A DNA stretch of 64,000 nucleotides from assembly GCF_001981305.1 (NCBI RefSeq), contig NZ_MSCW01000007.1, positions 496,001-560,000 on the forward strand. The letters run 5' to 3'. The position numbers and the translations under genes were made by a program. Below the pieces are notes generated by a model. It was given only the letters and a program-made list of their open reading frames with translations, was not told where the DNA came from and ran no database searches. Source of the stretch: Marinobacter lutaoensis. GTDB lineage: Bacteria > Pseudomonadota > Gammaproteobacteria > Pseudomonadales > Oleiphilaceae. This document shows positions 1 to 64,000 of this stretch, in pieces; within the stretch, counting starts at the first letter, position 1, and each line of letters starts with the position of its first letter.

Positions 1-1026
1 CAGCTCACCGATGTCCCGGCCCTGGTCCACCGCCCGGCGGAACTGTTCGACCAGGGTCATCAGGCCCCGCAGCGCCAGGTTGAAGCCCTGACCCGCCACC
101 GGATGCAGGGCATGGGCGGCGTTTCCGATCAGGGCCACCCCCGGGCGCACCGGTTCGTCCACCGTCACCAGCTTGAGCGGGTAATGGCTGCAGGCCCCGA
201 TCCGGGTGAAACGCCCGAGCCGCCAGCCAAAGCGTTCCTGAAGGCGGCGGCATTTGTCGTCATCGGGCAATGCCAGTACCTCCGCCAGATTGCGGTCGTC
301 CAGGGTCCAGACCAACGCCGACTGATGCCCGGCCCGTGTCGGCGAGCCGTGCGGCAACAAGGCCATGGGGCCAGATTCGTCGAAACGCTCGTAGGCGGTA
401 AAGCGGTGCGGCTCCGAGGTGGAGACATTGGCGATCAGGGCGTTCTGGCCATAGTCCTCAGTGCGGGTGCGAAATCCCAGCGTTTCCCGCAGGCCGGAGC
501 GGCCACCGTCAGCCACCACCAGACAGCGACCGGTGACCACCTGGTCCCGGCCCTCGCGCCGGACCGTCACGGCAACGCCCGTCGGGGCCGGCACCAGCCC
601 ACGCACCTCGGCCGGCGCCAGCCAGCGCACCGGTGTCTCCCGCAGAGCCGCGACCAGACACAGGCCCATCCAGCGGTTGTCGGCGACATAGCCCAAGGCA
701 TCCTGTCGGTGGTCCTCGGCGTGCAGGCGGGTGGCGCCGAAACGCCCCCGGTCGGACACGTGGATATGCCGGATCGGTGTGGCATGTTCGGACAACGCCG
801 GCCACAGCCCCAGCTGCTCAAAGATCAGCCGGGAGCCCCAGGCCAGCGCGGTGGAACGGGCGTCGTAGCTGGGCTGGTAGTCGTCCGGTGCGGCATCCGG
901 AGCCAGTGGATGGTTCTCCACCACGGTCACCCGCAGCTCCGGCACCAGCCGGGATACCGCCAGCGCCAGGCTGGCGCCGGCCAGGCCGCCACCAGCGATG
1001 ATCAGATCCGTCTCGACAGGGGTCAC
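1..1026 (-). CDS. ubiH: FAD-dependent 2-octaprenyl-6-methoxyphenol hydroxylase (ubiquinone biosynthesis), 3' end outside window
   Basis: Flavoprotein monooxygenase of the UbiH/COQ6 family, which hydroxylates the aromatic ring during ubiquinone synthesis. I read 342 codons from a GTG at 1026; the frame stays open to base 1, so the C-terminus is missing. The N-terminus has the FAD-binding motif GGGLAGAS (residues 12-19). Near the visible end is the second FAD motif, GNAAHALHPVAGQGFNLALR, which is nearly invariant in this family. The start overlaps the pepP stop as GTGA, so the two are probably translationally coupled, the usual pepP-ubiH arrangement. UbiF/UbiI-type paralogues are alternatives, but the position after pepP favours UbiH. 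Confidence 0.9.
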   Translation of the reverse strand, partial: MTPVETDLIIAGGGLAGASLALAVSRLVPELRVTVVENHPLAPDAAPDDYQPSYDARSTALAWGSRLIFEQLGLWPALSEHATPIRHIHVSDRGRFGATRLHAEDHRQDALGYVADNRWMGLCLVAALRETPVRWLAPAEVRGLVPAPTGVAVTVRREGRDQVVTGRCLVVADGGRSGLRETLGFRTRTEDYGQNALIANVSTSEPHRFTAYERFDESGPMALLPHGSPTRAGHQSALVWTLDDRNLAEVLALPDDDKCRRLQERFGWRLGRFTRIGACSHYPLKLVTVDEPVRPGVALIGNAAHALHPVAGQGFNLALRGLMTLVEQFRRAVDQGRDIGEL

Positions 1027-2348
1027 GATCCGTCCGCCATCAGGGCTTCAATATCGGCGATGGTCTTGGGCGCGTCGTCGGTCAGCACCCGGCAGCCGTC
1101 GCGGGTTACCACCACGTCGTCCTCGATGCGGATGCCGATCCCCCGCCACTTCGCATCCACGTCGGTGTTGTTCGGGGCGATGTAGAGCCCGGGCTCTACC
1201 GTCAGCACCATGCCCGGCTCCAGCTGACGCCAGGCATCGCCCACCTTGTAGTCGCCGACGTCGTGCACATCCAGGCCCAGCCAATGCCCGGTACGGTGCA
1301 TGTAAAAAGGCTTGTAGGCTTCCTGCTCGAGGGCGTCGTCCAGCGAACCGGACAACAGGCCGAGATCGAGCAGCCCCTGAGTGAGCACCCGTAGGGCCGC
1401 CTCGTGCGGATGGTTCCAGTGGTTGCCCGGGCGCACGGCATCGATCGCCGCGTACTGGGCCGCCAGCACCACCTCGTACAGCGCCTTCTGTTCAGGGCTG
1501 AAGCGACCGTTGACCGGGAATGTCCGGGTGATGTCCGAGGCATAGCACTCCAGCTCGCAACCGGCGTCGATCAGGACCAGGTCACCGTCCCGGAGCGGCG
1601 CTCGGTTCTCAATGTAGTGCAGGATGCAGGCATTGGCGCCACTGCCGACGATGGACGGATAGGCGGTGTCCCGGGCGCCATGCTCCATAAAGGTGTGGAT
1701 CAGTGCCGCCTCGAGGTGATACTCGTAGCCGCCCCGGCGGGCCCGGCGCATGGCGTTGCAGTGCGCCTCGGCACTGATTTTTCCGGCCCGGGCCATGACC
1801 CGGATCTCGGCGGGACTCTTGTACAGCCGGAGGTCGTGCAGCAGATGATCCAGCGCCACGAATTCCCCCGGCGGGTGGGCACCGGTGCGAACCTTGCTGC
1901 GCAGAGTTTTGACCCACTCCATCACCCGCTGGTCAAAACCCGGATCCCGGCCCAGGGGATAGTAGATCCGGCTGCGCCCCTCGATCATGCCCGGCAGGAT
2001 GTCGTCGATGTCCGAGATCGGGAAGGCGTCATCCAGGCCGTGGCGCTCAATCGCCCCTTCCGGACCACAGATGTAACCGTCCCAGAGCTCCTTCTCCGGA
2101 TTGCGCTCACGACAGAACAGCACCGCCTCGCCGTGGGCCCGCCCCGGAATCAACGCCAGCACCGCCTCCGGCTCGGCAAAGCCGGTGAGGTAGTGGAAGT
2201 CGCTGTCTTGGCGGAACGGGTGCAGCACGTCCCGGTTGCGCACCCGTTCCGGCGCACCCGGCAGAATGGCAATGCTGTCCGGAGCCATGCGTTCCATCAG
2301 CTTGCGGCGCCTTTCGGCAAATTCCTTGATGGGTATCATCGATGACAT
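1023..2348 (-). CDS. pepP: Xaa-Pro aminopeptidase
   Basis: Cytosolic M24B metallopeptidase of 441 aa that removes N-terminal residues preceding proline. The order is an N-terminal AMP_N domain (about residues 1-140) followed by a pita-bread catalytic domain. The five dinuclear-metal ligands can be placed in LIDAGCELECYASDITR (two Asp), the His of HRTGHWLGLDVHD, VEPGLY (Glu) and IRIEDDVV (Glu). The ATG at 2348 is preceded by a purine-rich GGGAGA. It lies between a UPF0149 gene and ubiH in the order common in gammaproteobacteria. Confidence 0.95.
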   Translation of the reverse strand: MSSMIPIKEFAERRRKLMERMAPDSIAILPGAPERVRNRDVLHPFRQDSDFHYLTGFAEPEAVLALIPGRAHGEAVLFCRERNPEKELWDGYICGPEGAIERHGLDDAFPISDIDDILPGMIEGRSRIYYPLGRDPGFDQRVMEWVKTLRSKVRTGAHPPGEFVALDHLLHDLRLYKSPAEIRVMARAGKISAEAHCNAMRRARRGGYEYHLEAALIHTFMEHGARDTAYPSIVGSGANACILHYIENRAPLRDGDLVLIDAGCELECYASDITRTFPVNGRFSPEQKALYEVVLAAQYAAIDAVRPGNHWNHPHEAALRVLTQGLLDLGLLSGSLDDALEQEAYKPFYMHRTGHWLGLDVHDVGDYKVGDAWRQLEPGMVLTVEPGLYIAPNNTDVDAKWRGIGIRIEDDVVVTRDGCRVLTDDAPKTIADIEALMADGS

Positions 2349-2379
2349 AGCGTCTCCCGTATCGGCCCGTTCCCGTTAG

Positions 2380-2979
2380 TTAGTGCAGGGTCCGGCCATC
2401 GGCGGCCGGCGCCTCCGGCGGATTGAACTCAGTAAATACGGCCAGTGCGCCCAAGCGGACATACTCGGTGATTTCCAGCAATTGATGCTCGCTGTCCTCG
2501 TCGGCCTCCTCATCCTCGGACAGTTGGCTGATCGCCACCATGTCCTCGATCAACTCCCGGATCTCCTCCGGAGCCTGACCAAGGGAGGCACCGGCCGACA
2601 GTGCCATGCCGTCGAGAAAACCCCGGACCCAGGCGACCAGGGCTTCCAGGCGCTGGTTCAGGGCGTAGTCGTCGTCCGGCAGCAGTGGGTGGAAACTCAG
2701 ATCGGCCGATTGCAGCAGGGCCAGGGTTTTCTGGTACGCCTGATTCATGAACGGCGCCAGATCCGAGGACGCCTCGGCAGCCTGTTCGGAAAGGCCCATA
2801 TGCTCGCACACCATGGCCAGCCACTCCGCTTCATCGATTCGAGCCCCGGTGGCCAGACGGCCGCACAGGAGACCATGCAGTTCCGAGGGGTGGCTGAAGG
2901 CTTGGTGGGCCGTGAAAACGTTCGCCCAACGCTCAAATTCGGCCGCGCGGGCGGCGGACGCAGTGTCGGATTCTGACAT
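2380..2979 (-). CDS. UPF0149 family protein (YgfB-like)
   Basis: Small acidic, helical cytoplasmic protein of 199 aa in the UPF0149/YgfB family. The family is conserved upstream of pepP-ubiH. The middle holds the typical stretch LHGLLCGRLATG and the later VRGFLDGM. The C-terminal half is rich in Asp and Glu (SEDEEADEDSE). I chose the ATG at 2979 (MSESD); an in-frame ATG at 2997 would add six residues. It lies 31 bases upstream of pepP and is likely cotranscribed with it. A homologue in Pseudomonas affects beta-lactam tolerance; nothing in the sequence shows that role here. Confidence 0.85.
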   Translation of the reverse strand: MSESDTASAARAAEFERWANVFTAHQAFSHPSELHGLLCGRLATGARIDEAEWLAMVCEHMGLSEQAAEASSDLAPFMNQAYQKTLALLQSADLSFHPLLPDDDYALNQRLEALVAWVRGFLDGMALSAGASLGQAPEEIRELIEDMVAISQLSEDEEADEDSEHQLLEITEYVRLGALAVFTEFNPPEAPAADGRTLH

Positions 2980-3089
2980 GAACCTAGACAACCCCATGTA
3001 TTGGTGAGTGAAGCCTCTATCCTAGCATTGAGGCCGCATCAAGGCACTGGACTTGCCCGTTTGTCTCTCCTCTCGCAGCCCGAGAAAAA

Positions 3090-3108
3090 TATGTTATAAC
3101 GTACCAAA
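3090..3108. promoter_or_regulatory. Putative Zur (zinc uptake regulator) box
   Basis: The sequence TGTTATAACGTACCA matches the gammaproteobacterial Zur core TGTTAT-N3-ATAACA in the left half and four of six positions in the right half. It ends 18 bases before the His-rich protein start. A stronger copy of the same motif precedes the zinc ABC operon at 58812. Operator function is inferred from motif and context. Confidence 0.55.
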
Positions 3109-3126
3109 CCTAATCGGAGACCTCGT

Positions 3127-3774
<648 letters not shown>

Positions 3775-3781
3775 GGTTCCG

Positions 3782-4288
3782 CTATTGTTCGTAGGGGGTC
3801 ACCTTGTCCGCCACCATAGAATAGGACGAGGTGCCGACCGCGTGCTCGGTTCGCTCGATCTTCAAGGTGCCCTCGACCCAGATGGGGTCGAACAGGGCCT
3901 CCAGATAAAAGCCGGGGGCGTAGGTGACGTGGATGATCTGATTCGGTGGCGGCGGCGGCACGTGAATACACGCGCCGTAATAGGGGACCAGGAAGAACTC
4001 CAGGATCTTCATGTCCTGTGTGGTTTTCAGGGGCACCACGAAGCCGGGAATACGGCCCTCGACATTGGCCATTTCCGGCACCACCCGACCGGTCATGATC
4101 TCATCCGGCAGCAGGGCCGGGCCGTCGCCCTCGTGCACGATTTCTGGCATATTCTCGAGCAACGCGAGGTCCTCCGCGGGCATCAGCTCCAGCCAGTCGA
4201 TTTCACGGAGCTCGGCGGTAACCGGCAACGCCGTCAGACAAAACAACCACACGAACAGCGGGCGCCAAACACGGCGAACGGACATCAT
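3782..4288 (-). CDS. DUF3299 periplasmic protein
   Basis: A 168-aa exported protein with an N-terminal hydrophobic signal (MMSVRRVWRPLFVWLFCL) and a DUF3299 body. Conserved features include IPGFVVPL and FFLVPYYGACIHVPPPPPNQ, with a Cys and His that could bind metal. I chose the ATG at 4288 because an AGAGG lies at suitable distance; upstream codons give no plausible signal peptide. It converges on the His-rich gene, seven bases apart, and diverges from the ABC ATPase. DUF3299 proteins commonly sit beside DUF2796 and MacB-like ABC genes, so I infer a shared zinc-related system. Molecular function is unknown. Confidence 0.8.
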   Translation of the reverse strand: MMSVRRVWRPLFVWLFCLTALPVTAELREIDWLELMPAEDLALLENMPEIVHEGDGPALLPDEIMTGRVVPEMANVEGRIPGFVVPLKTTQDMKILEFFLVPYYGACIHVPPPPPNQIIHVTYAPGFYLEALFDPIWVEGTLKIERTEHAVGTSSYSMVADKVTPYEQ

Positions 4289-4359
4289 CACGAACCTCTG
4301 CCAGTAACATCCGGGGACAGCAAACCCCGCCATCTTACACCGTACGCGCGGCGACCAAC

Positions 4360-5082
4360 ATGACTGAGACGCAAGATACCGCACCGGCACCGGCTGAGCC
4401 ACCAGCGCCGGCCCTGCGAACACGGGACCTGAGCTTCCGCTGGCAGCCTGACCAGCCCAGACTCCGGTTTCCGGACCTGGAACTGCCCCGGGGCGAGCAC
4501 CTGTTCCTGCAGGGGGCCAGCGGCAGCGGCAAGAGCACCCTGCTCGGCCTGATCTGCGGCCTGCAGCGCCCCGATACGGGCCAAATTCAGGTGTTGGACC
4601 AGGATCTGGGGCAGCTGCGGCGCGGCGCCCTGGACCGATTCCGGGCGAACCATCTGGGGATCATTTTCCAACAGTTCAACTTGGTGCCCTACCTGAGCGC
4701 ACTGGCCAACGTCACCCTGCCCTGTCGGCTGTCGCCCGAGCGCCGGGCTCGGGCTCTCCCGGCCCCTGAACCGGCTGCCCGGGCCCTGCTGAAACAGCTT
4801 GATATCCCGGAAGACCACTGGCACCGCAAAGTCACCGGCCTGTCCATCGGCCAGCAGCAACGGGTGGCCGCGGCCCGGGCGCTGATCGGGGCGCCGCCGC
4901 TGATCCTGGCCGATGAGCCCACCTCTGCCCTGGATACCGACAATCGGGATCGGTTCCTCGACCTACTGCTGGGGCTGGCGCGGGAACACCGCATCGCGGT
5001 GGTGTTCGTCAGCCATGACCCAAGCCTCGGTCACCACTTCCATCACCACGTCCGCCTCGGGAGATCGCACCATGAACGCTAG
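4360..5082 (+). CDS. ABC transporter ATPase, MacB/LolD type
   Basis: A 240-aa nucleotide-binding subunit. Walker A is GASGSGKST, the Q-loop is in FQQFN, the signature is LSIGQQQRV and Walker B is LILADEPTSALD, followed by a switch His in FVSHDPS. The LolD/MacB subfamily couples to FtsX-like permeases that do mechanical work rather than form a classical pore. Its last codons overlap the permease start by 11 bases. The location suggests the ZrgABCDE-like module; no substrate can be read from the sequence. Confidence 0.85.
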   Translation: MTETQDTAPAPAEPPAPALRTRDLSFRWQPDQPRLRFPDLELPRGEHLFLQGASGSGKSTLLGLICGLQRPDTGQIQVLDQDLGQLRRGALDRFRANHLGIIFQQFNLVPYLSALANVTLPCRLSPERRARALPAPEPAARALLKQLDIPEDHWHRKVTGLSIGQQQRVAAARALIGAPPLILADEPTSALDTDNRDRFLDLLLGLAREHRIAVVFVSHDPSLGHHFHHHVRLGRSHHER

Positions 5083-6343
5083 GCTAGCCCTGGACTTGGC
5101 CCTGGCCAGCCTCTGGCACCGGCGCCGCGTGCTGGCCCTGGCCTGCCTGACCCTGACCCTGAGCGTGAGCCTGCTGTTGGGCATCCAATACCTGCGTACC
5201 GAGGTCCGGCACACGTTCACCAGCACCATCAACGGCACCGACCTGATCGTCGGTGCCCGCAGCGGCCCCCTGAACCTGCTGCTTTACACGGTGTTCCATA
5301 TCGGCAACGCCACCAACAACATCCGTTGGTCCACCTTCCAGGCGCTCGAAGCCGACGACCGCATCGACTGGCTGGTCCCCATCTCCCTGGGCGACAGCTA
5401 CCGGGGCTATCGGGTGGTCGCCACCGACCGGCGCTTTCTGGATCATTTCCGCTACGGCCAGGATCAGCCGCTGCGCCTGGCAAGCGGCCACTGGTTCAGC
5501 GACATGTTTGACGTGGTGCTGGGCGCCAGCGTGGCCCGGGAACTGGGGCATCAGCTCGATGACCAGATCATCCTATCCCACGGCGGAGGCCGGACCAGCT
5601 TCGTCACCCATGCCGCCACGCCGTTTCGGGTCAGCGGCATTCTGGCCGCCACCGGCACCCCGGTGGATCAGGGGGTATACATCAGCCTGGACGGCATGGA
5701 AGCCATCCATGTCGGCTGGGAGTCGGGCATCGCCGCCCCCGGGCGCACCCTGACGCCGGAGCAGGCCCGCCAGCGCACGTTCACGCCGGGGGCCATCACC
5801 GCCATTTACATCGGCCTGAAGAATCCGGTGCTGACGTTCCGGGTACAGCGGGCAATCAACGAGTTCGAAGGCGAGCCCCTGAGTGCCATCCTGCCAGGAG
5901 TGGCACTCAGCGAACTCTGGCGCCTGATGGGCCAGTTCGAACGGGCACTGCTGGCGATCACCGGCTTCGTGGTGATCACCAGCCTGGCCGGCCTGGCCGC
6001 CGTGCTGCTCACACTCCAGGCACAACGGGCTCACGAGGTTGCCGTCCTCCGGGCCACCGGCGCGTCGCCGGCGCTGATCGGCGCGCTCCAGGTCATCGAG
6101 TGCGTGACCCTGGCCTTGGTATCCTGCGGCCTGGCCGTGGCGATCGGCGCCCTGACCCTGGCTCTGCTGTCCCCCTGGCTGCTGGACAGCTACGGCCTGA
6201 ACCTGCGTCTGCGTCCTCTGGATCTGGCCGAATGGGGACTGCTGGCGGCCGTGCCGGTGGCGGCGCTGTTGGTTGGCCTGGTTCCTGCCCTGAGCGGCTG
6301 GCGACAGAGTCGGGCGGGCTGGGGCGGCGCCCGTCCCGGGTGA
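5072..6343 (+). CDS. ABC transporter permease, FtsX/MacB-like
   Basis: A 423-aa membrane protein with the MacB/FtsX plan: one N-terminal transmembrane helix (LALACLTLTLSVSLLLGI), a large periplasmic domain (about residues 45-280), then three C-terminal helices. The ATG at 5072 overlaps the ATPase gene by 11 bases, so an upstream extension in this frame, which would run antiparallel to no known domain, is not accepted. Motifs such as VAVLRATGASP are typical of the FtsX domain. Probably works with the preceding ATPase and the neighbouring periplasmic proteins. Confidence 0.85.
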   Translation: MNARLALDLALASLWHRRRVLALACLTLTLSVSLLLGIQYLRTEVRHTFTSTINGTDLIVGARSGPLNLLLYTVFHIGNATNNIRWSTFQALEADDRIDWLVPISLGDSYRGYRVVATDRRFLDHFRYGQDQPLRLASGHWFSDMFDVVLGASVARELGHQLDDQIILSHGGGRTSFVTHAATPFRVSGILAATGTPVDQGVYISLDGMEAIHVGWESGIAAPGRTLTPEQARQRTFTPGAITAIYIGLKNPVLTFRVQRAINEFEGEPLSAILPGVALSELWRLMGQFERALLAITGFVVITSLAGLAAVLLTLQAQRAHEVAVLRATGASPALIGALQVIECVTLALVSCGLAVAIGALTLALLSPWLLDSYGLNLRLRPLDLAEWGLLAAVPVAALLVGLVPALSGWRQSRAGWGGARPG

Positions 6344-6380
6344 CACCGGTCACGGACCCGGGCGATGACAAGCCTGTAAA

Positions 6381-6409
6381 TTGACCGGGTTACGGTGCAC
6401 ACTTATAGT
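6381..6409 (+). promoter_or_regulatory. Sigma-70 promoter for the TIGR02449-zapA operon
   Basis: TTGACC (6381) and TATAGT (6404) are separated by 17 bases, close to consensus. The site lies 36 bases before the TIGR02449 start. Confidence 0.65.
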
Positions 6410-6444
6410 TAATCGCATTCACAACCACCAATGCTGGGCAGGTC

Positions 6445-6651
6445 ATGGAACAGTCCGAAGTACAGGCATTAGCAGACAAGCTGGACAAGCTCATCGAGCG
6501 CTGCGAAAAACTGGAGCGCGACAATGCGATGCTGCGGGCGCTGCAGGATGACTGGAACCGGGAACGGGCCCAGCTGATGCACAAGAACGACCTGGCCAAG
6601 AACAAGATCGAAGCCATGATCGGCCGCCTGCGGGCACTGGAGCACCACTGA
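6445..6651 (+). CDS. TIGR02449 family coiled-coil protein
   Basis: A 68-aa, almost entirely helical and charged protein, predicted coiled coil throughout (LADKLDKLIERCEKLERDN). This family (TIGR02449) lies immediately upstream of zapA in many gammaproteobacteria and resembles ZapB in size and character. The stop overlaps the zapA start (TGATG), indicating translational coupling. A role with ZapA at the division ring is inference from position. Confidence 0.85.
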   Translation: MEQSEVQALADKLDKLIERCEKLERDNAMLRALQDDWNRERAQLMHKNDLAKNKIEAMIGRLRALEHH

Positions 6652-6947
6652 TGTCTCAGAAATCCACCACCGTCGAGGTGAAGATTCTCGACAAGGAGTA
6701 CCTGGTTGCCTGCCCGGAAGAAGAACGCGAGGCCCTGATCCGGGCGGCCAGGCACCTGGACGGCAAGATGCGGGAGATCCGCTCCAGCGGCAAGGTCTTC
6801 GGCGTCGAGCGGATCGCGGTGATGGCGGCCCTGAACATCACCCATGAACTGCTGGAGCGGGACTCCATGTCGGACGCCACCAGTGCCATCCTCAAGGCCA
6901 TGGGCAGCAAGCTTGACCAGGCTCTCGGGGAAAACGGCAATCATTGA
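6651..6947 (+). CDS. zapA: Cell division protein ZapA
   Basis: A 98-aa FtsZ-ring-associated protein that bundles FtsZ filaments. The N-terminal globular part holds VEVKILDKEYLVACPEEE, a standard ZapA opening, and the C-terminal half forms the dimerising helix. Length matches the family (about 100 aa). It is coupled to the upstream TIGR02449 gene and followed by 6S RNA and the folate cyclo-ligase gene, the classic zapA-ssrS-ygfA arrangement. Confidence 0.95.
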   Translation: MSQKSTTVEVKILDKEYLVACPEEEREALIRAARHLDGKMREIRSSGKVFGVERIAVMAALNITHELLERDSMSDATSAILKAMGSKLDQALGENGNH

Positions 6948-6961
6948 TTACCGATCAGGTG

Positions 6962-6992
6962 TTGCAATCCGCCCCGGGGCTACCCGTATAAT
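6962..6992 (+). promoter_or_regulatory. Putative promoter of 6S RNA
   Basis: A perfect TATAAT lies at 6987-6992, with TTGCAA at 6962-6967 (19-base spacer, somewhat long). Initiation about eight bases downstream would give the predicted 6S RNA 5' end. Confidence 0.55.
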
Positions 6993-6999
6993 GGTCACA

Positions 7000-7178
7000 A
7001 CTTCCTGGGCTGTTCGCGATGGTCGGATACGTCCTCGAGCCGATGCGCACTACCCAGGTGGCTACTTCAGGGCATTGTGAGCACGTCCCCGACGGGGAAA
7101 GCCTAATATGTCACAGCGGCCACCAACCTTGAACCTTGGGTTCAAGGGCCACATCCGATAACGGCAGCCCGGGAAGCT
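7000..7178 (+). ncRNA. ssrS: 6S RNA
   Basis: Regulatory RNA that mimics an open promoter and sequesters sigma-70 RNA polymerase. The ends pair (CTTCCTGGGCTG at 7001 with CAGCCCGGGAAG at 7165), forming the closing stem. The 3' half contains the conserved block CCTTGAACCTTGGGTTCAAGG, seen here as CCTTGAACC and GGGTTCAAGGG around 7128-7148, nearly as in E. coli. Its position between zapA and the 5-formyl-THF cyclo-ligase gene is diagnostic. Exact ends are estimated. Confidence 0.9.
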
Positions 7179-7183
7179 TTACC

Positions 7184-7855
7184 TTGAACACCTTTCCCCA
7201 CCCTCGGTCCTTTGCGCCCCATCCCGATACTCTGGATCGCAGCCAGTTGCGCAAGCACCTGCGGAGTCTGCGCCGAGCCCTGTCGTTCGAGCAGCAGCAA
7301 CAGGCGGCCGAGGCGCTGGCCCTGAACCTGCTGCGGCACCCGGACCTGTACCGGGCACGCCATGTCGCGGTGTACCTGCCCAACGACGGCGAGATTGATC
7401 CCCGGCCTTACGTCGACCTGGCCCGGCGCCGGGGCGTCCATTTCTACCTGCCGGTGCTGCACCCCATCCATACCGGCCGACTGGTGTTCAGCCCCTATGA
7501 TGATGGTGTGGTATTACGACCGAACCGTTTCGGCATCCCCGAGCCCGAGTTCCGGCACGGCCTGCGCCGACCGGTCTGGGCCCTGGATGCGGTTCTGTTT
7601 CCGCTGGTGGGGTTTGACGAGCAGGGCGGGCGCCTGGGCATGGGCGGGGGCTTCTACGACCGGACGTTTGCCTTCAGCCGGCATCGGCCAAGACTGGCGC
7701 CCAAGCTGATCGGCCTGGCCCATGAGTGTCAGAAAGTGACGGCGTTGCCCATCGAACCGTGGGATGTGCCCCTGCACGGGGTGGTGACGGACCGGCGTTG
7801 TTACCGGTTCAGCACCGCCTCGCCGGCCGGAGCCCCCACGGTGACGGGCTCCTGA
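7184..7855 (+). CDS. 5-formyltetrahydrofolate cyclo-ligase
   Basis: Converts 5-formyl-THF to 5,10-methenyl-THF using ATP (YgfA family). The ATP-binding signature appears as GGRLGMGGGFYDRTF near the C-terminus, and the N-terminus has the usual LRKHLRSLRRALS helix. Start choice is uncertain: no ATG is available in the N-terminal region. I chose TTG at 7184 because an earlier TTG at 7136 lies within the conserved 6S RNA. The product would be 223 aa, slightly longer than usual. Its 3' end overlaps a small minus-strand ORF by 55 bases. Confidence 0.88.
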   Translation: MNTFPHPRSFAPHPDTLDRSQLRKHLRSLRRALSFEQQQQAAEALALNLLRHPDLYRARHVAVYLPNDGEIDPRPYVDLARRRGVHFYLPVLHPIHTGRLVFSPYDDGVVLRPNRFGIPEPEFRHGLRRPVWALDAVLFPLVGFDEQGGRLGMGGGFYDRTFAFSRHRPRLAPKLIGLAHECQKVTALPIEPWDVPLHGVVTDRRCYRFSTASPAGAPTVTGS

Positions 7856-7962
7856 TCGCGGGACGTGTCCTCGGATGCCTGGATCGATGTGAACCCGGTA
7901 ATCACGAGACCGGCGGCAAAGATCAGCACAATGGCTTTGATGATGTCAGGCCTGCCGCCCAT
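7801..7962 (-). CDS. Small single-span membrane protein, 53 aa
   Basis: A 53-codon ORF starting at ATG 7962. It reads a short polar N-terminus (MGGRPDIIK), one hydrophobic helix (AIVLIFAAGLVITGF) and a polar tail with ASEDTSRDQEP. Codon use is GC-rich and like that of neighbours. It overlaps the end of the cyclo-ligase gene tail-to-tail and lies downstream of ilvA on the same strand, about 150 bases away. I do not recognise a named family. The well-formed charge-helix-charge layout makes it a plausible real protein. Confidence 0.55.
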   Translation of the reverse strand: MGGRPDIIKAIVLIFAAGLVITGFTSIQASEDTSRDQEPVTVGAPAGEAVLNR

Positions 7963-8089
7963 GGTCGTGATACCCTCGGATCAAGGTGGTTGGTAAACAG
8001 TCGGAAAATCAGCCAGCTATTCCGGCTTTGCAGAATTAGACGAAAGACTAACACGCAACTTCATTTTTACAATTTTTCACGGGTTAAAG

Positions 8090-8108
8090 TTCGGTAACCT
8101 TCACCGAA
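8090..8108 (-). terminator. Weak terminator-like hairpin after ilvA
   Basis: TTCGGT and ACCGAA form a six-base-pair stem with a seven-base loop directly at the ilvA stop. On the minus strand it is followed by CTTTAACC, not a strong U tract. Confidence 0.35.
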
Positions 8109-8109
8109 T

Positions 8110-9645
8110 TTACCGCTCGTTTCCGTTGCCCGCCCCGAGAAACAGCCGGTAAGCCTCGTTGTCGGTCATGTTTTCGTACCGGAAGCCGACCTTGTCCAGC
8201 ATTTTCTCGAAGTCCGCCTGTTCGTCGTCGTTCACTTGCGCGCCCAGCAACACCCGGCTGTAGGCCGCACCGTGGTTGCGGTAATGGAACATGGAAATGT
8301 TCCAACGGGTGCCCAGGGACATGAGGAACTTCAGCAGCGCCCCCGGCCGTTCCGGAAACTCGAACTGGTAGACTTTCTCATTATCGATGGTCGGGGCGTG
8401 CCCGCCCACCATGTGCCGGATGTGCTGCTTGGCCAGGTCGCTGTCGGTCAGGTCCACCACCGAGTAGCCGGATTGCCGCAGTTCCTGTACCAGCTCATCC
8501 CGGCCATAGCCTCCGGCCTGGATCTGGATGCCGACGAAGATGACCGCCTTGCGCGCATCCGCGTAGCGGTAATTGAACTCGGTGATGCTGCGCTTGTGTA
8601 GGGCGTTGATGAAGGTCTTGAAGGCCCCCGGCTGCTCCGGAATGGTCACCGCCAGGATCGCCTCCCGGCGCTCGCCGATCTCGGTGCGTTCCGAAATGTA
8701 GCGCAGCCGGTCGAAGTTCATGTTGGCGCCACTGAGCACCGCCGCCAGGTTCTCGCCCTCCAGTCCTTCCCGTTCCACGTACCGCTTCAGGCCCGCCACG
8801 GACAGGGCGCCGGCGGGCTCGGCGATGGAACGGGTATCCTCAAACACATCCTTGATCGCCGCGCAGATCTCGTCGGTACCAACGGTGATCACCTCATCCA
8901 CCCTGTCCTTGCAGAGGTTCCAGGGTTCCTCGCCAATCTGGCGCACCGCCACGCCATCGGCGAAGATGCCCACGTCATCCAGAACCACCCGCTCGCCCGC
9001 GCGCAGTGCGGCCTGAAGGCAGTTGGAGTCCTCCGGCTCCACCCCGATCACCTTGATGTCCGGGCGCAGGTACTTGATGTAGGCCGCCATGCCGGCAATC
9101 AGCCCGCCACCACCGACCGGAATGAACACCGCGTGCAGGGGCTGCGAGAACTGCCACATCATCTCCATGGCCACGGTTCCCTGGCCGGCGATGACGTCAG
9201 GGTCATCGTAGGGCGGGATGTAGGTATAGCCGTGCTTCTGGATCAGCTCCTGAGCATGGGCGGCCGCCTCGTCGAAGGCGTCGCCCTTGAGCACCACCCG
9301 GGCACCGTGGTCCCGCACCGATTTCACCTTGATGTCCGGCGTGGTCTGGGGCATCACAATCACCGCCCGGATGCCGAGTTTGCGGGCCGCCAGAGCCACC
9401 CCCTGGGCGTGATTGCCTGCGGACGCACAGATGACGCCCCTGGCCTTCTGCTCTTCCGAGAGCTGGGCGATCCGGTTGTAGGCGCCACGAATCTTGAAGG
9501 AGAACACCGGCTGAAGGTCTTCACGCTTGAGCAGAATGGTGTTGCCAAGGCGTTTGGACAGGTTACGGGCTTCCGTCAGGGGTGTTTCGATGGCGACGTC
9601 ATAGACGCGCGCATCGAGAATCTTCTTGATGTAGCGTTGCGGCAT
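8110..9645 (-). CDS. ilvA: Threonine ammonia-lyase, biosynthetic
   Basis: Pyridoxal-phosphate enzyme that deaminates threonine to 2-oxobutanoate, the first step of isoleucine synthesis. The 511-aa length matches E. coli IlvA (514). The catalytic lysine is K51 in SFKIRGAYN, and the glycine-rich phosphate loop is GGGGL. Two C-terminal ACT-like regulatory domains (about residues 330-510, including GRDELVQELRQSGY and PERPGALLKFL) indicate isoleucine feedback control. I chose ATG 9645 (MPQRYIKKIL); a longer frame to 9723 has no family support. It diverges from rpiA. Confidence 0.95.
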   Translation of the reverse strand: MPQRYIKKILDARVYDVAIETPLTEARNLSKRLGNTILLKREDLQPVFSFKIRGAYNRIAQLSEEQKARGVICASAGNHAQGVALAARKLGIRAVIVMPQTTPDIKVKSVRDHGARVVLKGDAFDEAAAHAQELIQKHGYTYIPPYDDPDVIAGQGTVAMEMMWQFSQPLHAVFIPVGGGGLIAGMAAYIKYLRPDIKVIGVEPEDSNCLQAALRAGERVVLDDVGIFADGVAVRQIGEEPWNLCKDRVDEVITVGTDEICAAIKDVFEDTRSIAEPAGALSVAGLKRYVEREGLEGENLAAVLSGANMNFDRLRYISERTEIGERREAILAVTIPEQPGAFKTFINALHKRSITEFNYRYADARKAVIFVGIQIQAGGYGRDELVQELRQSGYSVVDLTDSDLAKQHIRHMVGGHAPTIDNEKVYQFEFPERPGALLKFLMSLGTRWNISMFHYRNHGAAYSRVLLGAQVNDDEQADFEKMLDKVGFRYENMTDNEAYRLFLGAGNGNER

Positions 9646-9779
9646 AGTGGTTCCGGTTATCAGGTGGGTCAGCGGGAAAAACTCACAGTGTAGAAACTTT
9701 GCCGGGCAGCCGTCTACATGCACCCGCCCTGGGCCGCTATAATGGCGGGATCTTTGACCCCAGACACTCGGAGCGCAAC

Positions 9780-10460
9780 ATGACCCAGGACGAACTCAAG
9801 CGGGCCGTGGCCCAGGCCGCCGTCGACTACATCGCCCCCCGGCTCGACCGGGACAGCATCGTCGGCGTCGGTACCGGCAGCACTGCCAACCACTTCATTG
9901 ACTGCCTGGCCAAACTGAAGAACGAGTTCGACGGTGCCGTAGCCAGCTCCGAGGCCACCGCCGAGCGGCTGAAGCGCCACGGCATCCCGGTGTACGATCT
10001 GAACGCCGTGGGTGAGCTGGAGTTCTACGTGGACGGCGCCGACGAAACCAACGAGCGGCTGGAACTGATCAAGGGCGGCGGCGGCGCCCTGACCCGGGAG
10101 AAAATCGTGGCGGCGGTGGCACGCACCTTCATCTGCATCGCCGACGAATCCAAGAAAGTCGACGTGCTCGGCCGGTTCCCGCTGCCGGTGGAAGTCATTC
10201 CCATGGCCCGCAGCCACGTCGGCCGGGAGATCGTCAAACTGGGCGGCGACCCGGTTTACCGGGAGGGATTCGTCACCGACAACGGCAACATCATCCTGGA
10301 CATTCACAACCTGGACATCGCCCGCCCGATCCAGGTGGAGGAGCAGCTGAATCACATCGTCGGGGTGGTCACCAACGGCCTGTTCGCCCGCCGCCCCGCG
10401 GATCTGCTGCTGTTGGGCACCGCCAACGGCGTCCAGAGCATCGCACGGCCCGGCGCCTGA
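9780..10460 (+). CDS. rpiA: Ribose-5-phosphate isomerase A
   Basis: Interconverts ribose 5-phosphate and ribulose 5-phosphate in the pentose phosphate pathway. The 226-aa protein has the family blocks [24 protein letters not shown] and [13 protein letters not shown], which carry the substrate and catalytic residues. ATG 9780 gives the standard N-terminus [21 protein letters not shown] at 9738 may be its -10 element. The gene ends just before a strong terminator. Confidence 0.96.
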
Positions 10461-10472
10461 ACCCGCCAGCCA

Positions 10473-10496
10473 AGCCGGCCAAGAGCCGGCTTTTTT
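10473..10496 (+). terminator. Rho-independent terminator after rpiA
   Basis: AGCCGGC repeats as an inverted pair around a short loop (10474-10479 with 10485-10490), followed immediately by TTTTTT. Confidence 0.85.
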
Positions 10497-10511
10497 CCGC
10501 CCCGCCGACAA

Positions 10512-10529
10512 ACCAAGCGCTTGCTTGGT
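10512..10529. promoter_or_regulatory. Palindromic operator upstream of acyl-CoA dehydrogenase
   Basis: ACCAAGC-GCTT-GCTTGGT is a perfect inverted repeat with seven-base arms, 60 bases before the dehydrogenase start. TetR-family regulators of fatty-acid degradation genes often bind such CAAG/CTTG palindromes. No regulator gene lies beside it, so the regulator would act in trans. Confidence 0.5.
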
Positions 10530-10588
10530 ATCCGGTTTTACGGGACACTGACACGGCGACCATAACAAGACCAACACAGGGGACGGCC

Positions 10589-11728
10589 GTGAGCTCATAC
10601 TTCAACGAGACCCACCAGCAGGCACGCCTGACCGCGCGCCGTTTCATCGACACCGAGGTGCTTCCCGACATCCAGGACTGGGAGGAAGCCGGCGAATTTC
10701 CCAGGGAACTCTACCGCAAGGCGGGCGCCGCCGGCCTGCTGGGCATCGGCTATCCGGAGGCCCTGGGCGGCAGCGGCGAAGGCGACCTGTTTCTGAAGAT
10801 CGCGGTCTCGGAAGAGCTGATGCGCTCGACCTCCGGGGGCTTGGTGGCCAGCCTGGGCGCCCTCGATATCGCCCTGCCCCCGGTGGTCAAGTGGGCCCGA
10901 CCGGCAGTGCGTGACGCGGTGGTTCCCGCCGTGCTCCGGGGCGACGCCATCGCCGCCCTCGCGATCACCGAGCCGGGGGGCGGTTCGGACGTGGCCAGCC
11001 TGCGAACCCGGGCCGTCCGCGAGGGCGATCACTACCGCGTCAACGGCAGCAAGACGTTCATCACCAGCGGCGCCCGGGCCGATCACGTCACCGTGGCGGT
11101 GCGCACCGGTGGCGACGGCCACGGTGGCATCAGCCTGCTGCTGATCGACCGCGACACCCCCGGCTTCAGCACCGGCCGCAAACTGCGGAAGATGGGCTGG
11201 TGGGCCAGCGACACCGCCGAGCTGTTCTTCCAGGACTGCCGGGTGCCTGCGGAGCGGCTGATCGGCGCCGAGAACGCCGGCTTCATCGCCATCATGGATA
11301 ATTTTCTGAGCGAGCGCCTGAGTCTGTGCGTGATGGCCTACATGACGGCCCAGCTCGCCTACGAGGCCGCCCTCGACCACAGCCGGCAACGCCAGGCTTT
11401 CGGCCGTTCGCTGACCGGCTTCCAGGTCACCCGCCACAAACTGGTGGACATGGCCTCCGGGATCGACGTGGCCCGGGAGTACACCTACCGCTGCGCCGCC
11501 CTGATGCAGGCCGGGCATAGGCCGGTCACCCAGGTCGCCATGGCCAAGAACTTCGCGGTGGAGGTCTGCGAGCGGGTTACCCGGGAAGCGGTGCAGCTGC
11601 TGGGCGGCATGGGCTACATGCGGGAGTCGGTGGTGGAACGGCTGTACCGGGACGCGAAGATCCTGTCGATCGGCGGCGGCACGACGGAAATCATGAAAGA
11701 GCTGATCGCCAAGCAGCTGCGGCTGTAG
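10589..11728 (+). CDS. Acyl-CoA dehydrogenase
   Basis: FAD-dependent alpha,beta-dehydrogenase of acyl-CoA thioesters, 379 aa, with the three-domain family plan. Signatures are ALAITEPGGGSDVASL (FAD/substrate), GSKTFITSGA, the C-terminal RDAKILSIGGGTTEIMKE and QAFGRSLTGFQ. The usual medium-chain catalytic Glu in the C-terminal loop is replaced by Gly. A Glu at position 242 in FLSERL matches the location used by long-chain and isovaleryl-CoA dehydrogenases, so activity is expected. The GTG start at 10589 follows a GGGGAC. Substrate cannot be assigned. It is a single-gene unit. Confidence 0.9.
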   Translation: MSSYFNETHQQARLTARRFIDTEVLPDIQDWEEAGEFPRELYRKAGAAGLLGIGYPEALGGSGEGDLFLKIAVSEELMRSTSGGLVASLGALDIALPPVVKWARPAVRDAVVPAVLRGDAIAALAITEPGGGSDVASLRTRAVREGDHYRVNGSKTFITSGARADHVTVAVRTGGDGHGGISLLLIDRDTPGFSTGRKLRKMGWWASDTAELFFQDCRVPAERLIGAENAGFIAIMDNFLSERLSLCVMAYMTAQLAYEAALDHSRQRQAFGRSLTGFQVTRHKLVDMASGIDVAREYTYRCAALMQAGHRPVTQVAMAKNFAVEVCERVTREAVQLLGGMGYMRESVVERLYRDAKILSIGGGTTEIMKELIAKQLRL

Positions 11729-11770
11729 CCGGGGCCCATCGCCAGGTGGCACGACGAGACCAAGGTTTAG

Positions 11771-11799
11771 TTCCGAACGGCAGCCAAGTTCCGTATAAT
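11771..11799 (+). promoter_or_regulatory. Putative promoter of ppa
   Basis: A consensus TATAAT lies at 11794-11799; the hexamer 17 bases upstream is TTCCGA, a weak -35. Confidence 0.45.
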
Positions 11800-11857
11800 T
11801 GCGGCCACTTTTTCTTCATCGCAGTCCAACCCACCTTCAACCCAGGAAGGACCGAAC

Positions 11858-12394
11858 ATGCAATTCGACAACATTCCCGCTGGCAAGAACCCGCCCGAAG
11901 ACATCTACGTGGCGATCGAAATCCCGGCCAACAGCTCCCCGGTCAAGTACGAGCTGGACAAAGACATGGGCACTCTGCTGGTTGACCGCTTCATGGCCAC
12001 CCCGATGTTCTACCCGGCCAACTACGGCTTCATCCCCCACACCCTGGCCGACGACGGCGACCCCCTCGACGTGCTGGTGGTCACCCCGTACCCGGTTCAG
12101 GCCGGATCCGTGATCCGCTGCCGCCCGGTCGGTGTGCTGAACATGGTGGACGAGGCCGGTGGCGACGCCAAGCTGGTGGCGGTACCGCACGACAAGCTGA
12201 CCCAGTCCTATCACGGTATCAAGGAAGTGGAAGATCTGCCCGAGCTGCTGCGCGACCAGATCAAACACTTCTTCGAAAACTACAAGACCCTGGAGCCCGG
12301 CAAGTGGGTGAAGGTCGAAGGCTGGGACAACGCCGCCGCGGCCAAGAAAGCCATCGAAGACGCCATCAGCGCCTACCAGAAGAGCAAAGCCTGA
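11858..12394 (+). CDS. ppa: Inorganic pyrophosphatase
   Basis: Soluble family I pyrophosphatase of 178 aa, which hydrolyses pyrophosphate and drives biosynthetic reactions. The signature [11 protein letters not shown] carries the metal-binding aspartates. Other family marks are [10 protein letters not shown] at the N-terminus and [12 protein letters not shown] clear AGGAAGG precedes the ATG. It stands alone with its own promoter and a shared bidirectional terminator. Confidence 0.97.
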
Positions 12395-12405
12395 TCGACG
12401 GCGAC

Positions 12406-12434
12406 AAAAAACCGGGCCACGGCCCGGTTTTTTA
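12406..12434. terminator. Bidirectional terminator between ppa and the DUF2333 gene
   Basis: AAAAAACCGGGCC and GGCCCGGTTTTTT form a symmetrical hairpin with A and T runs on both sides. It serves the two converging genes. Confidence 0.9.
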
Positions 12435-12452
12435 TGGTCGGAAAAGCCCGCC

Positions 12453-13505
12453 TCAACCCCGGGACAGAAGGTCCCGCATGTCGCTGATCGCGGCGTTGGC
12501 CCGGGACAGGTAGGCGGCCATGGTCAGCGAGTGGTTGGCCAGAACACCAAAGCCGCTGCCGTTGAGAATCACCGGGCTCCACATCTCGCCCTGAGTGCCC
12601 TCCAGCTCGATGATGATCTGCTTGACGCTGGCCATGGCGTTCTTGTCCTGCAGCACCTTGCGGAAATCCACCTCGATGGCCCGGAAGATGTGCAGCAGGG
12701 CCCAGGCACTGCCACGGGCCTCGTAGAACACGTCGTCGATCTTGGTCCAGGGCGTCTTCACACTCTCGCCACCGGTTTCCTCATCCAGGGGGTTGTCCGG
12801 ATCCAGATTGGCGATGGCATCGGAGATGGAGGCCTTGCCGACACTTTCGCCCAGGGTCCGGGACAGACTGCCCAGCCGTGTTTCCAGGTCCGCCAGCCAA
12901 TTGCTGAGATTGTCGGCCCGGGCAAAGAACTGGGCATCCGCGTGCTCGGGGTTGGACAGCCGGTTCAGGTAGCGCTTCAGCGCCTCGATGCCCCGGCGGT
13001 ACTCCGCCTCGGTCGACGGAATCGCCCAGCTTCGGCTGTCGAAGTGGAACTGGGGCTCGGCAATGATCAAGTCCGGGTCCTCGGCGGACTGGCTCTGGGA
13101 ACGACTGATGTCCTTACGCATGGCCCGGGACAGGTCCCGGAGCTGCACCAGCACCCCGTATTCCCAGTTTGGCATGTTGTCCAGCCACAGCCCGGGCGGG
13201 AAGATATCATTGGAAATGTATCCGCCGGGCTTGTCCAGCAGGGTTTCCGCCAGCCGGATCATGGTGGCGGTGGTGGCGAATCCGGTTACCGGCTCCCGCC
13301 CCATGGCGTTGGCCAGGTTGCGGGTGTGCTCCCGCACCGAGAACGTTTCCGGCTCCCGGCTCCAGTACATGCCCAGAACAATGGCCACCAGCAGGTAGAC
13401 CACCAGCGCCGCGACAATGAACTTGCCGAACACACCGCCCCCGCCGACATAATCCAGCGCGTCCTCTTTGCGTTCCCTGAAGAATTGTCCGATCTTGCCA
13501 GCCAT
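12453..13505 (-). CDS. DUF2333 family membrane-anchored protein
   Basis: A 350-aa protein with one N-terminal transmembrane helix (FIVAALVVYLLVAIVLGMYW) and a large domain expected in the periplasm. The DUF2333 family is found in marine gammaproteobacteria and pseudomonads, with the block WLDNMPNWEYGVLVQLRDL well conserved. Start ATG is 13505. The upstream LapD-like gene stops eight bases earlier, so the two form a probable operon. Function is unknown; an envelope role linked to the c-di-GMP receptor is only suggested by position. Confidence 0.82.
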   Translation of the reverse strand: MAGKIGQFFRERKEDALDYVGGGGVFGKFIVAALVVYLLVAIVLGMYWSREPETFSVREHTRNLANAMGREPVTGFATTATMIRLAETLLDKPGGYISNDIFPPGLWLDNMPNWEYGVLVQLRDLSRAMRKDISRSQSQSAEDPDLIIAEPQFHFDSRSWAIPSTEAEYRRGIEALKRYLNRLSNPEHADAQFFARADNLSNWLADLETRLGSLSRTLGESVGKASISDAIANLDPDNPLDEETGGESVKTPWTKIDDVFYEARGSAWALLHIFRAIEVDFRKVLQDKNAMASVKQIIIELEGTQGEMWSPVILNGSGFGVLANHSLTMAAYLSRANAAISDMRDLLSRG

Positions 13506-13513
13506 AAGACTCC

Positions 13514-15523
13514 TCAATCCCCTGTCGGTTGCTGATCCGCTGCAAACGGCCGCCCCAAATGGTACCCCATGGCGCCGTCGATACCCAGCTTGCACAGTAT
13601 CGCGTACTCCGCCGCCGTTTCCACACCGCTGGCGAAAACGCGGACACCGCGGCTGTGGGCGATGGCGATCACCGATTCCAGATAGAAACGGTTCTCCTCG
13701 TGACCATCGATGCCGTGGATGAAACTGTGATCGATACGCAGGGCACAAAACGGCAGATTTCTCAGATAGCTGAACGGCACACCGCCGACCCCGAAGTGGT
13801 CCACCAGCACCGGCACATCCAGCCTGGCCAGCGCCCGCAGCAACTGCCCCACGGCTTTGCGGTGGTGGTGGATCGTCTGCTCGGACAGGCCGATCCAAAG
13901 ATTCGACACCACCGGCCGGCCGGCCCGGGCCAGCCACGCCACCAGGTCCCGGCGAAACGGCTCACTGGCCACCGAGGCCCCGGCCAGCGACACCGCCAGC
14001 GGCTGCTCCGGGTGCGCCTTCAGCCGCGCCAATACTTGGCGTACCAGCAGCCGGTCAATTGCCTCCACCAACCCGAAACGCTCGGCCATTGGCACGAACA
14101 CACCCGCCTTGAGCGTTCCCTCGGGGGTCCGGATGCGGGAAAAGACCTGATGGTAGATCGGCCGGCCGCCCGCCTCCCTCAGCATCGGCTGCAGCCAGAA
14201 CACCACCTGGCCCTCGCGGATGGCCTGGGCGATGATGGCGCGCCAGGTTTCCATGGAATGGTGATGCTCCTGACCGCCGTCGGCGAATGCCCAGTCTGAG
14301 TCCTCCCGGGACTGAGCCTGCCGCAACGCCTCATCCGCCGCCGCCATCAGCGTCCGGGCCCGAAGCCCCGGCTCGGCACGGGCAATCCCGGCGTGTACCG
14401 CCACCGCCCGTGGCGACGCCCGGTCGGCATACAGGCCATCCAGCTCCTGCACCAACGCCTGGCACCAGACGCGGGCATCGGACGGCAGTGCACCCGGCAG
14501 ATAGATGGCGAACTCGGCACCGGTCCGGCGGCCAGCGAAGCCTCCGCTATGGCCCGCCAGGAAACGCTGGATGACTGTCGCCACCTGGCGTAGCAGCTGA
14601 TCCCCGGCAGCGCGGCCACAGGCCTGGTTGAAACCGGCAAAATCCCGCAGTTGCAGCAGCATCAGGATGCCCGGGGCCGACTTCTCCTCCGATTCCAGCT
14701 CCGTCTTCAGGCGCTGGTCGAACGCCTTCCGACTGGCCAGTCCAGTCACCCCGTCCTCGTTGCTCAGCCGACGCAGGTGCTGAATCAGCTTGGCTTGGCC
14801 TTCAAACAGCAGGCCGAGGTCGTCCGCCATCTGATTCATGGCCTCGGTCACCCGGTTCAGCTCGCGGGTCGAGCGCACCGAGACCCGACGCCGGAAGTCC
14901 CGTTGTCCCAGGGCATGGGCCTGAGCTTCTAGGGCCGCCAGCGGGCGCAGGGTCCAGCGGATCAGCACGAACAGCACCACCAGCCCGGCCACGCCAATGA
15001 CCGCGGCCCCCAGTATCAGGGCAAGACTGATCCGCCACAGATCACGATAAGCCCGCCCCGGGTCGCTGACCACCTGCACCTTGCCCAGGCGCCGCCAGCC
15101 CCGGACCACCTCCGCCTCGGCCACCGGCAGGGCCAGGTCCGCCAGGCGCCGGAACCAGCCGGGAACCCCCGGGCTGGACAACGGCTTTGCACGGCCGGCC
15201 ACCGGCGCACCCTGCAAGTCCAGATACCGGATACTCAGGTAGCGGCCGCTGTCGAACACGGCGTCGATGAGGGAGGCGGAGGCCACCGGATCGGCGCCGT
15301 CGATGGCATTGGACAGGGACAGCCCGATCGCCGTGGCGCCGTCCCGGGCATGCCCGGCCAGCTGCTCGGACACGTACCCTCGGAAATAGCCAAAGCTGGT
15401 GACAATGCCCGCCAGCAGCACCGCCACCAGCAGCGTTCCGGTGAAGATCAGCAGCAGGCTGCCCAGCGACATGACGCCGCGCTGCCGCCGGATTGTGACC
15501 CGCCCCCCAGAGTTGACAAACAT
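13514..15523 (-). CDS. LapD-like degenerate GGDEF/EAL c-di-GMP receptor
   Basis: A 669-aa inner-membrane protein. Order: transmembrane helix near residues 20-45, periplasmic LapD/MoxY-type input domain (about 46-160), second helix, HAMP (TLRPLAALEAQAHALGQRDF), GGDEF-like domain and C-terminal EAL-like domain. The GGDEF motif reads RRTGAEF and the EAL motif reads FSRI, so neither synthesis nor hydrolysis of c-di-GMP is expected. This is the LapD pattern: a receptor that binds c-di-GMP and signals outward through HAMP. No lapG protease or adhesin lies in the window. M18 (15472) is an alternative start. Confidence 0.8.
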   Translation of the reverse strand: MFVNSGGRVTIRRQRGVMSLGSLLLIFTGTLLVAVLLAGIVTSFGYFRGYVSEQLAGHARDGATAIGLSLSNAIDGADPVASASLIDAVFDSGRYLSIRYLDLQGAPVAGRAKPLSSPGVPGWFRRLADLALPVAEAEVVRGWRRLGKVQVVSDPGRAYRDLWRISLALILGAAVIGVAGLVVLFVLIRWTLRPLAALEAQAHALGQRDFRRRVSVRSTRELNRVTEAMNQMADDLGLLFEGQAKLIQHLRRLSNEDGVTGLASRKAFDQRLKTELESEEKSAPGILMLLQLRDFAGFNQACGRAAGDQLLRQVATVIQRFLAGHSGGFAGRRTGAEFAIYLPGALPSDARVWCQALVQELDGLYADRASPRAVAVHAGIARAEPGLRARTLMAAADEALRQAQSREDSDWAFADGGQEHHHSMETWRAIIAQAIREGQVVFWLQPMLREAGGRPIYHQVFSRIRTPEGTLKAGVFVPMAERFGLVEAIDRLLVRQVLARLKAHPEQPLAVSLAGASVASEPFRRDLVAWLARAGRPVVSNLWIGLSEQTIHHHRKAVGQLLRALARLDVPVLVDHFGVGGVPFSYLRNLPFCALRIDHSFIHGIDGHEENRFYLESVIAIAHSRGVRVFASGVETAAEYAILCKLGIDGAMGYHLGRPFAADQQPTGD

Positions 15524-15648
15524 TTACATTGAGCAACCTACGCCGACAACTTTAAACACTATAGACTCTGCAAAAGCACTAAGGTTAGAAAATGCGTCCA
15601 GGACCGGACGGTAGAACGCGACCACAGACACGGGCAGGCCGGAACACA

Positions 15649-17262
15649 ATGACCGAGGAAAGCCAGAAAGAGAAACTCCGACAGCATTTCGCGCGACGCG
15701 TGACGACCCAGGCACGGGTGGTGCTGGATACCTGGCAGAAGATCCACTCCGACCACACGCTGGCAGCCGACCACCGGGAAGAACTGGCCACCGCGGCCGA
15801 CAAACTGGTCCGCTACGCCCAGCGCTTCGAGATGGCCAGCCACGCCGACGCCGGCCAGCAGGTGCTGACCCTGATGGCCGACTGGCCGGCCGGCGAAGCC
15901 CCCGGCGAGCCCCTCTGGCCACGCCTGCAGGAAGCCATGGACCAACTCGGCCGCTGCACCCTGCGCCGAACCGACCACCAGAACAGCGAGGCCCCGCAAC
16001 AGTATCGGCGCACCCCGATTTACATCGCGCTGGGCAACGACGAAATGTCGTCCCGGCTGATCCGTCAGCTGGAATTTTTCGGTTTCCGGGCCTCCGCCTT
16101 CGACAACGGCGACAGCCTGATTGAGGCCTGCGCCCTGAACAAGCCCGAAACCATTCTGATGGACGTCAATTTCGGCGGTGCCGCCAACGCGGGCATCGCC
16201 ACCATCGAACGGCTCCAGGCACAACACGACACCCCCATTCCGATCATCTACGTCAGCGAGGAGGACGGTTCCATCGAGACCCGACTGCGGGCATCCCGCA
16301 GCGGCGGCGAGGAGTTTTTCCACCCCGCCGTGGACCCCGGCCAACTGATCGAGAAGATCGAAACCTACACCCACGGTAACGCCGTGGAACCCTATCGGGT
16401 CCTGGTGCTGGACGACTCCAAGGCCCAGGCCAAATACATGGAAACGGTGCTGAAAAAGGCGGGCATGACCTCCCACATCATCACCGACCCCATGCAGATC
16501 ATCCATGCCCTCGACGCCTTCTCGCCGGAGATCATCATCCTCGACATGTACATGCCCGGCTGCACCGGCATGGAGATCGCCCGCGTCATCCGCCAGCAGG
16601 ACCGCTTTCACAGCGTGCCCATCATCTATCTGTCGGCAGAGGACGACATCAGCAAGCAGCTGCACGCCATGAGTCTGGGCGGCGACGACTTCCTGACCAA
16701 GCCGATCGACCCCAAGCACCTGATCGCCACCCTGCACAACCGGGGCCGGCGGGCCCGCTCGCTGCTGGCGCTGATGATCCGCGACAGCCTCACCGGACTG
16801 TACAACCACACCCACACCCTGCACCTGCTGGAGCAGGAGATCGTCCGGGCCCGCAAGAAAGACCAACCGCTGTGCTTCGCGATGATCGACATCGACTACT
16901 TCAAGAAGGTGAACGACACGTTCGGCCACCCGATCGGGGACCGGGTGCTGCGCAGCCTGTCGATGTTCCTGAAACAGCGCCTGCGCAAAACCGACCACAT
17001 CGGCCGTTACGGCGGCGAGGAATTCGCCATCATCCTGCCGGGCACCCGGCTCAGCGACGCCCGCAACGTGCTCAACGAAATCCGGGAGCGCTTCTCGGAG
17101 CTGCAACAACCCGCGGGCGACCGGGAGTTCAAGGTCACCTTCAGCTGCGGTGTCGCCGCCTGGCGTGGCGAGAGCGCCCAGGCCTTGTGCGAACGGGCCG
17201 ACCGGGCGCTCTACGTGTCCAAGGCCCAGGGGCGCAACTGCGTCAACGTCGCCGACGGCTGA
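15649..17262 (+). CDS. PleD-like diguanylate cyclase with two receiver domains
   Basis: A 537-aa cytoplasmic protein. Residues 1-110 are helical and HPt-like. Next are a first receiver domain (LMDVNFGG with phosphoacceptor Asp), a second receiver (LVLDDSKAQ, IILDMYMPG, LTKPID) and a GGDEF domain. The active-site motif is intact (GGEEF), and RKTD five residues upstream matches the inhibitory I-site, so the enzyme should make c-di-GMP and be product-inhibited. I chose ATG 15649 (MTEESQK); ATG 15592, with AAGG upstream, would add 19 residues. It diverges from the LapD-like receptor, an apparent synthase-receptor pair. Confidence 0.88.
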   Translation: MTEESQKEKLRQHFARRVTTQARVVLDTWQKIHSDHTLAADHREELATAADKLVRYAQRFEMASHADAGQQVLTLMADWPAGEAPGEPLWPRLQEAMDQLGRCTLRRTDHQNSEAPQQYRRTPIYIALGNDEMSSRLIRQLEFFGFRASAFDNGDSLIEACALNKPETILMDVNFGGAANAGIATIERLQAQHDTPIPIIYVSEEDGSIETRLRASRSGGEEFFHPAVDPGQLIEKIETYTHGNAVEPYRVLVLDDSKAQAKYMETVLKKAGMTSHIITDPMQIIHALDAFSPEIIILDMYMPGCTGMEIARVIRQQDRFHSVPIIYLSAEDDISKQLHAMSLGGDDFLTKPIDPKHLIATLHNRGRRARSLLALMIRDSLTGLYNHTHTLHLLEQEIVRARKKDQPLCFAMIDIDYFKKVNDTFGHPIGDRVLRSLSMFLKQRLRKTDHIGRYGGEEFAIILPGTRLSDARNVLNEIRERFSELQQPAGDREFKVTFSCGVAAWRGESAQALCERADRALYVSKAQGRNCVNVADG

Positions 17263-17485
17263 CCCCCTATGAGCCCAACGTCGTATGGCGCCCGGCGGGC
17301 GCCTTGCCGACAATAACCCTCCCTGATGGATCGCCCGCCCGGGTCACCGGCCCCGCCTTTTTACGACCAATTGCCAACACGAATGATTGTCAAAAAGTGT
17401 TGATCTGAAGCAAACAAGCACGCACCATTGGGGGTAAATGCCGCGAATTTCGGCGATCCTGTAAAACAGAAGGCAGACTTGACGC

Positions 17486-17950
17486 ATGTCCACCATTCTT
17501 GTTCTCCACGGCCCCAACCTCAACATGCTCGGGACCCGGGAGCCCGAGGTGTACGGGCACGAAACCCTGACGGACATCGATGACCGCCTGAAAGCCAGGG
17601 CCACCGCCCTGGGCCACCATCTGCTGCATTTCCAGTCCAACGCCGAGTACGAGCTGATCGAACGGGTCCACGAGGCCCGTGGCGAGGGCGTGGACTACAT
17701 CATCATCAACCCGGCGGCGTTCACCCACACCAGCGTGGCCCTGCGGGACGCCCTGCTGGCCACCGCCATTCCCTTCATCGAGGTGCACCTGTCCAACGTG
17801 CACGCCCGGGAGCCGTTCCGGCACCACTCCTATTTTTCCGATATCGCCGAGGGCGTTATCTGCGGGCTCGGCAGCCAGGGCTACGACCTGGCCCTGGAAG
17901 CCGCCCTGCATCGAATTCACCAATCGACCAAGACAAAGAGACTGGATTGA
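17486..17950 (+). CDS. aroQ: 3-dehydroquinate dehydratase, type II
   Basis: Third enzyme of the shikimate pathway, 154 aa. The motifs [17 protein letters not shown] (with the catalytic Tyr), NPAAFTHTS and [18 protein letters not shown] are diagnostic of the dodecameric type II enzyme. The stop lies two bases before accB, the common aroQ-accB-accC gene order. About 220 bases upstream are non-coding and contain a GC-rich hairpin (17287-17303) without a T run. Confidence 0.96.
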
Positions 17951-17952
17951 CT

Positions 17953-18414
17953 ATGGACATTCGCAAGATCAAGAAACTCATCGAACTGCTGGAAGAATCC
18001 GACGTCGAGGAGCTGGAGATTCACGAAGGCGACGACTCGGTTCGCATCTCCCGCCGTCGCGAGCAGCCGGTGGGCACACAGTACGTCAGCCAGATTCCGG
18101 CACCGGCCCCCCAGGCCGCCACTCCGGCGGAAGCCCCGGCGCCGGCCGCCGACGCACCGGCCGCGCCGTCCGTACCGGCCGGGCACACCGTCAAGTCACC
18201 GATGGTGGGCACCTTCTACCGAGCGCCGTCGCCCACCGCCGCGCCCTTCGTGGAAGTGGGCCAGACCGTCAACAAAGGTGACGTGATCTGTATCGTCGAG
18301 GCCATGAAGATGATGAACCAGATCGAGGCAGACAAGGCCGGCACCATTACCGAGATCCTGGTCGAGAACGGCCAGCCGGTGGAGTTTGACCAGCCCCTGG
18401 TCGTCATTTCCTGA
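17953..18414 (+). CDS. accB: Biotin carboxyl carrier protein of acetyl-CoA carboxylase
   Basis: Carries the carboxybiotin for malonyl-CoA synthesis, the first committed step of fatty-acid synthesis. The 153-aa protein has an N-terminal helical part, an Ala/Pro-rich linker (about residues 45-80) and a C-terminal biotinyl domain. The biotinylated lysine is in [12 protein letters not shown] 17953 follows the aroQ stop directly. Cotranscription with accC is expected. Confidence 0.96.
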
Positions 18415-18432
18415 GACAGCTGAGCGTGACCC

Positions 18433-19779
18433 ATGGCCATGTTAGAAAAAGTTCTGATCGCAAACCGCGGTGAAATCGCGCTGCGGATCCTGCGCGCCTG
18501 CAAGGAGCTGGGTATCAAAACGGTTGCGGTGCACTCCCAGGTCGACCGCGACCTGATGCACGTGCGCCTGGCGGATGAATCCGTCTGCATCGGCCCGAAC
18601 AGCCCGGTCGACAGCTACCTGAACATTCCCGCCATCATCAGCGCCGCGGAAGTGACCGACTCGGTCGGCATCCACCCCGGCTACGGTTTCCTGGCGGAAA
18701 ACGCCGACTTCGCCGAACAGGTGGAAAAGAGCGGCTTCCGCTTCATCGGCCCGCGTGCCGACACCATCCGCCTGATGGGCAACAAGGTGTCCGCCATCGA
18801 GGCCATGAAGAAGGCCGGCGTGCCCACCGTGCCCGGTTCCGACGGTCCGCTCACCGATGACGACGAACGGACCCTGAAAATCGCCCGGCGCATCGGTTAT
18901 CCGGTCATGATCAAGGCCGCCGCCGGCGGCGGCGGTCGCGGCATGCAGGTGGTGCACTCCGAGGCGGCCCTGCTCAAGTCGATCCAGATCACCCAGAGCG
19001 AGGCCCGCAACGCCTTCGGCGACCCCACCGTGTATCTGGAGAAGTTCCTGGAAGCGCCCCGCCATGTCGAGGTCCAGGTTCTGGCCGATATGCACGGCAA
19101 CGTCATTCACCTGGGCGACCGCGACTGCTCCATGCAACGGCGCAACCAGAAGGTCATCGAGGAAGCCCCGGCACCGAACGTCGATCCCGAGGCCCGGGCA
19201 CGCACCCTCCAGGCCTGCGTCGATGCCTGCCGGCAGATCGGCTACGTGGGCGCCGGTACCTTCGAGTTCCTGTACCAGGACGGCGAGTACTACTTCATCG
19301 AAATGAACACCCGGGTCCAGGTGGAGCACCCGGTGTCGGAAATGGTCACCGGCGTCGACATCGTACGCGAGCAGCTGCGCATCGCCAGCGGCCTGCCGCT
19401 GCAGTACCGCCAGGAGGACATCCAGATCAACGGCCACGCCATCGAGTGCCGGATCAACGCGGAAGATCCGCAGACCTTTGTGCCGAGCCCGGGCAAGGTC
19501 AAGCACTTCCACGCGCCGGGCGGCAACGGCGTCCGGGTCGATTCGCACCTCTACAGCGGCTACACCGTACCGCCCTACTACGATTCCCTGGTCGCCAAGC
19601 TCATCACCTGGGGCAGCGACCGGGACATCGCCCGGCGCCGGATGAAGAACGCCCTGGACGAGCTGGTCGTGGAAGGCATCAAGACCAACCAACCCCTGCA
19701 TCGAAAACTGATACGCGATGGCGGCTTCAAACAGGTAGACTTCACCATTCACTACCTGGAAAAACTGATGCGGGAATAA
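18433..19779 (+). CDS. accC: Acetyl-CoA carboxylase biotin carboxylase subunit
   Basis: ATP-dependent carboxylation of biotin on AccB. The 448-aa protein shows the ATP-grasp fold: N-terminal [11 protein letters not shown], glycine-rich loop [24 protein letters not shown] and the catalytic region [15 protein letters not shown]. Length agrees with E. coli AccC (449). ATG 18433 is used; ATG 18439 is a close alternative. The following prmA gene starts two bases after its stop. Confidence 0.97.
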
Positions 19780-19781
19780 CC

Positions 19782-20678
19782 ATGCCCTGGATTCAACTCC
19801 AGATTCCAGCTGATCCGGACACCGTGGATCAGCTGGAAGACCTCCTGATGGCCCTGGGGGCGGATGCCGTCTCCATGGAAGACGCCGCCGATCAACCCCT
19901 GTACGAACCGGACCCGGGCACCACGCCGCTGTGGAGCCAGACCCGGGTGACCGGCCTGTTCCAGTCCGGTCAGGACATCGAGCAGCTGTGTGCCGAGATC
20001 CGCGATGCCTGGCACCAGCAGACCCAGCAGTCCCTGGCGGACATCGAGGTCACCCTGGTCGAGGACAAGGACTGGGAGCGGGCCTGGATGGATGACTTCC
20101 AACCCCTGCGCTTCGGCGATCGCCTGTGGATCGTGCCCAGCTGGCACTCGCCGCCCAACCCGGACGCCGCCAACCTGCTGCTGGACCCGGGGCTGGCCTT
20201 CGGTACCGGCACCCACCCCACCACCGCGCTGTGCCTGGAATGGCTCGACGGCCAGGACATGAGCGGCAAGCAGGTGATCGACTACGGCTGCGGCTCCGGT
20301 ATCCTCGGGCTGGCGGCCCTGCTGCTGGGCGCGGCCCACGTCACCGGCGTCGATACCGACCCCCAGGCGCTGGAAGCGAGCCGCGACAACGCTCTCCGCA
20401 ACGGCATCGAGACCCACCGGCTGGACCTGTACCTGCCGGAAAACGAGCCGGACACCCCGTGTGACGTGCTGCTGGCCAACATCCTCGCCAACCCCCTGAT
20501 CGATCTGGCGCCGCGCCTGGCCCGGCTTACCCGCCCCGGGGGCGATCTGGTGCTGTCCGGCATCCTCGCGCCCCAGGCCCGGGAGGTCATGGCCGCTTAC
20601 GAACCCTGGTTCCTGATGGACGAGCCGGAACAAAAGGAAGAGTGGATCCGGCTCACAGGTCGACGCCGGGACAGATGA
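19782..20678 (+). CDS. prmA: Ribosomal protein L11 methyltransferase
   Basis: S-adenosylmethionine-dependent trimethylation of ribosomal protein L11. The 298-aa protein has an N-terminal L11-recognition domain (MPWIQLQI onward) and a Rossmann methyltransferase domain with DYGCGSGILGLAAL as the SAM-binding loop and LLANILANPL as motif IV. The ATG directly follows the accC stop; the same tail-to-head order occurs in many gammaproteobacteria. Confidence 0.95.
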   Translation: MPWIQLQIPADPDTVDQLEDLLMALGADAVSMEDAADQPLYEPDPGTTPLWSQTRVTGLFQSGQDIEQLCAEIRDAWHQQTQQSLADIEVTLVEDKDWERAWMDDFQPLRFGDRLWIVPSWHSPPNPDAANLLLDPGLAFGTGTHPTTALCLEWLDGQDMSGKQVIDYGCGSGILGLAALLLGAAHVTGVDTDPQALEASRDNALRNGIETHRLDLYLPENEPDTPCDVLLANILANPLIDLAPRLARLTRPGGDLVLSGILAPQAREVMAAYEPWFLMDEPEQKEEWIRLTGRRRDR

Positions 20679-20740
20679 CGCCGCCGGTGCAAGGGACTAA
20701 ACTCCGACTCGTGTAGTCGCGTCGCGTTCAGGAACGAAGC

Positions 20741-21970
20741 ATGACCCAGAACAGCCTGCAGACAGAGTGTCCCAATTGTCACACCCGGTTTCGGGTGACC
20801 GACGAACAGCTTGGCGTCGCCAAGGGGAAAGTGCGCTGCGGGCACTGCATGGAGATCTTCAACGCCCTGGAGCACCAGGTGGCCGCCACACCCGGGCCTC
20901 GACCCACCGCGCCGGAGCCGTCCGAGACCACCAGCGCCCGGGACTGGAGTCCCCCGCACAGCGACGACGAGGACATCATCTTTGCCGACAACCCTGAGGA
21001 AGACGCGGCCGAGGGCCGGTACGCCGGTACCCGGCTGACCTTCTCGGAGGACGAGCTGAGCGACAGCTTCCTGTCCATCGACCAGCAGCCGGGACCGGAC
21101 TTCAAGGACGCCGACGACGAGCCCGAGCCCGAACAGATCGACGAGAGCTGGGCGGAAGCCATCCTGAACGAGGATGAGCCGGTCAGGCCGGCCCGGGACC
21201 GGGACAGGCCGCCCGAGGGTGACAACCGTGCCGCTTCTGCCGCGACCGACCGCCCCTCCACGCCCCCCGCCCCGGAAACGCCGGACACCTCGGAATGGCA
21301 CCTCAGTGCCCGTCCGGAAGACCGCCCTGCACCGGCAGCAGGCGCGCCCACATCACCGGCGCCCGGTCCGGCCGCCCCGGCCACCGGCGCAGCGTCGACA
21401 CCGGAGGATGACACCCCCATCCGGGCCACGGTTCCGTTCGGCGACCTGCGCCGGGAGCCGGTCTCGGTGGCCGGCGGCCGAAGCAGCCGGACCCGGACCC
21501 TGCTCTGGAGCCTGGTGGTGATCGCACTGCTCGGCCTGCTGGTGGCACAGGTGACCTGGTTCCAGTTCGACCGGCTCTCCGCCATTCCCGAGCTGCGCCC
21601 TTTCTATGAAAAAGGCTGTGAACTGGCGGGCTGCCAGCTCAAGCCTCTGGTCAACGTCGCCGCCATCCAGAGCCGCAAACTGGTGGTGCGGACCGACCCG
21701 GACAACCGCAGCCAGCTGCTGGTGGATGCGGTGATCATCAACCGGGCGGATTTCGAGCAGCCGTTCCCGGCCATTGCCCTGACCTTCTCCAACCTTAACG
21801 GCGATGTGGTCGCGCAAAGCATTTTCACCCCCGAGGAATACCTCGCAGGCGAGGCCCGGGAACTCGACAGCATGCCCATCGACACGCCGGTGCGCATCGC
21901 CATCCGCATCCGCGACCCCGGTCGCGACGCCGTCAACTACAATCTGGATTTCCGCCCCCATCCCCCCTGA
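20741..21970 (+). CDS. Zinc-ribbon DUF3426 membrane protein
   Basis: A 409-aa protein. Residues 1-38 form an MJ0042-type zinc ribbon with Cys at 10, 13, 33 and 36. A long low-complexity linker rich in Asp, Glu, Pro and Ala follows (about 50-245). One transmembrane helix (LLWSLVVIALLGLLVAQ) lies near residue 255, then a C-terminal DUF3426 domain expected outside the membrane. Proteins of this design are common next to prmA in pseudomonads and relatives. Molecular role is unknown. Confidence 0.85.
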   Translation: MTQNSLQTECPNCHTRFRVTDEQLGVAKGKVRCGHCMEIFNALEHQVAATPGPRPTAPEPSETTSARDWSPPHSDDEDIIFADNPEEDAAEGRYAGTRLTFSEDELSDSFLSIDQQPGPDFKDADDEPEPEQIDESWAEAILNEDEPVRPARDRDRPPEGDNRAASAATDRPSTPPAPETPDTSEWHLSARPEDRPAPAAGAPTSPAPGPAAPATGAASTPEDDTPIRATVPFGDLRREPVSVAGGRSSRTRTLLWSLVVIALLGLLVAQVTWFQFDRLSAIPELRPFYEKGCELAGCQLKPLVNVAAIQSRKLVVRTDPDNRSQLLVDAVIINRADFEQPFPAIALTFSNLNGDVVAQSIFTPEEYLAGEARELDSMPIDTPVRIAIRIRDPGRDAVNYNLDFRPHPP

Positions 21971-22189
21971 CCGGCGCACCACCGTCACCGCTGGGCGCGA
22001 AGACACCAGGCCGGCCAAAAGTCAACCAGACAGCGCAAAAAATAATCGCCTTTTTTCGCTGTCAAGCCCCTTCAATCCCCGGGGCCCCGACGGTATCATT
22101 AGCGCCCTTCAGAGTCTGAGGCGATCATTTATTAACCAGTCGCGCAGAACTGAATCCTTGCTTAACCCGCTGTGACACGGACTCAGATC

Positions 22190-23188
22190 ATGCTGCCAAC
22201 GGCAACCATCGGGCCGTACACCCTGCCCAACCCGCTGATCGTCGCACCCATGGCCGGTGTGACCGACCGCCCCTTCCGGCAACTGTGCCGGCGCCTGGGC
22301 GCGGGGCTGGCGGTCTCGGAAATGGTCATAGCGGACAGCAAGCTCTGGCATACACGCAAATCCCGGACGCGTATGAACCACGACGGCGAGCCGGAACCAC
22401 GCTCGGTCCAGATCGCCGGGGGCGACCCGGAAATGATGGCGGACGCGGCCCGTCGCAACGCCGAGCTGGGTGCCCAGATCATCGACATCAACATGGGCTG
22501 CCCAGCCAAGAAGGTGTGCAACAAGGCCGCCGGCTCGGCGCTGATGCGGGACGAGCGCCTGGTTGGGGAAATTCTGGAGGCGGTGGTGCAGGCGGTGGAT
22601 GTGCCCGTGACCCTGAAAATGCGCACCGGCTGGAGCGCCGAACACCGCAACGCGCCGGTCATCGCTCGGATGGCGGAACAGGCCGGGATCCAGGCCCTGG
22701 CCATTCACGGCCGTACCCGTGAGGACAAGTACAACGGGCAGGCGGAGTACGACACCATCGCCGAGATCAAATCCCGGGTGCGGATCCCGGTGTTCGCCAA
22801 CGGCGACATCACCTCGCCGGAGAAGGCCCGCTACGTGCTTGACCATACCGGCGCGGACGGGCTGCTGATCGGTCGGGCGGCCCAGGGACGGCCCTGGATT
22901 TTCCGGGAGATTCTCCATTATCTGGAAACCGGGGAACACCTACCGGAACCCTCACTGGATGAGGTGGAGCGAATCCTGGTGGAGCACCTGACCGAGCTGC
23001 ACCGGTTCTACGGCGAGACCCTGGGCGTGCGTATTGCCAGAAAACACGTGGGCTGGTATCTCCAGTCCCATGACACCCGTAAACAGTTCCGGAACCGCTT
23101 CAACGCCATCGACGATGCGCGGGAGCAGAAAGACAGCATTCACGAGTATTTTGCAGGCTTACGAAATGGAGAGGTATTCGCAGCATGA
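22190..23188 (+). CDS. dusB: tRNA-dihydrouridine synthase B
   Basis: FMN-dependent reduction of uridines in the tRNA D-loop. TIM-barrel motifs are [33 protein letters not shown] (catalytic Cys) and [13 protein letters not shown] prefer ATG 22190 ([10 protein letters not shown]), which aligns best with the family N-terminus; GTG 22172 would add six residues, and neither has a strong ribosome-binding site. The stop overlaps the fis start as ATGA, the classical dusB-fis operon. Confidence 0.95.
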
Positions 23189-23502
23189 CCGCTGAGACTT
23201 TGGCAAACGACAACCTGAACACCCCGGCCAACGACGATGTGCATCCGCTGCACACCGCTGACAACGGTGGCCACACCGTGACCCTGCGCGACAGCGTCGA
23301 GGTGGCCCTGAAGAACTACTTCGCGCAGCTGGACGGCGCCCCGGTCACCGACGTCTACCAGCTGGTCCTGTCGGAGGTGGAAGCGCCCCTGCTGGAGCAG
23401 GTGATGAAGTACACTCGCAACAACCAGACCAAGGCGTCCACCATGCTGGGTCTGAACCGCGGTACCCTGCGCAAGAAGCTCAAGCAGTACGGTCTGCTAT
23501 AA
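23185..23502 (+). CDS. fis: DNA-binding protein Fis
   Basis: Nucleoid-associated protein and transcription regulator, here 105 aa with a longer, poorly conserved N-terminus. The core [18 protein letters not shown] and the C-terminal helix-turn-helix ([20 protein letters not shown]) are nearly as in E. coli. It is translationally coupled to dusB, so levels probably follow growth rate through a shared promoter. Confidence 0.97.
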
Positions 23503-23514
23503 TCTGACCTGACC

Positions 23515-23550
23515 AAGGGCCTCCCGGATCACGTTCGCGAGGCCCTTGTT
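23515..23550 (+). terminator. Terminator-like hairpin after fis
   Basis: AAGGGCCTC (23515-23523) pairs with GAGGCCCTT (23539-23547) around a 15-base loop. Only GTTCGTT follows, so termination may be partial. Confidence 0.6.
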
Positions 23551-23616
23551 CGTTCCGGCGGGGTTCCCGCGACCCCGCCTTGTCCATCGGCATCTGACCA
23601 GTGAAGAAAGGCTCCC

Positions 23617-25197
23617 ATGGCAAACCAGGCTAACACTCCCGTCCGTCGCGCCCTGATCAGCGTGAGTGACAAGACCGGCATCGTCGATTTCGGCCGGGCG
23701 CTCACCGCGCGGGGTATCGAACTGTTGTCCACCGGAGGCACCTACCGGCTGCTCCGGGACAACCAGGTTCCCGTCACCGAAGTGTCCGACTACACCGGCT
23801 TCCCGGAAATGATGGACGGACGGGTGAAAACCCTGCATCCGAAAATTCACGGCGGCATTCTCGGCCGCCGTGGCACCGATGACCAGGTCATGTCCGAGCA
23901 CGGCATCCAGCCCATCGACATGGTGGTGGTGAACCTGTACCCATTCGAAGCCACCGTCGCCAACCCCGACTGCGACCTGGCCACCGCGATCGAGAACATC
24001 GACATCGGCGGCCCCACCATGGTCCGGGCGGCGGCCAAAAACTTCAACGACGTAGCCATCGTGGTCAACGCCTCCGATTACCCAAGGGTGCTGCGGGAAC
24101 TGGACGAAAACGACGGCCAGCTCAGCTACGACACCCGTTTCGATCTGGCGGTCAAGGCCTTCGAACACACCGCCGGTTATGACGGCGCCATTGCCAACTA
24201 TCTGGGCGGCCGGACCCCGGACAACGACAACCCGGATTTCCCCCGCACCTTCAACGCCCAGTTCGTCAAGGTGCAGGACATGCGTTACGGCGAGAATCCG
24301 CACCAGCGCGCCGCCTTCTACGCCGAACGTCAGCCGAAAGAGGCCTGTGTCGCCACCGCCAAACAGCTGCAGGGCAAGGAGCTGTCGTTCAACAACGTCG
24401 CCGACACCGACGCGGCACTGGAATGCGTCAAGCCGTTCGCCGACCCGGCCTGCGTCATCGTCAAGCACGCCAACCCCTGCGGCGTGGCTATCGGCGCCGA
24501 CATCCGTCAGGCCTATGAGCTGGCCTTTGCCACCGACCCCACGTCCGCGTTTGGCGGCATCATTGCCTTTAACCGGGAACTGGACGCCGACACCGCCAAG
24601 GCCATCATCGACCGCCAGTTCGTGGAAGTCATCATCGCGCCCAGCGTCACCCCGGCGGCCGCGGAGATCGTCGCCACCAAGAAGAATGTGCGCCTGCTGG
24701 CGTGCGGCCCCTTCGCCGCCGAACGGGCCCCCGGCCTTGACTTCAAACGGGTCACCGGTGGCCTGCTGGTGCAGGACCGCGACCTCGGCATGGTGGCCAT
24801 GGACGACGTCCAGGTGGTGACCAAGCGCCAACCCACCGAGGAAGAACTGAACGACCTGCTGTTTGCCTGGGAAGTGGCCAAGTACGTCAAATCCAACGCC
24901 ATCGTCTACGCCAAAGCCGGCCGGACCATCGGCATCGGTGCCGGCCAGATGAGCCGGGTCTACAGCGCAAGGATCGCCGGCATCAAGGCGGCGGACGAGG
25001 GCCTGGAGGTGAAGGGCTCGGTGATGGCCTCCGACGCCTTCTTCCCGTTCCGGGACGGCATCGACGCCGCCGCCGAGGCCGGCATCACCGCGGTGATCCA
25101 GCCGGGCGGCTCCATGCGCGATCAGGAAGTGATCGACGCCGCCAACGAGCACGGCATTGCCATGGTCTTCACCGGCATGCGCCACTTCCGTCACTGA
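23617..25197 (+). CDS. purH: Bifunctional AICAR transformylase / IMP cyclohydrolase
   Basis: Last two steps of IMP synthesis. The 526-aa protein has an N-terminal MGS-like cyclohydrolase domain ([34 protein letters not shown] seen as [14 protein letters not shown]) and a C-terminal transformylase domain containing [12 protein letters not shown] and the catalytic Lys-His. The ATG follows a GAAAGG. purD follows 12 bases later, giving the standard purH-purD operon. Confidence 0.97.
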
Positions 25198-25209
25198 GGA
25201 GAACACTGA

Positions 25210-26496
25210 ATGAACATTCTGGTTATCGGCAGCGGCGGCCGTGAGCACGCCCTGGCCTGGAAAGCCGCCCAGTCTCCCCTGGCGGACACCGTGTTCGTAG
25301 CACCCGGCAATGCCGGCACCGCTCGGGAGCCGGGCCTGAAAAACGTCGACATCGAGGTGATGGACCTGGAGGCGCTGGCGGACTTCGCCGAGCGCAACGA
25401 CGTCGGCCTGACCATTGTCGGCCCCGAGGCTCCCCTGGTCGCCGGCGTGGTGGATACCTTCGAAGCCCGTGGCCTGCGTATCTTCGGCCCCAGCGCAGGC
25501 GCCGCCCAGCTGGAAGGTTCCAAGGCCTTCACCAAGGACTTCCTGGCCCGGCATGCCATTCCGACCGCCGACTACGCCAATTTCACCGACGTCGACCAGG
25601 CCCTGGCCTACGTGCGCGAGAAAGGCGCGCCGATCGTGGTCAAGGCCGACGGCCTGGCTGCCGGCAAGGGCGTCATCGTGGCGATGACGCTGGCCGAGGC
25701 CGAGGCGGCAATCCGTGACATGCTGGCCGGCAATGCCTTTGGCGAGGCCGGCAGCCGGGTGGTGATTGAGGAGTTCCTGGAAGGCGAAGAGGCCTCGTTT
25801 ATTGTCATGGTCGACGGCGAACACGTGCTGGCCATGGCCACCTCCCAGGATCACAAACGGGTCGGCGATGGCGATACCGGCCCCAACACCGGTGGCATGG
25901 GCGCCTACTCCCCGGCGCCGGTGGTGACCGCCGATGTACACCAGCGCATCCTGGACGAGGTGATCTACCCGACCGTCCGCGGCATGGCGGCCGAAGGCCA
26001 CCCCTACAAGGGCTTCCTGTACGCGGGCCTGATGATCGATCCCAGCGGGGCCCCCAAGGTCATTGAATTCAACTGCCGCTTCGGCGATCCGGAAACCCAG
26101 CCGATCATGCTGCGGATGAAGTCGGACCTGGTGGCCCTGTGTCAGGCCGCCGTCGACGGCCGTCTGGACCAGTGTCAGTCCGAGTGGGACGAGCGCGCCG
26201 CGGTGGGCGTGGTGCTCGCCGCCGGCGGTTATCCCGGCAGCTACGCCAAGGGCGATGCCATCACCGGCCTGCCGGACACCGAGGTGGACGGTGAGAAGGT
26301 GTTCCACGCGGGCACCCGGCTTGAGGGCGACCAGGTAGTAACCGCCGGCGGTCGGGTCCTGTGCGCCACGGCGCTGGGGGCCACCGTGACGGAGGCTCAG
26401 CAGCGGGCCTACGCTCTGGCCGGCCGTATCCAGTGGCGGGATGTGTTCTACCGCAAGGACATCGCCTACCGGGCCATTGCCCGGGAACAGGCCTGA
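25210..26496 (+). CDS. purD: Phosphoribosylamine-glycine ligase
   Basis: ATP-grasp enzyme that makes glycinamide ribonucleotide in purine synthesis, 428 aa. The N-terminus shows the family motif VIGSGGREHALAW. Later blocks are KADGLAAGKGVIVA, DHKRVGDGDTGPNTGGMGAY and EFNCRFGDPETQ. A GAGGAGAACACTGA precedes the ATG. It ends the purHD operon before a strong terminator. Confidence 0.97.
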   Translation: MNILVIGSGGREHALAWKAAQSPLADTVFVAPGNAGTAREPGLKNVDIEVMDLEALADFAERNDVGLTIVGPEAPLVAGVVDTFEARGLRIFGPSAGAAQLEGSKAFTKDFLARHAIPTADYANFTDVDQALAYVREKGAPIVVKADGLAAGKGVIVAMTLAEAEAAIRDMLAGNAFGEAGSRVVIEEFLEGEEASFIVMVDGEHVLAMATSQDHKRVGDGDTGPNTGGMGAYSPAPVVTADVHQRILDEVIYPTVRGMAAEGHPYKGFLYAGLMIDPSGAPKVIEFNCRFGDPETQPIMLRMKSDLVALCQAAVDGRLDQCQSEWDERAAVGVVLAAGGYPGSYAKGDAITGLPDTEVDGEKVFHAGTRLEGDQVVTAGGRVLCATALGATVTEAQQRAYALAGRIQWRDVFYRKDIAYRAIAREQA

Positions 26497-26508
26497 CCCC
26501 ACCCGCCC

Positions 26509-26533
26509 AGCCCGGTCTCCGACCGGGCTTTTT
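26509..26533 (+). terminator. Rho-independent terminator after purD
   Basis: AGCCCGGT (26509-26516) pairs with ACCGGGCT (26522-26529), followed by TTTT. Confidence 0.85.
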
Positions 26534-26631
26534 CCTGTCTGGGGCTGTGCCCCACCCCGCCGCGACTACAACCCTCCCGCAAAACACGGTACCTTTTAGG
26601 CACCTTGTCCCGGCCTGGATATCCCCCTGTC

Positions 26632-28203
26632 ATGCCTGAAGCACTTTGGATTGTCTTCGCCTTCGCCCTCGGTCTGCTGGTCAAGGGCATCGGCCTGCCG
26701 CCCCTGGTCGGTTACCTCGGTGCCGGCTTCGTCCTCAGCGGCCTGGCCGCCAGCACCGGCCTGACCATCGAAGCCACCGATGCCCTGGATCACATCGCCC
26801 ATCTGGGCGTGCTGCTGCTGTTGTTCACCGTGGGCCTGAAGCTCAAGCTCCGCTCCGTGGTCAGCCCCGAAGTCATTGGCGGCAGCCTACTGCATTTCGG
26901 TATCACCTGCCTGGTCTTCACTCCCGGGCTCTACCTGCTGATGGACCTGGCCTGGGGAACCGCGCTGCTGCTGGCCATCGCCCTGTCGTTTTCCTCCACC
27001 GTACTGGCGGCCAAGGTTCTGGAGTCCAAGCGGGAGCTGCGTGCTTTCCACGGCCGCGTGGCCATTGGCATCCTGATCATGCAGGACCTGATCGCCCTGG
27101 GCGTCATGAGCCTGGCCACCGGCCAGACGCCCTCGCAATGGGCACTGGTGGTGTTCGGCCTGCCGTTGCTGCGGCCCCTGCTGTTCAGGCTGCTGGATGC
27201 CAGTGGCCACGACGAACTGCTGGTGCTGCTGGGCCTGCTGCTGGCCCTGGTGCTGGGCGGTTACGGTTTCGAGACCATTGGCCTGAGCTCGGAACTCGGG
27301 GCCCTGGTGTTCGGCGCCATGTTGGCCAACCATCCCCGCTCCCAGGAGTTGGCCAAGTCGCTGTGGAGCGTGAAGGAGGTCTTTCTGGTCGGCTTCTTCC
27401 TGCAGATTGGCATCGAAGGCCTGCCCGACCACCAAGCCATGCTCTTTGCCCTGGTAGCGGCCCTGGTGCTGCCGCTCAAGGGCGCCCTGTTCTTCTTCCT
27501 GCTGCTGGCATTCCGGCTGCGCTCGCGCAGCGCCTTCCTCAGCAGCCTGGCCCTCACCAACTACAGCGAATTCGGGCTGATCGTGGCCAGTATCGCGTTG
27601 CCCGAATGGCTGGTACCACTGGCCATCAGCGTGTCCCTGTCCTTCGTGATTTCCGCGCCGCTGAATCGCCTCGCCCACGCCCTGTATGAACGGGTCGGCC
27701 AGCCCCTGGCCCGGTTCGAGACCCGCAAGCGCCATCCGGACGAACAACCGCTGTCACTGGGCAACACCCGTATCCTGATTATGGGCATGGGCCGCACCGG
27801 CACCGCCGCCTACGACTGGCTGATTCGGCAGGAAACCAACATCATGGGGCTCGACTCCGACCCCGCCAAGGCCCAGGAACACCAGCGCCAGGGCCGCAAC
27901 GTGGTGTTCGCCGATGCCGAGGACGCCTCGTTCTGGAGCGGCCTGCACATGCCCTCGGTGGAAGCGGTGATCCTGGCGCTGGGGGACATCGAAGGCAAAC
28001 TGATCGCGGCCCGGACGCTGCGCAAGAAGGGGTTCCGGGGCTACATCGTGGCGCACACCATGTTCGCCGACGAAGCCACCCAGATCCGCGCGGCGGGTGC
28101 CAACGACGCCTACCTGACCATGAACGAAACCGGCGTCGCCTTGGCCAGCCACGTGCTCAACCACAGCCCCGAGGCCCAGCCGGCCACCGCGCCCGAACGC
28201 TGA
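26632..28203 (+). CDS. CPA2 family cation:proton antiporter with RCK domain (KefB/YbaL-like)
   Basis: A 523-aa inner-membrane protein. Residues 1-370 form a CPA2 exchanger with about twelve helices; LSFSSTVLAAKVLES and EFGLIVASIALP are typical. Residues 385-500 form a TrkA-N/RCK nucleotide-binding domain opening with ILIMGMGRTGTAAYDWL and an acidic LDSDP that binds the nucleotide ribose. I chose ATG 26632 (MPEALWIVF); an earlier TTG at 26605 gives no useful extension. It probably exports potassium or exchanges monovalent cations in response to nucleotide state. KefF-like partners are absent. Confidence 0.85.
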   Translation: MPEALWIVFAFALGLLVKGIGLPPLVGYLGAGFVLSGLAASTGLTIEATDALDHIAHLGVLLLLFTVGLKLKLRSVVSPEVIGGSLLHFGITCLVFTPGLYLLMDLAWGTALLLAIALSFSSTVLAAKVLESKRELRAFHGRVAIGILIMQDLIALGVMSLATGQTPSQWALVVFGLPLLRPLLFRLLDASGHDELLVLLGLLLALVLGGYGFETIGLSSELGALVFGAMLANHPRSQELAKSLWSVKEVFLVGFFLQIGIEGLPDHQAMLFALVAALVLPLKGALFFFLLLAFRLRSRSAFLSSLALTNYSEFGLIVASIALPEWLVPLAISVSLSFVISAPLNRLAHALYERVGQPLARFETRKRHPDEQPLSLGNTRILIMGMGRTGTAAYDWLIRQETNIMGLDSDPAKAQEHQRQGRNVVFADAEDASFWSGLHMPSVEAVILALGDIEGKLIAARTLRKKGFRGYIVAHTMFADEATQIRAAGANDAYLTMNETGVALASHVLNHSPEAQPATAPER

Positions 28204-28340
28204 GGCCCCCGGGCCACGGCATCCAGGCTGGAGACCGCTACAGCATGGGCCAGCGCCATCATGTTCACCGGCCTGACCGTCGCTCTGGTTACGGCGTACC
28301 CCTGGACAACCGCAAACCGGCAACCGCCTGACGAATGGCC

Positions 28341-28380
28341 AAAAAAAATGCCCTGGACATAGTCCAGGGCATTTCGTTTT
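28341..28380. terminator. Bidirectional terminator between the antiporter and aceA
   Basis: ATGCCCTGGAC and GTCCAGGGCAT form an 11-base-pair stem with a three-base loop, flanked by an A run on one side and TTTCGTTTT on the other. Confidence 0.9.
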
Positions 28381-28428
28381 ATCGGGCCCGCCAGGGACAG
28401 GCCCTGGCGGTCGACGGCGAACCTCGGC

Positions 28429-30021
28429 TTAGCCGAACTGGTTCATGGTGTTGTCCTTACCCCCCGCCTTCAGAGCCGCTTCACCGGAGAAGAACTCTTT
28501 GTGGTCGTCGCCAATGTTGGAGCCGGCCATGTCCTGGTGCTTAACGGTGGCGATGCCCTGACGGATTTCCTGACGCTGCACGCCCGCCACGTAGGCCAGC
28601 ATGCCTTCGTCACCGAAGTAGCCCTTGGCCAGGTTGTCGGTGGACAGGGCCGCGGTGTGGTAGGTCGGCAGGGTGATCAGGTGGTGGAACACACCCGCTT
28701 CGGCGGACGCGCGACGTTGGAATTCCTGGGTCCAGCGGTCGGCCTCGATGCCCAGCTCGGTGCTGTCGTACTCGGCGCTCATCAGGTTGGCGCGGTCGTA
28801 CGCGGACACATCCTTGCCTTCTTCCTTCCACGCATCGTAAACCTGCTGACGGAAGTTCAGAGTCCAGTTGAAGGACGGGCTGTTGTTGTAGACCAGTTTG
28901 GCGTTGGGAACCGCTTCGCGGATGCGGTCAACCATGCCTTTGATCTGGCCAACGTGAGGCTTCTCGGTCTCGATCCACAGCAGGTCGGCGCCGTTCTGCA
29001 GGCTGGTGATGCAGTCCAGAACCACGCGGTCCTCGCCGGTACCCGGCTTGAAGCAGAACAGACCGGACGGCAGGCGCTTGACCTTCTTCAGTTTGCCTTC
29101 GGCCTTGATCACCACGTCGCCGTTCTCGATTTCGTCGGCGCTGTTGATGAAGTCGCCGTCCAGGAAGCTGTTGTACTTGTCGCCCAGATCACCCGGTTCC
29201 TTGGTCACGGCGATCTGCTTGGTCAGGCCGGCACCCAGGGAGTCGGTACGGGCCACGATGACGCCGTCGTCCACACCCAGTTCCAGGAAGGCCATGCGAA
29301 CGGCGTTGATCTTGGACAGGAAGTCGGCGTGGGGTACGGTGACCTTGCCGTCCTGGTGGCCGCACTGTTTCTCGTCGGAAACCTGGTTCTCGATCTGAAT
29401 GCAGCAGGCACCGGCTTCGATCATCTTCTTGGCCAGCAGGTAGGTGGCTTCCTCGTTACCAAAGCCGGCGTCGATGTCCGCGATGATGGGCACCACGTGG
29501 GTTTCGTAGTTGTCGATCTTCGCTTCCAGCTCCTTGGCCTTGGCCGTGTCGCCGGCCTTCTCGGCTTCGTCCAGGGCACGGAACAGGTGGTTCAGTTCCC
29601 AGGCGTCGGCCTGACGCAGGAAGGTATACAGCTCCTCGATCAGGTTGGCGACCGCGGTTTTCTCGTGCATGGACTGGTCAGGCAGCGGGCCGAACTCGGA
29701 ACGCAGCGCGGCGACCATCCAGCCGGAGAGGTACAGGTAACGACGCTTGGTGCTGCCGAAGTGCTTCTTGATGGAAATCATCTTCTGCTGACCGATGAAC
29801 CCGTGCCAGCACCCCAGGGACTGGGTGTACAGGGACGGATCCTTGTCATAGGCAGCCATGTCCTCGCGCATGATCTTGGCGGTGTACTTGGCGATGTCCA
29901 GACCGGTCTTGAAGCGGTTCTGGGCCCGCATCCGGGCAGCGTGCTTCGGGTTGATCGCCTTCCAGGTCGGGTTTTGCTTCACCAGGGAAGCAATGTGGTC
30001 AACGTCTTGTGCGTAGGGCAT
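28429..30021 (-). CDS. aceA: Isocitrate lyase
   Basis: Cleaves isocitrate to glyoxylate and succinate in the glyoxylate shunt, needed for growth on acetate and fatty acids. At 530 aa it belongs to the longer Pseudomonas/Acinetobacter type. The catalytic cysteine is in the signature KQCGHQDGKVTVPH. I chose ATG 30021 (MPYAQDVDHI), which follows AAAGGATAG. The 208 bases upstream are AT-rich and probably hold the promoter; no malate synthase lies nearby. Confidence 0.96.
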   Translation of the reverse strand: MPYAQDVDHIASLVKQNPTWKAINPKHAARMRAQNRFKTGLDIAKYTAKIMREDMAAYDKDPSLYTQSLGCWHGFIGQQKMISIKKHFGSTKRRYLYLSGWMVAALRSEFGPLPDQSMHEKTAVANLIEELYTFLRQADAWELNHLFRALDEAEKAGDTAKAKELEAKIDNYETHVVPIIADIDAGFGNEEATYLLAKKMIEAGACCIQIENQVSDEKQCGHQDGKVTVPHADFLSKINAVRMAFLELGVDDGVIVARTDSLGAGLTKQIAVTKEPGDLGDKYNSFLDGDFINSADEIENGDVVIKAEGKLKKVKRLPSGLFCFKPGTGEDRVVLDCITSLQNGADLLWIETEKPHVGQIKGMVDRIREAVPNAKLVYNNSPSFNWTLNFRQQVYDAWKEEGKDVSAYDRANLMSAEYDSTELGIEADRWTQEFQRRASAEAGVFHHLITLPTYHTAALSTDNLAKGYFGDEGMLAYVAGVQRQEIRQGIATVKHQDMAGSNIGDDHKEFFSGEAALKAGGKDNTMNQFG

Positions 30022-30229
30022 GGTCTCTATCCTTTCTACGTTGGTTCTGCGTTGGTCTCTTGGCTCACGTGTTGCGAAGCGCGTGTGCAACGTCCGCATA
30101 CCGGCGCCCGTTCATTTTTTAATCAGGTCACCGGCGATGAGAGTTACTTTAGTGGTTTCGAATTTATAATTGAAATTTATATGATCTATAGTCGGCATTT
30201 TTACCATGAATGCCCGAAGCAGCCACCGA

Positions 30230-32182
30230 TCAGGTCTGGCACAGCACCACCAGACGGTCGCCCGGACGCAGGTCCAGGTAGGCCCGGCGGGGCGGATTGA
30301 GCGACAGATGCCGGCCGTTCTCGTCCGGTGCGTGGCGCCAGACGCCCAGGGCGATCTCCCCCCCGGCCGCCACCGTTTTCTCCAGCAGGTGGAAGTCGGC
30401 GCTGGCAGGGAGCGGATAGTCGTCCGGATCCCGGAACTGAACCTCGGCACCGCCGGCGGTGAACAGCTCCTCCATGACCACCCGCAGCTCCCTGCGCAGC
30501 GCCACCTGGGCCAGCAGGTGGCTGAGGATCATCGGGCTGATCATCATCTCGCCCAGATGGCTGCCAAGCAGGGAGCGGTTGGCCGGGTCGCTCAGTTCAA
30601 CGATCCGGTGGGGATGCACGCCGGCTTCCGCCAGACGGTCCTCCAGTTGCAGATACCCCACCATGGCCCGAGCATCCGCCTCTTCCCCCGACGGCAACCA
30701 GTCGCTGCTCAGCAGCAGGATGTGGTCGTAGCCCTCCGGCCCCAGGGCGCGGAGCTCGGCTTCGTTCATGTAGTCGGCCTCGATGTGGCGGCAGCGCACC
30801 GTGCCCGACGTCTGGACCGAGCGCTCGATGGCACGTGTACGCTCGGACGCGGGCACCACGGACACCAGATCCAGCTGGAACGACAGATCCCGGTAACTGG
30901 CAAACTCCGCCACCAGACTCGGCACCCGCCGGTTCCAGCCCAGCACCAGTATCCGGCGCGTGCCGGTGTCGGCCGGTCGCACCACCGGTCGCGGCTGCGG
31001 CCGCGTCACCTCGGGCAAGCGCTCGGCTTTCGGGTCGGGCTCCGTCTGCTGGTAGTTCCGGGCCATCAGCACCAGTCGGTCGCTGGCCTCGATCCGGGTG
31101 TCCGAGGGGGCCACCAGGCGCACGTCCCAGCGCTCCGGATGCGGTCGCAGCAGCCCCAGCACAATCGCCTCGGGGCGCTCGGCGGCCAGCTCCGCCAGGG
31201 TCCGGCCCGCGACCGGTTCGCCACTGCGCACGTAGATTTCGTTGCCCTCGCCCGCGGTCAGCAGCTCGTTGTAGACCTCTGACAGGCCGGGGTGAAGCAC
31301 GTTCTGAACCATCAGGCGGCTGATGGTGGCGTCACCGGCGACCACCTCCACCGCCCCTGGGTAGGCCCGTTCGATCACCGGCAGCTTGCGCACATCCTGA
31401 ATCTCCGCCACCACGTATGGCAGCGGGGCCTGGCGCTGGCGGGCCTGGGCGGCGATCGACAGCAGCGCCTTCACGGTTTCCACGTCCGAGGTCACCAGGC
31501 TGCCCTGGTGGTGCGCGGCGCTGGGCACGATGACCGCCGCCGCTTCCAGGCAGGCCACCCGGTGCAGGGCCTCCGGCTGGATCGCAGTGCCCGAGCGCAG
31601 GATGACCTGGCGGGCGCGGCGGCCGATGCCCGGTTCCGAGCGCAACAGGTGGACCTGTTCGGCGGAGGAGGCCTCCGACAGTACCACCAGGTTGAGCCGC
31701 TGCGCCTCGTGCCGTTCCAGGAAGCGGCGCATCCGGCCGGTCGAGCCCAGCAGCTCCGACAGCAGCGGCAGGGTCTGACTGGTCCAGCCCAGCACCACGA
31801 TGTGGTTCTTCAGGGTGACCGGCGTCAGCCCCCGCTCCAGGTCCTCCATCTTGGCAATCAACCAACGGGTCAGGATGGCCACCAGGGTGCCCATGAACAC
31901 CACGTAGCCGGACAGCGTCAACAGGGTAGAAACGATGCGCTGCCAGGTGCCGACATCGTCCCCCAGGTAACCGGGATCGGTCAGCCTCAGGAACGCCCAC
32001 CAGATCGCCGAGCCCACGTGCTCGAACTCACCGCCCTGGGGTATCACCAGGATCCCGCCCAGCAGCGAGATGACACCGATGAACAGCCCCACCACCAGAA
32101 GCTGGAATCCCGCTCCCTTCACCAGTTGGCGTTCGACGAGAAACTTGGCACGGTCAATGATTCGGAACGGCAGCATGGACAC
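30230..32182 (-). CDS. CASTOR/POLLUX-type ion channel-like protein
   Basis: A 650-aa inner-membrane protein. Two or three N-terminal helices (FQLLVVGLFIGVISLLGGIL and VSTLLTLSGYVVFMGTLVAIL) flank a pore-like segment AIWWAFLRLTDPG. The rest consists of two tandem RCK-like nucleotide-binding modules (NHIVVLGWTSQTL and RRILVLGWNRRVP). This layout matches the CASTOR/POLLUX (DMI1) family, ion channels in plants with bacterial relatives. Ion selectivity cannot be deduced. It is 63 bases downstream of the SulP transporter on the same strand. Confidence 0.8.
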   Translation of the reverse strand: MSMLPFRIIDRAKFLVERQLVKGAGFQLLVVGLFIGVISLLGGILVIPQGGEFEHVGSAIWWAFLRLTDPGYLGDDVGTWQRIVSTLLTLSGYVVFMGTLVAILTRWLIAKMEDLERGLTPVTLKNHIVVLGWTSQTLPLLSELLGSTGRMRRFLERHEAQRLNLVVLSEASSAEQVHLLRSEPGIGRRARQVILRSGTAIQPEALHRVACLEAAAVIVPSAAHHQGSLVTSDVETVKALLSIAAQARQRQAPLPYVVAEIQDVRKLPVIERAYPGAVEVVAGDATISRLMVQNVLHPGLSEVYNELLTAGEGNEIYVRSGEPVAGRTLAELAAERPEAIVLGLLRPHPERWDVRLVAPSDTRIEASDRLVLMARNYQQTEPDPKAERLPEVTRPQPRPVVRPADTGTRRILVLGWNRRVPSLVAEFASYRDLSFQLDLVSVVPASERTRAIERSVQTSGTVRCRHIEADYMNEAELRALGPEGYDHILLLSSDWLPSGEEADARAMVGYLQLEDRLAEAGVHPHRIVELSDPANRSLLGSHLGEMMISPMILSHLLAQVALRRELRVVMEELFTAGGAEVQFRDPDDYPLPASADFHLLEKTVAAGGEIALGVWRHAPDENGRHLSLNPPRRAYLDLRPGDRLVVLCQT

Positions 32183-32245
32183 CCCTCATGGCTTGGCAAT
32201 GCTCCAAGCATAGAGCATCGCACGCCAGTGGGTGAGCCGGTCGTC

Positions 32246-33973
32246 TCAACCGGATTCCGATCGGACCAGGGCAAGCGCGGATTCCAGGGTCGGACAGAAC
32301 CGACTGAGCCCAGGTTCGGGCTGCACGCCGGCCCGGGCCAGGGTGCGCAGCGGCTGGAACTGCAGGTCGGCAATGATGACCTGGGTCCCGCTGCGGCGGC
32401 AGCTGGCCAGCAGTTTGGTCAGCGCCGACAGGCCGCCGCCGTCCAGCACCGTGACGCCGTCCAGGTACAGGACGAAGCCCCGCAGCTCCTGCGACCGCTC
32501 GGCCAGTTCACCGAAAATCCGGTCGGCGGCGGCGAAGAACAGCGGCCCGTTGATCTTGAACACGCGCCAGCCCTCGGGCAGCGGCGGTGTCACCCTTGAG
32601 CTCTCGGTGATGTCGGTCACCTTGGTCATCTGCGCCACCTCGCGCATGAACAACACGGCCGCCAGTAACACGCCGGCGGTAATGGCGATGACCATGTCCA
32701 GCGCCACGGTCAGGCCGAAACAGGTCAGGAACACCCAAACATCCCCCCGGGGCGCGGTGCGCAGCAGGTGCCAGGCCTTGGGGGCCTCGCTCATGTTCCA
32801 GGCCACCATCAGCAACAGCGCCGCCATGGCCGGCATCGGCAGATAGGCCAGGACGCCGGCCAGGGAGACCAGCGCCAACAACACCACCAGGGCATGGATC
32901 ATCGCAGCCACCGGCGACTCGGCGCCCGCCCGGTAGTTGGCGGCGGAACGGGCAATGGCCGCAGTCGCGGTAATGCCGCCGAAGAACGGGGTGACCAGAT
33001 TGCCCAGACCCTGCCCGAGCAGCTCGCTGTTGGCGCTGTGCCGCTTGCCGGACATGCCATCAAGCACCACCGCGCACAGCAGCGATTCAATGGCCCCCAG
33101 CATGGCGATGGCAAAGGCGGCCGGCAGCAGCGCCCGCACCAGATCCCAGGACAGCCCCAGCGGTTGGCCATCCGGTCCCGGCTGCTGCCAGGGCCAGGCA
33201 AACTCCGGCAGCACCGGCGGGATACCGGCGCCGGTGGAGCCGTCCGGCAACAGGTAGCTGAAACGCGAGCCGATGGTTTCGATGCCGGCACCCTGGCCGT
33301 TCAGCCACAACGCCAGACCACTGCCGACCAGAACCGCCGGCAGATGCGCCGGCACCGGGGTGCGCAGACGCGGCCACAGCAACAGGGTGGCCAGAGTGGC
33401 CAGCGTCACCGCCAGGCTCATCGGGTCCAGCTGCGGCAGGGCCCCGGCCAGGGCCGCCAGCTTGGCCCAATAGTGTTCCGGCAGTTCGGCCAGCGGCAAG
33501 CCAAGCGCATCCTTGACCTGCAACGTGGCGATCACCACGGAGATCCCGGCGGTGAAGCCCAGGGTAACCGGCTCGGGGATGTACTCGATGAAGCGGCCCA
33601 GCCGCATCACCGCCATCAGCACCAGCAGCAGCCCGGCCATGAACGTGGCCAGCAGCAACCCGCCCAGGCCATACTGTTCGGCGATGGGGTACAGAATGAC
33701 CACGAAGGCGGCTGTCGGGCCGGAAATGCTGAACCGGCTGCCGCCGGTCAGGGCGATTAGGAAACCGGCGATACAGGCGGTGTACAGCCCGTACTGGGGC
33801 GCCACGCCACTGGCGATCGCCAGTGCCATGGCCAGTGGAATGGCGATGATCCCGACCGTAACCCCAGCCATGGCATCCCGGGCAAAGCGGCGGGCGTCGT
33901 AGCGCTCATCCAAGCAAGCCTCGCGGAAGGCGTGAGCAATGCGAAGAGAAAACAGGTGGGCACGGTGGGGCAT
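32246..33973 (-). CDS. SulP family anion transporter with STAS domain
   Basis: A 575-aa membrane protein of the SLC26/SulP family, which moves sulfate, bicarbonate or dicarboxylates. The N-terminus has the sulfate-transporter motif GVTVGIIAIPLAMALAIA and PQYGLYTACIAGFLIALTGG. A C-terminal STAS domain spans about residues 450-575. Bacterial relatives include BicA (bicarbonate) and DauA (succinate); the substrate here is undetermined. It is probably cotranscribed with the downstream CASTOR-like channel. Confidence 0.9.
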   Translation of the reverse strand: MPHRAHLFSLRIAHAFREACLDERYDARRFARDAMAGVTVGIIAIPLAMALAIASGVAPQYGLYTACIAGFLIALTGGSRFSISGPTAAFVVILYPIAEQYGLGGLLLATFMAGLLLVLMAVMRLGRFIEYIPEPVTLGFTAGISVVIATLQVKDALGLPLAELPEHYWAKLAALAGALPQLDPMSLAVTLATLATLLLWPRLRTPVPAHLPAVLVGSGLALWLNGQGAGIETIGSRFSYLLPDGSTGAGIPPVLPEFAWPWQQPGPDGQPLGLSWDLVRALLPAAFAIAMLGAIESLLCAVVLDGMSGKRHSANSELLGQGLGNLVTPFFGGITATAAIARSAANYRAGAESPVAAMIHALVVLLALVSLAGVLAYLPMPAMAALLLMVAWNMSEAPKAWHLLRTAPRGDVWVFLTCFGLTVALDMVIAITAGVLLAAVLFMREVAQMTKVTDITESSRVTPPLPEGWRVFKINGPLFFAAADRIFGELAERSQELRGFVLYLDGVTVLDGGGLSALTKLLASCRRSGTQVIIADLQFQPLRTLARAGVQPEPGLSRFCPTLESALALVRSESG

Positions 33974-34031
33974 GGAATCTTACTCGCCGGTCGACAGGAT
34001 GCTTCATTATATGATCATGAGTTGTACATTC

Positions 34032-34052
34032 AATGTTAATCAAATTAACATT
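34032..34052. promoter_or_regulatory. Perfect AT-rich palindrome between SulP and RHH genes
   Basis: AATGTTAAT-CAA-ATTAACATT has nine-base perfect arms and lies 37 bases before the RHH protein start and 59 bases before the SulP start. It could be an operator controlling either gene; the small RHH protein is a candidate ligand. Confidence 0.5.
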
Positions 34053-34088
34053 CGTGAAAACACTCAGGAATCACCACACGAGGTCCCC

Positions 34089-34277
34089 ATGGAAAACCGC
34101 ACCGCCCGACTCACCCTACTGATCGATCCGGAAAAGAAGGCCGCCTTCGAAGCCCTATGCCGGGAGGAGGATGTCACCCCGTCCCAGAAGGTGCGGCAGT
34201 TCATCCGCGAGTACGTGGAGGCCCGTCTGGGCCCGGACTGGCGCGAAACCCGGGCCCGTCCCGGCAGCCCAGAGTGA
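34089..34277 (+). CDS. Small ribbon-helix-helix (CopG-like) protein
   Basis: A 62-aa basic/acidic protein. An N-terminal strand (RTARLTLLIDPEKKAAFEALC) and a following helix pair (DVTPSQKVRQFIREYVEARLG) fit the ribbon-helix-helix DNA-binding fold. ATG 34089 is preceded by CACGAGG. The reading frame is open further upstream, but that part is AT-rich intergenic DNA. A palindrome just upstream suggests autoregulation. No toxin gene follows: the next gene is a lipoprotein 13 bases away. Confidence 0.7.
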   Translation: MENRTARLTLLIDPEKKAAFEALCREEDVTPSQKVRQFIREYVEARLGPDWRETRARPGSPE

Positions 34278-34290
34278 CTATACTGAGGTG

Positions 34291-35292
34291 ATGAACACGC
34301 GCTTGCTGGCCGTCCTAGCGGCCCTGACTCTCACCCTGACCGGATGCGCCGCCATGACATCGGACACGTCCGCCCTCACCGCGCCGCAAACCCTGTACCA
34401 GGCAGTGATCGTCGATCCCGCCGATGGCGCTCGCCTGAGTCCGGAACAGTTGGCCGACCGGCTCGCCGGCTCCCGGGTGGTGGTGGTCGGCGAGTACCAC
34501 GGCCATCCCGCCTCGCATTTACTGCAATCACGCCTGCAACTGGCCCTGTACCAGCGCCAGCCCCACCAGATACTGAGCATGGAGCAGTTCGAGCGGGATC
34601 ATCAGGCGGACCTGGACCGCTACCTGGCCGGCGAGCTCGGCGAGGCGGAAATGATCGAGGACACCGGAGCCTGGGACAACTACCGGGGCTCCTATCGTGC
34701 CCTGGTGGAGTTCGCCCGCCAGCACCGGCTGCCGGTGGTGGCGGCCAACGCGCCCGGGGCCTTGGTCCGCTGTGTCGGCCGCCAGGGCCGGGAGGCCTTG
34801 GCACGGATGCCGGCGGCGGAGCGGGCCTGGTTGGCCAGGCAGCCGTTCCTGGACTCCGACGCCTATCAGGACAAGTTCGCCGACGCCATCGGCGGCAGCC
34901 ATGGCACCGACGATGCGTCCATGAGCGAGCGCATGCGCAACGCCTACCTCGCGCAACTGCTGCGAGACAACACCATGGCCGAATCCATCCTGGACGCACT
35001 GGCGCGCCACCCCGGCGATCAGGTGCTGCACACCACCGGTACGTTTCACAGCGAGCAGCGGCTGGGCACCGTCGCCGTCCTGCTGCAGCGGGCTCCCGAC
35101 CTCGACGTGACCGTGATCAGCCCGGTGTTCTGGCCAACCGACGTCGACGATCCCCCCCTGCCGGGCAACCGGGACAAGGGGGACTATCTGTACTTTATCC
35201 AGCCCCTGCCACCGGAGTATCAAGACCCGGAACGGGCCCGCGAGGCCATGCGAGCCCGATTCAGCGGTGCCGGGACCGGACGCTGTCCGTGA
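34291..35292 (+). CDS. ChaN family lipoprotein
   Basis: A 333-aa lipoprotein with a signal peptide ending in the lipobox LTGC (Cys near residue 19). The body has ChaN/DUF399 motifs: VVVVGEYHGHPASHLLQ and LSMEQFERDHQ. ChaN of Campylobacter binds haem and is iron-regulated; relatives occur in haem-uptake loci. No haem genes surround it here. The 3' end overlaps the macro-domain gene tail-to-tail by 32 bases. Start ATG 34291 gives the complete signal peptide. Confidence 0.85.
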   Translation: MNTRLLAVLAALTLTLTGCAAMTSDTSALTAPQTLYQAVIVDPADGARLSPEQLADRLAGSRVVVVGEYHGHPASHLLQSRLQLALYQRQPHQILSMEQFERDHQADLDRYLAGELGEAEMIEDTGAWDNYRGSYRALVEFARQHRLPVVAANAPGALVRCVGRQGREALARMPAAERAWLARQPFLDSDAYQDKFADAIGGSHGTDDASMSERMRNAYLAQLLRDNTMAESILDALARHPGDQVLHTTGTFHSEQRLGTVAVLLQRAPDLDVTVISPVFWPTDVDDPPLPGNRDKGDYLYFIQPLPPEYQDPERAREAMRARFSGAGTGRCP

Positions 35293-35818
35293 CCTGGATC
35301 AGGCCGGCCGCCGCCAGGGCCTGCTGAAACACCGCCCGGTCGCTGTCGGAAAACAGCACCAGCCGAATCCGGCGCAGGTGACGCAGCGCCGGGCGCTCGG
35401 TCCGGAGCGCCTCGGCGGTCACCGCCGCCGCGTCCGCCAGCGGGTATCCGAATACGCCGGTGGCGATGGCAGGAAAGGCAATGGACGACACTCGGGCCGC
35501 CTCCGCCAGATGCAGGGCGTTGCGGTAGCACTCGGCAAGCAGGCGGTCCTCGGGGCGGTCGACCCCGTACACCGGGCCCAGGCAGTGGATCACGTAGCGG
35601 TTGGGCAGCCCGAAGGCTTCGGTCATCACTGCCTGCCCAGGCCGGATCGGCGCCAGCGGCCGGCAGGCCCGGGCCAGCTCCGGCCCGGCCGCGCCATGAA
35701 TGGCGCCGGCAACGCCGCTGCCGGGCAGCAACTGCGCGTTGGCGGCGTTAACCACCACGTCCATGTCCGGCTGGTGGGCGATGTCGCCCCGCACGCATTC
35801 GATCTGACACGGGTCCAT
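35261..35818 (-). CDS. Macro domain protein (ADP-ribose binding / deacetylase type)
   Basis: A 185-aa stand-alone macro domain. Ligand-binding motifs are VVNAANAQLLPGSGVAGAIH, the ITxG-like AVMTEAFGLPN, and AFPAIATGVFGYPL. Such YmdB-like proteins bind ADP-ribose and can remove O-acetyl- or mono-ADP-ribose groups. The NAAN and GVAGAI loops are intact, so ligand binding is likely. It is not in an obvious operon. Confidence 0.9.
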   Translation of the reverse strand: MDPCQIECVRGDIAHQPDMDVVVNAANAQLLPGSGVAGAIHGAAGPELARACRPLAPIRPGQAVMTEAFGLPNRYVIHCLGPVYGVDRPEDRLLAECYRNALHLAEAARVSSIAFPAIATGVFGYPLADAAAVTAEALRTERPALRHLRRIRLVLFSDSDRAVFQQALAAAGLIQVTDSVRSRHR

Positions 35819-35916
35819 AGGCTTTCCTCTTTTCTCGCGCCGGCATTGCCGCTAGTCTGGTCCGGATCCGGGATAGCCGCTCCGCCACCGTGGCGGCCCA
35901 GCACAAGGAGTTCCCC

Positions 35917-36627
35917 ATGAAAGCCACCTCGGCCCTGATCCTCGGCCTCTGCGCCATCGTTGCCGCCTCGCTGGTGGGCAACGGCCTCACCGGTCTGCGC
36001 ACCGGCGACCGTTTCGTCACCGTCAAGGGCGTCGCGGAGCGCTACGTCGACGCCGACCTGGCCCTGTGGCCGATCCGCTTCGTGGCCACCGGCAACACGT
36101 TGGACGAAGCTCAGCGCAAGGCTCAGTCCAGCCGCGAAGCCATCCTCGCCTTCCTGAAGCTCCAGGCCATCGACCCGGGCGCCGTGGAGCTGCTGCGGCT
36201 GGACGTCACCGACACCCGGGCCAACCCCTATTCCGGCAACGGCGCCCAGCATCCGTTCGTCATCCACCAGACGCTGATGGTGCGCAGCACCGAGATCGAG
36301 CGGGTACGTCAGGCGGCCCAGAACCTGAGCGACCTGGTGGACTCCGGGGTGGTGCTGTCCTCCGACTACGGTCCGGGGGGCCCGACCTACCTGTTCACCG
36401 GCCTGAACGACATCAAGCCGGCGATGATCGCCGAAGCCACCGAGGCGGCCCGGGACGCGGCCCTGCAGTTCGCGCGGGATGCCGACGCCGAGCTGGGGCC
36501 GCTGCGCCGGGCCAATCAGGGCGTGTTCCAGATCCTGCCCCGGGACCCAGCACCGGGAATCATGGAGCAGCAGCAACCGGTCAAGAAGGTGCGGGTGGTA
36601 TCCACCTTCGAATACCGCCTGCGCTGA
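35917..36627 (+). CDS. SIMPL domain protein
   Basis: A 236-aa exported protein with an N-terminal signal anchor (SALILGLCAIVAASLVG) and a SIMPL (DUF541) domain, marked by VTVKGVAERYVDADLALWP and later ARDAALQFARDADAELG. Family members are periplasmic or outer-membrane-associated oligomers of poorly known function. ATG 35917 follows a GGAG. It converges on the GH84-like gene with only four bases between stops. Confidence 0.85.
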   Translation: MKATSALILGLCAIVAASLVGNGLTGLRTGDRFVTVKGVAERYVDADLALWPIRFVATGNTLDEAQRKAQSSREAILAFLKLQAIDPGAVELLRLDVTDTRANPYSGNGAQHPFVIHQTLMVRSTEIERVRQAAQNLSDLVDSGVVLSSDYGPGGPTYLFTGLNDIKPAMIAEATEAARDAALQFARDADAELGPLRRANQGVFQILPRDPAPGIMEQQQPVKKVRVVSTFEYRLR

Positions 36628-36631
36628 CCGG

Positions 36632-37699
36632 CTACTGGGTCGCCACCATCTCGTCGGTAACCTGATACTCGCCCATCAGCCAGCGCATGATCTCCTGCGC
36701 GCCGGGATGATCGAAGCCATCGTAGGTGCGCAGCAGAGCCTGGCGCTTCTCTTCGCCGATGCGTGCCAAGCCGCCGTCCTCCAGTACCAGCAGATCCGCC
36801 TGGACCTGCTGGGCCAGCTCCGCCCCCAGCACCTCGCGCGCCGCCTGGCGAAAGGCTCGGCCGTACTGGTAGTCCGGCCCCAGCCGGTAGGACTCGGCCA
36901 GGGTCAGTGCCGGAATGGCGGTCAGCGTGGGCTGCAGCGCCGGATTGATGCCGTGCCCGGCCAGATGGGCGGCGTTGGCCGCCGGCCGGCCGGTGAACGC
37001 CCGCAGGTGCAGGTGCCGGGACATCCGGTCGCCGTCGTTGACCGGGTAGTTGTCCCACAATACCGGCTTGCGCCGGAGCAGGTCGCCGATGCGCTTCAGA
37101 TGGCCGGGCGACACCTCCCGCGAGCACACTTCCTCGCCGGTCCAGAACACCTCGATGGCCGGATCCAGGCTCCGTCCCAGAGTGCTGAGATAGTCCGACG
37201 GACGCGCGCCGAACACCCGGTCCAGCACCGGATCCTCGGAATAGTAGCTGGGACAGACCCGTAGGGTGTCGACCTGGGTGTGGTCACGCACCCAGTGCAT
37301 CATGTCCACCTGGGTCCGCGCCAGTTCCGGCACATCCGAGCGCATATCGTCAAACAGGATCGCCAGTTCGTCCAGCTCCAGGCGCTCCAGCCAACGCAGC
37401 TTGGCCAGCAGCGCCCGGCGGCAGTCGTCGTCGAACCGGCGGTACGCTTCGTAGGGACTGAGACCGACGCCGAAGCGCACGCCGTGCTTCCGGCAGAACC
37501 GGCCAAACGCCGCCAGCTCGGCCGCTTCCGCCGGCGGGTGGGGTTCCTGCCAGCGGCGCCGCAGAAACGGGTCCGCCTTGGGGGCGTACAGATAGAAGGC
37601 GTAGCCCCGGGAGCACAGCCGCCGCACCAGGCTGCGCCGCTCGTCCCAACTCCACAGGGGGCCGTAGAAACCTTCGATAATGCCCAGGGGTAGTGTCAT
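36632..37699 (-). CDS. GH84-like beta-N-acetylglucosaminidase (O-GlcNAcase/NAGidase domain)
   Basis: A 355-aa protein with the NAGidase (hyaluronoglucosaminidase/O-GlcNAcase) TIM barrel. It opens with the typical LGIIEGFYGPLWSWDER, has YLYAPKADPF, and shows the paired catalytic aspartates D117-D118 in AILFDDM. No signal peptide is evident, so it may act in the cytoplasm. ATG 37699 is the family-consistent start. Substrate may be an amino-sugar conjugate; bacterial protein O-GlcNAc removal is possible but unproven. Confidence 0.85.
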   Translation of the reverse strand: MTLPLGIIEGFYGPLWSWDERRSLVRRLCSRGYAFYLYAPKADPFLRRRWQEPHPPAEAAELAAFGRFCRKHGVRFGVGLSPYEAYRRFDDDCRRALLAKLRWLERLELDELAILFDDMRSDVPELARTQVDMMHWVRDHTQVDTLRVCPSYYSEDPVLDRVFGARPSDYLSTLGRSLDPAIEVFWTGEEVCSREVSPGHLKRIGDLLRRKPVLWDNYPVNDGDRMSRHLHLRAFTGRPAANAAHLAGHGINPALQPTLTAIPALTLAESYRLGPDYQYGRAFRQAAREVLGAELAQQVQADLLVLEDGGLARIGEEKRQALLRTYDGFDHPGAQEIMRWLMGEYQVTDEMVATQ

Positions 37700-37859
37700 G
37701 GTATCCCGCTCCCGACGCTTGGTGATGCCGGAATCGACCCGGCCAGGATTACCACATGGTATACCCACCGCAAGCAGACGGTGTAGAAGCGCCGTAGGCG
37801 TCACGGCGCCGGCGGTTTACCATAGTTCCATTGTCCGCCACCACGAGCCCCGAACGCCG

Positions 37860-38933
37860 ATGACCACGGACCACCAACCCCGCCTGCAAACCTTGGACGC
37901 CCTGCGCGGCGTGGCCGCGTTGGGTGTGGTGCTGTTCCACTACCTGCCCTACTACGGCCACCTGTACGGCCATGGCGCCCCCTTGCCGGAACCACTGACC
38001 GGGCCGCTGGAGTTCGGCCGCTACGGCGTACACCTGTTTTTCATCCTGAGCGGCTTCGTGATTTTTATGACCCTGGAGCGAACCCGGACCGCCGGCTGGT
38101 TCGCCATGGCCCGGGCCAGCCGGCTGCTGCCCGCGCTCTGGGCCGGCATTTTCATGACCTACCTCTGCGTCCAGGCACTGGGCCCGGAAAACCGGGCCGT
38201 CACCCTGCCCCAGGCCCTGCTGAACCTGACCCTGCTGCACGAGTACCTGGGGCAACCCCACGTGGACGGCGCTTACTGGAGTCTGGTGGTGGAGGTGACC
38301 TTCTACGTCTGGATCGCGGCGCTGTTCTTTGGCATGCGGCAGTGGTCCCGAATCCGACTCGCCCTGGCGGTCTGGCTGGCGGTCAGCTACACGGGCGTGA
38401 TCTTCTGGAAACACCTCCCGGGGCCGCTCGAGTTCCTGGTCAAGGATCTGCTGTTCGTGAAGTACGCGCCCCTGTTCATCGCCGGCATCCTGGTGTATCG
38501 CTGGTACCGCGGAGGCACCTTGCCGCCCGCCGAACGGATCCTGCTGGCCTTTGCCATGGGCCACGCGCTGCTGGCCTACAAGGCCCCCTTCAATCTGTTC
38601 GTGCTGGCCTGCCATGGCCTGTTCCTGCTGGCGGTGTTCGGGTATCTGGGATTCCTGGCCAACCGTCCGCTGCTGTGGCTGGGGCGGCTGTCCTATTCGC
38701 TCTACCTGATCCACCAGAACATCGGCTACGGCGTGCTGGGGCTGGCCTACCGCCAGGGACTGCCCCCGGAGGCGGCGGTGCCGCTGGCGGTGACCACGGC
38801 CCTGGCACTGGCTTGCCTGCTGCACTACGGTATCGAACGCCCCTGCCTGGAGCGCTTCCGACGCTATCGGGAACGACAGGACCAACGGCCCGGCCCTGAC
38901 CTGGGTCAAGCCGCCTGCCCAGGCGAAGGGTGA
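37860..38933 (+). CDS. Acyltransferase 3 family membrane protein (OafA/YrhL-like)
   Basis: A 357-aa polytopic protein with about ten helices. It begins with the family motif LDALRGVAALGVVLFHYLPYY, including the essential His, and has GVHLFFILSGFVIF, RASRLLPALW and YWSLVVEVTFY. Such enzymes O-acylate sugars of LPS, exopolysaccharide or peptidoglycan, drawing the acyl group from cytoplasmic donors. No polysaccharide genes are adjacent. ATG 37860 gives the canonical N-terminus. Confidence 0.9.
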   Translation: MTTDHQPRLQTLDALRGVAALGVVLFHYLPYYGHLYGHGAPLPEPLTGPLEFGRYGVHLFFILSGFVIFMTLERTRTAGWFAMARASRLLPALWAGIFMTYLCVQALGPENRAVTLPQALLNLTLLHEYLGQPHVDGAYWSLVVEVTFYVWIAALFFGMRQWSRIRLALAVWLAVSYTGVIFWKHLPGPLEFLVKDLLFVKYAPLFIAGILVYRWYRGGTLPPAERILLAFAMGHALLAYKAPFNLFVLACHGLFLLAVFGYLGFLANRPLLWLGRLSYSLYLIHQNIGYGVLGLAYRQGLPPEAAVPLAVTTALALACLLHYGIERPCLERFRRYRERQDQRPGPDLGQAACPGEG

Positions 38934-38998
38934 CAATATCGTCTAGACTCGTCGCAACCCCATGCGTTCGCCACGGCACACGGAAACAGGAGCCCGTC

Positions 38999-39457
38999 AT
39001 GGACATCAAGACCTTCGGAGACCTGATCGACTGGACCCGCCAGCTGCACGCGCACCTGGCCAGATGTCTGCACGAATCGGCCACCCGGACCCGGGACGAA
39101 CGGGCCGGGGCCCTGCTTGACTACCTCAGCAAGCACGAAACATTGCTGGAGAAGGCTGTCGCCGAGTTCGAGCGCCAGGCCGACCCCAAGGCCCTGACCA
39201 CCCGGCTCTACGACTACGGCAGTCATCCGCCGATCGAAAGTCACCGCACCTGCGAGACCCACTACGAGGCGCTGGACTTCGAGGGCATCGAGCGGGAGGT
39301 GTTCGATTTCCACCGGCAGGTCATGGACCTCTACGACAGCCTCATCGGCAAGGCGGAAATCCCGGAAGCCAAGTCCCTGCTGGAGGAGCTCAAGGCTCTG
39401 GAAGAGCACGAGGCCATGCGCCTGGCCCGTCAGGTCGGGCGTATGGAGGACCTCTAG
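38999..39457 (+). CDS. Helical protein of unknown function
   Basis: A 152-aa soluble, acidic, all-helical protein rich in His and Glu (LLDYLSKHETLLEKAV, EVFDFHRQVMDLY, ALEEHEAMRLARQVG). The spacing of H and E residues on helices is reminiscent of ferritin-like or hemerythrin-like bundles, but no exact metal-binding signature is visible. AAACAGGAG precedes the ATG. I recognise no named family. It is located between the acyltransferase and the TRAP operon, with 149 bases before the latter. Confidence 0.7.
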   Translation: MDIKTFGDLIDWTRQLHAHLARCLHESATRTRDERAGALLDYLSKHETLLEKAVAEFERQADPKALTTRLYDYGSHPPIESHRTCETHYEALDFEGIEREVFDFHRQVMDLYDSLIGKAEIPEAKSLLEELKALEEHEAMRLARQVGRMEDL

Positions 39458-39464
39458 CCACGAT

Positions 39465-39480
39465 TACGACCTAAGTCGTA
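39465..39480. promoter_or_regulatory. Palindrome upstream of the TRAP operon
   Basis: TACGAC-CTAA-GTCGTA is a perfect inverted repeat with six-base arms, eight bases after the preceding stop and 126 bases before dctP. A LuxR/NarL-type response regulator could bind such a site; this is conjecture. Confidence 0.4.
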
Positions 39481-39606
39481 GAACAAACGGTTATCCGTTT
39501 CACTCCACACCGATACTTGCTAACTTAATTCCTCTTAAGGAGTTGTTGTTCCCTACAGGGAAGCAAAACACTCATCATAAAAACGACAATTGAGGATGGA
39601 AGAGTA

Positions 39607-40683
39607 ATGAAGATCCGTTCTGTTCTTTCCGCAGCCGTGCTGGCCGTGGCTACCGCTGTAGGCTCCGCACAGGCCCTCGCCCAGGAGACGTTCACCCTTC
39701 GACTGGCAGAAACCTGGGGCCCGAACTTCCCGATCTTTGGCGATACCACCAAGCGCTTCAAGGAAACCGTCGAGAAGATGTCGGATGGCCGCATCCGTAT
39801 CCGCATCGACTCCGCCAACAAGCACAAGGCTCCGCTCGGCGTATTCGATATGGTCAAGGCCGGTCAGTACGACATGGGCCACTCCGCGTCCTATTACTGG
39901 AAAGGCAAGGTCCCCGAGACCCTGTTCTTCACCAGCATGCCGTTCGGCATGAACGCCATCGAACAGTACGCCTGGTTCTACTACGGTGGCGGCATGGAGC
40001 TGATGGAGGAAGTGTACGAGCCGCACAACCTGCTGTCGTTCCCGGGGGGCAACACCGGCGTCCAGATGGGCGGCTGGTTCCGCAAGGAAATCAAGTCCCT
40101 GGATGACCTCAAGGGGCTGAAGATGCGGATCCCGGGCTTCGCCGGGGAAGTGTTCGCCGAGGTGGGCGTCAACCCGACCAACATCGCACCGGGCGAGCTC
40201 TACACCGCGCTGGAACGCAACACCATCGACGCCGTCGAGTGGGTCGGCCCGGCCCTGGACCTGCGCCTGGGCTTCCAGCAGATTGCCGACTACTACTACA
40301 CCGGCTGGCATGAACCGGCCACCGAGCTGCAGTTCCTGGTCAACAAAAAGGTCTGGGAGAAACTGCCGGCCGACCTGCAGGAAATCATGCGCGTGGCCAT
40401 GCGTTCCTCCGCCTACGACATGCTGATCCAGTCCCAGCACGCCAACGCCGAGGCCTGGGCCAACATCAAGAAGGACTACCCGAACGTCAAGATCAAGAAG
40501 TTCCCCAAGGAGATCTTCCAGGCCATGTATGAGGCCAATAAGAAGCTCCTGAAGGAGGCCGCCGAGAACAGCGAGATGGCGGCGAAGATCATCGAGTCGC
40601 AGCGCAACTACCTGCAGAAGAGCCGCGCCTACACCGACATCTCCGAACGGGCATACCTCAACACCATGGCCGAAGTCGAGTAA
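39607..40683 (+). CDS. TRAP transporter solute-binding protein (DctP family, TakP-like)
   Basis: A 358-aa periplasmic receptor with a signal peptide cleaved near AQALA-QE (residue 25). Motifs shared with the TakP (2-oxo acid) subgroup include FYYGGGMELMEE, FPGGNTGVQMGGWFRKEI and IDAVEWVGPALDL. Thus a small 2-oxo acid, lactate or similar monocarboxylate is likely. It leads a dctPQM-like operon. The AT-rich 5' region contains AAGGAG near 39537 and AGGATGGAAGAG before the ATG. Confidence 0.9.
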   Translation: MKIRSVLSAAVLAVATAVGSAQALAQETFTLRLAETWGPNFPIFGDTTKRFKETVEKMSDGRIRIRIDSANKHKAPLGVFDMVKAGQYDMGHSASYYWKGKVPETLFFTSMPFGMNAIEQYAWFYYGGGMELMEEVYEPHNLLSFPGGNTGVQMGGWFRKEIKSLDDLKGLKMRIPGFAGEVFAEVGVNPTNIAPGELYTALERNTIDAVEWVGPALDLRLGFQQIADYYYTGWHEPATELQFLVNKKVWEKLPADLQEIMRVAMRSSAYDMLIQSQHANAEAWANIKKDYPNVKIKKFPKEIFQAMYEANKKLLKEAAENSEMAAKIIESQRNYLQKSRAYTDISERAYLNTMAEVE

Positions 40684-40793
40684 ACTTGGGCCGGCGTGAG
40701 TCAACGGAGCCGGGATTGCTCTGATCAGCAATCCCGGTTTTGTCGTTTCTGGTAACCGACGAAAATCCAAAACCGCTTCGCGGGAGATGTTCA

Positions 40794-41339
40794 ATGGGGT
40801 GGATTATCAAGCTCGATGAGGGCCTGGGGTGGCTCTCCAAGGTCTGTGGCTGGATAGCCTGTGTCGCCATGATCCTGATGGCGGCCAATGTGTTTTATGA
40901 CGTCGTGGCGCGCTACGCATTCAACGACGTCTCCATCGCCATGCAGGAGATGGAGTGGCACCTGTACTCGGTGGTGTTTCTGCTGGGCATTCCCTACGCC
41001 CTCAGGACCGACGGACACGTCCGGGTGGACGTGTTCTATACCAACTGGAGCAACACCCGAAAAGCCTGGGTCAACCTGGTGGGTGCGCTGATCTTTGTGA
41101 TTCCGTTTGCCTTTCTGATCGGCTTCTACGGCTACGAGTTCGCCCTGGACTCCTACCACATGGGGGAAAGCAGCGGCGACCCGGGCGGCCTGCCGAACCG
41201 GTGGATCATCAAGGCGGTCATCCCGTTCACCGCTGTGTTCATCGCCACTGCCGGACTGAACATGGCGACCTACGCCATTCGCGTCTTGGCCGGTGATCGG
41301 AGTTACGAAACCGAACACAGCGGAGGTGGCCTGGCATGA
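40794..41339 (+). CDS. TRAP transporter small permease (DctQ)
   Basis: A 181-aa membrane protein with four helices, the small subunit that joins the large permease. Motifs are MAANVFYDVVARYAF and DGHVRVDVFY, typical for DctQ. ATG 40794 follows GGGAGAT; a longer frame from 40740 has no support. The stop overlaps the large subunit start as ATGA. Confidence 0.92.
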   Translation: MGWIIKLDEGLGWLSKVCGWIACVAMILMAANVFYDVVARYAFNDVSIAMQEMEWHLYSVVFLLGIPYALRTDGHVRVDVFYTNWSNTRKAWVNLVGALIFVIPFAFLIGFYGYEFALDSYHMGESSGDPGGLPNRWIIKAVIPFTAVFIATAGLNMATYAIRVLAGDRSYETEHSGGGLA

Positions 41340-42631
41340 TTGGCATGATTATGTTCGCCGCGGCCCTGGTCATGCTGATGCTGGGCTTCCCGGTCGCGTT
41401 CACCTTTGGCGGTGTCGCCCTGTTCTTCGGCGTCTTCGCCCAGGGCATGGACCTGTTCGCGTTCATGCCCTACCGCATCATGAGCGTGATGCAGAACACC
41501 GTGCTGATGGCGGTGCCCCTGTTCATCTTCATGGGCGTGGTGCTGCAGCGCACGAAACTGGCCGAGCAGCTGCTGACCTCCATGGGGCGGCTGTTTGGCG
41601 GCCTGCCCGGCGGCCTGGCCATTTCCACCATCCTGGTGGGTGCGCTGCTGGCGGCTTCCACCGGCGTGGTGGGTGCCTCCGTCGTCGCCATGGGTCTGAT
41701 CTCGCTGCCGGTCATGCTGGCCCACAAGTACGACAAGCGCCTGAGCACCGGCACCATCTGCGCGTCCGGGACTTTGGGCCAGATCGTGCCGCCGTCGATC
41801 ATCCTGATCATCCTGGGCGACGTGCTCGGGCTGCCGGTGGGTGACCTGTTCAAGGCGGCGGTATGGCCGGGCGTGGTGCTGATCGGCCTGTACATCGTCT
41901 ACATCCTGGTGCTGACCCGTCTGAAACCGGAGACCGCACCCCCCATGCCGGAGGACCCGACCCGCTCCCGCAAACAGGAAATTGTCGCCGCCCTGATCGC
42001 GATCATCCCGCCGCTGGCGCTGATCGTGGTGGTGCTGGGCTCCATCTTCACCGGCATTGCCACGCCCACCGAGTCCTCCGCCCTGGGCGGTGTCGGGGCC
42101 GTGGTACTGGCCATCATCTATCGTCAGTTTTCCTTCAAGATGGTCTGGGAAGCGGCCAAGGACACCGTCAGCGTGACTGCCATGGTATTCGCGATCCTGA
42201 TCGGCGCCACCGCCTTCTCCATGGTGTTCAGCTACACCGGGGGCGACTACCTCCTGGAAGAGTGGCTGACGATGCTGCCGGGCGAGCACTGGGGCTTCAT
42301 CATCCTGGCCATGCTGGTGATCCTGATCCTGGGCTTCTTCATCGACTTCGTGGAGATTTCCTTCATCATCGTGCCGATCCTGGCACCGGTGGCGGAGTCC
42401 CTGGGCATCAACATGCTCTGGTTCGCGATTCTGGTCGCCATGAACCTGCAGACCAGCTTCCTGACCCCTCCCTTCGGGTTCTCGCTGTTCTACCTCAAGG
42501 GCGTGGCGCCCCCGGAGGTGCGCACCGTGGACATCTACCGGGGCATCATCCCCTTCATCGCCATCCAGATCCTGGTCCTGGCGCTGATCGTGGTATTCCC
42601 GGAGTGGTTCGGTATGAGTGCCACCTACTGA
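41336..42631 (+). CDS. TRAP transporter large permease (DctM)
   Basis: A 431-aa membrane protein with about twelve helices that carries the sodium-coupled transport path. Family features include GFPVAFTFGGVALFFGV, the conserved LGQIVPPSIILIILGD and NLQTSFLTPPFGFSLFYLKG. It is translationally coupled to DctQ and followed by a strong terminator, so dctP-Q-M forms one unit. Confidence 0.95.
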   Translation: MIGMIMFAAALVMLMLGFPVAFTFGGVALFFGVFAQGMDLFAFMPYRIMSVMQNTVLMAVPLFIFMGVVLQRTKLAEQLLTSMGRLFGGLPGGLAISTILVGALLAASTGVVGASVVAMGLISLPVMLAHKYDKRLSTGTICASGTLGQIVPPSIILIILGDVLGLPVGDLFKAAVWPGVVLIGLYIVYILVLTRLKPETAPPMPEDPTRSRKQEIVAALIAIIPPLALIVVVLGSIFTGIATPTESSALGGVGAVVLAIIYRQFSFKMVWEAAKDTVSVTAMVFAILIGATAFSMVFSYTGGDYLLEEWLTMLPGEHWGFIILAMLVILILGFFIDFVEISFIIVPILAPVAESLGINMLWFAILVAMNLQTSFLTPPFGFSLFYLKGVAPPEVRTVDIYRGIIPFIAIQILVLALIVVFPEWFGMSATY

Positions 42632-42648
42632 TCCCACACGTCGTCACC

Positions 42649-42677
42649 AAAAAAACCGGGCTCTGGCCCGGTTTTTT
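42649..42677 (+). terminator. Rho-independent terminator after dctM
   Basis: CCGGGC-TCTG-GCCCGG hairpin (42656-42671) preceded by an A run and followed by TTTTTT. Confidence 0.9.
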
Positions 42678-42777
42678 CATGTCCAGCCGGAACCACACCC
42701 GTGCCCTGACATTCCCCGATCATTTTCTATACTGAATGGACGATGACCGGGAACCCGCGCAAGGGAGAGTGGCCGCC

Positions 42778-44091
42778 ATGACCGAAAGTACCGCCCGCAA
42801 GTCCAGAACGCCCCACGACAGCCGCAAGGGGCACGTGCTGTCCCTGCCCATGACCGACAGTCACGTGGACCGGGACCCGCACAGTTACGAGCGCTGGATG
42901 GTCGGCAAGCTGATGCGAATGGCCGGGTCGCCGCCGGTCCGGTTCCGGCTGTGGAACGGGGCAGAGGTCACCCCCGAGGGCCAGGAAGCCCGGTTTACCC
43001 TGCACTTGAAGGACCCCAAGGCGCTCTACGCTCTGGTCGCCAACCCCAACCTGGCCTTCGGCGACCTGTACAGCGCCGGGCGACTGGCGGTGGAGGGCGA
43101 CCTGCCCGACCTCATGGAAACCCTGTACCGGGCCATCCACGAGGCCAGGCAGCGCTGGCCCCGCTGGCTGGATGCCCTGTGGAAAAACCACAACCCCCGC
43201 GCCACCGGCATCGACGAAGCCAAGGAAAACATCCATCACCACTACGACCTGGGTAACGACTTCTACCGCCTGTGGTTGGACCAAGCCGCCATGCAGTACA
43301 CCTGCGCCTACTACGAGCAGCCCGACCTGACCCTGGAGCAGGCCCAGCTGGCCAAATTGGAACACGTGTGTCGCAAGTTGCGGCTGCGGCCGGGCATGGC
43401 CGTGGTGGAAGCCGGCTGCGGCTGGGGTGGCCTGGCCCGCTACATGGCCCGTCACCACGGCGTCACGGTGCACGCCTACAACATTTCCCGCGAGCAGGTC
43501 CGCTATGCCCGGGAAGAAGCCCGGCGGCAGGGCCTGTCCGACCGGGTCGAGTACATCGAAGACGACTACCGCAACATCTCCGGCCAGTACGACGCCTTTG
43601 TTTCCGTCGGCATGCTGGAACACGTCGGCAAGGACAACTATCCGGCCCTGGCGGAGCTGATCCAGCGCACCCTCCGGCCCGATGGCTTGGCGCTTCTGCA
43701 CAGCATCGGCCGCAACCGGCCCATGCTGATGAACGCCTGGATCGAAAAACGCATTTTCCCCGGCGCCTACCCCCCCAGCATCGCCGAGTTTATGGAAATC
43801 TGCGAACACGGCGGCTTCTCGGTGCTGGACGTGGAAAACCTGCGCCTGCACTACGCCCAAACCCTGAGCCACTGGCTGCAGCGGTTTGACGCGCACCAAG
43901 AGGCCGTGACCGCCATGTACGATGAACATTTCACACGGGCTTGGCGGCTGTACCTGGCCGGTTCGATCGCCGCCTTCCGGGCCGGTTCGCTGCAGTTGTT
44001 CCAAGTGGTATTCAGCCACGGCAGCAACAATCAACTGCCCCGGAGCCGGCGGGACCTGTACGCCAGCCCGGCCGCGCCGGAGGATGTGTGA
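42778..44091 (+). CDS. Cyclopropane-fatty-acid-phospholipid synthase family methyltransferase
   Basis: A 437-aa SAM-dependent lipid methyltransferase. The N-terminal lipid-binding part includes FGDLYSAGRLAVEGDL. The catalytic part has HHHYDLGNDFYRLWLD, the SAM loop VVEAGCGWGGLARYM and SVGMLEHVG (bicarbonate-site Glu). It methylates unsaturated acyl chains of phospholipids. I chose ATG 42778 after GGGAGAG. The stop overlaps the FAD-oxidoreductase start (TGATG), so they are coupled. This pairing also occurs in pathways making methyl-branched or furan fatty acids, an alternative to simple cyclopropanation. Confidence 0.9.
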   Translation: MTESTARKSRTPHDSRKGHVLSLPMTDSHVDRDPHSYERWMVGKLMRMAGSPPVRFRLWNGAEVTPEGQEARFTLHLKDPKALYALVANPNLAFGDLYSAGRLAVEGDLPDLMETLYRAIHEARQRWPRWLDALWKNHNPRATGIDEAKENIHHHYDLGNDFYRLWLDQAAMQYTCAYYEQPDLTLEQAQLAKLEHVCRKLRLRPGMAVVEAGCGWGGLARYMARHHGVTVHAYNISREQVRYAREEARRQGLSDRVEYIEDDYRNISGQYDAFVSVGMLEHVGKDNYPALAELIQRTLRPDGLALLHSIGRNRPMLMNAWIEKRIFPGAYPPSIAEFMEICEHGGFSVLDVENLRLHYAQTLSHWLQRFDAHQEAVTAMYDEHFTRAWRLYLAGSIAAFRAGSLQLFQVVFSHGSNNQLPRSRRDLYASPAAPEDV

Positions 44092-45215
44092 TGGAGTACT
44101 ACGACCTGATCATCGTCGGGGCCGGCCCGGCCGGCTCCACCCTGGCCCACGCGCTGGAGGACAGTGGCCGGCGCGCCCTGCTCATCGACAAACAGTCATT
44201 CCCCCGGGACAAAACCTGCGCCGGCTGGGTCACGCCGGCGGTGATGGCCAGCCTGGACATCGACCTGGACGACTACGCCCGTGGCCGTACCCTGCAACCG
44301 ATTCGCCGCTTCCGGATTGGCATGATGGGGCAGCCGGCAGTGGAGAACGACCACCGGGACATTGTCAGTTACGGCATCCGCCGCTGTGAGTTCGACCACT
44401 TCCTGCTCAGCCGGGTGCGGGGCCCGACCCAGCTGGGCACGGCGGTCAAAAGCCTCCAACGCCAAGGCGGCAACTGGGTCGTCAACGGCCAGTGGGCGGC
44501 CCCGCTGCTGGTCGGCGCCGGTGGCCACTTCTGCCCGGTCGCCCGCCTGCTGGGGGACGGCCCCGGTCGCCATGAAACGGTGGTCGCCGCCAAGGAAGTG
44601 GAGTTTGAAATGAGCCCGGCCCAGGCCCGCGCCTGCCAAGCCCGCGGCGACACGCCCGAGCTCTGGTTCTGCCGGGACCTCAAGGGCTATGCCTGGATCT
44701 TCCGAAAAGGCAACTACCTGAACATTGGCCTGGGCCGGGAGGACAATCGCAAGCTGGGCGACCACTTGGAAGCCTTCGTCGAGGCCATGAAACAGGGCGG
44801 CCGCATCCCCCCGGACCTGCCCGGCCGGTTCAAGGGGCATGCCTACCTGCTCTATGCCCATGCCGAGCGACCGCTGGTGGATGATGGCGTCATGCTGATC
44901 GGTGACTCCGCCGGCCTCGCCTACACCCAAAGTGGCGAGGGCATCCGCCCGGCGGTGGAATCGGCCCTGCTGGCGGCGGAGGTCATTCGTTCGGCCGGTG
45001 ACTACTCAGCGTCCTCACTGCAGGCATACGGCGAGGCCATCGCCCGGCGCTTCGGCAACCGGGCCGGCGAGTCCGAACCCGGCTGGCAGCTGCCCGTCTG
45101 GGTCCGGAACGGTCTGGCCAGCGCCCTGATGCGCTCGCACTGGTTCACCCGCAAGGTAGTGACGGAAAAGTGGTTCCTGCACCGGGACGTACCGCCGCTG
45201 GCCCGGGCGGTGTGA
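44091..45215 (+). CDS. FAD-dependent oxidoreductase, geranylgeranyl-reductase-like
   Basis: A 374-aa flavoprotein. The N-terminal dinucleotide motif is IIVGAGPAGSTLAHAL; the segment LIDKQSFPRDKTCAGWVTP resembles the FixC/geranylgeranyl reductase group, and VMLIGDSAGLAYTQSGEGI is the second FAD motif. Such enzymes reduce lipid double bonds or hydroxylate. Translational coupling to a Cfa-like methyltransferase suggests both act on the same acyl chain. Substrate and direction are unknown. Confidence 0.82.
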   Translation: MEYYDLIIVGAGPAGSTLAHALEDSGRRALLIDKQSFPRDKTCAGWVTPAVMASLDIDLDDYARGRTLQPIRRFRIGMMGQPAVENDHRDIVSYGIRRCEFDHFLLSRVRGPTQLGTAVKSLQRQGGNWVVNGQWAAPLLVGAGGHFCPVARLLGDGPGRHETVVAAKEVEFEMSPAQARACQARGDTPELWFCRDLKGYAWIFRKGNYLNIGLGREDNRKLGDHLEAFVEAMKQGGRIPPDLPGRFKGHAYLLYAHAERPLVDDGVMLIGDSAGLAYTQSGEGIRPAVESALLAAEVIRSAGDYSASSLQAYGEAIARRFGNRAGESEPGWQLPVWVRNGLASALMRSHWFTRKVVTEKWFLHRDVPPLARAV

Positions 45216-45238
45216 ACACCGCTTGGCGGACTCCAAAT

Positions 45239-45267
45239 ACAAAAAAGGCGGCCACGGGGACTGCCTC
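45239..45267. repeat. Left direct repeat flanking the putative island
   Basis: ACAAAAAA-GGCGGCCACGGGG-ACTGCCTC matches the sequence at 59083-59112, with 19 of 21 bases identical after the A run. The right copy is the terminator of the minus-strand dps gene. This copy has a damaged stem. It may be a duplicated target or attachment site. Confidence 0.5.
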
Positions 45268-45347
45268 AGACTGCTGACAAGCCCCCGCCATTATGGTGGG
45301 GGTGTTGTAATGGGGGCACCGACTTTTCAGAGGCTGCCCTATGCTCA

Positions 45348-45573
45348 ATGAGCCATCCCCCCCAACAACACGAACTCGAGATGGTCAGTCTCGAATCGCG
45401 GGTTCCTGTGCTTCAACCGGACCGACAAGATTTCGGACACGTCCACCCTGAGGCAGAACCGCCAGCGGCGGTTCCAGGTTACCGGCGACCGAACAAACCC
45501 AAGGGTTACCTCTCAACGCGGGCCCTCCACTTATGATCCCGAGACCAGCAGCTATCTCCGCAGTCCGAGAGGG
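45348..45573 (+). pseudogene. Decayed IS1182-family transposase fragments
   Basis: Three short pieces match the order of an IS1182-type transposase but lie in different frames. Piece one (45348) reads MSHPPQQHELEMVSLES, the usual N-terminus. Piece two (45412-45474) reads FNRTDKISDTSTLRQNR and continues QRRF, like the DASTLSQNRRRRF block. Piece three (45526-45573) reads STYDPETSSYLRSPRG, like the STTDPESGYM block. Large parts are deleted, so this is a remnant. It sits immediately left of the rhamnose cassette. Confidence 0.7.
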
Positions 45574-45591
45574 GCAAAAAAGCCCCTCTTT
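45568..45591 (-). terminator. Terminator-like hairpin at the end of the rhamnose operon
   Basis: AGAGGGGC and GCCCCTCT form an eight-base-pair stem with a six-base A/U loop, 23 bases beyond the aldA stop. Confidence 0.6.
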
Positions 45592-45613
45592 GACGCTGAA
45601 ATCCACATCCGCT

Positions 45614-47050
45614 TTACAGTTGCATGTAGACCACATGGGTATGCATGAACTCGTACAGACCGTGCTTACCATCTGCACCGCCCACACCTGACTTACGCAC
45701 ACCCGCGTGATAACCCTGCATCGCTTCAAAGTTTTCGCGGTTAACGTAAGTCTCACCAAAATCGAGTGCGTTGATGGTTTTCATCGCTTTGTTAAGGTCA
45801 CGCGTATAAACCGATGAGGTCAGGCCATACTCGCAGTCATTCGCCAACGCGATCGCTTCATCCAGGTCATCCACAATCTGAATCGGTAGCACCGGCCCAA
45901 AGATCTCTTCACGCATAATCGCCATCGAGTGATCACAATCTGACAGCACGGTTGGCTGATAGTGATAGCCCTGCCCCAAATCGGCCACCTGACCACCACA
46001 CAGCAGCGTCGCACCCTGCGCTTGGGCTTTTTCTACGCTTGCAGCCACTTTTTCGAGCGCCTGCTGGTTGATGAGCGGCCCCATCTCAACGCTCTCATCT
46101 GCAAGTGGGTCACCAAATTTGGTGGCCTGCATGGCGGCAACCATCTTCTCGGTAAACTCTTTCGCCACACTGCGCTCAACGTAGACACGCTCTGCACAGT
46201 TACAAACCTGTCCGGTGTTGATGATGCGCGAGTCACGAATCGCCTTCACAGCCAAATCAACATCAGCATCGGCTAACACGATGGCTGGCGCTTTACCCCC
46301 CAACTCCAAGTTCAGCTTGGTGATGTTTTCAGACGCCGCAGCCATGATACGTTGCCCCGTCACCACGCTGCCGGTGAAGCTGATCATGTCAACGTTGGAG
46401 TGCGCGCTCAACGCACCACCAACAGATCCCGCGCCGCCAACGACGTTGAACACACCCGCTGGCAGACCGGTTTCTGCTACCAGTTTGGCAAACTCGAAAC
46501 AGTTAATGGGCGTCTCTTCACTTGGCTTTATGACAATGGTATTGCCTGTCACCAAAGCGGGAGCCATTTTGCGAGCGATCAGGAAGAACGGAAAGTTCCA
46601 CGGCAGAATACCCGCTACAACACCCAGAGGTTTACGGAATAGGAACATCTGTTCACCCGGGCGATCGCTGTTGATGATCTCGCCTTCGATACGGCGCGCC
46701 CAACCCGCCATGTAATCCATATAATCCGCGGTAAAGTTAACCTCAACCTCGGCCAGCGGTAGAATTTTGCCTTGCTCAGCAGTGATAACTCGGGCCAAAC
46801 GCGGTGCGTTTTCGCGAATCTTGTTGGCAAGGGTGGTGAGGTAGTTCGCGCGCTCAATTGCTGGACGCTCGGCCCACGCTTTTTGAGCATTACGCGCTGC
46901 AGCCAGTGCACGGTCCACATCTTGTTCAGTTGATGCCGGAACGGTTGCCAGCAGCTCCTGCGTTGAGGGGTTAAACACCTCAATCTTGTCAGCCGTATTG
47001 CTGAAGTCACCGTTGATAAAGTTGCGGTAGTGCGTCATCTCTTGAGTCAT
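45614..47050 (-). CDS. aldA: Lactaldehyde dehydrogenase (AldA-like)
   Basis: NAD-dependent oxidation of L-lactaldehyde to L-lactate, 478 aa. It follows E. coli AldA closely: AEVEVNFTADYMDYMAGWAR, GILPWNFPFFLIARKMAPAL, ELGGKAPAIV, the catalytic Cys in GQVCNCAERVY, and NRENFEAMQGYHAG. I prefer ATG 47050, preceded by AAAGGA, over GTG 47056. In the pathway encoded here it disposes of the lactaldehyde released by the aldolase just upstream. Codon use and GC are lower than in the core genes outside the island. Confidence 0.93.
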   Translation of the reverse strand: MTQEMTHYRNFINGDFSNTADKIEVFNPSTQELLATVPASTEQDVDRALAAARNAQKAWAERPAIERANYLTTLANKIRENAPRLARVITAEQGKILPLAEVEVNFTADYMDYMAGWARRIEGEIINSDRPGEQMFLFRKPLGVVAGILPWNFPFFLIARKMAPALVTGNTIVIKPSEETPINCFEFAKLVAETGLPAGVFNVVGGAGSVGGALSAHSNVDMISFTGSVVTGQRIMAAASENITKLNLELGGKAPAIVLADADVDLAVKAIRDSRIINTGQVCNCAERVYVERSVAKEFTEKMVAAMQATKFGDPLADESVEMGPLINQQALEKVAASVEKAQAQGATLLCGGQVADLGQGYHYQPTVLSDCDHSMAIMREEIFGPVLPIQIVDDLDEAIALANDCEYGLTSSVYTRDLNKAMKTINALDFGETYVNRENFEAMQGYHAGVRKSGVGGADGKHGLYEFMHTHVVYMQL

Positions 47051-47123
47051 GGCCACATTCCTTTATTTTTGTGATTTGTCAGTTCTGTTCATTGAACACC
47101 GCGTTAAATCGGCAAAGCACGGT

Positions 47124-47930
47124 TTAATAGGTCGCGCGCTCGCCTGTCGTTACACCGGTTTCATCCCGATAAGCCTGCAACTTCTGCTGAGCCGCCTGTT
47201 TCAGGAACGAGATATCGATACCGATGGCAATAAACCGAAAACCCTGTGCTTCGTAACGGCGGGCATCTTCTAGACGCGGTGCCAAAATGCCGCAGGCTTT
47301 GCCGTTGGCTTGCGCTGCTTTCAGCACCCTTGCGATAGCCGCTTGCACCTCAGGATGGTTGGGGTTGTTAGGGTGTCCCATACCCAGTGAAAGATCAGCA
47401 GGACCAACAAACAGTGCATCGACCCCCTCTGTCGCTGCAATCGTTTCAACATGTTCAACACCGGTTGGCGATTCAATCTGAACAACCAAACACTGCTCCT
47501 GATGCGCAGTTTCAAGGTAGTTCTCAACACCATCCCAAACGGTGGCACGTGCCAATCCACCACCGACACCGCGAATGCCATACGGCGGATAACGCATCGC
47601 GCGTACCAGCGCTTTAGCCTGCTCCTCTGATTCGACCATTGGCACCATCAGGCTCAACGTACCAATATCGAGTACCTGTTTAATCAGCGAGGGATCATGG
47701 TTTGGAATCCGAACCACCGGTGCGGATCTGTATGGCGCCAGCGCTTGTAGCTGGGTCAACAATGTCTGAACGGTATTCGGGGCATGTTCACCATCGACCA
47801 GCAACCAGTCGTAGCCGACTGTGGCCAGAATCTCAGCGGCATAGCTGTGAGCAAACCCCGCCCAGCAGCCCAATTGCAGCGCGTCGCTCTTTTGCAGCGC
47901 CTCTTTAAAACGGTTTTTTGGCAATTCCAT
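47124..47930 (-). CDS. rhmA: 2-keto-3-deoxy-L-rhamnonate aldolase (HpcH/HpaI family)
   Basis: Class II metal-dependent aldolase, 268 aa, cleaving 2-keto-3-deoxy-L-rhamnonate to pyruvate and L-lactaldehyde. It resembles E. coli YfaU/RhmA: GYDWLLVDGEHAPNTVQ, MRYPPYGIRGVGGGLARA (catalytic Arg region), VQIESPTGVEHVE (metal Glu) and FVGPADLSLGMG (metal Asp). AAGGAG precedes ATG 47930. The adjoining dehydrogenase, dehydratase and lactaldehyde dehydrogenase genes support this substrate over 4-hydroxy-2-oxoheptanedioate. Confidence 0.9.
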   Translation of the reverse strand: MELPKNRFKEALQKSDALQLGCWAGFAHSYAAEILATVGYDWLLVDGEHAPNTVQTLLTQLQALAPYRSAPVVRIPNHDPSLIKQVLDIGTLSLMVPMVESEEQAKALVRAMRYPPYGIRGVGGGLARATVWDGVENYLETAHQEQCLVVQIESPTGVEHVETIAATEGVDALFVGPADLSLGMGHPNNPNHPEVQAAIARVLKAAQANGKACGILAPRLEDARRYEAQGFRFIAIGIDISFLKQAAQQKLQAYRDETGVTTGERATY

Positions 47931-47941
47931 CGACCGACTCC

Positions 47942-48712
47942 TTACTGCAGATTCACAAACATGCCGCCATCAACCAGCAGCGATGCGCCGGTCACGTAGC
48001 TGGCCATATCCGACGCCAAGAATACGATTGGGCCACCGATATCTTCGGGTTTACCCAAACGGCCCAGCGGCGTACGGCTCACCATGTAATCGTGTTTCTC
48101 TTTATCGGAGAGGTCATCGGCATTGATATCGGTTTCGATTGTGCCCGGCAGCACCGCATTACAACGGATACCATATTGGCCCAGTGCCACTGCGCAGGAC
48201 TGCATCAGGGAAAGTACGCCCGCTTTGGTTGGTGTGTAGTGAGTCTGCATGGCACCGCCCACCAGCGCACTAATTGAGCTAACCGCGATAATCGCACCAC
48301 CACGGCCCTGCTTTTTCATCTGATTAGCCGCCGCTTGCACCGCAAAGAAAGCACCATTCAGGTTGGTGTTGACCGTTTCCAGGTAGATCTCTTTTGGCAT
48401 GTCTAAGAAGCTATGGAATGGGCAGATACCGGCGTTATTGACGAACACGTCGACACCACCAAAGTTATCGACTGCCGCTTTAACCAACAGCTCGCCGGTT
48501 TCAGGATCACCCGCCGGTGCACCGACAGCAACCGCCCGCCGACCCAGTTCGTTAATCTCAGCGATCAACTTCTCTGCCTTAGGTTTGCTGCTTTCACGGC
48601 CGCTGTAGCCAATCACAACGTTTGCTCCGTGACGTGCACACTCCAGTGCTGCAGCCTTACCGATACCACGTGAAGCACCGGTGATAATCACACTTTTGTC
48701 TTTAAGCAACAT
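47942..48712 (-). CDS. L-rhamnose 1-dehydrogenase (SDR family)
   Basis: Short-chain dehydrogenase, 256 aa, oxidising L-rhamnose to L-rhamnono-lactone with NAD(P). It has the cofactor loop TGASRGIG, NNAG, and catalytic Ser and YxxxK in SSISALVGGAMQTHYTPTKAG. Blocks such as NAGICPFHSFLDMP, ALGQYGIRCNAVLPGTIETD and the C-terminal SLLVDGGMFVNLQ closely match the characterised L-rhamnose dehydrogenase of Azotobacter. ATG 48712 gives MLLKDKSVIITG, the family start, with AGAAGG upstream; the extended start at 48721 lacks spacing. Confidence 0.88.
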   Translation of the reverse strand: MLLKDKSVIITGASRGIGKAAALECARHGANVVIGYSGRESSKPKAEKLIAEINELGRRAVAVGAPAGDPETGELLVKAAVDNFGGVDVFVNNAGICPFHSFLDMPKEIYLETVNTNLNGAFFAVQAAANQMKKQGRGGAIIAVSSISALVGGAMQTHYTPTKAGVLSLMQSCAVALGQYGIRCNAVLPGTIETDINADDLSDKEKHDYMVSRTPLGRLGKPEDIGGPIVFLASDMASYVTGASLLVDGGMFVNLQ

Positions 48713-48738
48713 AATAACCATCCTTCTGTTGTTGTGGC

Positions 48739-49797
48739 TTAGCGGAGGTAGTTACCCCAACCAACCATGCAAATTGAAAATAGGATGATGGCGATCCCTA
48801 TGTAGAGAACCCGCATATTGCGGCGACTGGCCCCACGCCATTCACGGAAAAACATTCCCCAGAAATTGGAAACAATGATGATGAATGACATGTGCAACAC
48901 CCATGAACTGGCATCATTGTTAAGACGGCTCTCTCCCATGCCGTAAAAAAAGAACTGCAAGAACCAAGTCGTGCCTGCCGCTGCACTGAGCAGCCAATTG
49001 CGCAGACGTGGTGTCTCAGGATTCACAAAATCGGTATAGCTACGATTACGAATCGCCATCGCCGCACACCAGATCAAATTCGTGGTCAGCCCTCCCCACA
49101 TGATCACCATAAAGGTCACATTGTTCTGAAACAGTGAGTTCGACCCCATCGCCACCGCCGCTTCTGCCAAGGGGCGACCCGCAGAGATGCCGTAACTAAA
49201 GCAGGCACTTAACATGCCTGAAATCAGCGCGACCGTGATTCCCTTCGTAAGCGAAAATTCTGCAACACCGGCTTTTTTATGATGGTCGGCCATCTCCTGC
49301 TCTTTGATGATGCCTGCGCGTCCACAAAATGCGATACCAACCAGCGAGACGGCCACACCTGCTAACACCCATAATCCACCGGTCGATTGCAGCATGGAGG
49401 TGAAGGTTTGCTCGGTAGAATCCGTAAACAGATCACGATAGATAGGCGGAGCCAGGGCCCCAAACGCCGAGGTGAGGCCCATAATGACGGACATACCCAG
49501 CGACAGGCCGAGGTAGCGCATGGTCAAACCAAACGTCAGACCACCAATCCCCCAGAGCACACCAAAGGTGTAGGTCCACATCAGCACAGAACTGTCGGCG
49601 TTCTGCAAAATTTCGATGAAATGCGGGACGGTAAAGTAGGCCGCAATCAGCGGCACAATCAGCCATGAGAAGAGACCACCAGTAATCCAGTAACTCTCCC
49701 AAGACCACTGTTTAACGCCTTTGTAAGGGATATAGAAGCTGCCGGAAGCAAAGCCGCCTACAAAGTGGAGAAAGATCCCCAGCAGTATTATTTCCAT
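48739..49797 (-). CDS. rhaT: L-rhamnose-proton symporter
   Basis: A 352-aa membrane protein with ten predicted helices, RhaT family. Shared motifs with E. coli RhaT are YIPYKGVKQWSWESYW, LWGIGGLTFGLTMRYLG and a GISAGRPL-type loop. It imports L-rhamnose with protons. Its place between the lactonase and dehydrogenase genes indicates uptake is part of the same operon. Confidence 0.92.
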   Translation of the reverse strand: MEIILLGIFLHFVGGFASGSFYIPYKGVKQWSWESYWITGGLFSWLIVPLIAAYFTVPHFIEILQNADSSVLMWTYTFGVLWGIGGLTFGLTMRYLGLSLGMSVIMGLTSAFGALAPPIYRDLFTDSTEQTFTSMLQSTGGLWVLAGVAVSLVGIAFCGRAGIIKEQEMADHHKKAGVAEFSLTKGITVALISGMLSACFSYGISAGRPLAEAAVAMGSNSLFQNNVTFMVIMWGGLTTNLIWCAAMAIRNRSYTDFVNPETPRLRNWLLSAAAGTTWFLQFFFYGMGESRLNNDASSWVLHMSFIIIVSNFWGMFFREWRGASRRNMRVLYIGIAIILFSICMVGWGNYLR

Positions 49798-49842
49798 AAT
49801 CTGAACTCTTAACGTTATGTTTATTGAACGAGTTTTTCTGGA

Positions 49843-50730
49843 TCAGAGTCGGTAAAAGCGTCGCGCGTTGGCCGCGAACATCGCCTCCTTATCTGTCGCT
49901 GAGGCGTTCGCTACGAGTGCAGCAAAGCACTGCCATATCTCTTCGTAGCTGCAGTAGAGGCTTTCAACCGGATAATTGGAGGCAAACATGACGCGCTCGA
50001 CACCCATTTGGTCGATCACTTCATACACCAGAGGACGAATACTATTGGCGGTCGGCTCATGGTCCAACATGCCAAAACCGCTCAGTTTTACCGCCACATT
50101 GGGCAGTGTTGCTAACTGGCGAATGCCATCGCGCCAAGTACACCACCCCTGTGGGCCGACACGATCAACGTACATACCGGCATGATTGAGAATGAACTGA
50201 ATATCTGGATGCTGGGCGATCACTTGGGCCGCTTGTGCCATCTGATCGGGATAGATCTGCAGGTCAAAACTGAGATTGTATTGCGCCAGCAATGACAGCT
50301 GTTTTAGCCAACGCTCATCGCTCATAAAGTGATAACCCACATAGTCAAACAACGGGTCGGCATGCACATTCAGAATCTGACGTACACCCGTCACACGCGG
50401 GCTTAACGCGATATGATCGAGCAGTTGCTGCTCGGCATCTTCTGCCGCCAAATTGACATGTACCACTAAGGAGTACGGCAGATCGGCAGTCTTGCGGGTC
50501 AATAACTGACTGAGCCATTGTGTTTCCGCTAACGGATTATCGGCATTCGCTTCGACGTGCACAAAGGCCTCTAACTCAATCTCACCCCGCTCAGCCATCA
50601 GCTGTTGCGGACCAAAATCGCGCACCATTGGTGTGTAATCACCTAACAGATTGTGTACAGGCTGTGAGAGCCAGCCTTGATTCTGTTCTGCCAAGCTCCA
50701 GAAATGCAGGTGCGGATCGACAACTCTCAT
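49843..50730 (-). CDS. L-rhamnono-1,4-lactonase (amidohydrolase family, COG3618)
   Basis: A 295-aa TIM-barrel hydrolase of the L-fucono-/L-rhamnono-lactonase group. Metal and catalytic motifs are VDPHLHFW at the N-terminus, VHVEAN, LNHAGMYV and FASNYPVESL near the end. It opens the lactone made by L-rhamnose dehydrogenase to L-rhamnonate. The start overlaps the mutarotase stop (ATGA). Fuconolactone could also be a substrate, but the neighbours favour rhamnose. Confidence 0.88.
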   Translation of the reverse strand: MRVVDPHLHFWSLAEQNQGWLSQPVHNLLGDYTPMVRDFGPQQLMAERGEIELEAFVHVEANADNPLAETQWLSQLLTRKTADLPYSLVVHVNLAAEDAEQQLLDHIALSPRVTGVRQILNVHADPLFDYVGYHFMSDERWLKQLSLLAQYNLSFDLQIYPDQMAQAAQVIAQHPDIQFILNHAGMYVDRVGPQGWCTWRDGIRQLATLPNVAVKLSGFGMLDHEPTANSIRPLVYEVIDQMGVERVMFASNYPVESLYCSYEEIWQCFAALVANASATDKEAMFAANARRFYRL

Positions 50731-51056
50731 GGCATCACCTGCGGATAGAGTGAGAACATTTCTTCCAGATCAACCGATACCGGAGATTTATCTGCGTTGG
50801 CGGGCATCAGATCAGCCATGTACTCCCACCACTTCTGCATGATTGCTTGCTCTGGCAGGCAATCAACTTGATGCTCATCTTCAAGAAACATCAGCGCAAA
50901 CAGCGCATGATGTTCGCGATCTAAAAAGATGCGATACCAGCGAATTCCACTCGCTTTCAGCAGTTCTGCAAGGTCAGGCCAAATCTCAGCATGACGGCGC
51001 TGATACTCCACCTCCTGTCCGGGGTTGAGTGACATGCGAAAGGCACGAATCTGCAT
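50727..51056 (-). CDS. rhaM: L-rhamnose mutarotase
   Basis: A 109-aa ferredoxin-like dimeric protein that interconverts alpha- and beta-L-rhamnose. The family motifs are RRHAEIWPDLAELLKASGI with the catalytic His, WYRIFLDREHHALFA and MQKWWEYMADLM. AAGGAG lies before the ATG. It is translationally coupled to the lactonase gene. Confidence 0.92.
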   Translation of the reverse strand: MQIRAFRMSLNPGQEVEYQRRHAEIWPDLAELLKASGIRWYRIFLDREHHALFALMFLEDEHQVDCLPEQAIMQKWWEYMADLMPANADKSPVSVDLEEMFSLYPQVMP

Positions 51057-51184
51057 AGCGTACTCCTTGAGGCTAAACCGCTAGGGCGGTGTCTGGCTCT
51101 TATCAACGAGGCCGACGTTCTATCCATGTCGCGGTTCATGAGTGGGGAGCCCCCCTGCCCCCCGGTTTACAAGATTCCTCTGGG

Positions 51185-52369
51185 TTAGTGCGTGTATGGC
51201 CGATGCAGCTTGCACTCTGGGTTCAAGCGCACACCAAAGCCCGGTTTGTCCAACTCAGAGATTTTCAGGCGTCCGTTGACTGGTACGGGTTCATCCAACA
51301 GCAGCGGATTGAACATTGGGACCACCTTATCGGCCTGCGGAGCCATCATCAGAAACTCAGCAAAGGGGCTGTTATGGCGCGTTGCCACAAAGTGGTAGCT
51401 GTAAACCGATGAACCATGGGGTACGACCAGCTTGCCGTGCGCATCAGCCAGTGCCGAGATCTTTAGCAACTCAGTGACACCACCACACCAACCAACATCT
51501 GGCTGAATCAGGTCGCAACAATCCATCTCCATCAACATACGAAAGCCCCAACGGGTCGCTTCATGCTCACCGGTGGTGACCATCATGGTGCTCGGTACTT
51601 GCTGGCGCAGTTTTGCGTAACCCCAGTAATCATCAGGCGGCAGTGCTTCTTCGATCCATTTCAAGCCATACTCTTGCGCTGCATGTGCCAAACGGGTGGC
51701 GTACTCGACATTCAAACTCATCCAGCAATCAAACATCAGCCAGAAATCATCACCCACGCGCGAGCGCATCTCAGCGAGCTTTTCGATATTTTTCTTCAGT
51801 CCTTCATCACCATGTGCAGGCCCCCACTGCAGTGGCATCTTGCCACCGATAAAGCCCATATCTTTGGCCAAGTCTGGACGTGCGCCCGTAGCGTAGAACT
51901 GCAACTCATCACGCACTGCACCGCCAAGCATCACATGCACAGGTTCTTCACGCACTTTGCCGAGCAGATCCCACAACGCCAGATCGACACCAGATAAGGT
52001 GTTGATAACCACACCCTTACGGCCATAGAACAGTGATGCGTTAAACATCTGGTCCCAGAGTTTTTCGATATCGGTGACACGCGCGCCTTCAAGGAAACGT
52101 GCAAAGTGCTTTTCAACGATATAGGCACCAATTTCACCGGCGGTCGTTACGCCCAAACCGACGTGCCCTTCGCTGTCCTCAATCTCGATAACCAGCGAGC
52201 CAAGCACGTTGATCCCGAAGCTCTGACGGCTCTGGCAGTACTCAGGGTATTTGCTCATTGGCGTGCAGATATGATCATCAATCCAGTGGCTATCGCCCTG
52301 ATCGTGATAATCGGCCCCGCCGCCACGAACAACGTAGGCTCTTACGTGCTTAATAGTCGGTATGCTCAT
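51185..52369 (-). CDS. rhmD: L-rhamnonate dehydratase
   Basis: Enolase-superfamily enzyme of 394 aa that dehydrates L-rhamnonate to 2-keto-3-deoxy-L-rhamnonate. It mirrors E. coli RhmD: metal ligands in FDCWMS (Asp), WIEEALPP (Glu) and TTGEHEATR (Glu), the catalytic His in [13 protein letters not shown], and the ending [11 protein letters not shown] and [12 protein letters not shown] 128-base gap with a GC-rich hairpin separates it from the downstream mutarotase gene. Confidence 0.94.
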
Positions 52370-52388
52370 AAATCAAACTTCCATTTCT

Positions 52389-53690
52389 TTACGATAAATG
52401 TGTTTTAGCCGCCGCGTAGTCAGCGGAATCTGAACGACGAATCGCTAGCAATAGAAGCGCTGCAACGACGGTGAGAGACGCCAGTAGGTACAACCCTGCC
52501 GAATTTGATGCGTAGGTAGTTTCTGCCCAGTTTTTCAGGTTAGGGGCCAAAAATGCGCCGATTGCACCGATGGTATTGATCAGCGCAATACCCGCTGCTG
52601 CCGCAGAACCGGTGAGATAAGCGGATGGAAAAGTCCAAAACACAGGCTGCACAGCGATAAAACCAGCAGCGGCAAAACAGAGGGCAATAAAGGCGATAGC
52701 AGGCGTTGAAAGTGCCACCGACAGCGCGATACCACAGCCCGAAATCAGAATGGTCACAGCTGCTGTTTTACGACGCTCCCCAGTGCGGTCAGAAAATGCA
52801 GGGATAAAGTAAGCGGCCAGCAGTGCACAGATCCAAGGGATCGCGGTAAACAGCCCCACCACAAGACCCACGCTATCACCGACCAACGCGCCTACTTGGG
52901 TTGGCAGATAGAACACCATGCCGTAAACGCTGCACTGAATCAGCGCGTAGATCAGCGCCAGATGCAACGTGCGCATATCCCTCATCGCCTTGAGCAAGCT
53001 GCCGTGGCCTTCATGACCCACCTTGTCGCGATTCTCCGCATCCAATGCAGCAATGAGCTGATTACGTTCAGAGTCACTCAGCCATTGAGCATCTTTAGGA
53101 CCGTTATCCAGATAAAAATAGGCCCAGACACCCACAATACTGGCTAGCAGACCTTCAACCAGGAACATCCACTGCCAACCGAGTAAGCCGCCCGCACCGT
53201 GCAGTTCGAGCAGAAAACCCGATAACGGCCCACCTAAAATGAAGGCGATAGGAGCACCAAAGTAGAAAAAGCCCATCGCCTTAGCGCGATATTGTGAAGG
53301 AAACCAGTAGGTTAGATAGAGAATCACCCCCGGAAAGAAACCCGCCTCAGCCACACCTAGCATGAAGCGCAGTAGATAAAAGAGGGTTTCAGAGTCGGCG
53401 AACATCATCGCCGCTGAGAGCATGCCCCAAGTCACCATGATTCGGCACATCCAAATTTTAGCGCCAACGCGCTGCATGATGAGATTGCTGGGAACTTCAA
53501 ACAGCGCATAGCCCAGAAAGAATATGCCTGCACCAAATGCAAAGGCTGCGTTAGAGATACCGGTATCTGCTTGAAACGCCTCTTTCGCAAAGCCCACATT
53601 GGCCCGATCAAGAAACGCCATCACATACATGAGTAGCAAGAAAGGGAGCAGGCGCCACGCGACCTTCTTCGAGATTTCTACTGTGTTCAT
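52389..53690 (-). CDS. MFS transporter, ACS family (likely L-rhamnonate, RhmT-like)
   Basis: A 433-aa major facilitator with twelve helices. The start region LLMYVMAFLDRANVGFAKEAF and the later EVPSNLIMQRVGAKIW are typical of the anion:cation symporter family, which carries sugar acids. Beside rhmD, E. coli has the rhamnonate transporter RhmT of the same family, so rhamnonate is the likely substrate. ATG 53690 follows GGAAAG; an ATG at 53702 would add four residues. It is the first gene of the operon, divergent from lysR. Confidence 0.82.
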   Translation of the reverse strand: MNTVEISKKVAWRLLPFLLLMYVMAFLDRANVGFAKEAFQADTGISNAAFAFGAGIFFLGYALFEVPSNLIMQRVGAKIWMCRIMVTWGMLSAAMMFADSETLFYLLRFMLGVAEAGFFPGVILYLTYWFPSQYRAKAMGFFYFGAPIAFILGGPLSGFLLELHGAGGLLGWQWMFLVEGLLASIVGVWAYFYLDNGPKDAQWLSDSERNQLIAALDAENRDKVGHEGHGSLLKAMRDMRTLHLALIYALIQCSVYGMVFYLPTQVGALVGDSVGLVVGLFTAIPWICALLAAYFIPAFSDRTGERRKTAAVTILISGCGIALSVALSTPAIAFIALCFAAAGFIAVQPVFWTFPSAYLTGSAAAAGIALINTIGAIGAFLAPNLKNWAETTYASNSAGLYLLASLTVVAALLLLAIRRSDSADYAAAKTHLS

Positions 53691-53780
53691 TTTGCTTTCC
53701 ATTTATTTTTTGTTTTAAGCAGGACCACTTTACGAATGGATTGTGATTCGTGTCTAATCCCAACTAGCTAACAATTGATA

Positions 53781-53796
53781 ACCAATAGTTATTGGT
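53781..53796. promoter_or_regulatory. Perfect inverted repeat in the lysR-rhmT intergenic region
   Basis: ACCAATA-GT-TATTGGT, seven-base perfect arms, eight bases before the LysR start. It is a plausible binding site for the divergently encoded LysR regulator, repressing its own gene and activating the catabolic operon. Confidence 0.55.
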
Positions 53797-53804
53797 GAAC
53801 AGAG

Positions 53805-54755
53805 ATGGCCACTCCCGTCCAATATCAGGTTTTGCTGAATAGACTGCGCTACAAGCATCTGGTGATGCTGGTAACCCTCGGCAACAACTTGAACATGCAT
53901 CGCGCTAGTGAAGCGCTCAACATGTCGCAGCCAGCGGCAACCAAAATGTTGAAAGAGATTGAAGCCGCGTTTGGCTGCGCGCTGTTTGAGCGCCTAAATC
54001 GTGGAATGCGGCCCACCGCCATTGGTGAGGAGGTATTGAAGTTTGCCCGCCAGTCACTCAGCGCTCTAGAGCGGTGCGCCGAAGATGTCGCAAGCTTTCG
54101 AGAAGGCGGTTACGGGCACCTTTCGATTGGTACGGTGATGGGTGCAGCACCGGGCTTAGTGGCGGAATCGATCGCCGAGATCAAACGCCATAAACCGATG
54201 CTTAATATTCGTATTATGGGCGATACCAGCGACCAGCTACTGGAGCTGCTACAACAGGGCAAAATCGATATGGCCATTGGCCGCAGAGCGAGCTTTGGGG
54301 CACGTATTCCCTGCACCTTTGAACCACTGAGCAATGAAAAGCTGATCGCAGTCACACGCGCAGGACACCCCTTTGAGAGCCAACCGCCCGCATCCATGAC
54401 CGAGCTGGTAAACCAATGGCCTTGGATTCTGCAAACGCGCACTAGTCCTGCAAGACAAGCCGTAGAGAATCACTTTCGCGAGCTAAACCTTCCCTCGCCT
54501 GCGGATATTACTGAGTGCGGCTCGGTGTTCGCGATGCTGCAATTGGTGCAGCTCACGGATGCGGTCATGGTGCTGTCAGAGTCAGTTTTGAAAGACTATC
54601 TAGAGATGGAGTTGTTACGGCCGGTTCCCTTGCACTTTGCCCCACATCTGGAGCCGTTTGGTATTTTATTGCGTGAAGGCGATACCCTACGCCGCGAGCA
54701 GCAGGACTTTATCGAGCTGCTGCGTGAACGGGCACAGGGCAGCCCTATCACCTAA
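53805..54755 (+). CDS. LysR family transcriptional regulator of the rhamnose cassette
   Basis: A 316-aa regulator with an N-terminal winged helix-turn-helix (RASEALNMSQPAATKMLKEI) and a periplasmic-binding-like effector domain. The GbpR-type opening LRYKHLVMLVTLG occurs in regulators of sugar-acid genes. It diverges from the eight-gene operon, so it likely controls it with rhamnose or a pathway intermediate as inducer. E. coli uses an IclR-type regulator for rhm genes, so this control differs. Confidence 0.88.
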   Translation: MATPVQYQVLLNRLRYKHLVMLVTLGNNLNMHRASEALNMSQPAATKMLKEIEAAFGCALFERLNRGMRPTAIGEEVLKFARQSLSALERCAEDVASFREGGYGHLSIGTVMGAAPGLVAESIAEIKRHKPMLNIRIMGDTSDQLLELLQQGKIDMAIGRRASFGARIPCTFEPLSNEKLIAVTRAGHPFESQPPASMTELVNQWPWILQTRTSPARQAVENHFRELNLPSPADITECGSVFAMLQLVQLTDAVMVLSESVLKDYLEMELLRPVPLHFAPHLEPFGILLREGDTLRREQQDFIELLRERAQGSPIT

Positions 54756-54779
54756 AGAATAAACATCAACGCGGTTATC

Positions 54780-54957
54780 CTACTGCGAGCGCACCATGTC
54801 GACAGCCCGCCTGAGGGCCATCAGCGAGGCGGTAGGTGATCGAATGCCCCGGCAGCTGATTCATCGGATCGCATCCGAGGCCGGGTAACGGTTCTCCATA
54901 TCCCGTTCCAGCAGCCCCTGGCGTTCCAGAAAGCGCCCGACCCGTTGGGCGATGGTG
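54780..54957 (-). pseudogene. IS91-family transposase C-terminal remnant
   Basis: Two overlapping minus-strand frames match the Y2-type (IS91) transposase C-terminus. One reads VGRFLERQGLLERDMEN and then ends at a stop. The other, shifted by one base through an ATGA, reads LPGHSITYRLADGPQAG, close to the family GHSITYRIAxGPQ block. The rest of the element is missing. It marks the right side of the rhamnose cassette. Confidence 0.7.
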
Positions 54958-54963
54958 TAAGCT

Positions 54964-55143
54964 ATGTGCGAGAGTTCGGCGGTGGATCTAGTGGTGGACG
55001 ACGCGGTGCAGGGGCTGGGCATCACCCAGCTGTTCGAACAGTGGCTGGCGCCCTACCTGCAGGAGGGCACGCTGGAGCCGGTACTCGAGTCCTGGTGCCA
55101 CAGTCGTTACAGGGGCGTCATAGGGGGTAAGTGCCTCGCTTGA
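54964..55143 (+). pseudogene. C-terminal fragment of another LysR regulator
   Basis: A 59-codon frame from ATG 54964 reads VVDDAVQGLGITQLFEQW and then APYLQEGTLEPVLESWC, which matches the last part of a LysR effector domain. The DNA-binding half is absent. It directly abuts the IS91 remnant, suggesting that an insertion or deletion truncated a resident gene. Confidence 0.65.
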
Positions 55144-55176
55144 TGCCCGGGCTGCGAATAGAGTGGAGGAGAATCG

Positions 55177-56040
55177 ATGGCAGACACTATCCGCTTCAGG
55201 TGGCAGGACGCAGACGTCACCGTCGGCATGAGCCAGGCAGGGAGCGGGCGTTCGGTCGTTCTGTTGCCGGCATTGAGTTCGATTTCCACGCGCGGCGAGA
55301 TGCAGCCGCTGCTGGAGCGGCTTGCGCCGTCCTGTTGCGTCACGTCGCTCGATTGGCCGGGCTTTGGTGACCTGCCACGCCCGCGGGTCGACTGGACACC
55401 GGATCTGCTCTCGGCCTTTCTGAACTGGGTGCTAGATGAGGTCCTGACGCCTCCGCATGCGGTTGTCGCCGCCGGACATGCCGGTACCTACGCGCTTTAC
55501 CAGGCCGTGCATCATCCAGCAACCATCGAGGATCTCGTCCTGATCGCCCCCACCTGGCGTGGGCCGCTGCCGACGATGATGGGCGGTCAGCGATCCTGGT
55601 TCGCCCGGGTCCGGGGTGCAGTCGACAACCCCTTGATCGGCCCGTCTCTCTACCGCCTGAACGTCAGTCGGCCGGTCATTCGGCGGATGGCGCGCGAGCA
55701 TGTCTACGACGACCCTGAATGGCTGTCGGGCGAACGCATGGCGGCCAAGCGGGCCGTCACCCGGGCGGCAGGCGCGCGGCATGCCTCGGTGCGCTTTGTC
55801 AGTGGCGCCCTCGACCGGGTGGGGAGCCGGGAGGCGTTTCTCGACCTGGCGCAGCGTGTCGAGGTACCGATCCTGATGGTCTACGGCAGCGCGGCGCCCC
55901 GGCGATCACGGGCGGAGATGGCCGCACTGGGCGAATTGCCCAACGTGGATGTTCGGCAGCTGCCAGCCGGCAAGCTGGCCGTTCACGAGGAGTACCCGGA
56001 AGAGGTCGCGACGGCCGTGGCGTCGCACCTCTCGGGGTGA
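55177..56040 (+). CDS. Alpha/beta-hydrolase-fold protein lacking the nucleophile serine
   Basis: A 287-aa alpha/beta-hydrolase-fold protein. The nucleophile elbow, usually GHSxG, reads AAGHAGTYAL, placing Ala at residue 102. The expected acid position (MVYGSAAPRR) lacks the typical Asp, while a His remains in LAVHEEYPEEV. It is therefore probably not a normal esterase; a binding or lyase-like role is possible. ATG 55177 follows GGAGGAGAATCG. It converges on the zinc operon and is separated by a strong hairpin. Confidence 0.75.
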   Translation: MADTIRFRWQDADVTVGMSQAGSGRSVVLLPALSSISTRGEMQPLLERLAPSCCVTSLDWPGFGDLPRPRVDWTPDLLSAFLNWVLDEVLTPPHAVVAAGHAGTYALYQAVHHPATIEDLVLIAPTWRGPLPTMMGGQRSWFARVRGAVDNPLIGPSLYRLNVSRPVIRRMAREHVYDDPEWLSGERMAAKRAVTRAAGARHASVRFVSGALDRVGSREAFLDLAQRVEVPILMVYGSAAPRRSRAEMAALGELPNVDVRQLPAGKLAVHEEYPEEVATAVASHLSG

Positions 56041-56077
56041 GTCTGCCACTGGCGACGTCGGCTGGAACATGCCACGA

Positions 56078-56108
56078 CCTGGCCCGGGCGCGGCCCGCCC
56101 GGGCCAGG
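56078..56108. terminator. Thirteen-base-pair GC hairpin between convergent genes
   Basis: CCTGGCCCGGGCG (56078-56090) pairs perfectly with CGCCCGGGCCAGG (56096-56108). There is no U tract, so it may block converging polymerases or protect 3' ends. Confidence 0.55.
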
Positions 56109-56116
56109 CATGGGGA

Positions 56117-57013
56117 TTACTCCGTCATCGCCTTGACGATCTGGTCGGTGTTATAGCGCATCAGCGCTTCATAGCTTGGCACCGGGCCATCGGCCGTGGA
56201 CAGTGCCTCCGGGTAGAGTTCCCCGCCGGGTTTTGCGTTCGTGGCGGCCGCGATCTGCTTGACCAGGCGCGGGTCGTTGGAGTTCTCGATGAAGTAGACC
56301 CGGATGTTCTCCTTCTTGATCTGGTCGATCAGCTCGGCCACGTCCGCGGCGGAAGCCTCCGTTTCCGTCGACATGCCCAGCGGCGCCAGGAAGGTAACGC
56401 CATACTCCTCGCCGTAGTAACCAAAGGCGTCATGGCTGGTGAGTACCTTGCGCTTGTCGCGGGGTATGGCGTCGATCTTGGCATGGATCGTGGCATCGAG
56501 TGCCTTCAGCGTCTTGGCGTAGCGGTCGGCATTCGCGGCGAAGTCCGCCGCGTCTTCCGGGTCCGCCTTGGCAAGCGCCTCCTCGATGTTGTCGATCCAG
56601 ACCAGCACGTTCGGCACGCTGTTCCAGACGTGAGGATCGGTGATCTCCTTGCCGTCTTCCTCGAAGGTGTGCGTCTTGATGCCGGTGGAAACGACGACCG
56701 GCGGCTTGCTGGCCCCCGAGGCCTTGACGAGACGCTGAAACCATTCTTCCAGGCCTTCTCCGCTAATGAAGGTGACCGCCGCGGACCGAACAGCCTTGGC
56801 ATCGTCGGGCGACGGTTCGAAGGCATGAGGGTCGCCATTCGGCGGCACGAGGCTGGTGACATTCACATGGTCGCCGCCCACGTGTTTCACCACATCGGCA
56901 AGCACGGTGAAACTCGCGACGACATCGATCGTCTTGGCCGAGGCACTGGACACCGTTCCCAGACCCAGTGCGGCCGAACAGGTCAACGTGAGAAGGAGCG
57001 ATCGTATCTTCAT
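56117..57013 (-). CDS. Zinc ABC transporter substrate-binding protein (AztC/ZnuA-like)
   Basis: A 298-aa periplasmic cluster A-I metal receptor with a signal peptide ending near SSASA (residue 26). Predicted ligands are His63 (DPHAFEP), His128 (DPHVWNS), His194 (LTSHDAFGY) and Asp275 (STADGP). The His-rich loop typical of ZnuA is absent, as in AztC. It is the last gene of a Zur-boxed operon. Manganese is a less likely alternative because three His plus Asp favour zinc. Confidence 0.9.
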   Translation of the reverse strand: MKIRSLLLTLTCSAALGLGTVSSASAKTIDVVASFTVLADVVKHVGGDHVNVTSLVPPNGDPHAFEPSPDDAKAVRSAAVTFISGEGLEEWFQRLVKASGASKPPVVVSTGIKTHTFEEDGKEITDPHVWNSVPNVLVWIDNIEEALAKADPEDAADFAANADRYAKTLKALDATIHAKIDAIPRDKRKVLTSHDAFGYYGEEYGVTFLAPLGMSTETEASAADVAELIDQIKKENIRVYFIENSNDPRLVKQIAAATNAKPGGELYPEALSTADGPVPSYEALMRYNTDQIVKAMTE

Positions 57014-57037
57014 GGTGGTTTCCCTTGAGTGGCAATG

Positions 57038-57910
57038 TCAGCCCGCGAGATGCGGGCGCTTGATGAGGCGCCGCAGTGCTCCGGCAGGAGCGACGAGCAA
57101 GGAGACGCCATAGATGAAGGCCGCGGTCAGGATGATCGTCGGCCCGGAAGCGAAGCGCAGGTGATAGGAGATGAGCAGGCCGACGAGTCCGGATAGCGCG
57201 GCGCTCGAGGCCGCGACCACGAACATCAGGGGCAGCGTGCGTACCCACAGCTGGGCGATCGCGGCCGGCAGCATCATCATGCCCACGGCCATCAGCGTGC
57301 CGAGCGTCTGAAATCCAGCCACCAGGTTGATGACCACAAGGAACAGGAACAGGAAGTGGTAGAGCGGCCCGTGGCCGCCCACTGCGCGCAGGAAACCGGG
57401 ATCGAAGCACTCGGTGACCAGCGGCCGATAGACGACTGCCAGGCTGATGAGTGTCAGCGAGGCGATGCTGCCCACCAGATACAAGGCCGTCGGGTCGATG
57501 GCGAGAATCGTGCCGAACAGGACATGCAGAAGGTCGATGTTCGAGCCGCGCAGCGACACGATGAGCACGCCGAGCGCCAGGGAGGTCAGATAGAAGGTGG
57601 CAAAGCTCGCGTCCTCCTTGAGCGCGGTGGTACGGCTGACGACACCGGAAAACAGGGCGACGCTGAGCCCGGCGACGACCCCACCAAGCCCCATGGCCGG
57701 AAGCGACAGGCCGCCGGCAATCAGGAAACCAATCGCGGCGCCGGGCAGGACCGCATGGCTCATGGCATCGCCGACAAGGCTCATGCGGCGCAGCATGAGC
57801 AGGACCCCGACGGGGCCCGAACCAAACCCGAGGGCGATGGAAGCGGCCAAGGCCCGGCGCATGAACCCATAGTCGGCGAAGGGCGAGACGAGAAACGAAT
57901 GAAGGCTCAT
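57038..57910 (-). CDS. Zinc ABC transporter permease (ZnuB/AztB-like)
   Basis: A 290-aa membrane subunit of the ABC-3 family with eight or nine helices. Motifs are LLMLRRMSLVGDAMSHAVLPGAAIGF and AVGMMMLPAAIAQLW. ATG 57910 overlaps the ATPase stop (ATGA). The listed extension to 57949 lies within the ATPase gene and is not used. Confidence 0.92.
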   Translation of the reverse strand: MSLHSFLVSPFADYGFMRRALAASIALGFGSGPVGVLLMLRRMSLVGDAMSHAVLPGAAIGFLIAGGLSLPAMGLGGVVAGLSVALFSGVVSRTTALKEDASFATFYLTSLALGVLIVSLRGSNIDLLHVLFGTILAIDPTALYLVGSIASLTLISLAVVYRPLVTECFDPGFLRAVGGHGPLYHFLFLFLVVINLVAGFQTLGTLMAVGMMMLPAAIAQLWVRTLPLMFVVAASSAALSGLVGLLISYHLRFASGPTIILTAAFIYGVSLLVAPAGALRRLIKRPHLAG

Positions 57911-58653
57911 GCCACGTCCTCCTTGCATACCATGGCATCCTCGTCCCAATCCTCGGCCATGGCACGGGCACGTCGGAGGTTGTCCGGCGACAACGCCTCA
58001 TCGGTCGCCCCCCAGGCGATGGCCCGGCGAGCCAGCAGGAGTGTTGTCGGAAAATGCGCCCGTACCTGCTCGAAATCGTGGAGCACCGCGATGACGGTGC
58101 GACCGTTGTCATGCCAGCGGCGCACAATCTCGAGGAGGTCGCGCGTGGTGCGCGCGTCAATGGCGGTAAACGGCTCGTCCAACACGATCACCCGTGCATC
58201 CTGCAACAGGAGCCGGGCAAAGAGCACGCGCTGAAACTGACCGGCCGAGAGCGAGCCAATGGCCCGTCGTTCGAACCCCTCCAGCCCGACCGCCGTCAGC
58301 GCCTGGCGGGCCTTCTCGGCCAGGCTCGGCGTGGCGCCGCCAAAGCCGCCGATCTCTCGCCACGCGCCCAGCATGACCGTGTCGGCCACGCTCAGCGGAA
58401 AACGCCGGTCGATGTCGGCGGCCTGGGGAAGATAGCCAAAATCGCGGGGCGACAGACCGCCAAGGTCGATCCTGCCCTCGGTGCGGGCCAACTCGCCCAT
58501 CATCGCCTTCAGGAGCGTCGACTTGCCCGCGCCGTTCGGTCCGACGATGGCCGTCAAGCTGCCCGGTTCGAACTGGCCCGAGACATGATGCACGGCCGGG
58601 TGTCGGTCGTAGGCGACGGTGACGTTCTCGAGGCGGATACCTGGAAAGCTCAT
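57907..58653 (-). CDS. Zinc ABC transporter ATPase (ZnuC/AztA-like)
   Basis: A 248-aa nucleotide-binding subunit: Walker A GPNGAGKST, signature LSAGQFQRV, Walker B VIVLDEPFTAID, and switch His in AVLHDFEQV. It overlaps both the 41-aa membrane peptide upstream and the permease downstream by four bases, so translation is probably coupled along the operon. Confidence 0.92.
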   Translation of the reverse strand: MSFPGIRLENVTVAYDRHPAVHHVSGQFEPGSLTAIVGPNGAGKSTLLKAMMGELARTEGRIDLGGLSPRDFGYLPQAADIDRRFPLSVADTVMLGAWREIGGFGGATPSLAEKARQALTAVGLEGFERRAIGSLSAGQFQRVLFARLLLQDARVIVLDEPFTAIDARTTRDLLEIVRRWHDNGRTVIAVLHDFEQVRAHFPTTLLLARRAIAWGATDEALSPDNLRRARAMAEDWDEDAMVCKEDVA

Positions 58654-58775
58654 GGCAGCGACACCGCCCAGGCAATCATGAGCCAGAGTGGTACCAGAAT
58701 GGCCACGATGCCCGCCAAGCGGCGTAGCGATGTCTGGGCCATCAAGGAGGACAGAAACGGGTCGGAAATCTTCAT
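58650..58775 (-). CDS. 41-aa single-span membrane peptide, first gene of the zinc operon
   Basis: ATG 58775 is preceded by GGAGTGGCC and its TGA overlaps the ATPase ATG. The product has a polar N-terminus (MKISDPFLSSLMAQTSLRR) and one hydrophobic helix (LAGIVAILVPLWLMIAWAV). A longer upstream frame would pass through the Zur box and is rejected. It could assist assembly or act as a regulatory peptide. I know no named family. Confidence 0.65.
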   Translation of the reverse strand: MKISDPFLSSLMAQTSLRRLAGIVAILVPLWLMIAWAVSLP

Positions 58776-58811
58776 GGCCACTCCGGGCGACGGTAATACA
58801 ATACAGCCTGA

Positions 58812-58830
58812 TATGTTATAACATAACAAA
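58812..58830. promoter_or_regulatory. Zur box of the zinc ABC operon
   Basis: TGTTATAACATAACA fits the Zur consensus TGTTAT-N3-ATAACA with both half-sites perfect. It lies 37 bases before the 41-aa peptide start, in an AT-rich promoter region. Zinc-bound Zur should repress the operon. Confidence 0.8.
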
Positions 58831-59082
58831 ACGGTATAGAAAGAATAAACACCCATTTCGCCCAGGTCCAGCAGCTCCGACAGGCTCTGACTGCGAATGG
58901 CAAGTCCGGCAACCGTTCGACAACCCCGAATACGCCTGAATGCCACTCACGTCGCTGACAATCTGCCCGTTTTTTCGCCAGAGTCGGCTCCATTCGAGCC
59001 AACGGGCACAGCAGCCCCTGCCGCGGTGGTGTGAGCGCAGCATCCTGGCCTAAACGACTGGTTTTCGGACTCGGCCGGGCGC

Positions 59083-59112
59083 ACAAAAAAAGGCGGCCAC
59101 GGGGGCCGCCTC
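59083..59112 (-). terminator. dps terminator and right direct repeat of the putative island
   Basis: AGGCGGCC and GGCCGCCT form a stem with a short loop; seven A bases on the plus strand give the U tract for minus-strand dps transcripts. The sequence recurs in degraded form at 45239, in the same orientation. Confidence 0.8.
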
Positions 59113-59131
59113 GTCTCTCTCATCGCCGGAT

Positions 59132-59605
59132 TTACTGACCGAGGTAGCTGCGGTACATCCAGACGGTTTTTTCCTGCTGGGAAATGTAGTCGCTCATCAG
59201 GGCAACGGTGCCCTCGTCGTTGGCCTCGCCGGCCAGACTCAGCAGTGCCCGCTGCTTGCCGATCAGCTTACCGAAGCCTTCGACGATGTTTTCCACCGCC
59301 TCGCGGCCGTCAGTCACATCTTTGCGCTCGGGGATTTCCGACCGCTCCATGTAGGTGCTGTAGGCATGGGCCGGCCGGTGCCCCAGGGTCAGGACCCGCT
59401 CGGCGATCTCATCGATTTTCACCAGCAGGTCGTTGTACAGCTCCTCGAACTTGGCGTGCAGTTCGAAGAAGTTTTCGCCCTTGATGTTCCAGTGATAGCC
59501 ACGGACGTTCATGTAGAAGATCTGGTAGTTGGAAAGCAGATCGTTCAGGGCGTCTGCCAGTTCCAGTGTTTTGCCGGTATCAAGACCGATGAAGTTCTTG
59601 CTCAT
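59132..59605 (-). CDS. Dps-family DNA-protection ferritin
   Basis: A 157-aa miniferritin that oxidises and stores iron and shields DNA. The ferroxidase signature is in NVRGYHWNIKGENFFELHAKFEELYNDL, given here as NVRGYHWNIKG and FFELHAKFEELYNDL, with IDEIAER on the partner helix. ATG 59605 follows AAGGAGAG; an extension to 59656 is not supported. A strong terminator follows. Confidence 0.93.
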   Translation of the reverse strand: MSKNFIGLDTGKTLELADALNDLLSNYQIFYMNVRGYHWNIKGENFFELHAKFEELYNDLLVKIDEIAERVLTLGHRPAHAYSTYMERSEIPERKDVTDGREAVENIVEGFGKLIGKQRALLSLAGEANDEGTVALMSDYISQQEKTVWMYRSYLGQ

Positions 59606-59778
59606 GGGTACTCTCCTTGTCAGTTCCTGATCTATTGAAAATGTATTTGTTGCCACTATAAGCCATTAGCCGGAACGGCGTGAAGTTGCCAGTGGCAATT
59701 CCGACCATAGACCGAATCAATACTCAGCCCTGGCACCAGATAGCATCAAGCTATCAAAACTCTTGAAACAATCAATTT

Positions 59779-59796
59779 AGAAATAATTCTCAATTG
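59779..59796. promoter_or_regulatory. Possible Fur-like box between dps and the DUF2061 gene
   Basis: On the minus strand the sequence AATTGAGAATTATTTC resembles part of the Fur consensus. It lies in the AT-rich divergent promoter region. Match is partial. Confidence 0.3.
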
Positions 59797-59843
59797 CCCT
59801 TAACTATGAGTTAGACACCACGACACGTTGGGGGGATTGAATC

Positions 59844-60122
59844 ATGAGTGTCTTGAAACTGTTCGTCCACGACCATGGCATCAAGGGAGACCAATCGTTG
59901 CTGAAAACGATCACCTTTGCCATTACCCACTTTACCGTCGCGTTCACCGTCGCCTACGTGCTGACCGGGGACATCATCATCGGCAGCTTGATTGCGATGG
60001 TCGAGCCGTCCATCAACACTGTGGCCTACTTCTTCCACGAGAAGATATGGGCCCGCTACCAGCAAAAAGCAAGGCAACGGGCCATTACCGTTTCTTCAAC
60101 CGCTTCCGCCAGCCACGGTTGA
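59844..60122 (+). CDS. DUF2061 membrane protein
   Basis: A 92-aa protein with two helices (TFAITHFTVAFTVAYVL and GSLIAMVEPSINTVAYF) and the DUF2061 ending FFHEKIWARY. The family is small and of unknown function, often in marine bacteria. ATG 59844 follows GGGGGGA. It diverges from dps. Confidence 0.82.
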   Translation: MSVLKLFVHDHGIKGDQSLLKTITFAITHFTVAFTVAYVLTGDIIIGSLIAMVEPSINTVAYFFHEKIWARYQQKARQRAITVSSTASASHG

Positions 60123-60242
60123 CCCCGCCCGGGCCACCGTGGCCCTTCCCTTCCTTGTCCGCCCCCCGGCGCGACAAGTCACCGAAAATCGCCTACCCTA
60201 AACGGCTGACCCCACCTCAGCCCTGATTGGAGAAATAGGCGC

Positions 60243-60914
60243 ATGTCCCAATACTGGCCCGAGTTCTTGACCATCGCCGTTGCCCACCTGCTGGCGGTTG
60301 CCAGCCCCGGACCGGATTTCGCGGTGGTGCTGCGCCAAGCCCTGTGCCAGAGCCGGCGCAACGCTTGGCTGACGGCACTGGGCGTGGGCACCGGTATTCT
60401 GGTGCATGTGGCCTATTCACTGCTGGGGATCGGGCTGCTGATCCAGCAGTCCCTCGTTCTGTTCAACGTCCTGAAAGTGGTCGGCGCACTGTACCTGCTG
60501 TGGATTGCGTTTCAGTGCCTGCGGGCACGGGCCGGCGCCCTGGAAGTGGTGATGGAATCGCAACGGGAACAGGCCCCGGGCGCCGCCTTCCGACTCGGGT
60601 TTCTCACCAACGCCCTTAACCCGAAAGCCACTCTGTTCTTCGTGGCCCTATTCTCCGTGGTCATCAGCCCCGGCACACCGGTGGCCGTCCAGGCCGGTTA
60701 CGGTCTATACATGGCCCTTGCCACCGCGACCTGGTTCACCCTGGTGGCGGTGTTCTTCACCCTGCCCCGGGTTCGTCGGGCCTTCGCCCGCTTCGGGCAC
60801 TGGCTGGACCGCCTGATGGGCGGCATCCTGCTCCTGCTGGCGGGCGAGCTGCTGCTGTCTACAGTGAGCGGATCAACGCCTCTGTCTGCTCCCAGCCCAG
60901 GCACGGGTCGGTAA
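60243..60914 (+). CDS. LysE/RhtB family exporter
   Basis: A 223-aa membrane protein with six helices, likely exporting an amino acid or a metabolite. Family motifs are LAVASPGPDFAVVLRQAL at the N-terminus and GFLTNALNPKATLFFVALF. GGAGAAAT precedes the ATG. Its 3' end overlaps the DAHP synthase gene tail-to-tail by 56 bases. Confidence 0.9.
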   Translation: MSQYWPEFLTIAVAHLLAVASPGPDFAVVLRQALCQSRRNAWLTALGVGTGILVHVAYSLLGIGLLIQQSLVLFNVLKVVGALYLLWIAFQCLRARAGALEVVMESQREQAPGAAFRLGFLTNALNPKATLFFVALFSVVISPGTPVAVQAGYGLYMALATATWFTLVAVFFTLPRVRRAFARFGHWLDRLMGGILLLLAGELLLSTVSGSTPLSAPSPGTGR

Positions 60915-61911
60915 GCGAACAGCCGTAGATCAGGTCATCACCGTCGTCCTGGCGCCCCGGCACCAGGAAACTCTCCAGCATGAGCGCCCGGATGTGGTCG
61001 TTTCCGGCCCGTTGCTGCGCCATCACCTCCCGGGCGATCTCCACCTGACGCTCCGCCTGCTTACGGGCGTTGTCGTGGCTACAGTCCACCATCACCGCCG
61101 TGGACAACCCGGCCTCGGCGAGGCGGCGGACCGCCGCGGCAATACTGGCGGCATCGTAGTTGGTCAGCCCTCGGCCGCCCCGGAGCACCAAGTGGGTGTC
61201 GCGATTGCCTCGGGTGGACACCATCACCGGCAGGCCGGTGGCGGAAACGCCCATGTGATGATGGGGGTGGGCCGCGGATTTCATGGCGTTGATCGCCACC
61301 TCGATGCCGCCGTCCGTCCCGTTCTTGAAGCCCACGGGCATCGGCAGCCCGCTGACCATTTCCCGGTGCACCTGGGACTCGGTGGTGCGGGCGCCGATGG
61401 CGGTCCAGCTCACCAGATCGCCTAGATAGTCCATGGCGAACGGACTCAGCGCCTCGGTGGCCAGGGGCAGACCGAGAGAGGCCAACGCCAGCAGCAGGCG
61501 CCGGGACCGGACCAGCCCCTGGTGCAGGTCCCCCCGACCGGTGCGCTCGGGGTCGTACAGAAGCCCTTTCCAGCCCACCGTGGTGCGCGGCTTTTCCAGA
61601 TATGCCCGCATCACCAGAAGATAGCGGTCGCTGACCTCGTCGGACAGCGCCTTAAGCCGGTGGGCATAGTCCAGTGCCGCCACCTCATCGTGAATGGAGC
61701 AGGGCCCGAGGACGATCAGGGTGCGAGGGTCCTCGCCGCGCAGAATCGAGCGTATCGCCTGGCGGTGCCCCGCGATCTCGGCCAGGAGGGCATCATCGGC
61801 CGGAAACCGACCCTTGAGTTCCGCAGGCGTTGGCAGCGCCAGTTCCTGTCGGTGGCCGGCGGCTTCGGCAACGGCCCGTTCCAGAGTGTCGGTATTCAGT
61901 GGCATGTTCAT
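60859..61911 (-). CDS. 3-deoxy-7-phosphoheptulonate (DAHP) synthase, class I
   Basis: First enzyme of aromatic amino-acid synthesis, condensing phosphoenolpyruvate and erythrose 4-phosphate; 350 aa as in AroF/G/H. Motifs are LIVLGPCSIHD, GWKGLLYDPE, VGFKNGTDGG and VMVDCSHDNARKQ. The metal-binding Cys, His, Glu and Asp positions appear intact. ATG 61911 has GGGAA upstream; ATG 61905 is close by. A leader peptide ORF with an aromatic run and a terminator precede it, so transcription attenuation is likely. The allosteric effector cannot be told from sequence. Confidence 0.95.
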   Translation of the reverse strand: MNMPLNTDTLERAVAEAAGHRQELALPTPAELKGRFPADDALLAEIAGHRQAIRSILRGEDPRTLIVLGPCSIHDEVAALDYAHRLKALSDEVSDRYLLVMRAYLEKPRTTVGWKGLLYDPERTGRGDLHQGLVRSRRLLLALASLGLPLATEALSPFAMDYLGDLVSWTAIGARTTESQVHREMVSGLPMPVGFKNGTDGGIEVAINAMKSAAHPHHHMGVSATGLPVMVSTRGNRDTHLVLRGGRGLTNYDAASIAAAVRRLAEAGLSTAVMVDCSHDNARKQAERQVEIAREVMAQQRAGNDHIRALMLESFLVPGRQDDGDDLIYGCSLTDPCLGWEQTEALIRSL

Positions 61912-61940
61912 CGCGGTGTTCCCGTTTCCCTGTGTCAGAA

Positions 61941-61984
61941 TCAAAAAAGCCCCGGCTGGGTTGGCTACCAGTCGGGGCTTTTTC
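61941..61984 (-). terminator. Attenuator terminator upstream of DAHP synthase
   Basis: AAAAAGCCCCG (61944-61954) pairs with CGGGGCTTTTT (61973-61983), with an inner CTGG/CCAG pairing. On the minus strand the stem is followed by a U tract and lies 30 bases before the synthase start, after the leader peptide. Confidence 0.8.
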
Positions 61985-61993
61985 GAGTCCGGT

Positions 61994-62021
61994 GGCAGCC
62001 TGGGTGAACTGCCGGGCTGCC
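61994..62021 (-). other. Pre-terminator hairpin in the aromatic leader
   Basis: GGCAGCC (61994-62000) and GGCTGCC (62015-62021) can pair, forming a stem just upstream of the terminator. It may act as the pause or alternative structure in attenuation; a nearby AGCCCGG on the minus strand could also pair with the terminator 3' arm. Confidence 0.5.
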
Positions 62022-62049
62022 TTCCTCGTAAACGTTTTGGATCAGTATC

Positions 62050-62184
62050 CTATGGGCGGCCCGGGCTCTGGCTAAAGTAAAAGCCATAACCAAACCACCA
62101 AAAGAACACAGCAGCGACCGCTTTCGGTTCAAGGCCAAAAGCTTGCAGAAGATTGAATTGACAGGTCGCGTTTCTGATGTTCAT
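62050..62184 (-). CDS. Aromatic-rich leader peptide (attenuator) of the DAHP synthase gene
   Basis: A 44-codon ORF from ATG 62184 to TAG at 62050. Residues 27-37 read FFWWFGYGFYF: five Phe, two Trp and two Tyr in eleven codons. It ends 66 bases before the intrinsic terminator and 138 bases before the synthase start. This fits a ribosome-mediated attenuator in which stalling on Phe, Trp or Tyr codons permits read-through. Upstream, TATAGT lies so close to the ATG that the transcript may be leaderless. Function is inferred from composition and architecture. Confidence 0.75.
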   Translation of the reverse strand: MNIRNATCQFNLLQAFGLEPKAVAAVFFWWFGYGFYFSQSPGRP

Positions 62185-62267
62185 GCTGTGCACTATATAC
62201 CTCCGGTTTCCGCCTTGGCAACCCGAATGTCGCTTTTTTAGCCTGACCCGCCACCGATGGAGTAACC

Positions 62268-63068
62268 ATGGCCCGTCATCCGGCATCCGCAACCACCTGG
62301 CTCCTGCTTGTTGTTGCGCTGGCCACCCTGGCTCTGGGGCTGGCGTCCCCCGCGCCGGCCCTCGCCGACACCACCACCCGCACCTTCACCCTGCAGGAAC
62401 GTCCCGCCAGCGACGTGGCAACCCAGGTCCGGGCGCTGTATCCGGACGCCCGGGTCACGCCCCACGGTCAGTCCCTGATCGTCCGGGCCAGCCGCCGGGA
62501 GCTGGAGGAAATCGCCACCCTGGTGCGCTCCATCGATGTGGCACCGGCCCAGCTGCGCATCACCCTGCGAACCCGAGACCTCATCGGCGGCGGCCGATCC
62601 GGCGCGGGCCTGTCCGGCGGCAACGGCCAGGTCGCCGCCCAGGCGGAGCGCAAGGTGATCAGCACCCGCAGTGGACAGCAGCGGAGCCTGGTGGTGCAGG
62701 ACGGACAAACCGCCCATATCAGCTCCGGGCAAATCCGGACCCTGCCGGTGGCCGTCCGTGCCGGCCGCAATCCGGCGGCGGTCCTGGCTCAGGTCAAGAC
62801 CCGCAGCGGTTTTCTGGTCACGCCTCAGGTGATCTCGGACCAAGCCGTGGAGCTGTCCATTGTGTCCTTCGAGGAAGACCCGGCCAGCCTGGAGGGCTAC
62901 GAAACCGAAGCCCTGGTGACCCTGCGGCGGGTGCAGCCTGGCCAATGGATTACCCTGGGCGGCGTCGCCACCAGCGAGGAGCGCCAGAACCAGGGTCTGG
63001 TCTACCAGGTGAACAGCAGTCGCAGCCGCGACCGCCAGGTGGAGGTGAAGGTCGAACTGCTGCCCTGA
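62268..63068 (+). CDS. Short secretin-like periplasmic protein
   Basis: A 266-aa exported protein with a signal peptide ending near APALA (residue 33). Residues 40-110 resemble the N0/N1 (secretin_N) modules of secretins (ASDVATQVRALYPDARV and ELEEIATLVRSIDV). The remainder resembles the beta-rich secretin domain but is far shorter and lacks an obvious gate. It may be an accessory or truncated form. No type II or type IV pilus genes are nearby. ATG 62268 has GATGGAG upstream. Confidence 0.7.
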   Translation: MARHPASATTWLLLVVALATLALGLASPAPALADTTTRTFTLQERPASDVATQVRALYPDARVTPHGQSLIVRASRRELEEIATLVRSIDVAPAQLRITLRTRDLIGGGRSGAGLSGGNGQVAAQAERKVISTRSGQQRSLVVQDGQTAHISSGQIRTLPVAVRAGRNPAAVLAQVKTRSGFLVTPQVISDQAVELSIVSFEEDPASLEGYETEALVTLRRVQPGQWITLGGVATSEERQNQGLVYQVNSSRSRDRQVEVKVELLP

Positions 63069-63070
63069 GA

Positions 63071-63562
63071 TCAGACCGGGCGCCGGGCCAGCAGCACTCG
63101 CTTGGCCTCGTTGACCTGGGCGGCCAGGTAGTCGTTACCGCCCCGGTCCGGATGCAGTTTCTGCATCAGCCGGCGGTGCGCTGCGATCACTTCCTCCCGG
63201 GAGCAGCCGGGGGCCACGCCCAGCACCTCGCACGCTTCCCGCTCCGACATGCCATCGGCCGCCCTCCGCAGCCGCTCGTCGGGGCCGTTCCGGTCGCGCT
63301 TGACGCCTGACACCAGGCGCGTCAGGATGGGCAGGTGCCGCAGCAGTGCCGGGACTTTGCGCAGCAGGGGAATCACCGCCGCAACCGCCGCTGTGATCAG
63401 GTGTATCCGCCCGGTCAGCACCAGGACCAGCAACACCGCCCCGGCAACGCCGAGCACCAATGTCCACGAGGCTCGCTTTTTCGCCTCGGGCGCGAGCGAT
63501 GCCCAGTAGCGCAGCGCGAAAAAGACCAGGCCGGCCAGCACCAGGCCCAAAATCCATTGCAT
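63071..63562 (-). CDS. Membrane-anchored DnaJ-domain protein
   Basis: A 163-aa protein with two N-terminal hydrophobic segments (ILGLVLAGLVFFALRYW and LVLGVAGAVLLVLVLTG) and a C-terminal J domain (about residues 105-163). The HPD motif is present in MQKLHPDRGGNDY, so it should stimulate a DnaK-type chaperone at the membrane. ATG 63562 is chosen; an upstream extension to 63616 has no support. Its stop is two bases beyond that of the secretin-like gene. Confidence 0.85.
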   Translation of the reverse strand: MQWILGLVLAGLVFFALRYWASLAPEAKKRASWTLVLGVAGAVLLVLVLTGRIHLITAAVAAVIPLLRKVPALLRHLPILTRLVSGVKRDRNGPDERLRRAADGMSEREACEVLGVAPGCSREEVIAAHRRLMQKLHPDRGGNDYLAAQVNEAKRVLLARRPV

Positions 63563-63753
63563 TGATGCCTCCTCGATTGGCTTGTATCTTTGAGGGTTCG
63601 ACCGGCCCCTCGTCATCCGCCCACGGAAAACGGTGACAGCCGTCGCCCTATTTTTATAGGATGCTATGTTTCAATCGGACGACTGGCCGTCCGAACTGCG
63701 TCACGGTTTGTTAACCAGATTCACACAGACTCACAGCCATAGCCCATGGACGT

Positions 63754-63772
63754 CCGTATTCCCCGAATACGG
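63754..63772. promoter_or_regulatory. Palindromic operator upstream of the RND adaptor
   Basis: CCGTATTC-CCC-GAATACGG is a perfect inverted repeat with eight-base arms, 49 bases before the adaptor start. A TetR-type efflux repressor could bind it. No regulator gene is visible in the window. Confidence 0.45.
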
Positions 63773-63820
63773 CATGGTGCCGGCTAATACCAAATGGATA
63801 CAGATTCCAGGATCTGAACT

Positions 63821-64000
63821 ATGCGCACAGCTTCCCGCTTCATTATTGTGATTCTCTTCCTCGGCGTCGTCCTCGGCGGTATCTTCGGGTACAAGTTCTA
63901 CCAGTTCGGACAACTGAAGCAGCAGCTGTCCCAGCCCCAGCCACCCGCGCAAATCTCCGCCACCGTGGCCCGGGCCGAGCACTGGACCCCCACCATCAAG
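63821..64000 (+). CDS. RND efflux periplasmic adaptor (membrane fusion protein), N-terminus only
   Basis: Sixty codons before the window ends. The product starts with a membrane-anchor helix (FIIVILFLGVVLGGIFGY), then a short linker and PPAQISATVARAEHW, the opening of the first beta-barrel strand in MFP/HlyD-type adaptors. It should be followed outside the window by an RND pump gene. ATG 63821 is the only reasonable start. Confidence 0.75.
   Translation, partial: MRTASRFIIVILFLGVVLGGIFGYKFYQFGQLKQQLSQPQPPAQISATVARAEHWTPTIK

Follow-up and report, generated by a model that had tools for sequence, protein, structure and literature searches.

Our analysis strongly supports the view that a DAHP synthase gene of Marinobacter lutaoensis is controlled by a ribosome-mediated transcription attenuator, the control codons of which specify Phe, Trp and Tyr together. 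We consider this reading very probable; under it, one predicted RNA switch would let the entry step of the shikimate pathway respond to its three end products together. In the window (the whole stretch of 64 kb of DNA that was analysed) the elements are located on the minus strand in the order promoter, leader ORF, hairpin, intrinsic terminator and DAHP synthase gene, which starts at position 61911. The leader ORF has its ATG at 62184 and a TAG at 62052–62050, and its 44 codons are translated to MNIRNATCQFNLLQAFGLEPKAVAAVFFWWFGYGFYFSQSPGRP. The downstream gene was identified as DAHP synthase by TIGR00034 (aroFGH; 422.9 bits, cut-off 173.2) and PF00793 (252.3 bits). A 44-codon ORF with the run FFWWFGYGFYF in front of a DAHP synthase gene, as claimed by the original prediction, is borne out by the coordinates, the translation and these two protein models. 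The hairpin (62021–61994, arms GGCAGCC at 62021–62015 and GGCTGCC at 62000–61994) and the terminator (61978–61949, followed by T6) were also found where they had been predicted. The features are as follows:

62192–62221, minus strand: sigma-70-type promoter TTGCCA-18-TATAGT, from a consensus scan, spacing conserved
62050–62184, minus strand: leader ORF, 44 codons plus TAG, probably leaderless; leader found in 79 of 79 readable loci
62074–62106, minus strand: control codons 27–37, FFWWFGYGFYF
62090–62099, minus strand: segment 0, GGUGGUUUGG, W W F G codons; predicted partner segment 1
62055–62064, minus strand: segment 1, CCGGGCCGCC, end of the ORF; predicted partner 0 or 2
62012–62021, minus strand: segment 2, GGCAGCCCGG; predicted partner 1 or 3
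61989–62000, minus strand: segment 3, GGCUGCCACCGG; predicted partner 2 (off) or 4a (antiterminator)
61963–61978, minus strand: segment 4a, GCCCCGACUGGUAGCC, terminator 5′ arm and loop; predicted partner 3 or 4b
61943–61959, minus strand: segment 4b, CCAGCCGGGGC, terminator 3′ arm with U6 tract
60859–61911, minus strand: DAHP synthase gene (aroFGH type), the regulated gene in the proposed model

The 274-nt leader region is more stable than 200 of 200 dinucleotide shuffles (z = −4.95). A search of the window against Rfam revealed no amino-acid leader, T-box or riboswitch at the gathering score, and Thr_leader reached 16.6 bits, below 55. The sole match was a 6S RNA (RF00013) at 6999–7179 with 90.5 bits. 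No plasmid copy of the element was found. Just past the leader promoter a divergent gene starts (62268–63068), which is secretin-domain-like by eye.

For the comparison among relatives, the best 80 of 573 related loci were kept, nearly all of them from Marinobacter. Together with the window, 78 of these 80 named loci gave 79 readable loci; L054 and L109 end at contig ends. The 79 do not include L002–L030, possibly duplicates of named species; every one of these 29 has the leader too. A leader was found in each of the 79 readable loci (from the best 80 of 573), F, W and Y all occur within its last 22 residues in 79 of 79, and an intrinsic terminator between leader and gene could be aligned across all of them. 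Conservation of the aromatic run and the terminator had been named as a check on the prediction, and among these loci the synthase was not found without the aromatic codons or the terminator. The RNA segments are nearly invariant and the spacers between them vary. Conservation extends to the choice of codons: the leader has TTT or TAT at its Phe and Tyr positions 32, 34, 36 and 38 in 284 of 286 cases (TTT 70/71 at position 32, 67/68 at 36 and 74/74 at 38; TAT 73/73 at 34), compared to 28% TTT among Phe codons and 21% TAT among Tyr codons in the synthase genes. This bias is absent at position 29 (TTT 37/68) and partial at position 37 (TAT 71/78). Three loci, L100, L102 and L104, appeared to be leader-less on 339 nt of upstream sequence, which was rejected, since the leader lies further upstream behind a second uORF.

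The six segments are predicted to form an arrangement like that of the his operon. From the sequence features, their conservation and the register of the predicted switch we infer how stalling and read-through would be coupled. RNA polymerase would begin on the leader ATG or no more than about 2 nt away from it, and translation would take place on a leaderless mRNA. When all three aminoacyl-tRNAs are plentiful, the ribosome would reach the stop codon and cover segment 1, so that 2:3 and the terminator 4a:4b could form and transcription would end. Shortage of any one of the aromatic aminoacyl-tRNAs would make the ribosome stall in FFWWFGYGFYF, covering segment 0 and not segment 1. Segment 1 would then pair with segment 2, segment 3 would be left to capture 4a ahead of the synthesis of 4b, and the polymerase would read into the synthase gene. 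In the case of no translation, 0:1, 2:3 and 4a:4b would form, making off the default. Energies of −14.6 (0:1), −16.0 (2:3) and −19.2 kcal/mol (4a:4b) were calculated for the duplexes of the off state, and of −17.8 (1:2) and −16.6 kcal/mol (3:4a) for those of the on state.

Competing structures had been named as something to look for, and folding predicts a mutually exclusive antiterminator in register with the aromatic codons. In a folding walk the ribosome was placed at each codon, covering 12 nt from the start of the A-site codon, and the downstream RNA was folded as far as the point where the 3′ arm of the terminator begins. For the window, the antiterminator probability was 0.88–0.99 at A-site codons 26–37, at most 0.47 upstream of codon 26, and 0 from codon 38, the first codon past the aromatic run, to the stop. 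Across the 79 loci (from the best 80 of 573) 621 of 677 aromatic codons gave a value above 0.5; past the last aromatic codon this fell to 94 of 618, and at the stop codons to 0 of 79. By residue, values above 0.5 were obtained at 312/346 F, 149/155 W and 160/176 Y codons; since the on-window covers most codons of each kind, shortage of any one amino acid should act. Codons for all three residues in every locus and an antiterminator predicted in register with them argue for the tri-aromatic control region that had been claimed, and the wider claim of an aromatic attenuator of DAHP synthase likewise withstood these comparisons of leader and predicted switch register.

The model also has its limits. 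Well before the run, 914 of 1874 codons (79 loci) also gave antiterminator values above 0.5, so that there is no clean off state in the model for a ribosome that stalls early. Mean values at aromatic codons were low in three of the 79 loci (L035 0.25, L036 0.50, L041 0.43). At equilibrium, full-length window RNA forms the terminator with a probability of 0.99 whatever the ribosome position; the on state must therefore be kinetic if the switch works as drawn.

In the alignment, off-state pairs are formed in 97.1% of cells versus 25.8–53.7% with the partners slid by 1–3 columns, and on-state pairs in 92.5% versus 9.3–46.6%. At three off-state pairs both sides have changed (GC to AU in 6 loci, CG to UA in 3). 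On-state covariation was no better than in shuffles (the score was reached by 152 of 500); the segments hardly vary. Hairpin 2:3, which is located between the control-codon hairpin and the terminator, is paired in 99.8% of cells over the 79 sequences. In the his attenuator a stalled ribosome shifts the pairings by one. The accessible part of one report describes an extra hairpin in this attenuator between the control-codon hairpin and the terminator, which is thought to lower basal read-through (PMC1183508). As far as this description goes, the extra hairpin before the terminator of the Salmonella and E. coli his attenuator has its counterpart here in 2:3. Unlike his, the element described here has control codons for three amino acids, precedes a different gene, has no Shine-Dalgarno sequence at the usual place and has a leader of 44 codons.

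A consensus scan of positions 60000–64000 gave TTGCCA-18-TATAGT as the single sigma-70-type promoter on the minus strand, with 7 nt between its −10 and the leader ATG. The distance between a −10-like hexamer and the ATG is 7 nt in 75 of the 79 loci (from the best 80 of 573) and 6 nt in three; for the remaining locus, L106, the second of two adjacent ATGs had been taken as start. Since transcription usually starts 6–8 nt after the −10, a spacing of 6–7 nt predicts a 5′ UTR of 0–2 nt. The leader mRNA is probably leaderless, judged from this spacing, and the idea that a 5′ UTR is missing gains comparative support from a distance that is nearly fixed (6–7 nt in 78/79). Among the more divergent loci considered below, the distance is 7 nt in L145, L148, L160, L165 and L179 and 6 nt in L147, L158 and L169; L146, L153 and L156 failed the spacing rule. 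A GGAGG located 15 nt before the leader ATG in the window, within the promoter spacer, counts against the proposed model. A precedent for such a start is trpL of Sinorhizobium meliloti (rnTrpL/peTrpL), for which the accessible part of the source states that the attenuator RNA begins with the ATG of the leader ORF (PMC7298713). As described there, trpL differs in that it responds to Trp only, belongs to trpE(G) of an alphaproteobacterium, and has an RNA and a peptide that act in trans. The Marinobacter leader would add a probable conserved leaderless attenuator in gammaproteobacteria.

No Shine-Dalgarno sequence is present at the usual distance upstream of the leader ATG in the window, as would be expected if the ORF had arisen by chance, stayed untranslated and merely preceded an ordinary, unconditional terminator. 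This is extremely unlikely given that the frame with its aromatic codons is kept in 79/79 loci and that the promoter is found at a nearly fixed distance from the ATG. Such a run is also rare: seven or more F, W or Y residues occur in 5 of 101,828 stop-free 11-residue stretches (six frames, 64 kb), and all five belong to FFWWFGYGFYF. Furthermore, 22 of 24 aligned loci of the P15 type (see below) have a Shine-Dalgarno-like motif upstream of an in-frame ATG, either the first or an internal one.

The end of the leader peptide is well conserved (GYGFYFSQxPGRP, and GYWFS in the P15 type), which would also suit a nascent peptide that arrests the ribosome on free aromatic amino acid in a TnaC-like manner, instead of stalling on uncharged tRNA. 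However, conservation past the run coincides with RNA segment 1, and the number of aromatic residues differs among leaders (GYGYF, GYGFYF, WWFFGYG). Several separate aromatic codons fall within one on-window, which fits tRNA supply, and for a ribosome held at the stop codon the off state is predicted throughout the 79 loci. We consider arrest by the peptide very unlikely.

The aromatic leader before DAHP synthase is not confined to Marinobacter. A covariance model built from 32 sequences matched 35 of 390 genomes of the order; in a class sample of 369 genomes it matched the genome of the window and four weak places. Nineteen divergent or weak loci (L126–L144, leaving out six further weak places of the model) were inspected, and in 13 of them the match precedes a DAHP synthase gene and comes with an aromatic leader. 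The other six (L138 and L140–L144, including the four class places) are terminators away from DAHP synthase with no aromatic leader and were dropped. Sixty upstream regions were taken from the DAHP synthases ranking next after Marinobacter, with about 51–68% identity; they were chosen by hand out of 65 non-Marinobacter places, G222 to G229, ranked by score. An aromatic leader was found in 56 of the 60, a somewhat flattering figure, since the fetched f26 places L197, L199 and L201 have no leader and the 60 do not include five others of f26 that rank within this stretch. All 56 leaders contain F, W and Y, and 52 are followed by a terminator. They span six families of the order (f1, f7, f20, f36, f38, f43), so that the tri-aromatic leader recurs in six families of one bacterial order; the four upstreams with no leader (L196, L197, L199, L201) are from f6 and f26. 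Among 19 lower-scoring DAHP synthases (about 50–54% identity), two passed the leader rule, one of these with a terminator. This set includes the second DAHP synthase of the window's genome (L205, G000:C21:356466-357665), for which the rule gave no aromatic leader.

Part of these divergent loci are known under another name. For Pseudomonas-type and related loci, RF00627 (P15) gave 87–126 bits in 8 of 18 divergent loci tested, above its gathering score of 70, and about 65 bits in three more; the window reached 10.7 bits and is not a P15 match. In 11 of 12 loci examined the match starts at the aromatic codons and stops at the terminator. Based on this sequence correspondence, Pseudomonas ‘sRNA P15’ can be reinterpreted as a DAHP synthase attenuator, which gives it a concrete proposed function. 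The accessible parts of earlier reports list P15 among the sRNAs found by Livny et al. (PMC2375449) and suggest that it may be a riboswitch owing to its synteny with a TPP riboswitch (PMC2527527). In our literature search, which covered few subscription journals, we recognised no paper that ties P15, or the Marinobacter or Pseudomonas leader, to DAHP synthase. RF00627 differs from the Marinobacter type in its annotation as an sRNA and in that most P15-type leaders have the Shine-Dalgarno-like motif mentioned above (22/24).

A P15-type alignment was made of 24 loci, after four loci lacking the exact motif, four more chosen by hand and duplicate sequences had been removed. Off-state pairs are formed in 89.5% of its cells and on-state pairs in 86.3%. 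Covariation score and the number of cells changed on both sides exceeded 500 of 500 shuffles for both states; the number of pairs changed on both sides and of further pair types did not exceed all shuffles, for cells with changes on both sides a further comparison was made, and two of the slid on-state versions surpass the true one in the number of such cells. A generic score for sequestration of the terminator 5′ arm over divergent loci was too crude, and specific pairs were used instead. The probability of pairing 1:2 exceeded 0.5 for 124 of the 148 aromatic codons, compared to 13 of 144 codons after them, 0 of 24 stop codons and 94 of 282 codons before them. The antiterminator 3:4a, drawn from L163, exceeded 0.5 at only 6 of 153 aromatic codons, with a mean of 0.20 at aromatic codons versus 0.06 at the stop. 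Use of the same antiterminator by the P15 type and the Marinobacter type is only half supported by these predictions.

The entry in Rfam raises the question whether the element is mainly a stand-alone, trans-acting small RNA, to which ORF and adjacent gene are incidental. Besides the filing of the Pseudomonas version as sRNA P15, its place among the genes downregulated in phage-infected Pseudomonas aeruginosa, as given in the accessible part of one study (PMC10215021), is in agreement with this, as is a stretch near the start of the Marinobacter leader (TGT CAA TTG AAT GTT) that is kept almost letter for letter. Nevertheless, a mainly stand-alone function is quite unlikely. The aromatic run is kept as protein in the 79 Marinobacter-type loci and in 56 of the 60 divergent upstreams, and the predicted switch register fits the aromatic codons. 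The leader always lies before DAHP synthase; these loci were found via that gene, but the independent covariance-model search also led to DAHP synthase with an aromatic leader in 13 of the 19 loci inspected. A promoter between terminator and gene was not seen in the consensus scan.

Attenuators that sense more than one amino acid are known from the thr and ilv operons. The statement in the original prediction that classic attenuators sense one amino acid does not hold in view of these operons and of aroR of Corynebacterium glutamicum, a leader peptide with FYF before the DAHP synthase gene aroF, which was reported to respond to limitation of Phe but not of Tyr (PMC4046766, PMC11802643). It shares the aromatic leader and the type of gene with the element described here, but is from an Actinobacterium and has FYF only, with no Trp mentioned in the accessible parts of these reports. 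uORFC-13-1 is a predicted uORF with one or more Phe codons beside a terminator before aroF (PMC8632094). According to the accessible part of the source it differs in occurring in Acholeplasma and environmental sequences (24 representatives), in having Phe only and an RBS, and in being predicted only. For E. coli aroF attenuation was hypothesised, and a structured 5′ UTR was predicted for Shewanella aroF (PMC2659441, PMC8632094); both are described there, in the parts accessible to us, as sensing tyrosyl-tRNA, and it is by this description only that we set them apart. The mode of action is that of known attenuators; new are the three-amino-acid control region, the probable leaderless start and a sequence family of its own. 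The six-segment arrangement, the link to P15 and the second uORF of relatives go beyond the original prediction.

Leader codons 8–12 (62163–62149) are almost fixed across Marinobacter as TGT CAA TTG AAT GTT. The leader has CAA in 74/74 and GTT in 65/65 cases, compared to shares of 17% and 16% among the respective synonymous codons within the synthase genes. The window departs from this sequence with TTC at codon 10 and CTT at codon 12. The attenuator model leaves this conservation unexplained; it would be explained, nearly codon for codon, by a released RNA or peptide that acts in trans. This leads to an extended scheme that we put forward tentatively and hold to be rather unlikely as a whole: the tri-aromatic attenuator is present in at least six families, its terminated product is P15, the released RNA or peptide also acts in trans, and in many relatives a second uORF (TGGCGATTTAGC, WRFS) is a second sensing stage after read-through.

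This second uORF, an ORF with WRF or GRF between terminator and synthase gene, was found by a simple rule in 37 of the 60 fetched loci, and at least five more loci have a variant missed by the rule (L149, L155, L161, L176, L204). TGGCGATTTAGC is identical in 27 of the 37 loci, and TGGCGATTT, which encodes W R F using CGA, is present in 36. The 12-mer occurs once each in 7 of 10 genomes searched, always at this place, and a reversed control pattern once each in two genomes; the 12-mer is absent from the window's genome. Among the Marinobacter-type loci, L100, L102 and L104 keep the second uORF, and a motif search of the others, window included, gave none. As a nearly invariant sequence it is a further element that needs explanation. 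The hexamer TTTAGC (Phe-Ser), which ends the aromatic run of the first leader both in the window (62076–62071) and in the P15 type, recurs in the second uORF of many loci. In several Halomonas-type loci the stop codon of the second uORF lies within a few nt of the synthase start.
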